Source of the DNA: Planctomycetota bacterium | GTDB taxonomy: Bacteria > Planctomycetota > Planctomycetia > Pirellulales > Thermoguttaceae | Direction: 5' to 3' | Length of the DNA stretch: 39,937 bases | Assembly: GCA_029550925.1 (NCBI GenBank) | Contig: JAKPGL010000053.1 | Coordinates: forward strand, 1-39,937 | Shown: piece after piece, positions 1 to 39,937 of the stretch | Position numbering within the stretch: the stretch's first letter is position 1 | Layout of the letters: each line of letters begins with the position of its first letter | Notes under the pieces: model-generated | The model's database searches: none | Seen by the model: the letters and a program-made list of their open reading frames with translations, nothing else | Told to the model about the DNA's origin: nothing | Program-made: the position numbers and the translations under genes

Positions 1-1087
1 CATTCCCCAATCTGCCCTGAGGATTGCTTCTGTCCGGCAAACTGGGCGAACCTTCTGCCAAAGAGGAACCGGGCGGTGAAATGCCCCCCGCTGGCGGAGA
101 ACGGTCTCCTGAGGATGGCGCCGATGGGCCGCCGCCCGGACTGGCCATCGGTCCTGCCGACGGCATAGACATTCCCGCCATCGGGACCGTTTCTGGTCTG
201 GGCGAAGGTTGTCTTAGCGGTGGGTTCGGAGAATATCCCCCCTGCGGAGCTGTATCGCTCGGAGAACCCCGGGTGTCAGAGGGGGAATAGGCCAGAGGAC
301 CCCCTGAGGATTGGGGTGGGGCGCTGGCCGGAGGGGAACTCATCGTCCGTTCCGCCAAGGGCGGAGGTCTCAAATACTCTGTTCCACGGGAACCACTCGG
401 CCCGGATTCTGTTTCCCTAGGACCAGGAGGATAGGAATAGGGAATCGAACTGCTTGGCTGCCCCACATACCCAGAAGAAGGCGCTGGATAGCCGTCCGCA
501 GAGGCGTTCCATGCAGGGGGATTTTGGTACGCCGTACTCGGAGGCCCACCGCCCTGATTGGCTTGCTCGGGTGGGTTTGTCCAAGAGGGATTCCGGCCCG
601 ATGGGAAGCCCGCCTGGTTCCAACCCGGGTCGAACCCCGGTGAACCTGGGGAGGCGGCCAATTGCATTTCGCCAGCCACCCGCTGGAGTTGAGCGATATA
701 TTGTTCTGCCGGTACTGCACCCTGAAACCGACGGATCACCTGGCCGTTCGGACTAAGCACCAAATCGGTCGGCAACGCCGTGATCCCATACTGGCGCGCC
801 GTGTATGGGAATTGATCTGCGTTGATTTTTACCGGCACATAATAGGTTTCTACGGCGGCGGCTACCTCAGGACGGCTAAAGACCAGCCGATCCATTTTTT
901 GACAAGGCCCACAATTGGGGGACCAGAAATGGATCAGCACCAATCGGCGGGTTTGGGCGGCCCGCTGTTGGGCAGCCTGAAGACTGAGGGATTCCCAACG
1001 AACCCCCTCTTGGGCATTGGTAACACCCACCAGAAAAATGGGAACCGCAACCGCCGCTACCGAAAGCACTAGGGATTTGAGTTTCAT
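1..1087 (-). CDS. Thioredoxin-fold exported protein with Pro/Ser/Gly-rich tail (3' end outside window)
   Basis: The reading frame opens at an ATG at 1087 and runs off the left edge after about 362 codons, so the C-terminus is missing. Residues 1-25 form a signal peptide (basic start, hydrophobic core, ending near TNAQ). A thioredoxin-like domain follows at about residues 28-140. It has a W-S-P-N-C-G-P-C active site (Cys59 and Cys62) and a cis-proline region around T-A-L-P-T. From about residue 150 onward the protein is low-complexity and rich in Pro, Ser and Gly. The fold and CGPC motif suggest a thiol reductase or disulfide-handling protein outside the cytoplasm; the substrate cannot be told. 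The preceding minus-strand gene (the HtrA-like protease) ends 357 bp upstream, so this gene probably has its own promoter. The domain call is firm; the precise role is open. Confidence 0.8.
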   Translation of the reverse strand, partial: MKLKSLVLSVAAVAVPIFLVGVTNAQEGVRWESLSLQAAQQRAAQTRRLVLIHFWSPNCGPCQKMDRLVFSRPEVAAAVETYYVPVKINADQFPYTARQYGITALPTDLVLSPNGQVIRRFQGAVPAEQYIAQLQRVAGEMQLAASPGSPGFDPGWNQAGFPSGRNPSWTNPPEQANQGGGPPSTAYQNPPAWNASADGYPAPSSGYVGQPSSSIPYSYPPGPRETESGPSGSRGTEYLRPPPLAERTMSSPPASAPPQSSGGPLAYSPSDTRGSPSDTAPQGGYSPNPPLRQPSPRPETVPMAGMSMPSAGPMASPGGGPSAPSSGDRSPPAGGISPPGSSLAEGSPSLPDRSNPQGRLGN

Positions 1088-1444
1088 TTCCTAGAAAGCC
1101 CCAACTTTCAAGAGGCAGTAAAAGACTATTCCCGGCTGAGAAAGCCCCGCGCTGTACTTAATCGGTCAATAAAGGTGAGAAAGTGCTGTTAAAATATGCC
1201 GATTTTGCTAGATGTTCCAATTTTTCCGGAAAAGCAGGTCTTTCAGGATATAAAAGTAATCCATTGAGGGGGGGATATACACCATGAAATGGTGTCTTTA
1301 TCTCGTTTTTATACCCCTGAAGAGGGAAAAGCCGAGAACCCCAAACGGGGAATGCATCAAAAGGATGGTTATCCCTCCTAAATATGGGGAGAGAAAATCT
1401 CGCGAGAAGAGGCCCAGAATGGGCAAAATAGGCAAAATGGAAAA
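1088..1444. other. Intergenic region, leader of the thioredoxin-fold gene
   Basis: No coding signal was seen in these 357 bases. They lie between the HtrA stop and the thioredoxin-fold start, both on the minus strand. The one clear structure is the inverted repeat at 1279-1295. An A-rich direct repeat (GGCAAAAT at 1422-1429 and 1431-1438) sits just after the HtrA stop. No convincing -35/-10 pair was found for the downstream gene. Confidence 0.5.
1279..1295. repeat. Perfect 7-bp inverted repeat (ACACCAT/ATGGTGT)
   Basis: ACACCAT (1279-1285) and ATGGTGT (1289-1295) are separated by GAA. A further GATA/TATC pairing flanks the stem imperfectly. It could be a hairpin in the RNA or a dyad operator upstream of the thioredoxin-fold gene. 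On the plus strand it is followed by a T-rich stretch, but no plus-strand gene ends here. On the minus strand it lies about 150 bases after the HtrA stop, with no T-run after it. Confidence 0.5.
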
Positions 1445-2692
1445 TTACGGTTTCGGAGAGAGAAATGGTTCCCGGTCAGCCAGGATAACCTGAAGAGGCA
1501 CAACTTTTCGGTCCCTGAACAGGACAATCGGGACTTTTTTGCCCACAGGAGTCGTTCCCACGAGATTGATCAAATGGCCGGCATCTTCCACCTGCTGGCC
1601 GTCGAATTGAAGGATAATGTCGCCGATCTGCACACCGGCAACCGCCGCCGGCGACTGGGCGGTTACCCCGGACACCCGCGCCCCCATTGGCCTGGGCAGC
1701 CCCACTTCCGCCGCCATGGCCGGCCCAAACCGAGAATCCAAATGAACTCCTAAAAACGCCCGAACCACTTTGCCTTTTTCGATCAGTTGGTTGGCCACAA
1801 ACATAAACATGTCGATCGGAATGGCAAATCCAATCCCCTCGTTCCCGCCGGAATTGCTGGCAATGGCCGTGTTAATGCCGATCACCTCTCCTCGCAGATT
1901 GATCAACGGGCCGCCGCTATTGCCGGGATTGATCGCCGCATCCGTCTGGAGGAAGTCTTGAAAAACGACCTCGGCATGGCCGAGCTCTAAATCCCGCCGA
2001 CCTTTCGCACTGATGATACCGAACGTAACCGAATGGCTCAGTCCAAACGGGCTTCCCACCGCCAAGACAAAGTCGCCGATTTCTACGTCTTTGCTCTTGC
2101 CAAGCCGAGCGGGCGTCAGGTCGGCGGCGTCCACCGCCAACACCGCCACATCGCTTTCCGGGTCATCCCATAGTCGGGAGGGATATATCCGTCGGCCGTC
2201 GGCCAGACCGATCTTGATGCCGCCGATACCGGATCCTTTGATGACATGACGATTGGTCAACACATAGAATTTGCCCTGGATTTGCACGACCACGCCGGAA
2301 CCGGCTTCTTCGACCCGTTGGGTCGGCGTGCGCTGCGGTGAACTGGGCAGACCAGGCTCGGCTTCGATGTGGACTACCGTAGGCCGAACCAGCTTCACCA
2401 CGGTTTTTACGATCGCCGCTTGCCGCTCCCAATATTCTGCTTGTTTTTGCAATTGGCGATAGAGTTCCTCTTGTTTTTGAGCGCTCAGGGAGTCGGCGCT
2501 TTCCAAAACGCCCAGGAGGCCTGTTTGTCCCCAGGCGCCGGCGCTAAAACCTGTCCACAGCAGGCCAGCCAGCAGCAAAGCAAACTTCCGATTGCTGAAT
2601 CCTACAGGAGAAACCTCCCGGCGAACCGTTTGGAGGCCCCAAAGAATATCTGAAACCAGAGTTTGCAAAAAGAAACCGCTTTTTTGCATCAT
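1445..2692 (-). CDS. HtrA/DegP-type trypsin-like serine protease with one PDZ domain
   Basis: This is a periplasmic or membrane-anchored quality-control protease of the HtrA family (S1C). From the ATG at 2692 it is 415 residues. A hydrophobic segment at about residues 36-54, ending near AGAWG, acts as signal peptide or anchor. A short helical region follows (about 60-100), then the trypsin-like domain. The catalytic triad is visible: His149 in TNRHV, Asp181 in SDVAVL and Ser259 in GNSGGP. A single PDZ domain occupies about residues 320-405. The start is uncertain: ATGs at 2776, 2704, 2692 and 2689 are all in frame and none has a good Shine-Dalgarno sequence. The n-region is unusually long with any of them. 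It is preceded by a 640-bp gap and followed by the thioredoxin-fold gene on the same strand. Confidence 0.88.
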   Translation of the reverse strand: MMQKSGFFLQTLVSDILWGLQTVRREVSPVGFSNRKFALLLAGLLWTGFSAGAWGQTGLLGVLESADSLSAQKQEELYRQLQKQAEYWERQAAIVKTVVKLVRPTVVHIEAEPGLPSSPQRTPTQRVEEAGSGVVVQIQGKFYVLTNRHVIKGSGIGGIKIGLADGRRIYPSRLWDDPESDVAVLAVDAADLTPARLGKSKDVEIGDFVLAVGSPFGLSHSVTFGIISAKGRRDLELGHAEVVFQDFLQTDAAINPGNSGGPLINLRGEVIGINTAIASNSGGNEGIGFAIPIDMFMFVANQLIEKGKVVRAFLGVHLDSRFGPAMAAEVGLPRPMGARVSGVTAQSPAAVAGVQIGDIILQFDGQQVEDAGHLINLVGTTPVGKKVPIVLFRDRKVVPLQVILADREPFLSPKP

Positions 2693-3335
2693 TGGGAATC
2701 CCATGGGTGGGCGTCGTCCGTCTAAGAAACAACTCCGATGAATGTTGCGAATGGTGCGTCTATACCTTATCCCCAATTCTATAACAGTTTATCCGTCAAG
2801 AGGGAGATGTCGTTTCATTCTCCCGTCCTAGGCGATGCGGAACATGGGAAGGATACGTTTCCGTTGTTCGCCGGGGGCAACGTCTTTTCTTTTTTAGACG
2901 CCCCATCTCTGCCGCTCCCTTCCTGCGTCCCTAAGGCCCCTTTGTTTCGTAAAAGAAGCCTTTGGGCCGGCAGCCGAAAGGGATTGGGCCGGGAGGACAG
3001 GTCTTGAGGAAAAAACCGGTTCCTTAAAGTTTACCGGATATAGCGATTATAGGGGATAGGCGGAGGATTTTTCGCCGTTTTGAGCGGCGTTTCGCCTCAA
3101 ATTTATCGGATATTCCGGTTGTAGGGGAAATAGCTGTTTCTCGGATTATAAGGTGAGATTGGGCCGAAGTAGAGAAGGAGGAGATTGCCTATAAAATGGG
3201 GCGGAAGGATTTTACAGAGTGTGTTGCCGACAGGAAAAGGCGTTCCTTTAGGTGGCTTATGGGAATATGGAAGGGACACCGATTTCCAGCCCGTTTTTCG
3301 GACAGCAAAAGGCGCCGGCTCGCCAAGGGAGGGTA
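2693..3335. other. Divergent intergenic region between protease and WD40 gene
   Basis: About 640 bases without a convincing gene. It holds a hairpin at 2874-2904 (GGGG/CCCC plus CGTCT/AGACG around a T-rich loop) and a small inverted repeat CGCCG/CGGCG at 3073-3089. A promoter-like motif recurs at about 3030-3058 and 3102-3132. An in-frame GTG (3252) and an ATG (3267) could extend the WD40 gene upstream, but neither has a good ribosome-binding site. Confidence 0.5.
3030..3132 (+). promoter_or_regulatory. Two diverged copies of a promoter-like motif upstream of the WD40 gene
   Basis: Two blocks 72 bp apart read TTTAyCGGATAT, then four variable bases, then rTTrTAGGGGA. The first contains TTATAG, preceded at 17 bp by TTAAAG, which resembles a weak sigma-70 promoter. 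A shorter related sequence (TCGGATTATAAGG) lies at about 3141-3153. Tandem promoters or repeated regulator sites are both possible. Assignment to the plus-strand gene is by proximity. Confidence 0.3.
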
Positions 3336-5303
3336 ATGCTTTTAGCGTCGTGTCCCCTGTGTGGATGGACTCACCAGGCAGCCGTTTCCGAACGGGCAGA
3401 TCGGCAGGAAATTGTTTGTCGTCAATGTGGACTCGCCTTTCCCGTGCGACCGCAAGAGAACACCGTAAATATAAAGGGGGGAAGCATGTCTCCGAGTGAG
3501 AGCGATCCCCAACTGGAATTTCTGGAAAAATGGCTTTCCGGTCCGCCTCCGGGGCCGCGTGAGCTTGGTCCTGTTCAGATGCTCTGGCGATGGTGTCGGA
3601 AACGTCCGCTTTTAGCGGTTTCCGTGTTTCTTTCGTTTCTTGTAGTGGTGGGGTCTTTATCGCTGGCTATCTGGGGTTGGGGAAAAACAAGCCAACAATT
3701 TAGCGAGCTTCGGGATCAGTTTCAGCGCGCCCAGGAAACCTTGGCCGTCTCGCAACAACTCCTGGAGCAGCAAAAACAACAGGTCCAACGCTGCGTCGAA
3801 CGTCTTCGCCAGACAGAAACCGCCCGCGACCAAGCTCAACGTCAATACGACCAAGCCCGTCGGGAGATGCAACAGTTGCAGACCCGATACCAGGCAATGG
3901 AAACCGAACGGACTCGGCTTGAGCAACAACTGCAAAGCGTCTGGGCGTTGCACCTGGCCCGCCAATCGCAGGATTGGGTTTTTGTAGAGCCCCGGCGTAG
4001 TCTTCTGGCAGCTTCCGAAGCCGCTCGCCTCTTTCAGCAGCAAGGCGCTGGGCTGGACCCCGTCCTTGTGCAGACCCTCCAGGATGCTTTGGTCCAACTG
4101 GGATACGGGCGTCTGGAAGGTCAGCCCGCTCCTGTTTTCGCGTTAGCGATCAGCCGAGACGCCCGTTGGCTGATCACCGGCGGCGAAGACCTATCGGTTC
4201 GCCTTTGGAACCTCGGCGCCGAAAAACCGCTTTTAGCCGGGGTCCTTCGAGGGCATACCGGAACCATTCGGCTGGCGATTCTGACGCCTGACCAGCGACG
4301 CTTGATCACGGCCGGTCAGGATGGTCGAGTTTTCCTGTGGGATTTGTCCTCGGAACCCGCCTCCATCAAACCCCGCGCCCTCGGCGTCCAGGAGGGACCG
4401 ATTCTGACCGGCGCGGTTAGTTCCGATGGCCGTTGGCTGATTACCGGCGGCGGCAGCCTCTTCCAAAAGGATTATACGGCCCGGCTATGGGATTTACACG
4501 CCGATCCGCCCGGAAGCCATTCGATTGCGCTTCGCGGCCATGAGCGCCCCATCCGGGCGGTAACCATTTCTCCTGACCTTCGATGGGCGATTACCGCGGG
4601 CGAAGATAGGACCATTCGGCTCTATCATCTACAGGCCCGTTATCCAGCCGCCGAACAGCGCATCTTGACCGGACATGAAAAGCCGGTTACCCGATTGGCC
4701 GTCAGTTCCAACAGCCGTTGGTTGGCCTCGGCCAGTTGCGACGGAATCGTCCGACTCTGGGACCTCCGGGCGTCTGAACCAGCCAAAGATTTCTTTATTC
4801 TTACCGGCCATAGTAGCGCCGTCGATGCGCTGGCCATCGACTCGCAATCCCGCTGGATTGCCGCGGGCGGCGCCGATGGGACGCTCCGACTCTGGGACCT
4901 GGAAGCCCCCAATCCGTCGGCGGCCTCGATCCTGCTGAAAGGGCACGAAGGACCCGTCCACTGTGCGGTCTTCAGCCCCGATGGTCGAACCCTGCTTTCC
5001 AGCAGCGCCGATCACACGGTTCGGATATGGGACCTTTCCGCCTCCGACCCCAACCAAAAGACGATCATCCTTCGCGGCCACCGGAGCAGCGTCCATCAGA
5101 TGCTTTTGAGCGAGGATGGGCGTTTGCTGGTTACCGCCTCGGAAGGGACGCCGGACGTCCGAGACGCCGCCGTTCGGATTTGGCGTATTCGCAGCGAGGA
5201 CGTACTCGCCCAGGCCCGCCAGATAGCTGGTCAAATATTTACTAAGTCCGAGCAAGAAGAAATCATGGCCTCCCTTCGGCCCTTGGACTCAGCCGCTCGG
5301 TAA
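3336..5303 (+). CDS. Zinc-ribbon, single-TM, coiled-coil WD40-repeat protein
   Basis: This protein of about 655 residues has an unusual order of parts. It opens with a zinc ribbon (Cys6, Cys9, Cys28, Cys31, as C-P-L-C-G and C-R-Q-C-G). A linker then contains an LGPVQMLWRWCRKRP-like stretch, followed by one membrane helix (LLAVSVFLSFLVVVGSLSLA). Next is a Gln/Arg-rich coiled coil of about 85 residues, and last a WD40 propeller of about seven repeats with recurring (V/I)RLWDL. The W-R-W-C-R-K motif before the membrane helix resembles the juxtamembrane stretch of planctomycete Ser/Thr kinases with WD40 tails, but no kinase domain is present. The ATG at 3336 follows AAGGGAGGG and keeps the zinc ribbon. 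An internal ATG at 3486, with AAGGGGGG before it, would remove the ribbon. A scaffold role at the membrane is inferred. Confidence 0.82.
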   Translation: MLLASCPLCGWTHQAAVSERADRQEIVCRQCGLAFPVRPQENTVNIKGGSMSPSESDPQLEFLEKWLSGPPPGPRELGPVQMLWRWCRKRPLLAVSVFLSFLVVVGSLSLAIWGWGKTSQQFSELRDQFQRAQETLAVSQQLLEQQKQQVQRCVERLRQTETARDQAQRQYDQARREMQQLQTRYQAMETERTRLEQQLQSVWALHLARQSQDWVFVEPRRSLLAASEAARLFQQQGAGLDPVLVQTLQDALVQLGYGRLEGQPAPVFALAISRDARWLITGGEDLSVRLWNLGAEKPLLAGVLRGHTGTIRLAILTPDQRRLITAGQDGRVFLWDLSSEPASIKPRALGVQEGPILTGAVSSDGRWLITGGGSLFQKDYTARLWDLHADPPGSHSIALRGHERPIRAVTISPDLRWAITAGEDRTIRLYHLQARYPAAEQRILTGHEKPVTRLAVSSNSRWLASASCDGIVRLWDLRASEPAKDFFILTGHSSAVDALAIDSQSRWIAAGGADGTLRLWDLEAPNPSAASILLKGHEGPVHCAVFSPDGRTLLSSSADHTVRIWDLSASDPNQKTIILRGHRSSVHQMLLSEDGRLLVTASEGTPDVRDAAVRIWRIRSEDVLAQARQIAGQIFTKSEQEEIMASLRPLDSAAR

Positions 5304-5326
5304 CCAACTCCGCCGTCCGGATCGCT

Positions 5327-5367
5327 CCGCCGCCCTCCTCGGGAATCGACTTATCCACCGGCGGCGG
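5327..5367. terminator. Putative bidirectional terminator hairpin
   Basis: CCGCCGCC (5327-5334) and GGCGGCGG (5360-5367) form a perfect 8-bp GC stem around a 25-base loop. The hairpin sits exactly between two convergent stop codons (WD40 gene ends 5303, GH127 gene ends 5369). There is no strong T-run, so the call rests on position and stem strength. Confidence 0.4.
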
Positions 5368-5368
5368 T

Positions 5369-7933
5369 TCATTCCAGGACCTTCCACTCCAGTATCCCGC
5401 CGGAAAACTCCTTTTCCAATTGCACCTCGATCCGCAGCCCCCTCGTTTCCACCGCCTGGAACTTCACCTGGCAATAGCGGTCTTTAGCGATCGGAAACTC
5501 TTTCGCCTCTGGGACGGGCTTCCACTGGTCGGCCTCTCGATAAAGCAGCCGCCAGGACCGAGGCAATCGGCATTGGCCTTGGCCGGTGTCGTCGAACCAA
5601 TAGACAGCTACTCCGGCTACCCGCCGAGGTTTGTCAAACTCATACTGCACCCATTCGGCGGTTCCCCGGTGCGGCCACCAGGTCATCCGCGGAATCGAAT
5701 GATCGTTGGAGTTTTTCGGTTCCAGACCGTCGTTCAGGGCGCTAAGGCTGTCGGATTCAAAACAATGAGAGGCCGATAGCTTCCAGGTGCTGGGGGCCTT
5801 CCATTGGTGGCCTTCCGGCCCAGCGGTAACGGTCGGAATACAAGCGATCCGAAGCCTCGCCGCCCCCATCGGAATCAAGGTGATCTCCTCGATCGGTTCG
5901 GTGCTCAGGGCCGGGCATGGTTGCAACGGCCCGACCATGTTCCGCTCGTCCATCTGCCACTGCGGGATCTTTCGGCCCCGGGCTTTGATCTGGATGGACG
6001 CCGTTTGGTGCGTCCAAGGATTGGCCGCCAGTGGCCCTTCGTTCCGCACCACCCGCAACGTCTCTGCCGGGCGCCGCAAGTCCTCCCATTCCAATCCGTA
6101 GTTCCACGGCGAATCGGGAAACACCTCCCACTCCGGCCAATCCGGATGCCGATTGCCGTACTTTTGCCATCGTTCCCCGATCAGGATCGAGAAGCTCAGC
6201 GGGCCGTAATCGACCGACACGGCGCTATGGTTTTTGGCCCAGGTCCGCACTTGCACCTCCATCGGAAGCCGCAAGGTAACCGTATCTCCGTTTTGCCAGG
6301 TCCGTTCGATCCGGAGGAAGCGGAGCGGCTTGGCCGACACAGAAACCGTCTGGCCATTGATCTGCACCTGCGGCCCCTTGCACCAGCGGGGCACCCGCAA
6401 ATAGAGCGGAAACTGCACCGGTTTGGGGCTGGAAAACTCCAGACGAATCGTGTCTTCAAATGGATAGTCGGTCTTCTCGGTAATTTGAATTTTCGTTCCA
6501 TCTCCTACTTGAGCCTTCACCTCGCAGGCCGCATACAGCGAGGCGGCCAACCCCGCATCCGGCGTGGCCAGCCAAAGCTCCTCGGCATAGTACGGCCCAC
6601 CGTGCGACACATTATGCTGGCAGCACCGATAGCATTCAAACGGACTGTAACTGAACATCGTGCCGCCGTTCTGAATGCCCGGGGCTTTATTGTGCCGATC
6701 CAGTTGTACCTGGTTGGCGCAGGTGATATAGTGCAAACCTTTCAGGTCCGGTGTCATGCTGGCCGGGAAACTATTGAAGGCGATCTCTTCGCACCGATCG
6801 GCCCAGATCGGCTGGCCCGTGATACGCAGAAGCATCTCGAAGCTATGCATGAACTCGACGATGCCGCAGGTTTCGATGCCCCCGCGCGGATCGGTATATC
6901 CGGGTCGGCAGTTTTCATCGCCTACGAATCCGCCGCCCGGAAACTGCCCATACATGTCCATTAGTTTCGTGTAATTTCGTTCTGCCGAGCTGAGATGTTC
7001 CGGCTTCTGCGAAAGCATCCAGAAGACGGTCCCGGCCCGGAACCCTTGGGCTAGATTGACATTATGCCAATTGATAATATCTTCGTCCCATCGGGCCATG
7101 CCGGCGTGAATTTTGCGGGCCAGCTCCAGCAGCCACTCCTGGCCCGTCCGATTGTAAAGCCAAAGCACGCTTTCGATATTGTCGCCTGCGCGGATTTTCG
7201 GCCAATAGCCTTCGCCGAAGGCGCTTGCCGGCAGCCGATTTTGCCATTGGAAATACCGGGTTATCACGTCCAGCACCCGCCGGTCGCCGCTATATTCATA
7301 GTAGCTCTGGAGCACGTTGAGCATGACCATATGGGGCCAGAGGTCCGGTTTGCCGTCCAAAGCGGTGAGTAAGCCCCGTGGGCCGAACCAGCCGTCTTCC
7401 CGCTGAGAGGCCATCGCCGCTTCGATCCATTTACGGGCCTCGGCAATCACTTCCTGATCCTCCAGTACATAGCCCAGATCGCCGAATCCTTTCAGCCAGT
7501 AGGGCATCTCTTCCCAGCCGTGTTTGCCCTGTCCTTCTTTATTGGCCCAGGCGCTTTCTTCGAAGCGGAGCCAAGGTGAAATTTCTTTCAGTCTGCCGGT
7601 CATTCCGTTTCGCTCTAGAAGAAGCATTTGCCGGAGCCACCCCATTGGCGTAATGCTGCCGATCGGCAGTTTTACAAAAGGGCTTGGTACAAGCGGCGGC
7701 CGATTGCTCACGTAGAACGGATTCCGCTCCTCGATTGGCGGAGCCTCGACTACGGTAATCGCCAGTTCTCCCGGTTTTCTCTCCGGAACTTCCGCCCCCC
7801 GCAGCCACGATCCGAAGCAAATCATCATCCCGATCGCCGCCGCTTGGGCCACGTGAATCCCTGGGCAAACAAACCGATTCGGAGCATCTTGCCTCAGTCC
7901 AGTACGAACCCGAAAAAATGAACATATAAACAT
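5369..7933 (-). CDS. GH127-type (DUF1680) beta-L-arabinofuranosidase-like glycosidase
   Basis: This 854-residue exported glycoside hydrolase is predicted to release L-arabinofuranose from glycans. The ATG at 7933 is chosen because AGGAGGA lies 9 bases upstream; an upstream in-frame ATG (8002) has no such site. The N-terminus has a hydrophobic segment (about residues 28-46) typical of export. The (alpha/alpha)6-barrel region runs from about 75 to 480. Family zinc and catalytic residues are visible as E-T-C-G (Glu354, Cys356) and C-Y-R-C-C-Q-H-N (Cys437, Cys438); in the characterised enzyme HypBA1 the matching cysteines bind zinc and one is the nucleophile. Beta-domains follow. The last 130 residues (TAEWVQYEF...VAVYWFDD) look like an F5/8-type carbohydrate-binding domain. 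Neighbours: it diverges from the isomerase-like gene and shares a promoter region with it. Confidence 0.9.
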   Translation of the reverse strand: MFICSFFRVRTGLRQDAPNRFVCPGIHVAQAAAIGMMICFGSWLRGAEVPERKPGELAITVVEAPPIEERNPFYVSNRPPLVPSPFVKLPIGSITPMGWLRQMLLLERNGMTGRLKEISPWLRFEESAWANKEGQGKHGWEEMPYWLKGFGDLGYVLEDQEVIAEARKWIEAAMASQREDGWFGPRGLLTALDGKPDLWPHMVMLNVLQSYYEYSGDRRVLDVITRYFQWQNRLPASAFGEGYWPKIRAGDNIESVLWLYNRTGQEWLLELARKIHAGMARWDEDIINWHNVNLAQGFRAGTVFWMLSQKPEHLSSAERNYTKLMDMYGQFPGGGFVGDENCRPGYTDPRGGIETCGIVEFMHSFEMLLRITGQPIWADRCEEIAFNSFPASMTPDLKGLHYITCANQVQLDRHNKAPGIQNGGTMFSYSPFECYRCCQHNVSHGGPYYAEELWLATPDAGLAASLYAACEVKAQVGDGTKIQITEKTDYPFEDTIRLEFSSPKPVQFPLYLRVPRWCKGPQVQINGQTVSVSAKPLRFLRIERTWQNGDTVTLRLPMEVQVRTWAKNHSAVSVDYGPLSFSILIGERWQKYGNRHPDWPEWEVFPDSPWNYGLEWEDLRRPAETLRVVRNEGPLAANPWTHQTASIQIKARGRKIPQWQMDERNMVGPLQPCPALSTEPIEEITLIPMGAARLRIACIPTVTAGPEGHQWKAPSTWKLSASHCFESDSLSALNDGLEPKNSNDHSIPRMTWWPHRGTAEWVQYEFDKPRRVAGVAVYWFDDTGQGQCRLPRSWRLLYREADQWKPVPEAKEFPIAKDRYCQVKFQAVETRGLRIEVQLEKEFSGGILEWKVLE

Positions 7934-8019
7934 CTTGCCGTTCCTCCTAAAATGCCATAGACGGTTGGCCCCAAGATTGCCCTGTTTTTGTCTCTCCAGC
8001 AAACGATCTCTCTGGCTGC

Positions 8020-8048
8020 ATCATTTCTTCCCCAAGGGCGGTTGTCAA
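8020..8048 (-). promoter_or_regulatory. Putative sigma-70-type promoter for the GH127 gene
   Basis: Read on the minus strand, TTGACA (8048-8043), 17 bases, then AATGAT (8025-8020). The -35 is a perfect match and the -10 matches 4 of 6. The start of transcription would be near 8013, giving a leader of about 80 bases before the ATG at 7933. It overlaps the opposite promoter's -35. Confidence 0.5.
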
Positions 8049-8070
8049 GGATTGTATATGCTTTTAAAAT
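8042..8070 (+). promoter_or_regulatory. Putative sigma-70-type promoter for the isomerase-like gene
   Basis: TTGTCA (8042-8047), a 17-base spacer, then TAAAAT (8065-8070): both hexamers match the consensus at five of six positions. The leader to the ATG at 8168 would be about 90 bases. The -35 hexamers of this promoter and the divergent GH127 promoter lie on the same six or seven base pairs, so the two probably compete or share control. Confidence 0.5.
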
Positions 8071-8167
8071 GGATTATATGTTACCTACCGGTGAATGACT
8101 CTACTCCAGAACCTCTGGAACATTAAGGAACTGTTTCGGTCTTCCTGTTTACGAAAGGTGTCAAGCT

Positions 8168-9748
8168 ATGCAAATGGGACGCTCGTTGTATCTTTCGGAT
8201 GGGTGTGGATGTTGTCTGAGTCGGCGGCGGTTTTTGGCCGGGTGTGCGGCCTGTGCCGCCGGGACGATGACGGCCCTTCGGCCTGCCCAGCGCCTTTGGG
8301 CCGCCGAACCCAAAATGCGGCTTCGGCTTTTGTATTCACTTCACGGCGAAGTCCAGAAACAGCCCGACTGGCCGAACATCGGCTTCGATTTCCGGCCCGT
8401 GATGCAAAAAATTGAAAAAATGTTCCAAGAGGCCTGCCCGGATGTAGAATTCCTGCCTGCCATGGCCAACGGTCCGGAAGCAGCCAAAAAGATCATCGAG
8501 CAAGATCAGGCCAATCCGCCCGACGGCTACATCGTCTATCAGATGAACTGCTGGAATCGGGTGGTTCAGACGGCCGTCGAAACCGGAAAACCCACCTTGT
8601 ATTTGGATTTTCTGTTTGCCGGCAGCGGCGGCTTTTTGGTCTATACGGCCGGATTCCTCCGACAGGGCAAACCCAATTTCGCCTATCTTGGTTCTTCCAA
8701 TTGGGACGACCATGTGGCGGCCGTCAAATGTTTCCAGGTGCTTCGCCGAGGCGGCAGCGTAGCCGATTTCGTGGCCGCTGTGGATAAAGTCCGAAAGGAA
8801 CGCACCCCGGCTGCCGGCGACATGACCTGCAAACCCGACGAAGTAAAATGCCTCTCGCCGGAAGAAACCCTCCGGCAGATCAAGGAGGCCAAGATTCTGG
8901 CCGTCGGCGGCGGTTGGGGTGGACCGCCCTTCTTCAAAACCATCCAGGAACAACTTGGCGTGCCAGTGCTGAGCATCGCTTTTGAAGAACTCAACGAGGC
9001 CCACAAACAGGCCGACATGGACCAGGCCAAGGAAATCGCCGCCGCCTGGGCTAAAGCCGCCGCCAAAATCGAAGACGTTTCCCAGGAGACCCTGGTGCAA
9101 TCGGCCGCCATGTACCTGGCCGAAAAGGCCCTGCTCAAAAAGCACGGCGCCAACGCCATTACGATCAACTGCCTGGGCGGCTTCTACGGCGGTCATATTC
9201 ACGCCTATCCCTGCATGGGCTTCCATGAACTGAACAATCAGGCCCTCATCGGCGCCTGCGAGTGCGACGTCCGATCGACGATCACTATGGTGGTGATGAC
9301 CACGATGACGCAGGGTCGTCCTGGCTTCATCTCCGATCCGGTGTTGGACTACTCCAAACGGCAGATCATCTACGCCCACTGCGTAGCTGCCAACAAGGTC
9401 TTCGGTCCCAAGGGGCCGGCCAACCCCTTCCAAATCCTCACCCACTCGGAAGATCGCAACGGGGCGGCGGTCCGGTCGCTGATGCCCGAAGGCTATATGA
9501 CCAGCACCCTGGAATTGGCCCCAGACCGCAAAGAGGTCCTTTTCCATCGGGCCAAGAGCGTGGGCAACAACCTGGAAGACCGGGCCTGCCGAACCAAGCT
9601 TTGCGGCGACCCGGTGGGCGATTTCGAAAAGCTCCACCGAGAGTGGGATCGTTGGGGCTGGCACCGCGTTACCTACTACGGCGACCTGAAAGAGGCCGTC
9701 TATGGCCTGGCCGATCGGCTCGGCTGGAAAGTCGTCGAAGAGGCGTAG
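8168..9748 (+). CDS. Tat-exported L-fucose/arabinose-isomerase-like protein
   Basis: This 526-residue protein carries a twin-arginine signal (S-R-R-R-F-L-A-G, residues 18-25, followed by a short Ala/Cys-rich h-region). A Cys-rich patch surrounds it (Cys13, 15, 16, 26, 29). The mature part resembles the fucose/arabinose isomerase fold. An N-terminal Rossmann-like half is followed by a C-terminal half with A-Y-P-C-M-G-F-H-E-L and A-C-E-C-D-V-R-S-T-I-T-M, which matches the region holding metal-binding acidic residues in those isomerases, and a later His (T-H-S-E-D-R). Isomerase activity is not shown by the sequence and a non-enzymatic sugar-binding role is possible. It starts at ATG 8168 with GAAAGGTG upstream; an alternative ATG lies two codons on. 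It diverges from the arabinofuranosidase-like gene, fitting pentose or deoxysugar use. Confidence 0.7.
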   Translation: MQMGRSLYLSDGCGCCLSRRRFLAGCAACAAGTMTALRPAQRLWAAEPKMRLRLLYSLHGEVQKQPDWPNIGFDFRPVMQKIEKMFQEACPDVEFLPAMANGPEAAKKIIEQDQANPPDGYIVYQMNCWNRVVQTAVETGKPTLYLDFLFAGSGGFLVYTAGFLRQGKPNFAYLGSSNWDDHVAAVKCFQVLRRGGSVADFVAAVDKVRKERTPAAGDMTCKPDEVKCLSPEETLRQIKEAKILAVGGGWGGPPFFKTIQEQLGVPVLSIAFEELNEAHKQADMDQAKEIAAAWAKAAAKIEDVSQETLVQSAAMYLAEKALLKKHGANAITINCLGGFYGGHIHAYPCMGFHELNNQALIGACECDVRSTITMVVMTTMTQGRPGFISDPVLDYSKRQIIYAHCVAANKVFGPKGPANPFQILTHSEDRNGAAVRSLMPEGYMTSTLELAPDRKEVLFHRAKSVGNNLEDRACRTKLCGDPVGDFEKLHREWDRWGWHRVTYYGDLKEAVYGLADRLGWKVVEEA

Positions 9749-9935
9749 GCGTCAGGATCGCAGATCGCAAAGCGATTAACGCCTATCGCGGATCGGTTTT
9801 GGGGGCCGCTCCCAGGCGGAGTGCGGTTCGGTTTCCGCTCCAAAAAAGTCGTTCCCTGTCGCATTACGGTTCGGCGTCTGCCCTCTGAGTTTCTAATGGG
9901 CAACCCCGGCCATTGCAGGGCAGGCGCCGTTCCGT

Positions 9936-10988
9936 TCAGGGCGATACATCCAGAAGGTGGGCGGCGTAGCCGAGCAGCACAAAAGCGGCGCCCAGCACGG
10001 CCAAGGCAATCCACATCCAGCGCAGCGCCCGCCTTTTGCCGCGCCATTCGCCGCTGAGAACTCCCCACAGGTTGGAAAACAGGATGATGGTGCAATAGAA
10101 GACGGCCCAGCCGACCGATTTGCCAAACTTGCCCATCATCGCCGCTCCCCGTCCGTACAGGGCGATCGAGGCCATCCAGATCAGGCCCATCAAGGCGGCC
10201 AAAAACCAATGCCCTACCCCGCCCGCCGTCCAATACCGCGACCAGGTCCGGTTCCGCGTCAGCAGCACCGAACAATAGACGGCGTTGGCCAGGAAACTGC
10301 CCAACAAGGGCCACACCCACAAGGCGTCGGCCCCGGCCAAAGCATCCGCCCCATGCGCTACGGCCGACTCCTCGATCGGGCCGCCAAAGTAAAACGCAAA
10401 ATTCAGCATCGGGTCCAGCAGCCCCGAGGCGATCACCACAGCCAATCCGAGCGCCAACCGACGGCTGATCCGCCGGCCCGGATCGGATGCCCTGTCTGTC
10501 TCCGGCGATGGCGAGGCTTCTTGTTCCCCCTGCAACCCGGCAAAAGCGCACAGGCTCACCCCGCCGATAATCACTCCGACGCCCAACACGGTAACCAATC
10601 CGCCCGCCGTCAAAAATGCCGCCGGGTCTTTGAAACCCATCGTCGCCAGCGATCCGATCGACACACTCAGGCCAATGGTAATGGGAAACGTCAGGCTGAT
10701 GCCTACAAGGTCCAAGCCTTTGCCGAACAAAAAGTTGGCCGCTCCCCAGAGCACTCCGAAGGAAAACACCAGCAGGATCACCTTGGCCCCGGCGTCGGCA
10801 TAGACGGCGCCCAGATCCGGTACTGTACAAAAGGCCAAAATCCATCCGACGGCCACCATGGCGACCGCCGAATAGACCAACCAGGTATTCTCCCAGGCCC
10901 AGCGGGTGGTTGCTTTTAGCGGCAAGGCATAGGCGGCGTTTAACGCCCCGGCTAGTCCGACAATCATCAAACCAATAAGCAGGTTCAT
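9936..10988 (-). CDS. RhaT-family (L-rhamnose/proton symporter-like) permease
   Basis: A 350-residue integral membrane protein with about ten hydrophobic helices and the layout of the RhaT branch of the drug/metabolite transporter superfamily. Family-like stretches include W-A-W-E-N-T-W-L near residue 30, F-G-V-L-W-G-A-A-N-F near residue 85, and the conserved C-terminal helix with N-L-W-G-V. It would import L-rhamnose or a similar sugar with protons across the inner membrane. A charged linker (about residues 168-195) separates two halves. The ATG at 10988 begins right at the first helix; upstream in-frame codons encode a Pro/Arg-rich stretch unlike the family. It diverges from the aminotransferase gene, with a promoter, leader hairpin and direct repeats in between. 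Substrate is inferred from family only. Confidence 0.82.
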   Translation of the reverse strand: MNLLIGLMIVGLAGALNAAYALPLKATTRWAWENTWLVYSAVAMVAVGWILAFCTVPDLGAVYADAGAKVILLVFSFGVLWGAANFLFGKGLDLVGISLTFPITIGLSVSIGSLATMGFKDPAAFLTAGGLVTVLGVGVIIGGVSLCAFAGLQGEQEASPSPETDRASDPGRRISRRLALGLAVVIASGLLDPMLNFAFYFGGPIEESAVAHGADALAGADALWVWPLLGSFLANAVYCSVLLTRNRTWSRYWTAGGVGHWFLAALMGLIWMASIALYGRGAAMMGKFGKSVGWAVFYCTIILFSNLWGVLSGEWRGKRRALRWMWIALAVLGAAFVLLGYAAHLLDVSP

Positions 10989-11041
10989 CGCATGGGCCCT
11001 ATTCCCAAGCAGAAAGCCGCAGTCTGAACATGTCCGTTCTG

Positions 11042-11086
11042 TTCCGCCGGACCTCTGGCCCAGCGGATGATTGGGCGTCGGCGGAA
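11042..11086 (-). promoter_or_regulatory. Leader-RNA hairpin upstream of the permease
   Basis: TTCCGCC (11042-11048) pairs with GGCGGAA (11080-11086). Inside it, GAC pairs with GTC (11050-11052, 11077-11079) and CCCA with TGGG (11059-11062, 11072-11075). The promoter at 11110-11138 would place this whole structure in the 5' leader of the RhaT-like gene, about 54-98 bases before its ATG. It matches no riboswitch class that I recognise. Confidence 0.4.
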
Positions 11087-11109
11087 AAAACAAAAGGAAA
11101 CGGAGGTGG

Positions 11110-11138
11110 AATATATGCCGTTTTCCGAGGCCGGGCAA
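11110..11138 (-). promoter_or_regulatory. Putative sigma-70-type promoter for the permease gene
   Basis: On the minus strand, TTGCCC (11138-11133), 17 bases, TATATT (11115-11110). The -10 matches five of six positions and the -35 four of six. A weak -35 fits an activator-dependent promoter. Confidence 0.45.
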
Positions 11139-11161
11139 GTTCAGAAGCGACGGCGCCCTCG

Positions 11162-11194
11162 AAAATGCGCAAATTGAAACACAAAATGCGCAAA
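11162..11194. promoter_or_regulatory. Direct repeat AAAATGCGCAAA, candidate activator site
   Basis: Two identical 12-mers at 11162-11173 and 11183-11194 are spaced 21 bp start to start, i.e. two helical turns. They lie about 60-90 bp upstream of the predicted permease transcription start. This is the usual geometry for an AraC/XylR-type activator binding two half-sites on one face of DNA. The binding protein is unknown. Confidence 0.4.
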
Positions 11195-11348
11195 AAGTCC
11201 TTTTCCGCTCCTGCTCAGCACTTTAGACTGAAGGAAACTCTCCGCAGAAAAAAGTTTCCCTGGATCGGCGGAATGCGGAATTGTTCCGAAAGCTTGTCGA
11301 TCCGGGAAGAAGACCAAAATCCTTCCACTTGCCCAAGGACCTGTACAT

Positions 11349-12572
11349 ATGCAACCTCAATGGCCTTGTGAATTTCCCGGCGTGCATTGGATCGACGAAG
11401 AGGAAGAGCAGGCGGTGCTGGACGTGCTCCGCAGCCGGACGCTATTTCGGCATTACGGACCGGCCAAGCCGAAGTATGTGGAAACCCTGGAGGCGGCGGC
11501 GCGGGAGTTCTACGGCGTGCGGTACGCCTTGGCCGTCAATAGCGGCACCGGCGCCCTGACCACGGCGATGGCCGCCTTGGGGATCGGCCCCGGCGATGAA
11601 GTGATCGTGCCCAGTTTTATGTGGGTGGCCACTGTGGCGGCGGTGGTCCAGGCCAACGCCATCCCGGTCCTATGCGAGGTGGACGAATCGTTTACCATGG
11701 CGCCGGCCGACCTGGAAAAGAAGATCACCCGCCGGACTCGTCTGATTGTGCCGGTCCACATGGCCGGTAGTCCCTGCGATATGGATCGGATCATGGCCAT
11801 TGCCGCTCAGCATGGAATTCCGGTGCTGGAAGACGTGGCCCAGGCCAACGGCGGCTGCTACCGAGGCCGAAAACTGGGAACCTTCGGCGCCATGGGCATT
11901 TTCAGTTTCCAGTTGAACAAAAATGCCACCGCAGGCGAAGGCGGCCTGCTGGTTACCAATGACGAACGTCTTTACTGGCGGGCCTTTTCCGCGCACGATA
12001 TGAGCCTGTTCTGGCGGGACGCTCAGCCGGTCGATCCTGAGCCGGACGTTCTCACTTGGCCCCAGGGCCGACGGATGCCCGAATTGTGCGGCGCGGTGGC
12101 CTCGGTCCAGATCCGAAAACTTCCCCAGATCGTCCAGCACATGCAGCAATCCAACCGCCGGATGCGCGCCCAATTGGAAGGCACGCCGGGCTTGCAACTG
12201 CGTCGGCTCAACGACCCAGAAGGCGATGCCGGCCCCTTTCTTATTTTTCTACTGGAAAACGAAGCCAAGGCGATCCATGCAGTCCGGCAGATGAAGGAGG
12301 CCGGCCTTCAGAGTGCGGTCCGTCTGGCCGACTACGGGCTGCACATCTACTCGAACATCCCCGCCCTGGTGAGCAAAACGACCCTTTCCTCGGCGGGTAA
12401 TCCCTGGTCGCTTGAGCAGAACGCCCAAAGCGTGTATCGTTACGCCAAAGGGGCCTGCCCCGCAAGCGACGCCCTGTTCGCCCGCTCCATCCTGCTGCCG
12501 GTGCCTTCGCGCCTGACGGAAGAACAGGAAAATTGGGCGGTCCAGGTGATTAAGAAAGCGGTGCAGCCATGA
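11349..12572 (+). CDS. DegT/DnrJ/EryC1/StrS-family PLP aminotransferase
   Basis: A 407-residue fold-type I PLP enzyme of the sugar-aminotransferase family, which transfers an amino group to a keto-sugar or related carbonyl. It is full length for the family. Visible landmarks are S-G-T-G-A-L (residues 65-70, phosphate cradle), V-P-S-F-M-W (88-93), E-D-V-A-Q (161-165, the Asp/Gln that contact PLP), and S-F-Q-L-N-K-N (186-192), in which Lys191 is the expected Schiff-base lysine. The start ATG at 11349 follows a weak AAGGAC. The stop overlaps the next gene's start (ATGA, 12569-12572), so the two are translationally coupled. The substrate cannot be deduced; nothing else for nucleotide-sugar synthesis is nearby, so a catabolic or modifying role is possible. 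Confidence 0.88.
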   Translation: MQPQWPCEFPGVHWIDEEEEQAVLDVLRSRTLFRHYGPAKPKYVETLEAAAREFYGVRYALAVNSGTGALTTAMAALGIGPGDEVIVPSFMWVATVAAVVQANAIPVLCEVDESFTMAPADLEKKITRRTRLIVPVHMAGSPCDMDRIMAIAAQHGIPVLEDVAQANGGCYRGRKLGTFGAMGIFSFQLNKNATAGEGGLLVTNDERLYWRAFSAHDMSLFWRDAQPVDPEPDVLTWPQGRRMPELCGAVASVQIRKLPQIVQHMQQSNRRMRAQLEGTPGLQLRRLNDPEGDAGPFLIFLLENEAKAIHAVRQMKEAGLQSAVRLADYGLHIYSNIPALVSKTTLSSAGNPWSLEQNAQSVYRYAKGACPASDALFARSILLPVPSRLTEEQENWAVQVIKKAVQP

Positions 12573-13807
12573 ACTCGCGAGATCGGATCCTAGCGGTCAT
12601 TGAAGGTCGGCCGGTCGATCATACGCCGCTCCTGTTTTGGTGTTTCGGGTTTCCAGCGCCGCCCGGTATGCAGTGGCAGACCAACGGCCAACCGGTTCCT
12701 TTCTGGTACACCAAACGCTTGGAGCATATCCACACGCTGCCCCATCCCTGGGAACTGGCCGACGAATTCCAACGGGCCGAGGCGTGGTTGTCGCTGGGCG
12801 TGGACGACCTGCTGGAAGTGTCCGTTCCCTGGGGCATGGCCCCGGAAATACGCTATCACGACCAGCGCCTTCCGCCCGGAGCGTCCGGCGGCGATCCGCG
12901 ATATCCGGTGTTGGTTCGGGAGTACGAGACGCCGTCGGGCCGCTTGCGCCATGCAGTGCGCCAGACTGGGCCGGAGCCGGAAGGCTGGCCCGTCCAACCG
13001 GACTATGTCCCCCTGTTTGAAGATTACAATGTGCCCCGGGCGATCCAGCACGCCGTCCGTAGCCCCAAACATGTGCCGATGATCCGCCATCTGTACCGGC
13101 CGCCCGACCAATTGCAACAGGGCTGGTTCCTAGAGCGGGTGGCCCAAATGCGTCCCTTCGCCCTGGAGCGAGGTCTGGCCGTCCAGGCATGGAGCGCCTT
13201 CGGCATGGATGCGGCCGTCTGGCTCACGGGGCCGGAAGGAGCGGTGATGCTCGCCTTGGACGCCCCGGAAGCCTTCCGAGAGCTGATGGAAACCATCGCC
13301 GAAACGGACTACGTCCGCACCGAACTGGCCGCCGCTGCCGAAGGGGTGGATATCGTCTGCCAGCGCGGCTGGTACTCATCCACGGATTTTTGGTCGCCTA
13401 AGCTGTTCGATGAATATGTGTATCCTTATACAGCGGAGTTGGCGGCCCTGGTCCATCGGTACGGCAAAAAGTTCGGATACGTGGTTACCACAGGGCTAGC
13501 GAAGATCGGACAGCGACTGGCCGACGCCGGGGTCGATTTATTGTATTACATTGATCCGGTGATGGATAAAATTTCCTTAGAGACAGCCCGTGAACTTTTC
13601 GGCGGTCGGACCACCGTGGTGGGCGGAACTAGCGCGGTCAGCTTGGCTTCCGGCCAGCCGGAGCGGATCCGCCGCGAAGTCCGATCGGCCCTGGACATTC
13701 TGGGGCCTACCGGCCGGTTTATCCTGTCGGCTACCGACGCCCTTTTTCCCGATACCCCCTGGGAGGGCGTCCGGCAAATGATCGACGTTTGGAAGGAATC
13801 CTGGTAA
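12569..13807 (+). CDS. Uroporphyrinogen-decarboxylase-like protein (URO-D/MtaA superfamily)
   Basis: A 412-residue TIM-barrel protein of the URO-D superfamily. The N-terminus reads N-S-R-D-R-I-L-A-V-I-E-G-R-P-V-D-H-T-P, the standard opening of this superfamily. The R-Q-A-G-R substrate motif of genuine haem-pathway URO-D is absent; the matching place reads L-L-F-W-C-F-G-F. It therefore more likely belongs with the methyltransferase-like or unassigned members (COG0407 type). Late motifs G-Y-V-V-T-T-G, D-L-L-Y-Y-I-D-P-V and F-I-L-S-A-T-D-A-L-F-P-D-T-P fit the C-terminal barrel. It is coupled to the aminotransferase by a 4-base overlap, so the two probably act in one pathway. No corrinoid-binding protein is seen beside it. 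Function is left open. Confidence 0.82.
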   Translation: MNSRDRILAVIEGRPVDHTPLLFWCFGFPAPPGMQWQTNGQPVPFWYTKRLEHIHTLPHPWELADEFQRAEAWLSLGVDDLLEVSVPWGMAPEIRYHDQRLPPGASGGDPRYPVLVREYETPSGRLRHAVRQTGPEPEGWPVQPDYVPLFEDYNVPRAIQHAVRSPKHVPMIRHLYRPPDQLQQGWFLERVAQMRPFALERGLAVQAWSAFGMDAAVWLTGPEGAVMLALDAPEAFRELMETIAETDYVRTELAAAAEGVDIVCQRGWYSSTDFWSPKLFDEYVYPYTAELAALVHRYGKKFGYVVTTGLAKIGQRLADAGVDLLYYIDPVMDKISLETARELFGGRTTVVGGTSAVSLASGQPERIRREVRSALDILGPTGRFILSATDALFPDTPWEGVRQMIDVWKESW

Positions 13808-13862
13808 GCCGAAACTCCGGGCGGAAGGAAAACGTCCTCTATTCCCGATAAGTGAGAAGGCC

Positions 13863-14279
13863 ATGACGAAGGAGCGGTACGCCCTGCGAATCGGAAACGG
13901 CATTTTGGGGAGTGTACTTATTGGGTGTTTTTTGGCCGGCGGGTTGGCAGGGGGCTATGCCGCCGGCTTGCCCAGCCAATCTTCGGAAAAGCCTGCTCCC
14001 CCGCAGCCGACCCCGCCGACAGACCCTTTCGTCTTGCCGGGAGACCCTTTCGCCTTTCATGGTAAACACAATATCATGCAGGAGGCCCATTTCGGCATTG
14101 GGCGCGCCTCTGCGGCCCCGATCTGCGCCTGGTCCTGCCGCCGGAATGACGGAGACCCGGCTCCCCGTGTCCTTGCGAGCAAGACTCCGAGCCGGACGCC
14201 CCATCGCCCGGGGGTAACCTTAGCGTCGGAGGCTCAGCGGCTCACGCTAGCTCACCCTCGGATTAGGGTCCGAAGCTAA
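13863..14279 (+). CDS. Small exported Pro-rich ORF, C-terminus probably not native
   Basis: The ATG at 13863 follows GAGAAGG at good spacing, 55 bases after the URO-D-like gene. The first 70 of 138 residues look real: a basic start, a hydrophobic Gly/Ala-rich helix (about 13-36, signal peptide or anchor), then a Pro-rich stretch (PPQPTPPTDPF) and G-D-P-F-A-F-H-G. After about residue 75 the composition turns Arg/Ser/Pro-rich and unlike a folded protein, and the last 19 codons run through two DNA inverted repeats (14221-14289). Either the gene was shortened and now reads into a repeat, or it is a small unassigned protein. It matches no family that I recognise. Confidence 0.4.
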   Translation: MTKERYALRIGNGILGSVLIGCFLAGGLAGGYAAGLPSQSSEKPAPPQPTPPTDPFVLPGDPFAFHGKHNIMQEAHFGIGRASAAPICAWSCRRNDGDPAPRVLASKTPSRTPHRPGVTLASEAQRLTLAHPRIRVRS

Positions 14280-14289
14280 CCGTCCGAGG
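14221..14289. repeat. Double inverted repeat between convergent genes, possible terminator
   Basis: The first dyad is TAGCGT (14221-14226) with ACGCTA (14244-14249). The second is CCTCGGA (14256-14262) with TCCGAGG (14283-14289), with TTAG/CTAA nested inside. They lie between the small ORF and the GH38 stop at 14300 and could terminate the GH38 transcript. Two adjacent dyads of similar base content suggest a dispersed intergenic repeat element rather than a simple terminator. Confidence 0.45.
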
Positions 14290-14299
14290 CTCGTGCGCT

Positions 14300-17200
14300 T
14301 TATCGGAATTGCATACGCACGGTTACCGGCTGGAAGGGTTTTACCGGTACGGTCAGGTGATGTTCGTCGGCGGGCAGTTCGGCCTGGTTTTCTTCGGCCA
14401 AATTGGCGAGCCAGGCTTTTTGGACGCGGAAATGGGGGAAGGTGATTTTGGCTTGGGCCGCCTGGCCGATCGATTCCCAAAGCCGAAGGATCATGCCCTG
14501 GCCGTCCTCGGCCTGCTTGAACGTAAGCAGCATCAGATGAGCAGGTTCGACCTGGCAGAGGCTCATCGTTGGTTCCAAGCGGCCGTCTGATTTACCTTCG
14601 ACCACCACCGGCTTGAGCGGATTGGCTGCCGACCAGGCGAATTGCCCTAACTGGCCGGTGCGCCAATCGCCCTCCAGACTCGTCAGCGAAAACCGATAGA
14701 GGAGATCGGCCTGCTGGACCACCGGGAAATTGGTGCGGAGATTGCTCGCATGGATAAATGAATAAATGTATCCTTTGATGATGTCCTCCGGCTTGACAAA
14801 CGGTCGGCCGAAGTCCGGGGCGGTAAAACCATGATGCGCCTGCGACGTATAGCACGGCCACAAACCGCCAAACTCCACCAGATGCGCTTCCAACGGCGTC
14901 ATCACCACACTGTGCCGGCCGTCGGAAACCGCCGCCCAATGTTGCATCGCATAATAATTCGTGTTCGAGCCGGGCAGTTGATCCTCGAACGGCCGAATCA
15001 CTGACATCGGCCCTTCCAAGGCAAACTGAGGTTTTTCCATCCGAAACGGAAAGGCCACATAAAGTTCCAGCATTGCCGTGGCGTCCCGAAGCAGCCGAAC
15101 CGCCAGATCGACCCGCTTGAGCTTTTCGTAAAGGATGATCTCCTGGCTGACCTGGGGGCAGCCGGGCGCTTGGGTGGTAACCAGCAGGCTGGCATAAACG
15201 GGGCCGGTTTGCCCGGTCCGAATGACGGCCTTTTGCGCCGGGGCCAGTTGGGCCGTCTTGACCTCTTTGACCACCAGTTGGCCCAGCCCGTGCGGGGCGT
15301 CCGGATCCACTAGCTCCCGCCGGAACTGCTTGTCGTAGAGGCTCTGGATGGCCCCGGTCTGCGGATCGAGCACCAGGCGGAAATAGCGGTTTTCCAGGGT
15401 GTTCTGTCCGATCCGAAGACTACTGTCCGAAGTGGTTTGATCCGGAGAGGATTTTTCGGAGGAGCGGGCCTCTTTGGCAGCAGAGGGTTGAGCATCATCT
15501 TCGGACGGTTTCCGGGCAGATACGGCCGACTTGGCCGATTCGCCCTTTTGGGCGGCCGGAACCAAGCGATAAGTCTTCCAGCCCAACGGCGGCGCCTCCT
15601 CGGCCGCAAAGACCAGCTCGAATCGCTGCGGCGGGTTGAACTGTCCCCGGCCGTGGCGAAAAGCAGCGTCTTGGGCCGGGGCTTGGGCCGAGCTGATCTC
15701 CACAATTTGGCACCGTAATCGGGCGCCGGTTTCCATATCCACCAGTTCCGGCGGATGAACTGGATCAAAACCTTGCTCCGGTGCTCCGAAATCCGCCAGG
15801 CGCACCACATCCGTTCGGGCAAACAGGAGCGGATTAAACACCATGATGTATCGGCCCTGTTCCGTCCGACGGACAGCCCCGGCCAGGTGGTGGACGCTTC
15901 GGTCCAGGACGCCCTCGGCCAGCCCAGCCGCCCGATACGCATACCGGGCCTTATCCGCCCAGGACCAGTCCTGCCGTCGGCTCACCTGCAACCCGGAGTG
16001 CATTCCCCAGGTATGCTCGTCGTAAAGGAGCATATTGTCGTAGGCTTGGGCAAGTTCCTGGTCCGGATAGGCGGCACCGGTTAGCAGCGAGGCCACAGCA
16101 GCCCATCTTTCCGCCGTGGGCAACAGGTCATGGGTACACCGATTCCGTGTGGTTTCCCGGGCCGTGGAGGTAGCACCGACGACATAATCGGTTTCCGGCA
16201 AATCGCCCCGGAAGGTGCGCATGTCCTTTTGGTTTTCGCACTGGCGGCGGAGTTTTTCAAAAAACATGGCGTTGGTGGCGACATACAGCCGGGGATAGGC
16301 CCATCGGCTGTTCCACTCGCGCACAATCTGGCTTGGCAGGATGCTGGGCGGAGTATTGTCCCCGCAGCCGTAGCCGGCAAACCGCACCACCGAAAAGGGC
16401 GTTCCCTGCTTTTCCATCTGCCGGAGCATTCGGGGCAGGTTCTCTAAAACGTCCTCATAAGAGTCGGGCGACCAGCAGCCATAGCCGCCCTGGTAATAGA
16501 CCAAAATACGCTGTCCGTCCGGCCCCAGCCACCAGAAGGCGTCGGGTCTGCCGCGGCGTAAAATGGCCGACTCGTCCCAGAAGGTATGAATATCGTGGCG
16601 TCCCCACTCGAAGTAGTTGGCCAGGCCGGCAAAAAAGCCTTCCACGCCGGCGCCGACCAATACGGTGGGCAGGCCCCAACTCAGCCCCGGAATATCGGTC
16701 GTGCTGGCCGTGCGGATCTGGGCCCCAAACCGCCGCTTCAGCCGAAACGACGGATACATGGCCCGGACCAGCTCCTCGTGGGCCAGCATGTTCGTAATCA
16801 AATTGCCATAGAGGGCCTGCACTTCGATCCGGCCTTCTCGGAGATATTTGCCCAACTTTTCCAGCACTTCCGGCGGCCGGTTTTCAAGGTAATGTTGCAA
16901 GGACCAACTGCCTTCGACCGTATATCGAAACTTGGCCTCTTCGGGGAAATCGTCGGTCTGTTGGCAAAACTGGAGCACCTGGTCGTAAAATCGCTCATAG
17001 AGCCGAAGCACGTTTTCGATGGTATCCGTATAGCCCAGGTCATGATGCGAGATGGGCACCAGGCAGACTTCCCAGCGGCGGCTGGGCTGCCAGGTCATAG
17101 TGCGCCGATCCAGCGGCTTGCCGGCCGCCCGCAGCGTCAGTTCCACTTCGGCCGGCTTCTCCAAACCCGGCATGTGGGCCTGCGCGGTAGATTTGCCTTT

Positions 17201-17689
17201 GGCAAGTTTACCCAGGGGAGTAGCAATCTGGCCGTCGGGCCATTGGACCACTAGTTCGGCTTCGACCGGCTCTCCGGAGTTTTCCACGGCCAGTTCGGCC
17301 ACCTGGAGCAGCCGGCCGTCTTTTTGTACGTACAGCGGCGTGGGTTCCACGGCCAGGATTTGCACTGCGGTCTTGGCTGCCGGATTGGCCTGGGGACCTT
17401 CTGCATTGGCCCCAACCGGAGTATGTGTCTCGGCGGCAGGTTCATTGGCAGCGGCGCTGGCGGGGTGTTCGGCTGCCTGGACGTTCGCCCCATCGCCAAA
17501 ACCAAGTAGGCTTTGCGGCCCTTCTCCCCATAGCCGGGAGAACTTGGCGATTCCGGCCAGGCCGATCAGCATAGTCCCGGCAATCAGCCCGAAAATAAAA
17601 GCCGTTTGCCCCCGCCCTCTCGGCGTCCATCGGCGATCAACCAACCTGCCCATTGAAAGACGAAGAGTAGGAATCCTCTTTAGTCGCAT
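14300..17689 (-). CDS. GH38-type alpha-mannosidase-like glycosidase, membrane-anchored
   Basis: A 1129-residue protein of the GH38 type. The ATG at 17689 has AAGGAGA about 9 bases upstream. An N-terminal membrane helix (about residues 29-46) follows a very basic start, so the protein is anchored or exported. After an Ala-rich linker and a small beta-domain (about 108-200), the GH38 catalytic domain begins at V-P-I-S-H-H-D-L-G-Y-T-D; the HHD (215-217) matches the family's first metal-binding residues. Asp332 in T-T-D-I-P-G is the best candidate nucleophile. The beta-rich C-terminal domain is interrupted at about residue 660-700 by a Ser/Lys-rich low-complexity insert. The reaction is inferred as removal of alpha-mannose or a related sugar. 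It stands alone on the minus strand, 140 bp after the lipoprotein gene. Confidence 0.85.
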   Translation of the reverse strand: MRLKRIPTLRLSMGRLVDRRWTPRGRGQTAFIFGLIAGTMLIGLAGIAKFSRLWGEGPQSLLGFGDGANVQAAEHPASAAANEPAAETHTPVGANAEGPQANPAAKTAVQILAVEPTPLYVQKDGRLLQVAELAVENSGEPVEAELVVQWPDGQIATPLGKLAKGKSTAQAHMPGLEKPAEVELTLRAAGKPLDRRTMTWQPSRRWEVCLVPISHHDLGYTDTIENVLRLYERFYDQVLQFCQQTDDFPEEAKFRYTVEGSWSLQHYLENRPPEVLEKLGKYLREGRIEVQALYGNLITNMLAHEELVRAMYPSFRLKRRFGAQIRTASTTDIPGLSWGLPTVLVGAGVEGFFAGLANYFEWGRHDIHTFWDESAILRRGRPDAFWWLGPDGQRILVYYQGGYGCWSPDSYEDVLENLPRMLRQMEKQGTPFSVVRFAGYGCGDNTPPSILPSQIVREWNSRWAYPRLYVATNAMFFEKLRRQCENQKDMRTFRGDLPETDYVVGATSTARETTRNRCTHDLLPTAERWAAVASLLTGAAYPDQELAQAYDNMLLYDEHTWGMHSGLQVSRRQDWSWADKARYAYRAAGLAEGVLDRSVHHLAGAVRRTEQGRYIMVFNPLLFARTDVVRLADFGAPEQGFDPVHPPELVDMETGARLRCQIVEISSAQAPAQDAAFRHGRGQFNPPQRFELVFAAEEAPPLGWKTYRLVPAAQKGESAKSAVSARKPSEDDAQPSAAKEARSSEKSSPDQTTSDSSLRIGQNTLENRYFRLVLDPQTGAIQSLYDKQFRRELVDPDAPHGLGQLVVKEVKTAQLAPAQKAVIRTGQTGPVYASLLVTTQAPGCPQVSQEIILYEKLKRVDLAVRLLRDATAMLELYVAFPFRMEKPQFALEGPMSVIRPFEDQLPGSNTNYYAMQHWAAVSDGRHSVVMTPLEAHLVEFGGLWPCYTSQAHHGFTAPDFGRPFVKPEDIIKGYIYSFIHASNLRTNFPVVQQADLLYRFSLTSLEGDWRTGQLGQFAWSAANPLKPVVVEGKSDGRLEPTMSLCQVEPAHLMLLTFKQAEDGQGMILRLWESIGQAAQAKITFPHFRVQKAWLANLAEENQAELPADEHHLTVPVKPFQPVTVRMQFR

Positions 17690-17767
17690 TGGTAAGGTCT
17701 CCTTTTTCTAGGGGCCAAAGGAACCCAGCTCCGGACTCCCTCTCCCATAGATTACCCACCCCGCGGA

Positions 17768-17788
17768 GGGCAGTCCACCGGATTGCCC
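17768..17788 (-). terminator. Strong hairpin after the lipoprotein gene
   Basis: GGGCAGTCC (17768-17776) and GGATTGCCC (17780-17788) form a 9-bp stem with one G-T pair around a 3-base loop. It lies 42 bases past the lipoprotein stop (17830) on the minus strand. There is no clear T-run, so a terminator role is likely but not certain. Confidence 0.4.
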
Positions 17789-17829
17789 CTCAGCCAGACG
17801 CCCAATCGGCGGTCGATCCGGGCGGACGA

Positions 17830-18288
17830 TCAATCGGTAAGGTCAAAGGTAAAGTCGTTGGGGCCTTCGGCGGTTACCTTGGCCTTTAGCGGCGAGGTAG
17901 CCGGGGTGGTATATCGGGCGGGAACTAGCTGCCGGATACGCGGCGGTCCAGGGCCTCGCATGTCATCCGGCGCCCCAGAGGAGGAGGCCGCACCGTTCGG
18001 CACCGGGACATATTTGGAGATGATTACGGTATGTTCCCCGATCAGAGCACCATCCTCGGTGGAAAAAGTTTCCAGTCGGAATCGGCCTTCCTTGTCGGTG
18101 GTTCCTGTAGCAGGCGGACCACCCTGGGTGTGAAACATCACCCGAGCGCCTTCCAAAGGTTGACCTTTATAAGTGACCTTGCCGGTTACCTGAACGGTTT
18201 TCGGTCGTTTCGGGCCGCACCCAAAGGGCAACACCACGGTAAGAGTAAACACCGACAATAGGAAAATCGCCCTTGCCGTAGCAGACAT
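17830..18288 (-). CDS. Small lipoprotein with carboxypeptidase-regulatory-like beta domain
   Basis: A 152-residue protein with a strong ribosome-binding site (AAAGGAG). It has a signal peptide ending L-P-F-G-C-G, which suggests lipid attachment at Cys24, although Pro at -3 is atypical. The mature part (V-T-G-K-V-T-Y-K-G-Q-P-L-E-G-A-R-V-M-F) is the usual start of a Ig-like carboxypeptidase-regulatory/transthyretin-type beta domain, followed by G-x-T-D-x-E-G-R-F. Such lipoproteins commonly sit just downstream of DUF1559 genes in planctomycetes, as here: it starts 89 bp after the stop of the chimeric gene. It probably acts in the cell envelope; the partner is unknown. Confidence 0.8.
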   Translation of the reverse strand: MSATARAIFLLSVFTLTVVLPFGCGPKRPKTVQVTGKVTYKGQPLEGARVMFHTQGGPPATGTTDKEGRFRLETFSTEDGALIGEHTVIISKYVPVPNGAASSSGAPDDMRGPGPPRIRQLVPARYTTPATSPLKAKVTAEGPNDFTFDLTD

Positions 18289-18377
18289 CCGCTCTTCTCC
18301 TTTGAGACGTTCCTTTTTGGATTCGTCCCCCCTGGAGTTTCTATTTAGCTGGGTCTGTAGGGGGGGAATAGCGGGGG

Positions 18378-19988
18378 TCAGTAGTTGGCCTCGATAGGCA
18401 GACCGTCCCAGCGGTCGCCGAGTTTTTGGTAGGTAACGTAGTCGATTCCTTCGGTGAGGAACCGGACCGAACCGTCGCAGAAGACAAACTGGGCGCCGCC
18501 CGGATGGAGCGATTTGAAACCGCAGGCTTTGCCGTAAGTTTCTTCATTATGGCACTGATTGGGATCCGTGGTGTAGCCAGGTTCTCCTGGGCAGGTCGGA
18601 TAGTTGATCGGCGGGGTGGTCATCAGCCACATGGAGTTGATGTGCATCCAGCCGTCGCGCAGGTGGCTGCTGCATTCGGGTCGGGCCTCGCCCATGGCGA
18701 TCGTATTGGAGGTGCCGTCCCGAATGTCGCTGAAACTGGCGGACCAAAACATCGAGGAAAACGGTCCGGAGACTTTGCTGGGGTCCATGGAATCGCCGTG
18801 GAAGAGGTTGTTGGGGATATTTCGGCCCCAATAGTTTCCTCCTTCCGAGCAACGGAAGCTTTGGGCGTTGCCGACGTTCATGCCGTAGTGGCCCAAGGCC
18901 CCCTCGCGTTTGTCGAGTCCGCCACCGGGCCAATAGAACAACCGTCGGTTGCTCGGGCAAAAGAACGTGGAAATCACTTGCTTATACACCGGCTGGTCCG
19001 GCTCCACCACAAAACTATATAGTTCCGGATTCCGGGTAAAGTTGATCTTATCGTAGAGGGCCTGCTGTTCGATGTACGGCAGGATGCGGATCAGATAGCC
19101 GCCTTTCATGCGGTCGTCCAGAGAGGGGTAGTACCAATGGTCCGGGCAATAGGCGCCGCAGACAGCGCCGTTGGGCGGCAAGACGCCCCACTGCTGGGCG
19201 TACAGTTGGCAGGCCAGGCCGAGCTGCTTCAGATTATTGGCGCACTGGATCCGTCGGGCCGCCTCCCAGCCGATCTGCTCCGACGGAATCGCCACACTCG
19301 ATAGCGGCGGACTGCATAGGGTACACTCGAACTCATCATCATCCACCCCCAGCAGGGCCACTTCGTCCGGCACACGAAGCCCCACTTGCCGACATTGGTC
19401 GGCCAAGTACCGCGCCGGAATGTCGTTGGAAGCCAAAATGGCTGCGGGTTTCGGCAAATCCAGGAGCCACCGCTGCACCCGCTGATCCTGCCCTTGCCAG
19501 CGGCGGGCGCCGGGCATATCGGGCAGATACTCGCCGTAGCAGGCGGAGACCGAACAGCCGGCCTCGGCCAGCCGTTCCGTAAAACTCTGCTCCCGAAGCC
19601 TGCAGTAGTAGGCCTCTCGGCTTCCGTAGAATCCGAAGTTTCGGAATCCGCGGTTTAGGAAATACTCGGCGGCCAGTCGGCCCACGGCCCGGTGATCCAC
19701 ATCCACCACCGGCACGCCCACCTTCGGAAGCATACAGGCGATATCGACCACCGGTTTGCCCAGGCGTAAGATTTGCTTGGCCAGCGGCCAGGCGCCCAAA
19801 TGGGCGATGATGCCGTCCGGCTGCCACTGTCGGCAGGCCCGCACCGTGGCCGTATCCGGCGGCCCGTTCCGAAATAGCCAGTGCGGCTTGTCAATGGCAT
19901 AGGCCCGCACCCCTCGGATCACATTCCGACAGAACGTTACGTCCTGCCCCACCACCAACGCCACCCGCCGAACCAAATCCCGCTCCAT
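18378..19988 (-). CDS. Chimera: XylR/LacI-type ligand-binding domain fused to DUF1559
   Basis: A 536-residue open frame made of two unrelated halves. Residues 1-241 match the sugar-binding domain of XylR-type regulators: V-A-L-V-V-G-Q start, Y-G-S-R-E, A-I-L-A-S-N-D-I-P-A-R, P-D-E-V-A-L-L-G-V-D-D-D-E and P-L-S-S-V-A-I-P-S-E-Q-I-G-W. The AraC-type helix-turn-helix region that should follow is absent. From residue 247 (I-Q-C-A-N-N-L-K-Q-L-G-L-A) the protein is a DUF1559 type II pseudopilin-like domain, including the terminal H-X9-DG motif (H-P-G-G-A-Q-F-V-F-C-D-G). Its usual prepilin N-terminus is absent. The junction is E-A-A-R-R (242-246, bases 19251-19265), a sequence normal in both families. 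With no export signal the DUF1559 half would stay in the cytoplasm. A recombination product or an assembly join are both possible; function is doubtful. Confidence 0.85.
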   Translation of the reverse strand: MERDLVRRVALVVGQDVTFCRNVIRGVRAYAIDKPHWLFRNGPPDTATVRACRQWQPDGIIAHLGAWPLAKQILRLGKPVVDIACMLPKVGVPVVDVDHRAVGRLAAEYFLNRGFRNFGFYGSREAYYCRLREQSFTERLAEAGCSVSACYGEYLPDMPGARRWQGQDQRVQRWLLDLPKPAAILASNDIPARYLADQCRQVGLRVPDEVALLGVDDDEFECTLCSPPLSSVAIPSEQIGWEAARRIQCANNLKQLGLACQLYAQQWGVLPPNGAVCGAYCPDHWYYPSLDDRMKGGYLIRILPYIEQQALYDKINFTRNPELYSFVVEPDQPVYKQVISTFFCPSNRRLFYWPGGGLDKREGALGHYGMNVGNAQSFRCSEGGNYWGRNIPNNLFHGDSMDPSKVSGPFSSMFWSASFSDIRDGTSNTIAMGEARPECSSHLRDGWMHINSMWLMTTPPINYPTCPGEPGYTTDPNQCHNEETYGKACGFKSLHPGGAQFVFCDGSVRFLTEGIDYVTYQKLGDRWDGLPIEANY

Positions 19989-20067
19989 CCCTCAGCCCTC
20001 TGCAGAGGTTTTGCTATTTATTGCGAAGAACCACCTACATATTTTGCGGTCGGCTGGATGATACGTC

Positions 20068-20084
20068 CACAGGGCAGTAGGAAA
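20068..20084 (+). repeat. Shared 17-mer CACAGGGCAGTAGGAAA, copy A
   Basis: Sixteen of seventeen bases match 35126-35142 (CACAGGGCAATAGGAAA), in another intergenic region 15 kb away. Both regions also share the 18-mer and the palindrome pair listed separately. Confidence 0.5.
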
Positions 20085-20115
20085 ACCCGGTACGGAAGAC
20101 GTGATGGAATTCGTA

Positions 20116-20133
20116 GAATAGTTCAGTCGAATA
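20116..20133 (+). repeat. Shared 18-mer GAATAGTTCAGTCGAATA, copy A
   Basis: Seventeen of eighteen bases match 34847-34864. In both places it precedes the palindrome pair in the same orientation, by 80 bp here and by 10 bp in the other copy. Confidence 0.6.
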
Positions 20134-20180
20134 GGGTAGCTTGTCTTTTCCTCCCCGGGAAGAAGATTTTCCTACCTGGG

Positions 20181-20224
20181 AAAAAGAGTTGTCATTCCCG
20201 AGAAAAAGAGTTGTCATTCCCGCG
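20181..20224 (+). repeat. 22-bp tandem duplication running into the palindrome
   Basis: Two adjacent units (20181-20202 and 20203-20224) differ at one base. Each reads AAAAAGAGTTGTCATTCCCG plus two bases. The second unit merges into the left palindrome, so the duplication copied the edge of the element. Confidence 0.7.
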
Positions 20225-20289
20225 CAAGCGGGAATCCAGAAAAGTCCATGGTTTTCATGAACTGGATCGGGAGCTTTCCCGGGGATGAC
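20213..20289. repeat. Inverted pair of dRS3/REP-like palindromes (REPIN-like), copy A
   Basis: The left palindrome (20213-20239) begins GTCATTCCCGCG and ends CGGGAATCCAG. The right one (20262-20289) is its diverged inverse, beginning CTGGAT and ending GGGGATGAC. A 22-bp spacer separates them. The core ATTCCCGCG/CGGGAAT is the arrangement known as dRS3 in Neisseria and seen in intergenic repeats of many bacteria. No transposase is nearby. Confidence 0.7.
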
Positions 20290-20552
20290 AAGAAAGGACT
20301 CTTCTGTTCGGCTAACGTGTTCTTGACGGCGGGAGGGATGAGGCCGGGGGAGCAAATCCGCCAAATCCTGGAAAACTGGGGTTGCGGAGGAGGTGGCCTG
20401 GCCTATTCAATCCCGGTCGGAATGACGGGTCTCCAAGGGGAAGGACCCCTCCTCACCAATGGACGCCAAACGTCTCGAACAGCAGAACAGTTTAGGACTT
20501 GATCAGGCTGGGGCGGCACAATCCAGAAGCAGAAAGCGATCAGACCGCGGCG

Positions 20553-20671
20553 GCATCCTGCAAAATCACTCACAACTTAATGAAAAATCACCACGTAATC
20601 AGGGTAATCAGGCCGCAGGAGCACCATGCAAAGTCAGTCACAACTTAATGAAAAATCACCACGTAATCAGG
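20553..20671. repeat. Direct duplication of the kinase gene's 3' end
   Basis: A 51-base unit at 20553-20603 is repeated at 20621-20671 with four mismatches. The second copy contains the kinase gene's last codons and stop (20656-20658); the first lies downstream, outside the gene. A smaller 9-base duplication (GTAATCAGG twice) joins the copies, so slipped replication is a likely cause. Confidence 0.75.
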
Positions 20672-23600
20672 CCGCGACGGCGCAGCTCCAGAGCCACTTT
20701 GACGAGTTCCAGCATCTCCGGCGTCCAGCGAACGCCTATATCCCCGCCGTCCGACGCCTTCCCAATACAAGGACTACCAGGCCGAAGCCGATAGTCCCAA
20801 TTGGTCGGGTCCATAAACTGCGGATCGGTCAGGAAACAATCTTGGCTCCCCTCCGGCGGCCGCCCCTGACCAAAAAACGCACTGTGCTCTATCCTTCCTT
20901 TGCTTCCGGGCAGAAGAATAATATCTCGAACAATGGAATCGGTAATTGTATGAGAGTCCCCGCTTATTAGTTTGATGTTCCCGTTGATCGTAGAAGAATG
21001 AAACTTGGAGGGAAACGCCATACATTCGCAGTTTCCCACGAAAAGGCAATTCATCAAAATAAAAGAGTTGTTAATCCCACTGAAGCACCCTAAGATGATG
21101 CTGTAATTTCCTTTAATCTGCCCCCTCCAGTTGTTTATGATGTTCTTTCCTTGGGTATATAAAAGAACATGGTGAAGAGCCAGAACAGGAGACAAGGGAA
21201 TATTTGAATGCGTTGTCAGCAGGGCTGCAGGTTGTGGATTCAATTTCAGCACTATTAACCACTCCAGGGTAAGCTGGGGGGCATCGGTTGTGATCAGATC
21301 CTGGGGTTTAGAGTCAGGTTTGGGGAGGAGGATGGGCCAACGGCCTCGTTTGCCCCGGATGGTAAGGCCATTTTTTACCTGGGGGATCACGAGGTATTCC
21401 TGGTAGGGGCCGTTGTCCTGGATTTCGATCAGTTCGCCGCCTCGGGCTGCATCGATGGCCGCCTGGATGGAGCGGAAATCCGCCTTGCCCTTTATCGCCA
21501 CGGTCAGCCGTGGCCCCAGGTTGGCCGTGGCTTTTTCCAATTCTGAGATCGGCGGTTGCCGGCTGGTGTCCAGAACCACCGTCGTCTCCGCATATTCTTC
21601 AGCCCGCAGTTTTTCTACCAAAGGTTTTACATCGTGAAGCTCTTGTTCTTTGTAGAGTTTGACGGCCTCGGCGTAGAGTTTTTCTGCTTCCGTGTCGCGC
21701 TGGGCGGCCGCTAGCACCGCCTGTACCCCTTGCAAAAGTTCCTGGTGCCTGCGGCGCCAGTCGGCCAAGGCTGGTCCCTTTTCCAGCCGATCCAGAGCCG
21801 ATCGGGCCGAGGCATACTCCTTCTTTCGCAACTGTTCTGCCAGTTCCTTGAGCAACGGGTAGCTTGCCAGTTCCAGGTGTTCCTGGACCGAAAGGCCCTT
21901 CTGCTGGGCCTGGCTGAAGTAGCGAGTTGCCTCGGCCGACTGCCCCACCGAAGCCAAAAACACGGCCGCCTTCAGCAGGTCGTCCGGCTTGGCCGGGTCC
22001 AGCACCAGATCGACCAGTTTCCGCGATGCGGCCGGGCCCAGATTGTTCCAGGCAATCGTTTCTGTCTTCTGCCCCGAAAGTTCACAGGTGATTTTTTCCT
22101 CATCAACTTGTACTACCTGGCCGGGCATGCCCCGAATGCCCAAATCGCTCTTCTTCAGCGGCGAAGGAGCCGATTGGATTTTTCCCATCGCCCGCTGTTT
22201 CCACTCAGCAAGCCACTGGAGCTCCTGCTGCCGAACCTGCCAGCGCCGGGCCAATTCCGGCTCCGAGAACCGCACCGCTTGGCCCTCCTGGATGGCCCCG
22301 GCAAAATCCCACTCGTGCACCTTCTGTTCGATCGGCTGGAGCTTCTGGGTAAACTGGGCCTCCTTGGCCTCCCACTGGCTAAGTTGCTGCTCCAGTTTTT
22401 CCCAGGCCACCTGGATGGCCGGTTTGCCGGGCGGTGCTCCCGGCAAGGACGGCGGCTCTTCCGGTTTTGTCTCTGGTTTTTCCCCCGGCTTCGGGGGCGG
22501 CTTCTCAGCAACCTTCTCCTCCGACTTCGGCTCTTTCTGCTCAGGCGGTTTGATCTCTAGTTTGGGAACCGTGCGCCGCCGACACATCCAGAGGTCAAAC
22601 CCGCCTTGACCACCCGGCCGATTGGAGGAAAGTAGAAGGGTAAGCCCATCCGCCGAAGGTCTAAGCCACCATTCCTCAGCACTGCTATTGATCGGCGCCC
22701 CCAGATTGACCGGAGGACCAAAAGGCTCGTCCACGGAGGCCCGCCAACTCATCCAAATGTCATAGTCCCCTTGTCCTCCTGGACGGTTGGAGTGAAATAG
22801 AAGGAGAAGCCCATCTTTTGAAAGTTCAGGTCCCCCTTCGCTACTACTGGTATTGATCGGAGGTCCCAGATTGACCGGAGGACCAAAAGTATCTTTCGGC
22901 GAAGCTCGACGACTCATCCAGATGTCATAGTCCCCTTGGCCTCCTGGACGTTTGGAAACGAACAAAAGGATGAGTCCGTCAGCCGAAAGTGCAGGATTAC
23001 CGTCAATATTGCTACTGTTGATCGACGGTCCCAGATTGACCGGAGGGCCAAAAGTATCTTTCGGCGAAGCTCGACGACTCATCCAGATGTCCCAGATGTC
23101 CCAGATGTCATTGCCCCCTTGGCCCCCTGGACGTTTGGAAGCGAATAAAAGGATAAGTCCATCGGCTGAAAGGGCAGGCTCAGTCTCATCATGGCTACTG
23201 TTGATTGGGGGTCCCAGATTGACTGGAGGGCCAAAAGGCTCGTCCACGGAGGCCCGCCGACTCATCCAGATGTCACGGCCCCCTTGGCCCCCGGGGCGAT
23301 TAGAATGAAATAAAAGGATCAGCCCGTCGGCGGAAAGTTCGGGAGCGTACTCACCGGAACTACTATTGATCGTCGGTCCGAGGTTTACTGGTTCACCCCA
23401 GCTTTCGATCCAGTTCTTGATCGCCTCAGGGACTTCGATAGGCACTTTCTGGCCCGGCGTCTCCGCAGGTTTCGATTCTTCTGGAGGTGTCGATTTCGGA
23501 GTGGGGGGTGGTTCCGATTTGGGTTGATCTGCGGGTTGGGTTTCTGGCTTTTTGGTAGGTTGGCTGGGGATGACCAGGGGGCCTTTTGCCGACTTGGCTT

Positions 23601-25137
23601 GGGCAACCGGCGCCCGTTGGGTAGCCGGCGTCCGTTCCCGGAAGACCACCACCAGGACCACCACGACGGCGACCAGAAGGACCGGCAGGGCGGCGGCCAG
23701 GCCCCAGACCCAAGCAGGCATTCGTTTTAAGGCTGCTTGCAGGCCAGCCCACCAGCCGGCCAACCCACCGGCACCAGCCGGTTTGCCTGGGGCGCCCAGG
23801 CCTGGCATGGTAAGGCCTCTGGTGGCAGGGTCTTTGCCCCGGGCTACCGGCGGCGGACTCGGCCCACCGGGCTGCTGGGCTACCGGCGGAAACGCACCGG
23901 CCGATCTCTCCCCAGGCGCCGCACCGGCCCTCACTACTGGCATCGTCCCCGCCTCCGCATCGGGCGGCTGCCAGGTCTCGGTCTCCTCGTAGGCGGCCGC
24001 TTTGCGGGCCTCTTCTTCCGCCCGCCGGACTAGCCAGGCCTGCAACGCCGAACTGGTGCTGCTGGCAGATTCCTCCTCCGGGCCTTGGGCTTCCAGGCCG
24101 ACCGGCGCACCCACCAAACAGGCCTCCAACGCCCGGATCACCTCGACCATCGACTGAAACCGGTCCTCCGGCCGTTTGGCCACCATCCGCTGAAAAATCC
24201 GGTCCAGGTCCTCGGACACATCCGCCCGCACCGACCGCAACGACGGAATCGGCGCATCCCGATGCGCCAGGAGCACCTCCACCAGCGTTTCCCCCTTATA
24301 CGGCGCCTCCCCCGTAAGCAGCCGATACAGCGTACACCCCAATGAATAAATATCCGCCCGATGATCCACCCTGTGGGTGCTGACGGCCTGCTCCGGCGCC
24401 ATGTAATCGCAGGTTCCCATCACCTGGCCAGTACCGGTCAGTTGCTCGCCGGTGGCAGGGTCCTGGCCCACCGGCCTCAGGCGGGCCAGACCCATATCTA
24501 AAATTTTCACCACGCCGGAACGGTCTAGCAGCAGGTTGCCCGGCTTGATGTCCCGGTGGATGACGCCCTGCTGATGGGCATAGGCCAGTCCCTTGGCCGC
24601 CTGAATCACACACTCCAACGCCTCCGGCACGGCCATCGGCCCATGCTGCTTAACCAGCCGGGCTAGGTCCTGGCCATCCACATACTCCATGACCAGATAG
24701 TGAATCCCCTGGTGCTCACCGGCGTCGTAGGCGGTAACGATGTTCGGATGATTCAGCCGGGCCGCCGCCTTCACCTCCCGATAGAACCGCTCGACCGCCT
24801 TGGGGTCCTGCATGGCCTGCGGCCGAAGTGTTTTAATGGCCACCAGCCGATCCATACGCCGATGGCGGGCCTTGAGCACCATCCCCATGCCGCCCTGGCC
24901 GATCTTGTCCAACACAATATATTCCCCGAAGGCCAGCCACTGGGTCTTGCCCTCCCAGAGACAGGAGGCCTGAAACCGGCTGAGCAGCCCTCGGCGGACC
25001 AAATGGTTTCGGAGTTCTTCGGCTGTAGCCGACCGGCCCTGGGAGATCAGCTCCTGCTTGACCTGTTCCACCTGTTCTGGCTGAAGCAAACCGCAGGCCA
25101 GCACATGCCCGCTAAAGTCTTCTAATGTGGGCGACAT
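20656..25137 (-). CDS. Ser/Thr protein kinase with PD40 propeller and beta-helix tail
   Basis: A 1493-residue membrane kinase. The ATG at 25137 follows GGGAGGGTGGGG; a further in-frame ATG at 25260 has no such site. A small helical domain (1-65) precedes a Hanks-type kinase domain (about 72-340). The domain shows G-Q-G-G-M-G-M-V (80-87), Lys102, H-R-D-I-K-P-G-N (194-201), D-M-G (214-216) and A-P-E-Q, so it should be active. A Pro/Ala-rich linker leads to one membrane helix (about 473-500). Outside the membrane come five TolB/PD40-like repeats of about 55 residues (about 580-858; each has P-V-N-L-G-P-x-I-N-S-S, S-A-D-G-L-x-L-L-F and N-R-P-G-G-Q-G), a Glu/Lys/Pro-rich helical region, and a right-handed beta-helix-like region (about 1200-1450). 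It probably senses envelope or cell-wall glycan and phosphorylates cytoplasmic targets. It diverges from the receiver/FHA-histidine-kinase pair. Confidence 0.9.
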   Translation of the reverse strand: MSPTLEDFSGHVLACGLLQPEQVEQVKQELISQGRSATAEELRNHLVRRGLLSRFQASCLWEGKTQWLAFGEYIVLDKIGQGGMGMVLKARHRRMDRLVAIKTLRPQAMQDPKAVERFYREVKAAARLNHPNIVTAYDAGEHQGIHYLVMEYVDGQDLARLVKQHGPMAVPEALECVIQAAKGLAYAHQQGVIHRDIKPGNLLLDRSGVVKILDMGLARLRPVGQDPATGEQLTGTGQVMGTCDYMAPEQAVSTHRVDHRADIYSLGCTLYRLLTGEAPYKGETLVEVLLAHRDAPIPSLRSVRADVSEDLDRIFQRMVAKRPEDRFQSMVEVIRALEACLVGAPVGLEAQGPEEESASSTSSALQAWLVRRAEEEARKAAAYEETETWQPPDAEAGTMPVVRAGAAPGERSAGAFPPVAQQPGGPSPPPVARGKDPATRGLTMPGLGAPGKPAGAGGLAGWWAGLQAALKRMPAWVWGLAAALPVLLVAVVVVLVVVFRERTPATQRAPVAQAKSAKGPLVIPSQPTKKPETQPADQPKSEPPPTPKSTPPEESKPAETPGQKVPIEVPEAIKNWIESWGEPVNLGPTINSSSGEYAPELSADGLILLFHSNRPGGQGGRDIWMSRRASVDEPFGPPVNLGPPINSSHDETEPALSADGLILLFASKRPGGQGGNDIWDIWDIWMSRRASPKDTFGPPVNLGPSINSSNIDGNPALSADGLILLFVSKRPGGQGDYDIWMSRRASPKDTFGPPVNLGPPINTSSSEGGPELSKDGLLLLFHSNRPGGQGDYDIWMSWRASVDEPFGPPVNLGAPINSSAEEWWLRPSADGLTLLLSSNRPGGQGGFDLWMCRRRTVPKLEIKPPEQKEPKSEEKVAEKPPPKPGEKPETKPEEPPSLPGAPPGKPAIQVAWEKLEQQLSQWEAKEAQFTQKLQPIEQKVHEWDFAGAIQEGQAVRFSEPELARRWQVRQQELQWLAEWKQRAMGKIQSAPSPLKKSDLGIRGMPGQVVQVDEEKITCELSGQKTETIAWNNLGPAASRKLVDLVLDPAKPDDLLKAAVFLASVGQSAEATRYFSQAQQKGLSVQEHLELASYPLLKELAEQLRKKEYASARSALDRLEKGPALADWRRRHQELLQGVQAVLAAAQRDTEAEKLYAEAVKLYKEQELHDVKPLVEKLRAEEYAETTVVLDTSRQPPISELEKATANLGPRLTVAIKGKADFRSIQAAIDAARGGELIEIQDNGPYQEYLVIPQVKNGLTIRGKRGRWPILLPKPDSKPQDLITTDAPQLTLEWLIVLKLNPQPAALLTTHSNIPLSPVLALHHVLLYTQGKNIINNWRGQIKGNYSIILGCFSGINNSFILMNCLFVGNCECMAFPSKFHSSTINGNIKLISGDSHTITDSIVRDIILLPGSKGRIEHSAFFGQGRPPEGSQDCFLTDPQFMDPTNWDYRLRPGSPCIGKASDGGDIGVRWTPEMLELVKVALELRRRGLITW
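23083..23109 (-). repeat. Three tandem 9-bp units in the kinase gene
   Basis: CCAGATGTC occurs three times in a row, inside the second PD40 repeat. It encodes D-I-W-D-I-W-D-I-W where the other four repeats have one D-(I/L)-W. The frame is kept. The insertion lengthens one propeller strand by six residues. Confidence 0.9.
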
Positions 25138-25722
25138 GACCCCACCCTCCCAAAGCCCCCGTGTGCTCCCGGCAGCTCCACCCCTCCGACCAGCTATCCG
25201 GCGGCCCCAGAAAAATCCAAGCGATAGTCCGAAGTCTAAAACTCTGAGGAGAATCTCCAATAATATAATTTCCCATCTTCACTAAAAAAAGAGGGGGAGG
25301 GAAAACTTGCAACCCATCTGAGGGGGGACATATGGAAAGAACGGCTCGATAGACTCCCCCCGGAGAACTTAGAATAACTGCCGTGCAAAGGAACCTTTCC
25401 TAGAGAGTGTTTCAAAACCGATCCCCGGCGTAAAGAAAAGAAAAAAATGTTACAGAAATATGACCTGCTGGGTATCCCCTCGCACCCGGTTTTGGGGTTC
25501 TTCTAAAAATTCGCTTTGACATGATTGGGAAAGGCCGGTATTTTTTGGCCCTTCGGGAAGGGATTTTGTGATAAGGGGTTGTCCCCGAAAGAGGGGTATA
25601 AGGAGTTTCGGTTCGCAAAGAAGAAAATTTGGATAGATTGGACAAAAAGGAAAAGATTGCGAAGATGGGAAGAGGGGCGAAAGCGGGATGACTATAGAAC
25701 CGCCCCCAAAAGGAGCAATGTC
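25138..25722. other. Divergent regulatory region between the two signalling transcripts
   Basis: No gene is supported here. On the plus side there is a good promoter at 25516-25544. On the minus side a TATATT at 25262-25267 has only a poly-T region at the -35 position. The spacer also holds polypurine runs around 25284-25305. Confidence 0.5.
25516..25544 (+). promoter_or_regulatory. Putative sigma-70 promoter for the receiver/histidine-kinase operon
   Basis: TTGACA (25516-25521), a 17-base spacer, then TATTTT (25539-25544). The -35 is perfect and the -10 matches four of six. Transcription would start near 25551, just at a small hairpin (CCCTT-CGGG-AAGGG, 25549-25562) that would cap the 5' end of the mRNA. 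The leader to the start codon is about 170 bases. Confidence 0.5.
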
Positions 25723-26106
25723 TTGGAACGGAAGCCAAGCGTACTGATTGTGGATGCGGCCGAGGAAACGCGGGAGGTATTAGGGACCGTACTTCAGCGG
25801 AGGGGAATGGAGACCCTCTGGGTGGGTGCTACGGAGGAGGCCCTCCGGTTGGCCCAAACCCGCCAGCCCGACGTGATTATCCTCGACTTGCAGGTTGAGG
25901 GAACTTCTGCGGATCAACTTTGCCGTCCTTTTGCCCAAAAGGTCCGAGAAACGCAAACCCCCCTGGTGGTGCTGGGCAGTGTACGGCGTTCGGATAAAAT
26001 GGTGCATGGGGAATGTTTCCCAAAACCCTATCATTACGCCCCGTTGATTCGTAAAATCGAAGAATTGATCCAGGGGAATTCTGACGCCGACCGTCCCCCT
26101 GTCTAA
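25723..26106 (+). CDS. Single-domain response-regulator receiver protein
   Basis: A 127-residue CheY-like receiver with no output domain, if translation starts at the TTG at 25723, which follows AAAGGAGC at good spacing. No in-frame ATG lies near; the frame stays open upstream to 25525 but that part is Lys/Arg-rich and unlike the family. The acidic pocket is reduced: Asp11 is followed by Ala where most receivers have a second acidic residue. Asp55 (I-I-L-D-L-Q) is the expected phosphorylation site and Lys101 (F-P-K-P-Y) the conserved lysine. The Thr/Ser switch position falls at Gly85/Ser86. It lies 54 bp before the FHA-histidine kinase on the same strand, so it is probably that kinase's partner or a phosphate shuttle. 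Confidence 0.78.
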   Translation: MERKPSVLIVDAAEETREVLGTVLQRRGMETLWVGATEEALRLAQTRQPDVIILDLQVEGTSADQLCRPFAQKVRETQTPLVVLGSVRRSDKMVHGECFPKPYHYAPLIRKIEELIQGNSDADRPPV

Positions 26107-26160
26107 CCCAGGGCAGGCTCAGCTCCCCTGGATGAGGTCTCGTGCAGGGGAGCGTTCGTA

Positions 26161-27855
26161 GTGCCTTCGCTGTTTGTCATTCGTGGAAACGATCAGGGGA
26201 CTCGGTTCGATCTCAGCGAGGAACGGATGGGCATTGGTCGGGACCCGGCCAATGCAATCCAGGTTCACGATAGCGAGGTTTCCCGGCATCATGCGGAGGT
26301 TCGTTTTCACGAGCGTCGGCACGTGCTTGTCGATCTGGGCAGTTCCAACGGCACGTATGTGAATGGCCGGCGGATCACGCAGGCCGAATTGGCCACCGGC
26401 GACCATATCCAGATCGGTCGCACCGTGTTGCTTTATACCGGGCTGACGGCGGAAACCGCAGAAGATGCAGCATTCAGTGTGGATATCAGTGCGCCGACGC
26501 CCGCCGAAGAACCTTCGCATATTGTGCATGCCATTACCCAAGAAGAAGGAAGCCGACTGCTCGATCCGGCCGCAGTGCTTCCGCCGGACTCCTGGTTGGC
26601 CCGCGCCCGAAGCAATCTCCAGGTCATGTATCGGACCGCCCTGGCCGTCAGCCGAACCCTGGATATCGACCAGCTCCTCCAACGCATCATGGACCTGATC
26701 TTCGAGTGGATCGAGGCGGACCGCGGCTGCATCATGCTGGTCGATCCGGAGACGAAGGCGCTGACGCCGAAAGTACGTCGGACCCGCCATAAGGCCCGCC
26801 CGGACGAAAAAATCACCATTAGCCGAACGATCCTCGATTATGTCATGAACCGGCGCGAGGGAGTGCTCACCAGCGACGCCAGCCAGGACCGCCGCTGGGA
26901 CCCGGCCGCCAGTATCCTGCAGGCCGGCGTTCGGGAGGCCATCTGTACACCTATGCAAGGCCGCTACGACGTGGTGGGCGTGCTGTATGTGGATACCACG
27001 ATCAGCCCCCAACAGATCCTGCAGACCGGCCAAGAAACCAAGTTCAAAGAAGATCATCTCAAGTTGATGATCGCCATCGGCCACCAGGCCGCCTTGGCCG
27101 TCGAAGACACCCGCTATTATTCCGCCATGGTCCAGGCGGAACGGTTGGCCGCCATCGGACAAACCATCGCCGTGCTTTCGCATCATATCAAAAATATCCT
27201 CCAAGGCATCCGAGGCGGAAGCTATCTGATTGAAATGGGGCTAACCGAACATGACGAATCGATTATTCGCCGCGGCTGGAACATCGTGGAAAAAAACCAG
27301 GCCAAGATATCCGCCCTGGTCATGGACATGCTCACCTTCAGCAAAGAACGGGAACCAGACCTTCGACCGGCCAACCTAAACCAGGTGGTCAGCGATGTGG
27401 TGGAACTGGTGCAGCCGCGGGCCGCTGAGATGCATGTGGAAATCCATGTCCAGTTGGCGGAAACCATGCCTGAGATGGTTTTCGATCCGGAGGGCATCCA
27501 CCACGCCGTGCTCAACGTGGCCACCAACGCCCTGGACGCCCTGGCCGATCGGCCAGAAGGAAAAACAGGGAAAGTAGAAATCCACACCGACTACGATGGC
27601 CGCTTGGCACGGGTGCATGTCCGGGACAATGGCCCCGGCATCCCGCCGGAAGAGATCGAGAACCTATTTCGCCCCTTTGTTTCCACCAAAGGCGCCCGCG
27701 GCACCGGACTGGGATTGCCCGTGAGCCAAAAAATCCTCCTGGAACATGGCGGTCGAATTTACGTGCAAAGCGAGCCTGGCCAGGGAACCTGTTTTACTCT
27801 GGAACTACCGGTCGTATTGCCCACGGCGGCTTCTTCGCAGACGGCGGCCCATTGA
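26161..27855 (+). CDS. FHA-GAF sensor histidine kinase
   Basis: A 564-residue soluble histidine kinase starting at GTG 26161, with GGGGAG upstream. The order is FHA (about 20-95: G-R-D-P, S-R-H-H-A-E, D-L-G-S-S-N-G-T-Y-V-N-G), a helical linker, GAF (about 155-320), then the kinase core. The H-box is L-S-H-H-I-K-N-I-L-Q with His341 as phosphoacceptor. The N-box (N-V-A-T-N-A-L-D-A-L), G1 (D-N-G-P-G-I-P) and G2 (G-T-G-L-G-L-P) are intact. There is no membrane helix. FHA domains bind phospho-Thr peptides, so the protein can link Ser/Thr phosphorylation to His-Asp signalling; the large Ser/Thr kinase transcribed away from this operon is an obvious candidate source. Co-transcription with the receiver gene is likely. 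Confidence 0.92.
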   Translation: MPSLFVIRGNDQGTRFDLSEERMGIGRDPANAIQVHDSEVSRHHAEVRFHERRHVLVDLGSSNGTYVNGRRITQAELATGDHIQIGRTVLLYTGLTAETAEDAAFSVDISAPTPAEEPSHIVHAITQEEGSRLLDPAAVLPPDSWLARARSNLQVMYRTALAVSRTLDIDQLLQRIMDLIFEWIEADRGCIMLVDPETKALTPKVRRTRHKARPDEKITISRTILDYVMNRREGVLTSDASQDRRWDPAASILQAGVREAICTPMQGRYDVVGVLYVDTTISPQQILQTGQETKFKEDHLKLMIAIGHQAALAVEDTRYYSAMVQAERLAAIGQTIAVLSHHIKNILQGIRGGSYLIEMGLTEHDESIIRRGWNIVEKNQAKISALVMDMLTFSKEREPDLRPANLNQVVSDVVELVQPRAAEMHVEIHVQLAETMPEMVFDPEGIHHAVLNVATNALDALADRPEGKTGKVEIHTDYDGRLARVHVRDNGPGIPPEEIENLFRPFVSTKGARGTGLGLPVSQKILLEHGGRIYVQSEPGQGTCFTLELPVVLPTAASSQTAAH

Positions 27856-27940
27856 GGTCGGAGCGGGGAGGTTATCCCACACCGCGTCCCTCTTTCATTA
27901 CCTCCTCCGGTACGCAAGAAAAGGGCCAATACTGGTTCTT

Positions 27941-27957
27941 CCGGCGAGCCGGCTTTT
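27941..27957 (+). terminator. Weak terminator-like hairpin after the histidine kinase
   Basis: CCGG, loop CGAG, CCGG, then CTTTT. The stem is short but GC-only and is followed by T residues, 85 bases past the stop codon. Confidence 0.25.
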
Positions 27958-28189
27958 GAAAAATCGAAAAGAAACTCCCCGCTCTAGGTGGGGTTTAATC
28001 CAAAGGGAGGTAGGCAAATTTCTTTCTGCTTCAGGGTGAGGAAAATGGAAAAATTAGATAAAATAGTCTAAATAGGCAAACAAAAACGGGTGGCGGCGAG
28101 AGAGTTTTCCCTCCAAAAGCACGAAAATCTAAAATCTTTTCCAGTTGCCCGATAGAACTTAAAGCACGAAATCCAAAGGGGGAATCTTT

Positions 28190-28211
28190 TTCGGGAGAAA
28201 GTGATCCCGAA
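28190..28211 (+). promoter_or_regulatory. Perfect 7-bp inverted repeat upstream of the BON gene
   Basis: TTCGGGA (28190-28196) and TCCCGAA (28205-28211) flank an 8-base loop, ending 40 bases before the start codon. It may be a leader hairpin or a repressor dyad. Confidence 0.45.
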
Positions 28212-28251
28212 CATTAGGGGGTGGGGGAGGTTTTTTAAGGAGATGTCGGCC

Positions 28252-29106
28252 ATGAGGCAAACCACGGTTCTTTTGGGAATAGCCTTCGTGGTGGTCTTCG
28301 GGATTGCCCATGAGGGGTTGGCCCAGGTGCGATCGACGACTCAACAGAGCATGTTCGGCAGCCGAACGCTGGGCGGATTCCCCACGGCAGGCAACCGCAC
28401 CTTTAGCGGGTCTAGCCTGAGCGGGTCCAGTTTGGGCGGTTCCAGCCTTTCGGGAAGCGGATTCGGCAGTTCCAGTTTCGGACGCACCGGCAGCAGCGGG
28501 CTAGGCGGAGGCAGCAGTTTTGGTCGCTCTGGCATGGGGACGGGGACTGGTATAGGCGGGCTTCAAACGGGTTCGACGGAGCGATTTGTGCGCGGCAATC
28601 GGCAACCGGGCCAATTCGTCGGGGCCGACACCCAGGATGTGAGCGGCATTTTGAGCACTCTGGGTTCCGGGTCCCGAACGATGAGCAATCAGAACTTCAA
28701 CGCCCGGGCCATTTCCGGTCAGGGCCGAAACCGAGTCAATCAACCCGGCGCCCAACCCGGCGGCGCTGCTCGAGGCGCGCGCGGCGGCCGAAGCGGAGAG
28801 CAACTGGCCGTCGCCGTCGAACTGGGTTTTGAACCTCCCGCCGCTTCGGCGCCCGAAGTGCTCAGCGACGCCCTGACCACGAAAATCGGACAGAGCAAAC
28901 GCATTCAGACCGTGGAACCGATCCAGGTATCCTTCGTAGATGGCACTGCCGTTCTTAGGGGAGTGGTGGCAACGCCGCACGATCGCGAGCTTGCGGAGCA
29001 ATGGATGCTGCTGGAGCCTGGGGTCCGAGCGGTCCGGAACGAGTTGACGGTCGCTGGGAAGGCCAGTTCCGAGGCGTCTCGGTCCGAGGCGACGCAAAGC
29101 CCGTAA
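28252..29106 (+). CDS. Exported Gly/Ser-rich protein with C-terminal BON domain
   Basis: A 284-residue protein. The ATG at 28252 is chosen because TAAGGAG lies 9 bases upstream; an ATG only two codons earlier would sit too close to that site. A signal peptide (1-25, ending G-L-A-Q) precedes a Gly/Ser-rich repetitive region (about 30-110, with recurring S-G-S-S-L and G-S-S-F-G-R). A central part without known fold is followed by a BON domain (about 205-267: V-S-F-V-D-G-T-A-V-L-R-G-V-V, then L-L-E-P-G-V-R-A-V-R-N-E-L). BON domains bind phospholipid or envelope components and are often found with secretins, and a secretin gene is close by. Its last 152 bases overlap the 3' end of the opposite gene. 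Confidence 0.8.
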   Translation: MRQTTVLLGIAFVVVFGIAHEGLAQVRSTTQQSMFGSRTLGGFPTAGNRTFSGSSLSGSSLGGSSLSGSGFGSSSFGRTGSSGLGGGSSFGRSGMGTGTGIGGLQTGSTERFVRGNRQPGQFVGADTQDVSGILSTLGSGSRTMSNQNFNARAISGQGRNRVNQPGAQPGGAARGARGGRSGEQLAVAVELGFEPPAASAPEVLSDALTTKIGQSKRIQTVEPIQVSFVDGTAVLRGVVATPHDRELAEQWMLLEPGVRAVRNELTVAGKASSEASRSEATQSP

Positions 29107-30229
29107 CATCTGTTCTCTGGGCTGTGGGGGTGGTCGGGTATCCCGCCGGGGTTCTGCCGACGGTGCTAGTGGGTCCGCTGGTTGGGAAGTACGTCCGTTG
29201 CGGAGGGGAGGAATCGCCTGGGGCGGCCGTCTGTTGTTGGTTGTCCTGGCCGTCCGCCCCTCGCGGCGGGAGACGAGACGAAGAAGAACCGGTGGACCCC
29301 GCCGGTCGAAGCCATGGGGCGGGAACCGGAATGGTGGTCGTCTTCATACGAGGCCGGTTTGGGGTATTGGGGGGCTGGAGCGCTGCATCGCCTTCTGGCG
29401 GCGTGGATTCTTCATAATTGGTCGGACGCAACGGATTGGAGGGTTGCGGCGGCAGTTCGTCTTGGTAGAAAGACGCTGCTCGGGAAGCGGAGGGAGGCGA
29501 AGGTCTGTTGCCCGGTGGGAGAAGATGCGCCGATGGGTATTGGTCCTGTGGACTTTCGGCGGCCGAGGAGACTCGCTCCGAGGGGGATTGGCCGACGGCG
29601 GGAGGCCAAGCGGCGGGGCCGGTTTGCCTCGGATTGGTCTTGGCGGCGGGCTGGGCCGACGGGGACGTGGAGGGTTGGTCGGCCGAATAGGTTGGGGCTT
29701 CCGTAGTCGGCAAGCCGGGCAAGTTTTGCCGAGCTTGGGCGCTGACGACTGCCGCACCGCCGTTTTTCGGAATAAACCGGGCGATCAGGCTGATTTCCTT
29801 TCGCGGACCGCCCACTTCGTCCCAGGGAATCCACACACTGTACGAATGGCCTAATTTCGATTTGCTGTAATGCCGGGCGAACTGCTCCGGAGAAAAGACG
29901 TATTTTCGGTCCGGTTTGACATCCGTGGGCGATCGGCTTTCTTCGTCGAAGGCATAGACGACCAGCGTGCCATCGACCTTGAGCGGCGTGCTTTCATCCG
30001 GGCCGTAAAACATCAGTCGTCCGCCGAAGCCGCGGGTGGCCGGTTTGCCCGATTGGTGCAACACGGCGTCCGTCCAAACCGCCACGATTTTGGTGGGCGT
30101 TTTGGACGAAGGTCCGTCCCCGATCCGCCACGGAATGTTCCGACGCAAATCGAAATCCAGTAGTTGCGCCCATCCAGCACTGGCCATCGCCATCCACAGT
30201 CCGAAACTAAACATCACTCGGTATTTCAT
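28955..30229 (-). CDS. Exported planctomycete protein with Pro/Ser-rich tail, unassigned
   Basis: A 424-residue protein. The ATG at 30229 sits at the start of a clear signal peptide (1-22, ending A-G-W-A-Q) and follows a weak AGGA. Residues 23-165 form a compact domain (W-T-D-A-V-L-H-Q, G-F-G-G-R-L-M-F-Y, W-I-P-W-D-E-V-G-G, S-L-I-A-R-F) that I believe recurs in planctomycetes without an assigned function. The remaining 250 residues are Pro, Ser, Thr and Gln-rich and probably disordered. It starts 86 bp after the secretin stop on the same strand, so the two are probably co-transcribed and this protein may serve the secretin machinery. Its 3' end overlaps the BON gene tail to tail by 152 bp. 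Confidence 0.72.
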   Translation of the reverse strand: MKYRVMFSFGLWMAMASAGWAQLLDFDLRRNIPWRIGDGPSSKTPTKIVAVWTDAVLHQSGKPATRGFGGRLMFYGPDESTPLKVDGTLVVYAFDEESRSPTDVKPDRKYVFSPEQFARHYSKSKLGHSYSVWIPWDEVGGPRKEISLIARFIPKNGGAAVVSAQARQNLPGLPTTEAPTYSADQPSTSPSAQPAAKTNPRQTGPAAWPPAVGQSPSERVSSAAESPQDQYPSAHLLPPGNRPSPPSASRAASFYQDELPPQPSNPLRPTNYEESTPPEGDAALQPPNTPNRPRMKTTTIPVPAPWLRPAGSTGSSSSRLPPRGADGQDNQQQTAAPGDSSPPQRTYFPTSGPTSTVGRTPAGYPTTPTAQRTDVTGFASPRTETPRNWPSQRPSTRSGPLGPQAPAASIAPQARDRAALPPLP

Positions 30230-30315
30230 GGTTCGTATCCTACGGGTATCCTGATTTTGAAACGAGCCGACTCCTGCGAGAAACACCTCTTCTTTCCCCC
30301 TTCTTTCTCGCCGAC

Positions 30316-33300
30316 TCATCTAGCGTCTGTTCCGGCGGGAAACTCCTGCTGAGAGGAAAGCGGTTTTTCGATTACCACGGTTCCTTCCGGGGAGGAGGCC
30401 GGTACGCTGGGCGGCGGTTTTCGGGCCAAACGTGTCCGAAGTTTCTCCAAGGGCCGCTGGCCGGTTTTCTCCTGCGGAAGGAATTCCGTGGCCGAGGCGG
30501 AAAAATTCTCCTGTTGCAGGGGGGGAAGAACGGACATCGGTTCCTGCGGCGGCGTAGGCACAGCCTCCAGAGGCAGCCCCTGCCCCGACGGCGCCGCACC
30601 GCCCGGGGCCGGCGTAGGTGGCACCGGCCCCTGGGATCCTTCAGGAACGCCCTCGAACACCTGCCCCTCGGCGCCCGCCGGTACGCGCACCAGCGGCACA
30701 GGCCGACACTCCGGCCCCTCACAGGCCGAATTCATGGGCGCCAAATCCCGTCGGGGTTCTAGCCGATTTTGGGGGAAATGCCATCGTTCGGCGCGTTGGC
30801 GCAACCCGCCCCGGCAAGGCGGCAGGCGATCCGCCGTCGGATAGAGATCGGGATACACGGTGGGCACTTCGTCGTCGCCCCAGTCATCGCCTCGGCCTCG
30901 CAGGCCGGCGTCGCCGTGGATTTTCACCACATCGCCCAGGCACCAACTCATCCGAGCGGCCTCCATCTGCCGGACTCGGTCGGCGTCCTGTTCGTTGTTG
31001 ACGATGTGCGGCGTCATAATGATCAAAAGTTCCGTTCTCTTCGAGGTTACATTATCATATCGGAATAGGTTGCCCACCACCGGAATGTCCGAAAGCACCG
31101 GCACCCGGCGATGAATTTTCGAGGAACTCCGCGTAATCAGCCCGCCCAGGACAATCGTCTGGGCGTTCAGGGCGCTGACGGTCGTCTGCGCCCGGGTCGT
31201 ATTGATCCGAGGCGACCGGATGATTTCGCCGGTGGCCGAGATGGAGATCGGAATGCCCTCGGCTTCCGGGCCCACTTCGCTTTTCACGGCGTCGATTTCC
31301 ATGACCACCAGCCCGTCCGGGCTGATCCGCGGCGTTACCCCCAGGATCAACCCCACGCTGGCGTAATCGACGTTGTTCACCTGGCCGGTTTCGCTGATGG
31401 TTACGCCTCGGATGGTCGGCACCTCTTGACCGACCTGAATGAAAGCCGGTTGGTTGTCCAGGGTCATCAGTTGCGGTCGGGCCAGGATGTCCATCCGTCG
31501 GCTATCCTTCAAGGCCCGCAGCAAAATGCTCACGCTTTCGCTCGAGGCCGAGAGCACCAGCCCACCAAAGCCCAACTCGCTGTTCATTCGGCCTACGCCG
31601 AAATGGCTCAGCCCCTGCGCACCCACCACGTCGGCGTGCGCCGTCGCACTGCTGGCCCCGCTATTGCCCAGCGGTTGGTTATTGAAATTAAATCCCGGCT
31701 CGATATTGGCGCTGATGATCTCCTGAGTGGTGGTCTGCGTGCCGTTGGGCAAGGTGGTGGTGATCGACCGGGTAACAATATTATTCAAAATGCTCCGATC
31801 GAACAGGATCGAATCCTGTAAGCCCAGTTCCACGCCGAACTCATCCACATTGTTCAGCGTTACCTCGGCAATCAGGACCTGAATGAGCACCATCGGCGGA
31901 CGTTTGTCCAGGTCCTCGATAAGCCGAACGATCTCGTCGTAAAACCGTGGCGTGGCGCTGACGATCAGGCTGTTGCTGACGATCTCCGGCACGACGACCA
32001 CTTCCCGTTCGATCTGCTCAAAGGCGCTGACCAGTCCCGGCGCGGCTTGCTGCACCTGGCGCTCGCTCCGGAGGAATTCATTCAGGGCGTTGGCTACGTC
32101 GGAGGCCGGGGCGTTCCGAAGCCGATATACCAGGCTCTTCCGCGCCCGCACATCCGCCTCGTCCAACCGGAGCAGAATGGCCTCCACCACGGTGAGAAAA
32201 CCGGGCGTGCCGACGGCGATGATGCTGTTGGTGCGGACATCCACGGCAAACCGCAGCGGCGTCAAGGAGCTTTCCCCCTGGACGGCCACGTTTTGCAGTT
32301 GCACCCCGCCCGCCGCCGCTCCGCCCGTTTGGGTGGCAAACAGGGCCTGGAGCATCTCCGCCAAACTGCTGGCGTCGCCGTTGACAATGGTAAACACCTT
32401 GATCTGGGCCTCAGCGGCCGGCAACACGTCCAACTGCTTGATGAGCGCCTCCAAAAGCGGCATGTTCTGCGCCGGGGCCGACACGACCAGCGCATTGGCC
32501 CGGGTGTCCGCGGTGATCCGCACGCCGGTCAAAATACCCGATTTCAAAAGGCGCCGGCCTTGGGCATCGACGGTAACAAAGCTGAGAATGGTCGATTTGG
32601 TTTCCGCCGTTCCGGCTCGGGCCGCCGCCTGCGCCCCGGGTTGAGCCGCTTGTCCCGGCGCACGGGTCGGCCCCTCGCCGGCCCCAATGGCCGACTGCAA
32701 GATCGGGGCCAAATCCTCGGCCAACGTGTTCTGAAGCTTAAAGACCCGAATTTCGTGTTCCGCCTCGCTGGTGTCGGTGTCCAGTCGTTCGATCAGGGCC
32801 GCGATTTCCAGCATATCCCTCGGGCGGGCCATCACCACCAACGAATTCGACCGGAAATCCGACGTTACAATCACCCGCACGCCCAGTCCGCCCCGCTGAT
32901 TGTAAAACTCCTGAATCTGCGCCTGCACCGTCTCGGCCGCTGCATTCCGGAGCCGAAATACCCGAAACTGCGTCTCCGGCGGCACCGGACGGTCCAACTT
33001 CCGCACCAAATTGAGCACCTTATCCACATTGCCCCGGGGACCGATCAGTAACAGGGCGTTCGGCTTGACCAGGGCCGTTACGCTGACAATCCCCTGCCGA
33101 GGCTCATAAATGGCGGTGTAGAGTTGTTGCACCAGCGAGGTTACCGCCTCGCAATCCACGTGGTGGAGCTGGTAGATTTCGATGACCGGCTCGGTAACCC
33201 GGGCCAATTGCTCGATCTGCTGGATAACCGATAAGACCTGTTCGACATCCCGGCGCAAGCCCCGGATGACTAACACGTCTAACCCTTCCAGAAGTTGTAC

Positions 33301-34803
33301 CTGGACCGGGCCCATGACAGCGGGTTTTTCTCCGCCCTCTGGGCCGGGTTGGCCCGGTTCGGCGCCAGGTTGTTCGCCAGCTCCGGGGGCCGGTGGTTCT
33401 GGACCGCCGGGAGACGCAGGACCGCCTGGAACGGCTGGGGATGCAGCGGTGGCAGGCGGAGTCGTGGCAGGAGCGCCAGGAGTTGCTCCGCCCGGAGCGG
33501 CCGGTCCTGGCCCAGCAGGGGTACCCCCTCCAGGTGCGGCCCCCCCGGACACCCCTGCTTGAGCCAGCCGGTATGGATTGGAACCGGCCAAATCTCTACT
33601 TCTATTGTTTCCAGATTCTCCAGTCTCTCTGTTTTGTTTATTTTCGCTATTCGGGGCATTTTGGTCGGTGGGGGGCAATTTTTGGCTTGTCTGGATGGCC
33701 CGGACCGCCCGTTGAAAATGTTCCGAAGAGGCAGAAGATAACGGCATCACATGGGTCTGCATTCCGCTAGCATCTGGTGGCGTATCCAACGCATATAACA
33801 AGCGGACCGAAGCATCCACCGCCGACGGGGTACCTTGAACCACAATGCGATCGGTTTGAGCATCGAAACGAAGCGTCAGTTCCCGGCCCCCAGAAACAAG
33901 AAGCCGATACTGCCCAGAACCTATCGGCTGCATCCGTTTGCCCAACATCGCTGCCAGGGCCGATTCTACTGCCGGGACATGGGTCTGCCAGAGTTGGACG
34001 GTCTGTGTCTGGCGGACATCGCCTCCTGATGAGGCATGTTGGGAAGAAGCAGAAGGGGGTGTCTCCGCTTGGGAGGGAAGCGTTGCCGAAGACCCTTCGG
34101 CGGTTTTTGGTTGCAGAGAGGGATGGCCTGTGGGGGCGGAGATGTTAGAAGAATTGGTAGCTTGGGGCGTTTGGGAAGTCTGGGTAGCTTGAGAATTTTG
34201 GAAAACCGCTGGAATAGCTGGACCTGATTTGCCCGCTGTGGTTGGTTTAGCAGCGCCCTGACTACTTTGCCCCAATTGGGCGGCAATCTGACGCTGAATT
34301 TCCGGCGGGGCCAGAACCAAAACCTGCGACGTGCGAGGATCGGCCGCAATCCGGACATCTTCCTGCCCCCTCCACTGGGTGCGGAGCCGATCGGCGATAC
34401 TCTCCGCACTACCCTCGGCACACGCATAAGCAGCCATGACCGGCTGGGCCGGTTGAGGTTTTTCCGGGGGTGGGGTCTCTTTTTTAGATGGCGGGGCCGG
34501 AGGCCGGTCCAGAGAACCAATGGCCTGTTGGGCGATCTGGTGGGCCTGCGGGGGACCGCTGATCAGCAGGCGATTTTTCTGGCTATCCACCAGAACTTCT
34601 GTCCCTTCAGGTAAAATGGCCTGGAGGGTATTTTGAATCTGATGTGCCTGGGCATGGGACAGGGAATAGGCCTTAAACTCGGTGGCTTGAGCCTTTTGGG
34701 TAAAATAGAGAAAATAAAAAATAAGCCCAGCCAACACACCCACCGTCAAACACAACCCCATCCAAGCCAATCCCGACCTCTTCATCCATTGAACTAATTT
34801 CAT
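30316..34803 (-). CDS. Very large GspD/PilQ-type secretin
   Basis: A 1495-residue outer-membrane channel protein of the type II/IV secretion secretin family, about twice the usual GspD length. The ATG at 34803 follows AAAGGA; a TTG at 34812 is an alternative. An N-terminal membrane helix (about 13-33) replaces a cleavable signal. Several N-domain (NolW-like) modules follow, marked by recurring N-(A/S)-L-(L/V/I)-V-x-(A/G) (for example S-N-S-L-V-V-M-A and A-N-A-L-V-V-S-A). A Gly/Pro/Ala linker (about 415-498) splits them. The secretin core (about 960-1265) has the V-G-Q-E-V-P, V-G-L-I-L-G-V-T-P and V-P-V-L-S-D-I-P-V-V-G-N-L-F motifs and ends L-L-I-I-M-T-P-H-I-V. A Pro-rich tail of over 200 residues follows. 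It would export pseudopilin-driven substrates or assemble pili. Confidence 0.92.
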   Translation of the reverse strand: MKLVQWMKRSGLAWMGLCLTVGVLAGLIFYFLYFTQKAQATEFKAYSLSHAQAHQIQNTLQAILPEGTEVLVDSQKNRLLISGPPQAHQIAQQAIGSLDRPPAPPSKKETPPPEKPQPAQPVMAAYACAEGSAESIADRLRTQWRGQEDVRIAADPRTSQVLVLAPPEIQRQIAAQLGQSSQGAAKPTTAGKSGPAIPAVFQNSQATQTSQTPQATNSSNISAPTGHPSLQPKTAEGSSATLPSQAETPPSASSQHASSGGDVRQTQTVQLWQTHVPAVESALAAMLGKRMQPIGSGQYRLLVSGGRELTLRFDAQTDRIVVQGTPSAVDASVRLLYALDTPPDASGMQTHVMPLSSASSEHFQRAVRAIQTSQKLPPTDQNAPNSENKQNRETGESGNNRSRDLAGSNPYRLAQAGVSGGAAPGGGTPAGPGPAAPGGATPGAPATTPPATAASPAVPGGPASPGGPEPPAPGAGEQPGAEPGQPGPEGGEKPAVMGPVQVQLLEGLDVLVIRGLRRDVEQVLSVIQQIEQLARVTEPVIEIYQLHHVDCEAVTSLVQQLYTAIYEPRQGIVSVTALVKPNALLLIGPRGNVDKVLNLVRKLDRPVPPETQFRVFRLRNAAAETVQAQIQEFYNQRGGLGVRVIVTSDFRSNSLVVMARPRDMLEIAALIERLDTDTSEAEHEIRVFKLQNTLAEDLAPILQSAIGAGEGPTRAPGQAAQPGAQAAARAGTAETKSTILSFVTVDAQGRRLLKSGILTGVRITADTRANALVVSAPAQNMPLLEALIKQLDVLPAAEAQIKVFTIVNGDASSLAEMLQALFATQTGGAAAGGVQLQNVAVQGESSLTPLRFAVDVRTNSIIAVGTPGFLTVVEAILLRLDEADVRARKSLVYRLRNAPASDVANALNEFLRSERQVQQAAPGLVSAFEQIEREVVVVPEIVSNSLIVSATPRFYDEIVRLIEDLDKRPPMVLIQVLIAEVTLNNVDEFGVELGLQDSILFDRSILNNIVTRSITTTLPNGTQTTTQEIISANIEPGFNFNNQPLGNSGASSATAHADVVGAQGLSHFGVGRMNSELGFGGLVLSASSESVSILLRALKDSRRMDILARPQLMTLDNQPAFIQVGQEVPTIRGVTISETGQVNNVDYASVGLILGVTPRISPDGLVVMEIDAVKSEVGPEAEGIPISISATGEIIRSPRINTTRAQTTVSALNAQTIVLGGLITRSSSKIHRRVPVLSDIPVVGNLFRYDNVTSKRTELLIIMTPHIVNNEQDADRVRQMEAARMSWCLGDVVKIHGDAGLRGRGDDWGDDEVPTVYPDLYPTADRLPPCRGGLRQRAERWHFPQNRLEPRRDLAPMNSACEGPECRPVPLVRVPAGAEGQVFEGVPEGSQGPVPPTPAPGGAAPSGQGLPLEAVPTPPQEPMSVLPPLQQENFSASATEFLPQEKTGQRPLEKLRTRLARKPPPSVPASSPEGTVVIEKPLSSQQEFPAGTDAR

Positions 34804-34846
34804 AGACGGCAATCCTTTAGGTTTCCCCCACCCGGTCGGTGTCGCT

Positions 34847-34864
34847 GAACAGTTCAGTCGAATA
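34847..34864 (+). repeat. Shared 18-mer GAACAGTTCAGTCGAATA, copy B
   Basis: Seventeen of eighteen bases match 20116-20133. It lies just upstream of palindrome pair B, in the same relative orientation as in region A. Confidence 0.6.
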
Positions 34865-34874
34865 ATCCAAACCC

Positions 34875-34982
34875 GTCATCCCCGCGAAAGCGGGGTACCA
34901 GGAAAAGACAAACAAGATGCGGTATGTCTAGCAAGGAAATGTAGTTGCAAGAAACCTGGATTCCCGCTTACGCGGGAATGAC
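34875..34982. repeat. Inverted pair of dRS3/REP-like palindromes (REPIN-like), copy B
   Basis: The left palindrome (34875-34901) begins GTCATCCCCGCG and ends CGGGGTACCAG. The right one (34956-34982) begins CTGGATTCCCGC and ends CGCGGGAATGAC. They face each other across 54 bases. The pair has the same architecture as 20213-20289 with a longer spacer. Confidence 0.7.
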
Positions 34983-34992
34983 AATTTTAGGA

Positions 34993-35039
34993 TTCACAGG
35001 GTTCCTACATCTTTTGTGTTCACAGGGTTCCTACATCTT
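34993..35039 (+). repeat. 26-bp tandem repeat
   Basis: A 21-base identical block (starting TTCACAGGGTTCCTACATC) occurs at 34993-35013 and 35019-35039. The second copy continues with a T-run and TTTTGTG similar to the first. It lies right after palindrome pair B. Confidence 0.8.
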
Positions 35040-35125
35040 CTTTTTGTGATAAAACAGGGTACTTGCTACGGTCTGCTAAACTGGTCTGGTGTCTGTTTCT
35101 GGCACTCGGTTTCCGGCTGCGAACT

Positions 35126-35142
35126 CACAGGGCAATAGGAAA
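35126..35142 (+). repeat. Shared 17-mer CACAGGGCAATAGGAAA, copy B
   Basis: Sixteen of seventeen bases match 20068-20084. Here it lies after the palindrome pair; in region A it lies before it. Confidence 0.5.
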
Positions 35143-35532
35143 TACTCATAGTTCTTGCCCGTAGAGTTTGCGCAATAGGTACAATCGTCAAAGTTTGCCT
35201 AGTTATTCAGTTTTTCTTTCTCCCACGGAGGCAGACCCCTTCTGAGGGGGGGTGGTCATGGCAGTCTTCCATCTTCGCCATAGTTGCCAGCGGCTTTTCC
35301 AATGGGGATAATACCGCAGTAGTAGCTTCCCACCTGAAAGTTCCGGATCCCCGAATGCCCCCCTTGGTGGTGTGTTTTGGGGGGATATTTCCTGATTCCC
35401 AAGGTATCCGAACCACTCCTAGGCCAACAAAACGGTAATTCCCCGGAGTGGACCGGTAAGGTCCTATTGTCCAAGCCTCGCCTCCTAAATCCCTGCCATA
35501 TTTTGTTTTTTTGCCGCTCAAGGAGTTTTTCT

Positions 35533-37011
35533 ATGAGCACAAGCGTTCTGATGGTCGTTGTATGGGTGGGAATGTGCGGGGAGCAGGCCGTTGCCGACCA
35601 GGCCGATGTAGGCTCGGTTGCCGTTTCGGCTGGTCCGAAGGCGTTTGAGGTTTTTGTGCGGGTCAGCCCCCGGGACGGGAGGTATTTTGAGCTTTCGGAC
35701 GGTCGGCCCTACGTGCCGATTGGGCTGAATCTGGCCGTTTCGCCGACCGGGGTACGTTTGGGCGTTTCCCAGACGCCGGAGCTGCCCGATTACGAGCGGT
35801 GGTTTCGTCGGCTGGCAGAAAACCGGGGGAATTTCGCCCGCATTTGGCTCAGTAGCGCCACGTTCGACGTAGAGCACGCCCGGAGCGGCCAGTACGACCC
35901 GGAGCGGGCCAAGCGGATCGATCAGTTGCTGGCCTTGGCCCGGCAGCATGGTATCAGACTGAAACTTTGTTTAGAACATTTTCGGCATATTGGCGACGGC
36001 CCCCAGCCGCACTTTGCCAAACGCCTGCACCATGTCTCCCAAGGCGGGCCGGCCGAAAAAACCACCGATTTCTTCGACACCCCCCGTTGCCGAGAACAAT
36101 TTAAAGGAAAATTGGCCTGGTATCAGAAGCGGTACGGGGACGATCCGATCGTGTTCGGCTGGGAGCTGTGGAACGAGATCAATTGCATTGCCGGGGGCGA
36201 TTGGGCGGCCTGGAGCGAGGTGATGTTGGCCGAGCTGCACCGGCTGTTTCCGAAAAATTTGGCCATGCAAAGTATCGGAAGTTTTGATAATGCGGTGTAT
36301 AGGGAACGTCTGTACCGGCCGCTCTGCACCCTGGTAGGCAACGATGTTTTACAGGTGCATCGGTATCTGGACCTGGGGGCTCGCCTAGAGGTTTGTCATG
36401 GGCCGGTCGATGTGCTGGCGGCGGATGCCGTGCGGGAGCTTCAGGCGTTCGGCGTTCGCAAACCGATCCTGCTGGCCGAGAGCGGGGCGGTGGAGCGGAG
36501 TCATTCCGGCCCGTTCAAGCTCTACCAAAAAGACAAGGCCGGCATCATCTTGCACGATGTGCTGTTTGCGCCGTTTTTTGCTGGGGCGGCCGGGCCGGGC
36601 CATATCTGGCACTGGGATGTCTATGTGGATCGGATGAACCTGTGGTGGCATTTTGGCCGATTTGCCGCTGCTATCGAAGGCATTGACCCCCCGGCCGAAA
36701 AGTTCCGGCCGGTGGAGATCGAACATCCGAGGCTTCGGGTGTATGTGTTGGCCGGCCAGAAGACCTGGCTGGCCTGGTGCCGGGATCGGCAGAACACCTG
36801 GCAGACGGAATTGGCCGAGGATCGACCGCCTCAGCCGATTCGCGAGGCGGCGATCCCGCTGAACCTACCGGCCGAGTGGGTGCAGTCGGCCCATTGGCGG
36901 ACCTATGACCCCTGGACGGACAAATGGCAGGAGGTGAAACTCGCCGGCGATCGGCTGGTGCTGCCGGAGTTTACCCGGTCGCTGGTGATCCGGGCCGACC
37001 GCCGGCAGTAG
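35533..37011 (+). CDS. Exported TIM-barrel glycosidase-like protein (GH5/GH39-clan-like)
   Basis: A 492-residue protein. The ATG at 35533 has CAAGGAG about 7 bases upstream, at the start of a hydrophobic segment that acts as a signal peptide. The fold is a retaining (beta/alpha)8 glycosidase of clan A type. W-E-L-W-N-E-I at strand 4 gives the acid/base Glu215 after Asn214, and L-L-A-E-S-G at strand 7 gives the nucleophile Glu316. F-E-L-S-D-G-R-P-Y-V-P-I-G-L-N at 52-66 is the usual start of such barrels. The C-terminal 110 residues look like a beta-sandwich. I cannot give a family number with confidence. It is 61 bp before the next glycosidase-like gene and probably co-transcribed with it. Confidence 0.8.
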   Translation: MSTSVLMVVVWVGMCGEQAVADQADVGSVAVSAGPKAFEVFVRVSPRDGRYFELSDGRPYVPIGLNLAVSPTGVRLGVSQTPELPDYERWFRRLAENRGNFARIWLSSATFDVEHARSGQYDPERAKRIDQLLALARQHGIRLKLCLEHFRHIGDGPQPHFAKRLHHVSQGGPAEKTTDFFDTPRCREQFKGKLAWYQKRYGDDPIVFGWELWNEINCIAGGDWAAWSEVMLAELHRLFPKNLAMQSIGSFDNAVYRERLYRPLCTLVGNDVLQVHRYLDLGARLEVCHGPVDVLAADAVRELQAFGVRKPILLAESGAVERSHSGPFKLYQKDKAGIILHDVLFAPFFAGAAGPGHIWHWDVYVDRMNLWWHFGRFAAAIEGIDPPAEKFRPVEIEHPRLRVYVLAGQKTWLAWCRDRQNTWQTELAEDRPPQPIREAAIPLNLPAEWVQSAHWRTYDPWTDKWQEVKLAGDRLVLPEFTRSLVIRADRRQ

Positions 37012-37072
37012 GTTGGAGAAGTTTCTGGGTTTTCCAAGATTTTTTATCTGCATTCAAGAAGAGGAGTTAATC

Positions 37073-39112
37073 ATGAAAATGGAAAATGTGTTGTGGGGTA
37101 TGGCGAGCGGTGTAGGACTGTGGGCAGCGGGCATTTGTCTAGCTATGGCCTGGGCGGCAGAGGAGCAAGCACCGGCCAAACCGTGGTGGCTGGGCAGTCG
37201 GGCGGGGATAACGGATCGGCTGTTGCCGCCGTGGACGCCGGTGGAAGCAACCGACGGCCAGGTGAACGTGTGGGGGCGGACGTACCAGTTTCAAGGGCCT
37301 CTGCCGATGCCCACCGGAGTAGAAACCCGGCAGAAACAGGTATTGGCCGGTCCGGTTGCCCTGGTGGGCAAAGCGGAAGGCCAGGAGATCCGCTGGACAG
37401 GCGGAGTGTGTAAACTGGTCGAGAGCCGGCCTTCGGTGGCCCGGCTCCAGGGGCAGGCCGACTCGGCCCACTTGCAATGCGAAGGCACGATCACCGTAGA
37501 ACAGGACGGGATGCTCCGCTGCGACCTCGTCCTTCGGCCAAAGAAGGCTCCGGTCAACCTGGAGGAACTGGTCCTGGAAATGCCGATGCCAGCCGAGCAC
37601 GCAAAATATTTTCACTTCTATCCCGGCCGATGGGGAAGCTCCTACAACTCGCGGTCCCTGCCGCCGGAAGGGCTGAAGAGCGAATTCAAACCGTTTTTCT
37701 GGCTGGGCGATGAAGAGCGGGGCCTAAGCTGGTTTAGCGAATCGGATCGGAACTTTTTCCATCCCAAGGGCGTGCAGCCGATCCAGGTCGTTCGCCGCAA
37801 TGGCCAGACGGTCCTCCGGGTGCTTTTGGTCAGCCAGGCGCAAAAACTCCAGGAACCGTTGGAATATACGTTCGGTTTTCAGGCCACGCCGGTAAAGCCG
37901 GATCGGCCGGATGCGTGGGATTTCCGCACGGTGCACATGGGCGGCTACAACCTGGACGAGGCGTTTTTGGACCGGCTGGTGCAGGCCGGCGTGCGGACAA
38001 TGTGTTTCCATGAACACTGGACAGATATTCAAGCATATCCGGCCACCACCCACGGCGAAAAACTGCGCCGATTGGCCGAAGGATGCAAAAAGCGAAATAT
38101 CCAACTGCTGCTTTATCTGGGCTATGAGATGAGCACGATCGCCCCGGAATGGCCGCAGTGGCATGAAGAGTGTTTGGTGGCTCCACGGGCCGGCGGGTAT
38201 AAACGCACTTACCAACCCCAGCCCGATCAAACCGCCTATATCGTCTGCTATCGGAGCGTCTGGCAGGACTTTTTGGCCGCCCATCTGGAAAAGTTGCTCA
38301 AGGAGTATCCGATTAGCGGCGTGTATTTGGATGGCACGGCCAATCCCTGGGGATGCCGAAACACCAAACACGGTTGCGGCTACAAGCGACCGGACGGCTC
38401 CATCGGGACCACCTATCCGATCTTTTCCACCCGGTCGATGATGAAGCGGATTTACACCTTGGTGCGGGAGCATGTGCCGGACGGCCAGGTGAACGTGCAT
38501 CAATCCACCTGTATGACCATCCCCACCCTTGCCTTTGCCACCAGCTATTGGGACGGCGAACAGCTCCAGAGCCTGAAACGTCCGGAAAAGTTCGAGCAGG
38601 TGATGGAGATTTTGCCGTTGGACGCCTTCCGAGCGGAATTCATGGGCAAAAACTGGGGCGTGCCGGCCGAACTGCTCCATTATGCTTCCGGGCCGTTCAA
38701 GCGATCGGAAGCCATGGCGGCGGCTCTGCTGCATGATGTGCCGGTTCGGCCCGGGAGTATGCAAGACCTGGAAGAACTGGCCAAAATCTGGAAGCTCTGG
38801 GAGCAACTGGGCCGACATGAAGCGGACTGGATTCCCTACTGGGTCGAGGACGCCCGGATCAAAACCAACAAGCCGGAAATCAAGGTAAGCCTCTACAATC
38901 GGCCGGGCCGGGGGTTGGCGGCCGTGGTGGTGAATACCTCCGGCCAAGAGGTGGAGGCGGAGGTCCATTTGGACCTGGCAGGCCTGGGCCATCCCAAACC
39001 GCTCCGTGCTCGGAATGTGCTCACCGAAGCGGAAGTGCCGCTGGCCGAAGGCCGACTGCAAACCCGCCTGCCAAGCCTAGGGTTTTTGCTCCTTCATGCC
39101 CAGGCCCCCTGA
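37073..39112 (+). CDS. Exported glycoside-hydrolase-like protein (DUF6067/GH123-like)
   Basis: A 679-residue protein with GAGGAG before the ATG at 37073 and a signal peptide ending near A-M-A-W-A-A (about residue 28). The N-terminal half is a beta-sandwich with F-F-W-L-G-D-E-E-R-G-L-S-W-F-S-E-S-D-R-N-F, a stretch typical of planctomycete DUF6067-type proteins. The second half is a TIM barrel containing S-G-V-Y-L-D-G-T-A-N-P-W-G (Asp420), the likely catalytic acid region, and several Cys and Trp residues. A short beta domain closes the protein. The reaction is unknown. The operon with the preceding barrel enzyme suggests they act on the same glycan. Confidence 0.72.
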   Translation: MKMENVLWGMASGVGLWAAGICLAMAWAAEEQAPAKPWWLGSRAGITDRLLPPWTPVEATDGQVNVWGRTYQFQGPLPMPTGVETRQKQVLAGPVALVGKAEGQEIRWTGGVCKLVESRPSVARLQGQADSAHLQCEGTITVEQDGMLRCDLVLRPKKAPVNLEELVLEMPMPAEHAKYFHFYPGRWGSSYNSRSLPPEGLKSEFKPFFWLGDEERGLSWFSESDRNFFHPKGVQPIQVVRRNGQTVLRVLLVSQAQKLQEPLEYTFGFQATPVKPDRPDAWDFRTVHMGGYNLDEAFLDRLVQAGVRTMCFHEHWTDIQAYPATTHGEKLRRLAEGCKKRNIQLLLYLGYEMSTIAPEWPQWHEECLVAPRAGGYKRTYQPQPDQTAYIVCYRSVWQDFLAAHLEKLLKEYPISGVYLDGTANPWGCRNTKHGCGYKRPDGSIGTTYPIFSTRSMMKRIYTLVREHVPDGQVNVHQSTCMTIPTLAFATSYWDGEQLQSLKRPEKFEQVMEILPLDAFRAEFMGKNWGVPAELLHYASGPFKRSEAMAAALLHDVPVRPGSMQDLEELAKIWKLWEQLGRHEADWIPYWVEDARIKTNKPEIKVSLYNRPGRGLAAVVVNTSGQEVEAEVHLDLAGLGHPKPLRARNVLTEAEVPLAEGRLQTRLPSLGFLLLHAQAP

Positions 39113-39165
39113 GACGGGAGTCTCCGTCCAGGGAAAACAAAAGTACAGAATGACGCCGAGCGGCA

Positions 39166-39937
39166 TTACTGTTTGATTGGCTTGGCCCGCTGGAGGCTGG
39201 ACTCCATGTAGGCGCGGTATTGGCGATCCAGTTCGGCATAGGAGGTTTGGGTCAGGCGGGCAAGGGTGCCGGGGTCGTCTCGGCCGGAATAGACCGCCCG
39301 GAGATACTCGATCAAAGCGTCCCGGTATCGTCCGCCGTCGTAGAAGACCAAAAAGTGGGTCAGCCCAGCGGCCTGGCTGTACAGAGTGGCGATCCGTGGG
39401 TCGGACTGGAGTTTTTCCATGCCGTAGGTGCAGAACTCGGCCAGCGGCACATAGAAGTTTTCTTCTAGCAGCCGGTATCGGGCCGCCTGGATCCGCTGGT
39501 CTTCCCATCCGCCCAGCACCAGCCAATCGTCTTCTTCTTTCAGGGTTTCCATGAGCATGGCCGCTCCTTCGACGATCCAGAAGTTGGCCGCCTGGCCGGC
39601 CTGCGGCGAAACCGGACGGCTCTCGTGGAACAGTTGATGGGTGGCCTCATGCAGCAGGGTTCGGTCCTCAAACTCATCCCCGGCAAAAAAGTAGCATCGC
39701 CGGGTGCCCGCAAAATAGAGTCCAATCGTTTTATCGATCTGCGGAATGGCTTCGCGAAGAGCGGCGTTGTATTCGTCGCGATTTCGGAAATAGACCACTT
39801 TATACTGGGGCAATCCGGCGCTTTGGGTCTTGGCTTGCCGGTTGAACCAACTGGCCATCTGGGCTTCGCTGGCGTAATAGCGGAAAAACAATTCGCGCCA
39901 GACCCGGTAGAGCCGTTCCAGTTTCACTCCCAACGTC
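39166..39937 (-). CDS. DUF1570-like HExxH protein (5' end outside window)
   Basis: The reading frame enters from the right edge, so the N-terminus is missing; 255 residues are visible from an internal Met at 39933. L-L-H-E-A-T-H-Q-L-F-H (residues 95-99 hold HEATH) is a zinc-metalloprotease HExxH motif. W-I-V-E-G-A-A about 24 residues later supplies a glutamate in the position of the third ligand in gluzincins. The upstream part (Y-K-V-V-Y-F-R-N-R-D-E-Y) and the C-terminal helices (Y-A-E-L-D-R-Q-Y-R-A-Y-M) fit the DUF1570 group of planctomycete proteins. Whether it cleaves peptides is not known. It converges on the glycosidase operon; only 53 bases separate the stops, with a short GACGG/CCGTC hairpin (39113-39128) between them. 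Confidence 0.75.
   Translation of the reverse strand, partial: TLGVKLERLYRVWRELFFRYYASEAQMASWFNRQAKTQSAGLPQYKVVYFRNRDEYNAALREAIPQIDKTIGLYFAGTRRCYFFAGDEFEDRTLLHEATHQLFHESRPVSPQAGQAANFWIVEGAAMLMETLKEEDDWLVLGGWEDQRIQAARYRLLEENFYVPLAEFCTYGMEKLQSDPRIATLYSQAAGLTHFLVFYDGGRYRDALIEYLRAVYSGRDDPGTLARLTQTSYAELDRQYRAYMESSLQRAKPIKQ

Follow-up and report, generated by a model that had tools for sequence, protein, structure and literature searches.

How half of a sugar-sensing regulator and the body of a DUF1559 protein came to share a single reading frame is the question raised by one locus in the 39,937-base stretch of planctomycete DNA analysed here (the window), which is the entire contig C105 of a draft genome of 4.9 Mb in 233 contigs. 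The hybrid XylR/DUF1559 frame is real as sequence. We consider that it probably arose by a deletion that joined neighbouring XylR-type and DUF1559 genes, with the functions of both parents lost. The features concerned are as follows.

18378-19988, reverse strand: chimeric XylR/DUF1559 frame, a single open frame of 536 aa
19266-19988, reverse strand: sugar-binding half of XylR type (residues 1-241), whose intact paralogue on contig C125 is 59% identical
19251-19265, reverse strand: join, E242-A-A-R-R246, with E-A-A(-R) codons present in both families
18378-19250, reverse strand: DUF1559 half, residues 242-536 including the join, without a prepilin/transmembrane segment
17830-18288, reverse strand: putative lipoprotein of 152 aa, carboxypeptidase regulatory-like (top Pfam match 30.7 bits, just below the cut-off of 32.3)
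14300-17689, reverse strand: GH38 alpha-mannosidase-type gene, possibly the third gene of the transcript

Pfam assigned the two halves to different families. PF13377 (Peripla_BP_3) matched residues 107-247 (E=1.6e-28, 100.3 bits) over profile positions 1-141 of 167 only, and PF07596 (DUF1559) matched residues 242-516 (E=3.8e-45, 155.5 bits) over profile positions 5-266 of 268. The H-X9-DG C-terminal motif is kept (TIGR04294, 40.4 bits against a cut-off of 19), and residues 8-248 match the sequence of E. coli XylR (PDB 4FE4 and 4FE7) with E about 1.5e-17. The first half is the N-terminal part of an AraC/XylR-type regulator, truncated inside the final helix of the sugar domain. Among the matches listed, its closest relatives are a protein of genome G002 (60% identical over residues 6-245) and the C125 paralogue, and those of the DUF1559 half, in G015 and G087, are 50-53% identical over residues ~231-534; these identities place both halves far above chance. 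Within the 536 residues, Pfam detected at E<=0.1 neither an HTH family, such as the HTH_18 domain of XylR-type regulators of the AraC family, nor the N_methyl family that represents the prepilin/transmembrane segment of DUF1559 proteins. No remnant of either part lay outside the fusion in the window at E<0.05.

Comparison with intact relatives delimits the missing segments. All three intact XylR relatives scanned (C125, G041 and G253) carry a complete Peripla_BP_3 domain (1-167), whose end falls at residue 272-274, and an HTH_18 domain that starts at 302-307. Both intact DUF1559 proteins scanned, from the tandem relatives in G041 and G253, have an N_methyl match ending at residue 23-25 and a PF07596 match starting at 27-29. 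The original prediction that the DNA-binding part and the prepilin signal had been lost together is supported by this comparison, and its claim that the DUF1559 half begins just past the prepilin segment is borne out, the fusion matching from profile position 5. Its further claim that the sugar-binding half ends right where the helix-turn-helix would start does not hold: the half stops ~60 residues earlier, and the sugar domain itself is shortened. The final ~26-30 residues of the sugar domain are gone as well as the HTH. With no recognised DNA-binding or export part, the chimera would be expected to reside in the cytoplasm.

The join lies at a coding-strand string, GAGGCGGCCCGACGG (19265-19251), that encodes E242-R246. 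EAARR had been thought ordinary in both families, and on the XylR side this proved wrong: by motif reading, EAAR occurs in 4 and EAARR in none of 30 XylR-type relatives (34 were aligned, and the 4 that could not be read by motif were excluded), and a tryptophan precedes EAA in a single one of the 30, the gene on contig C25 of the same genome. The second arginine of EAARR comes from the DUF1559 side, and the sequence common to the two families is E-A-A(-R), about 9-11 nt. We rejected W241 as a mark of mixed codons because the XylR gene on C25 has this tryptophan too.

We compared five XylR genes (C125, C25, C32, G041 and G253) with 20 DUF1559 genes (18 from the same genome, plus those of G041 and G253), and the longest identical run at the register of the join was 11 nt; the own-genome XylR gene of C173 and the majority of the genome's 65 DUF1559 matches fall outside this comparison. 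In the tandem pair of G041 the EAA codons lie 970 nt apart, with a 9-nt identical run at EAA; in that of G253 they lie 861 nt apart, with no run of at least 8 nt at the EAA register. In-frame repeats of 8-10 nt occur elsewhere in both pairs: G041 has 17, with the EAA run ranking second, and G253 has 7. A short repeat at the join is thus no proof of how the fusion arose, and these other repeats count against the deletion account. In a repeat search of 17600-20700, no listed repeat family fell at the join.

The same two genomes retain what may resemble the starting arrangement. In G041, an intact XylR gene is followed after 452 bp by a DUF1559 gene on the same strand and then by a related lipoprotein gene, which is the order of the window; in G253 the two genes lie 352 bp apart on the same strand, and no related lipoprotein was found at this tandem locus. 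All of these genes are complete (Peripla_BP_3 with HTH_18, and N_methyl with DUF1559), and such intact pairs, in the same order and on the same strand, support a deletion between neighbours. Besides the window, a XylR gene followed on the same strand by DUF1559 within 2.5 kb was found at three places, namely G041, G253 and contig C32 of the same genome (at 2.4 kb), in a survey of 57 loci with a XylR match, many of which had only 1.5-kb flanks and some of which duplicate one place. Three more XylR relatives (L131-L133) have a same-strand DUF1559 gene 1.4-1.6 kb downstream, with another long frame between the two in L132.

We propose that the ancestor carried a XylR-type regulator, a DUF1559 gene and a lipoprotein gene in this order on one strand. 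A deletion of roughly 0.9-1 kb, a size estimated from the intact relatives, would have taken the end of the regulator (sugar-domain tail and HTH), the intergenic gap and, from the DUF1559 gene, the initial part that encodes the prepilin and transmembrane segment, and the ends would have been joined in frame at E-A-A(-R) codons present in both genes. The 536-aa product would most likely be neither a regulator nor an exported pseudopilin-like protein, and transcription of the lipoprotein and GH38 genes may now depend on the promoter of the chimera. We infer all three elements of this account, namely the deletion itself, expression and the loss of function. Most likely, the chimera is young, species-specific and devoid of its parental functions. 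The earlier suggestion that two unrelated genes had been joined at a short common sequence is thus supported, and the event was probably a deletion between neighbours, with the amendment that the common sequence is shorter than EAARR.

Several observations run against a deletion. Both tandem pairs are distant from the chimera (XylR 37% and DUF1559 44% identical in G041; XylR 47% and DUF1559 26% in G253), and the 26% identity of the G253 DUF1559 protein to the fused half slightly reduces our confidence. The parental genes of the chimera were not found in its own genome or in the relatives searched. For the closest DUF1559 relatives, 17 extended loci (L043-L045, L048 and L137-L149) were mapped, and none has a XylR sugar domain upstream. 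One of them, L145, begins at a contig end and so offers no upstream sequence, and L141 has an HTH-only match 1.4 kb off on the opposite strand. A related lipoprotein gene lies downstream of DUF1559 in all 17.

The GH38 gene has a relative in G001, of the same genus, that is 79% identical, and no XylR or DUF1559 match lies within the surrounding 20 kb there. This absence also counts against the deletion, and the ancestral order is not obtainable from GH38 synteny. In a promoter and terminator scan, sites were no commoner than in shuffles. Beside the GH38 locus, window positions 9936-13807 hold RhaT-like transporter, DegT aminotransferase and URO-D-like genes. A DegT-like gene, recognised by eye, also adjoins the paralogous XylR gene on C125, and the sugar clusters of the window and of C125 may be related. 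Upstream of the fusion, within 20144-20293 and 20539-20671 of the window, lie two kinds of repeat, an inverted pair of 18 nt (89%) and a direct one of 65 nt (88% identity, spacing 68), and 20656-25260 is occupied by a 1534-aa frame that by eye is serine/threonine kinase-like and then carries repeated INSS...RPGGQG motifs.

Elsewhere in the genome, XylR-type and DUF1559 genes are found together more often than expected. Four genes carry both a sugar domain and an HTH (C125, C25, C32 and C173), and three of them have a DUF1559 gene within 2.5 kb, against ~8% expected per gene (P about 0.002): divergently on C125, on both sides on C25 and on the same strand on C32, with none at C173. The C25 locus (L088, 1392-7719) places its intact XylR-type gene between DUF1559 genes, three in total, and beside these genes lie secreted proteins whose ends look PEP-CTERM-like by eye.

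A second damaged XylR-DUF1559 pair is present on C217 (~45359-45740; L103 ~1500-1880), where an AraC-type HTH without a sugar domain (HTH_18, E=3.7e-21) abuts, head to head, a DUF1559 gene recognised by eye, of which roughly the final 35 codons are left. A deletion within a divergent pair like that of C125 would produce such an arrangement, and it suggests that XylR-DUF1559 pairs are undergoing rearrangement in the lineage. The C217 junction was also considered as a second short-repeat deletion and set aside, as the repeat could not be demonstrated. Further candidate EAARR fusions were dropped: on C25 the copies are separate genes, each with its own prepilin segment; on C158 a long frame precedes an ordinary DUF1559; and the large protein encoded on C170 is of another kind and matches DUF1559 only weakly.

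We searched for other XylR-DUF1559 fusions in overlapping sets of 99, 119, 396 and 392 genomes that include the present one, with at most 14, 12, 3 and 3 candidates scored per genome, respectively, and, apart from the window itself, no listed match spanned both halves; the lists for the first three sets comprise their best matches, and the search of 392 genomes used a cut-off of 1e-40 and matched 36 of them. A distant fusion could have been missed by these searches. Some XylR matches extend tens of residues beyond the join (for example 6-279 in G014), in frames of ordinary regulator length. A separate scan of genome contigs, from which own-genome records were perhaps omitted, returned two loci, both matching the XylR side only.

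Neither half shows sequence decay. At positions that are the same in at least 80% of relatives, the chimera departs from the conserved residue at 0 of 41 for its XylR half (median 7% changed per relative, 34 relatives) and at 0 of 61 for its DUF1559 half (median 8%, 40 relatives), in a comparison that is projected on the fusion and thus favours it. Such preservation points to a recent event, a selected protein or an assembly error. It also counts against the deletion as we propose it, since a useless gene would decay in time.

That the assembler fused two genes which are intact in this genome or in a contaminant is unlikely in our judgement, though it carries real weight. The lack of decay in both halves would be explained in this way, as would the occurrence of the fusion in one genome only among the matches listed, and the assembly is a draft of 233 contigs with 97.5% completeness and 2.97% contamination. 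Contig ends coincide with DUF1559 matches 10 times against about 6 expected (P about 0.1), which is not a clear excess and uses contig sizes for part of the matches only; moreover, a XylR-type gene on C116 is cut by a contig end and has no matching HTH elsewhere in the assembly. Assemblers, however, normally require sequence identity over at least about 20 nt, which makes misassembly at a short repeat less likely: the longest XylR/DUF1559 identity at the register of the join is the 11-nt run, and that in genes other than the true parents. The original caveat that a misassembly at the same short repeat would look identical keeps some force and is weaker than stated, the repeat being at most 11 nt in the genes compared.

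Further evidence speaks against an artefact. A query of 321 bases around the join found no second copy of the XylR side in the genome, the best matches being 69% over 149 bases on C125 and 74% over 82 bases on C25. Three contig ends that fall inside a DUF1559 N-terminus (C49, C77 and C86) continue into DUF1559 sequences other than that of the chimera. The sole HTH match without a sugar domain, which shares 36% identity with the HTH of C125, sits in the interior of C217, where a DUF1559 remnant already adjoins it. The lipoprotein gene usual after this DUF1559 type is present in the window, and the gene order fits a tandem ancestor.

The third reading, a functional and selected fusion in which a cytoplasmic sugar-binding protein carries a DUF1559 body, is in our view improbable. 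It accords with an in-frame join without a stop and with the absence of change at the 41 and 61 conserved positions, and also with structure prediction. The AlphaFold2 model built on the correct alignment (A3, 30 rows) has a mean pLDDT of 81 and a pTM of 0.59; most of both halves reach at least 70, so that confidence in them is fair to high, and a single unbroken helix (239-267) crosses the join. The same model falls to a pLDDT of about 32-33 at residues ~218-241, the final part of the sugar domain, and this, with the missing ~26-30 terminal residues, argues against a working sensor. A model from alignment A1, in which DUF1559 rows were misplaced over the XylR half and whose DUF1559 part is meaningless, gives a helix at 236-267 and a confident ~218-241; the two models conflict on whether the shortened sugar domain closes. 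Foldseek of the chimera model returned LacI-type domains, with E. coli XylR (4fe4_A, E 4.7e-10) ranked sixth, and no separate match for the DUF1559 half was evident among the best 50.

Other features of the family also weigh against a selected fusion: DUF1559 genes here usually precede a putative lipoprotein gene, no such fusion was found in the other genomes searched, and DUF1559 proteins normally carry a prepilin segment, according to the available portions of PMC8567305. The more specific version, in which the chimera is expressed and selected as a new cytoplasmic sugar-binding protein with the last sensor helix continuing into the first DUF1559 helix, seems to us slightly more doubtful again; if true, it would represent gene birth by splicing unrelated helices at a common E-A-A motif.

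The published background is in line with a change of protein location. In the accessible sections of PMC8567305, Planctomycetales genomes have at least 41 prepilin-motif genes each, most with a DUF1559 domain, and Tuwongella immobilis has 91 proteins with both N_methyl and DUF1559 domains. Proteins with both domains were found mainly in the two detergent fractions, and the sole identified protein with a DUF1559 domain alone was present in all fractions; as far as these sections go, this pattern fits the view that loss of the prepilin segment alters location. The available portions of the DUF1559/SBP_bac_10 literature, including PMC2754498 and PMC8567305, contain no mention of a XylR-DUF1559 fusion.

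A deletion between neighbours, the reading we prefer, would bear on how this gene set changes. Planctomycete genomes each contain dozens of DUF1559 genes, which share a conserved segment just past the signal, and XylR-type genes of the present genome often adjoin them; a deletion fusing the two would be a concrete example of rearrangement in the set. Were the chimera expressed and retained, the origin of a new protein from two unrelated parents could be traced in it.

Set against known systems, the chimera shares with the XylR-type (AraC family) regulators of Planctomycetota and with E. coli XylR the same N-terminal LacI-like sugar-binding domain, and differs from them in that DUF1559 replaces the end of this domain and the AraC-type HTH. 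Like DUF1559/SBP_bac_10 (PF07596) proteins, it has a near-complete PF07596 domain, the H-X9-DG C-terminus and a putative lipoprotein gene downstream; unlike them, it has a XylR half in place of the N_methyl prepilin/transmembrane segment. Gene fusion by deletion between neighbouring genes is a general mechanism, and as in such fusions generally, same-strand neighbours would have been joined in frame at a few common bases. What sets the chimera apart from them is its pairing of a regulator with an exported protein, each of which loses its working end.
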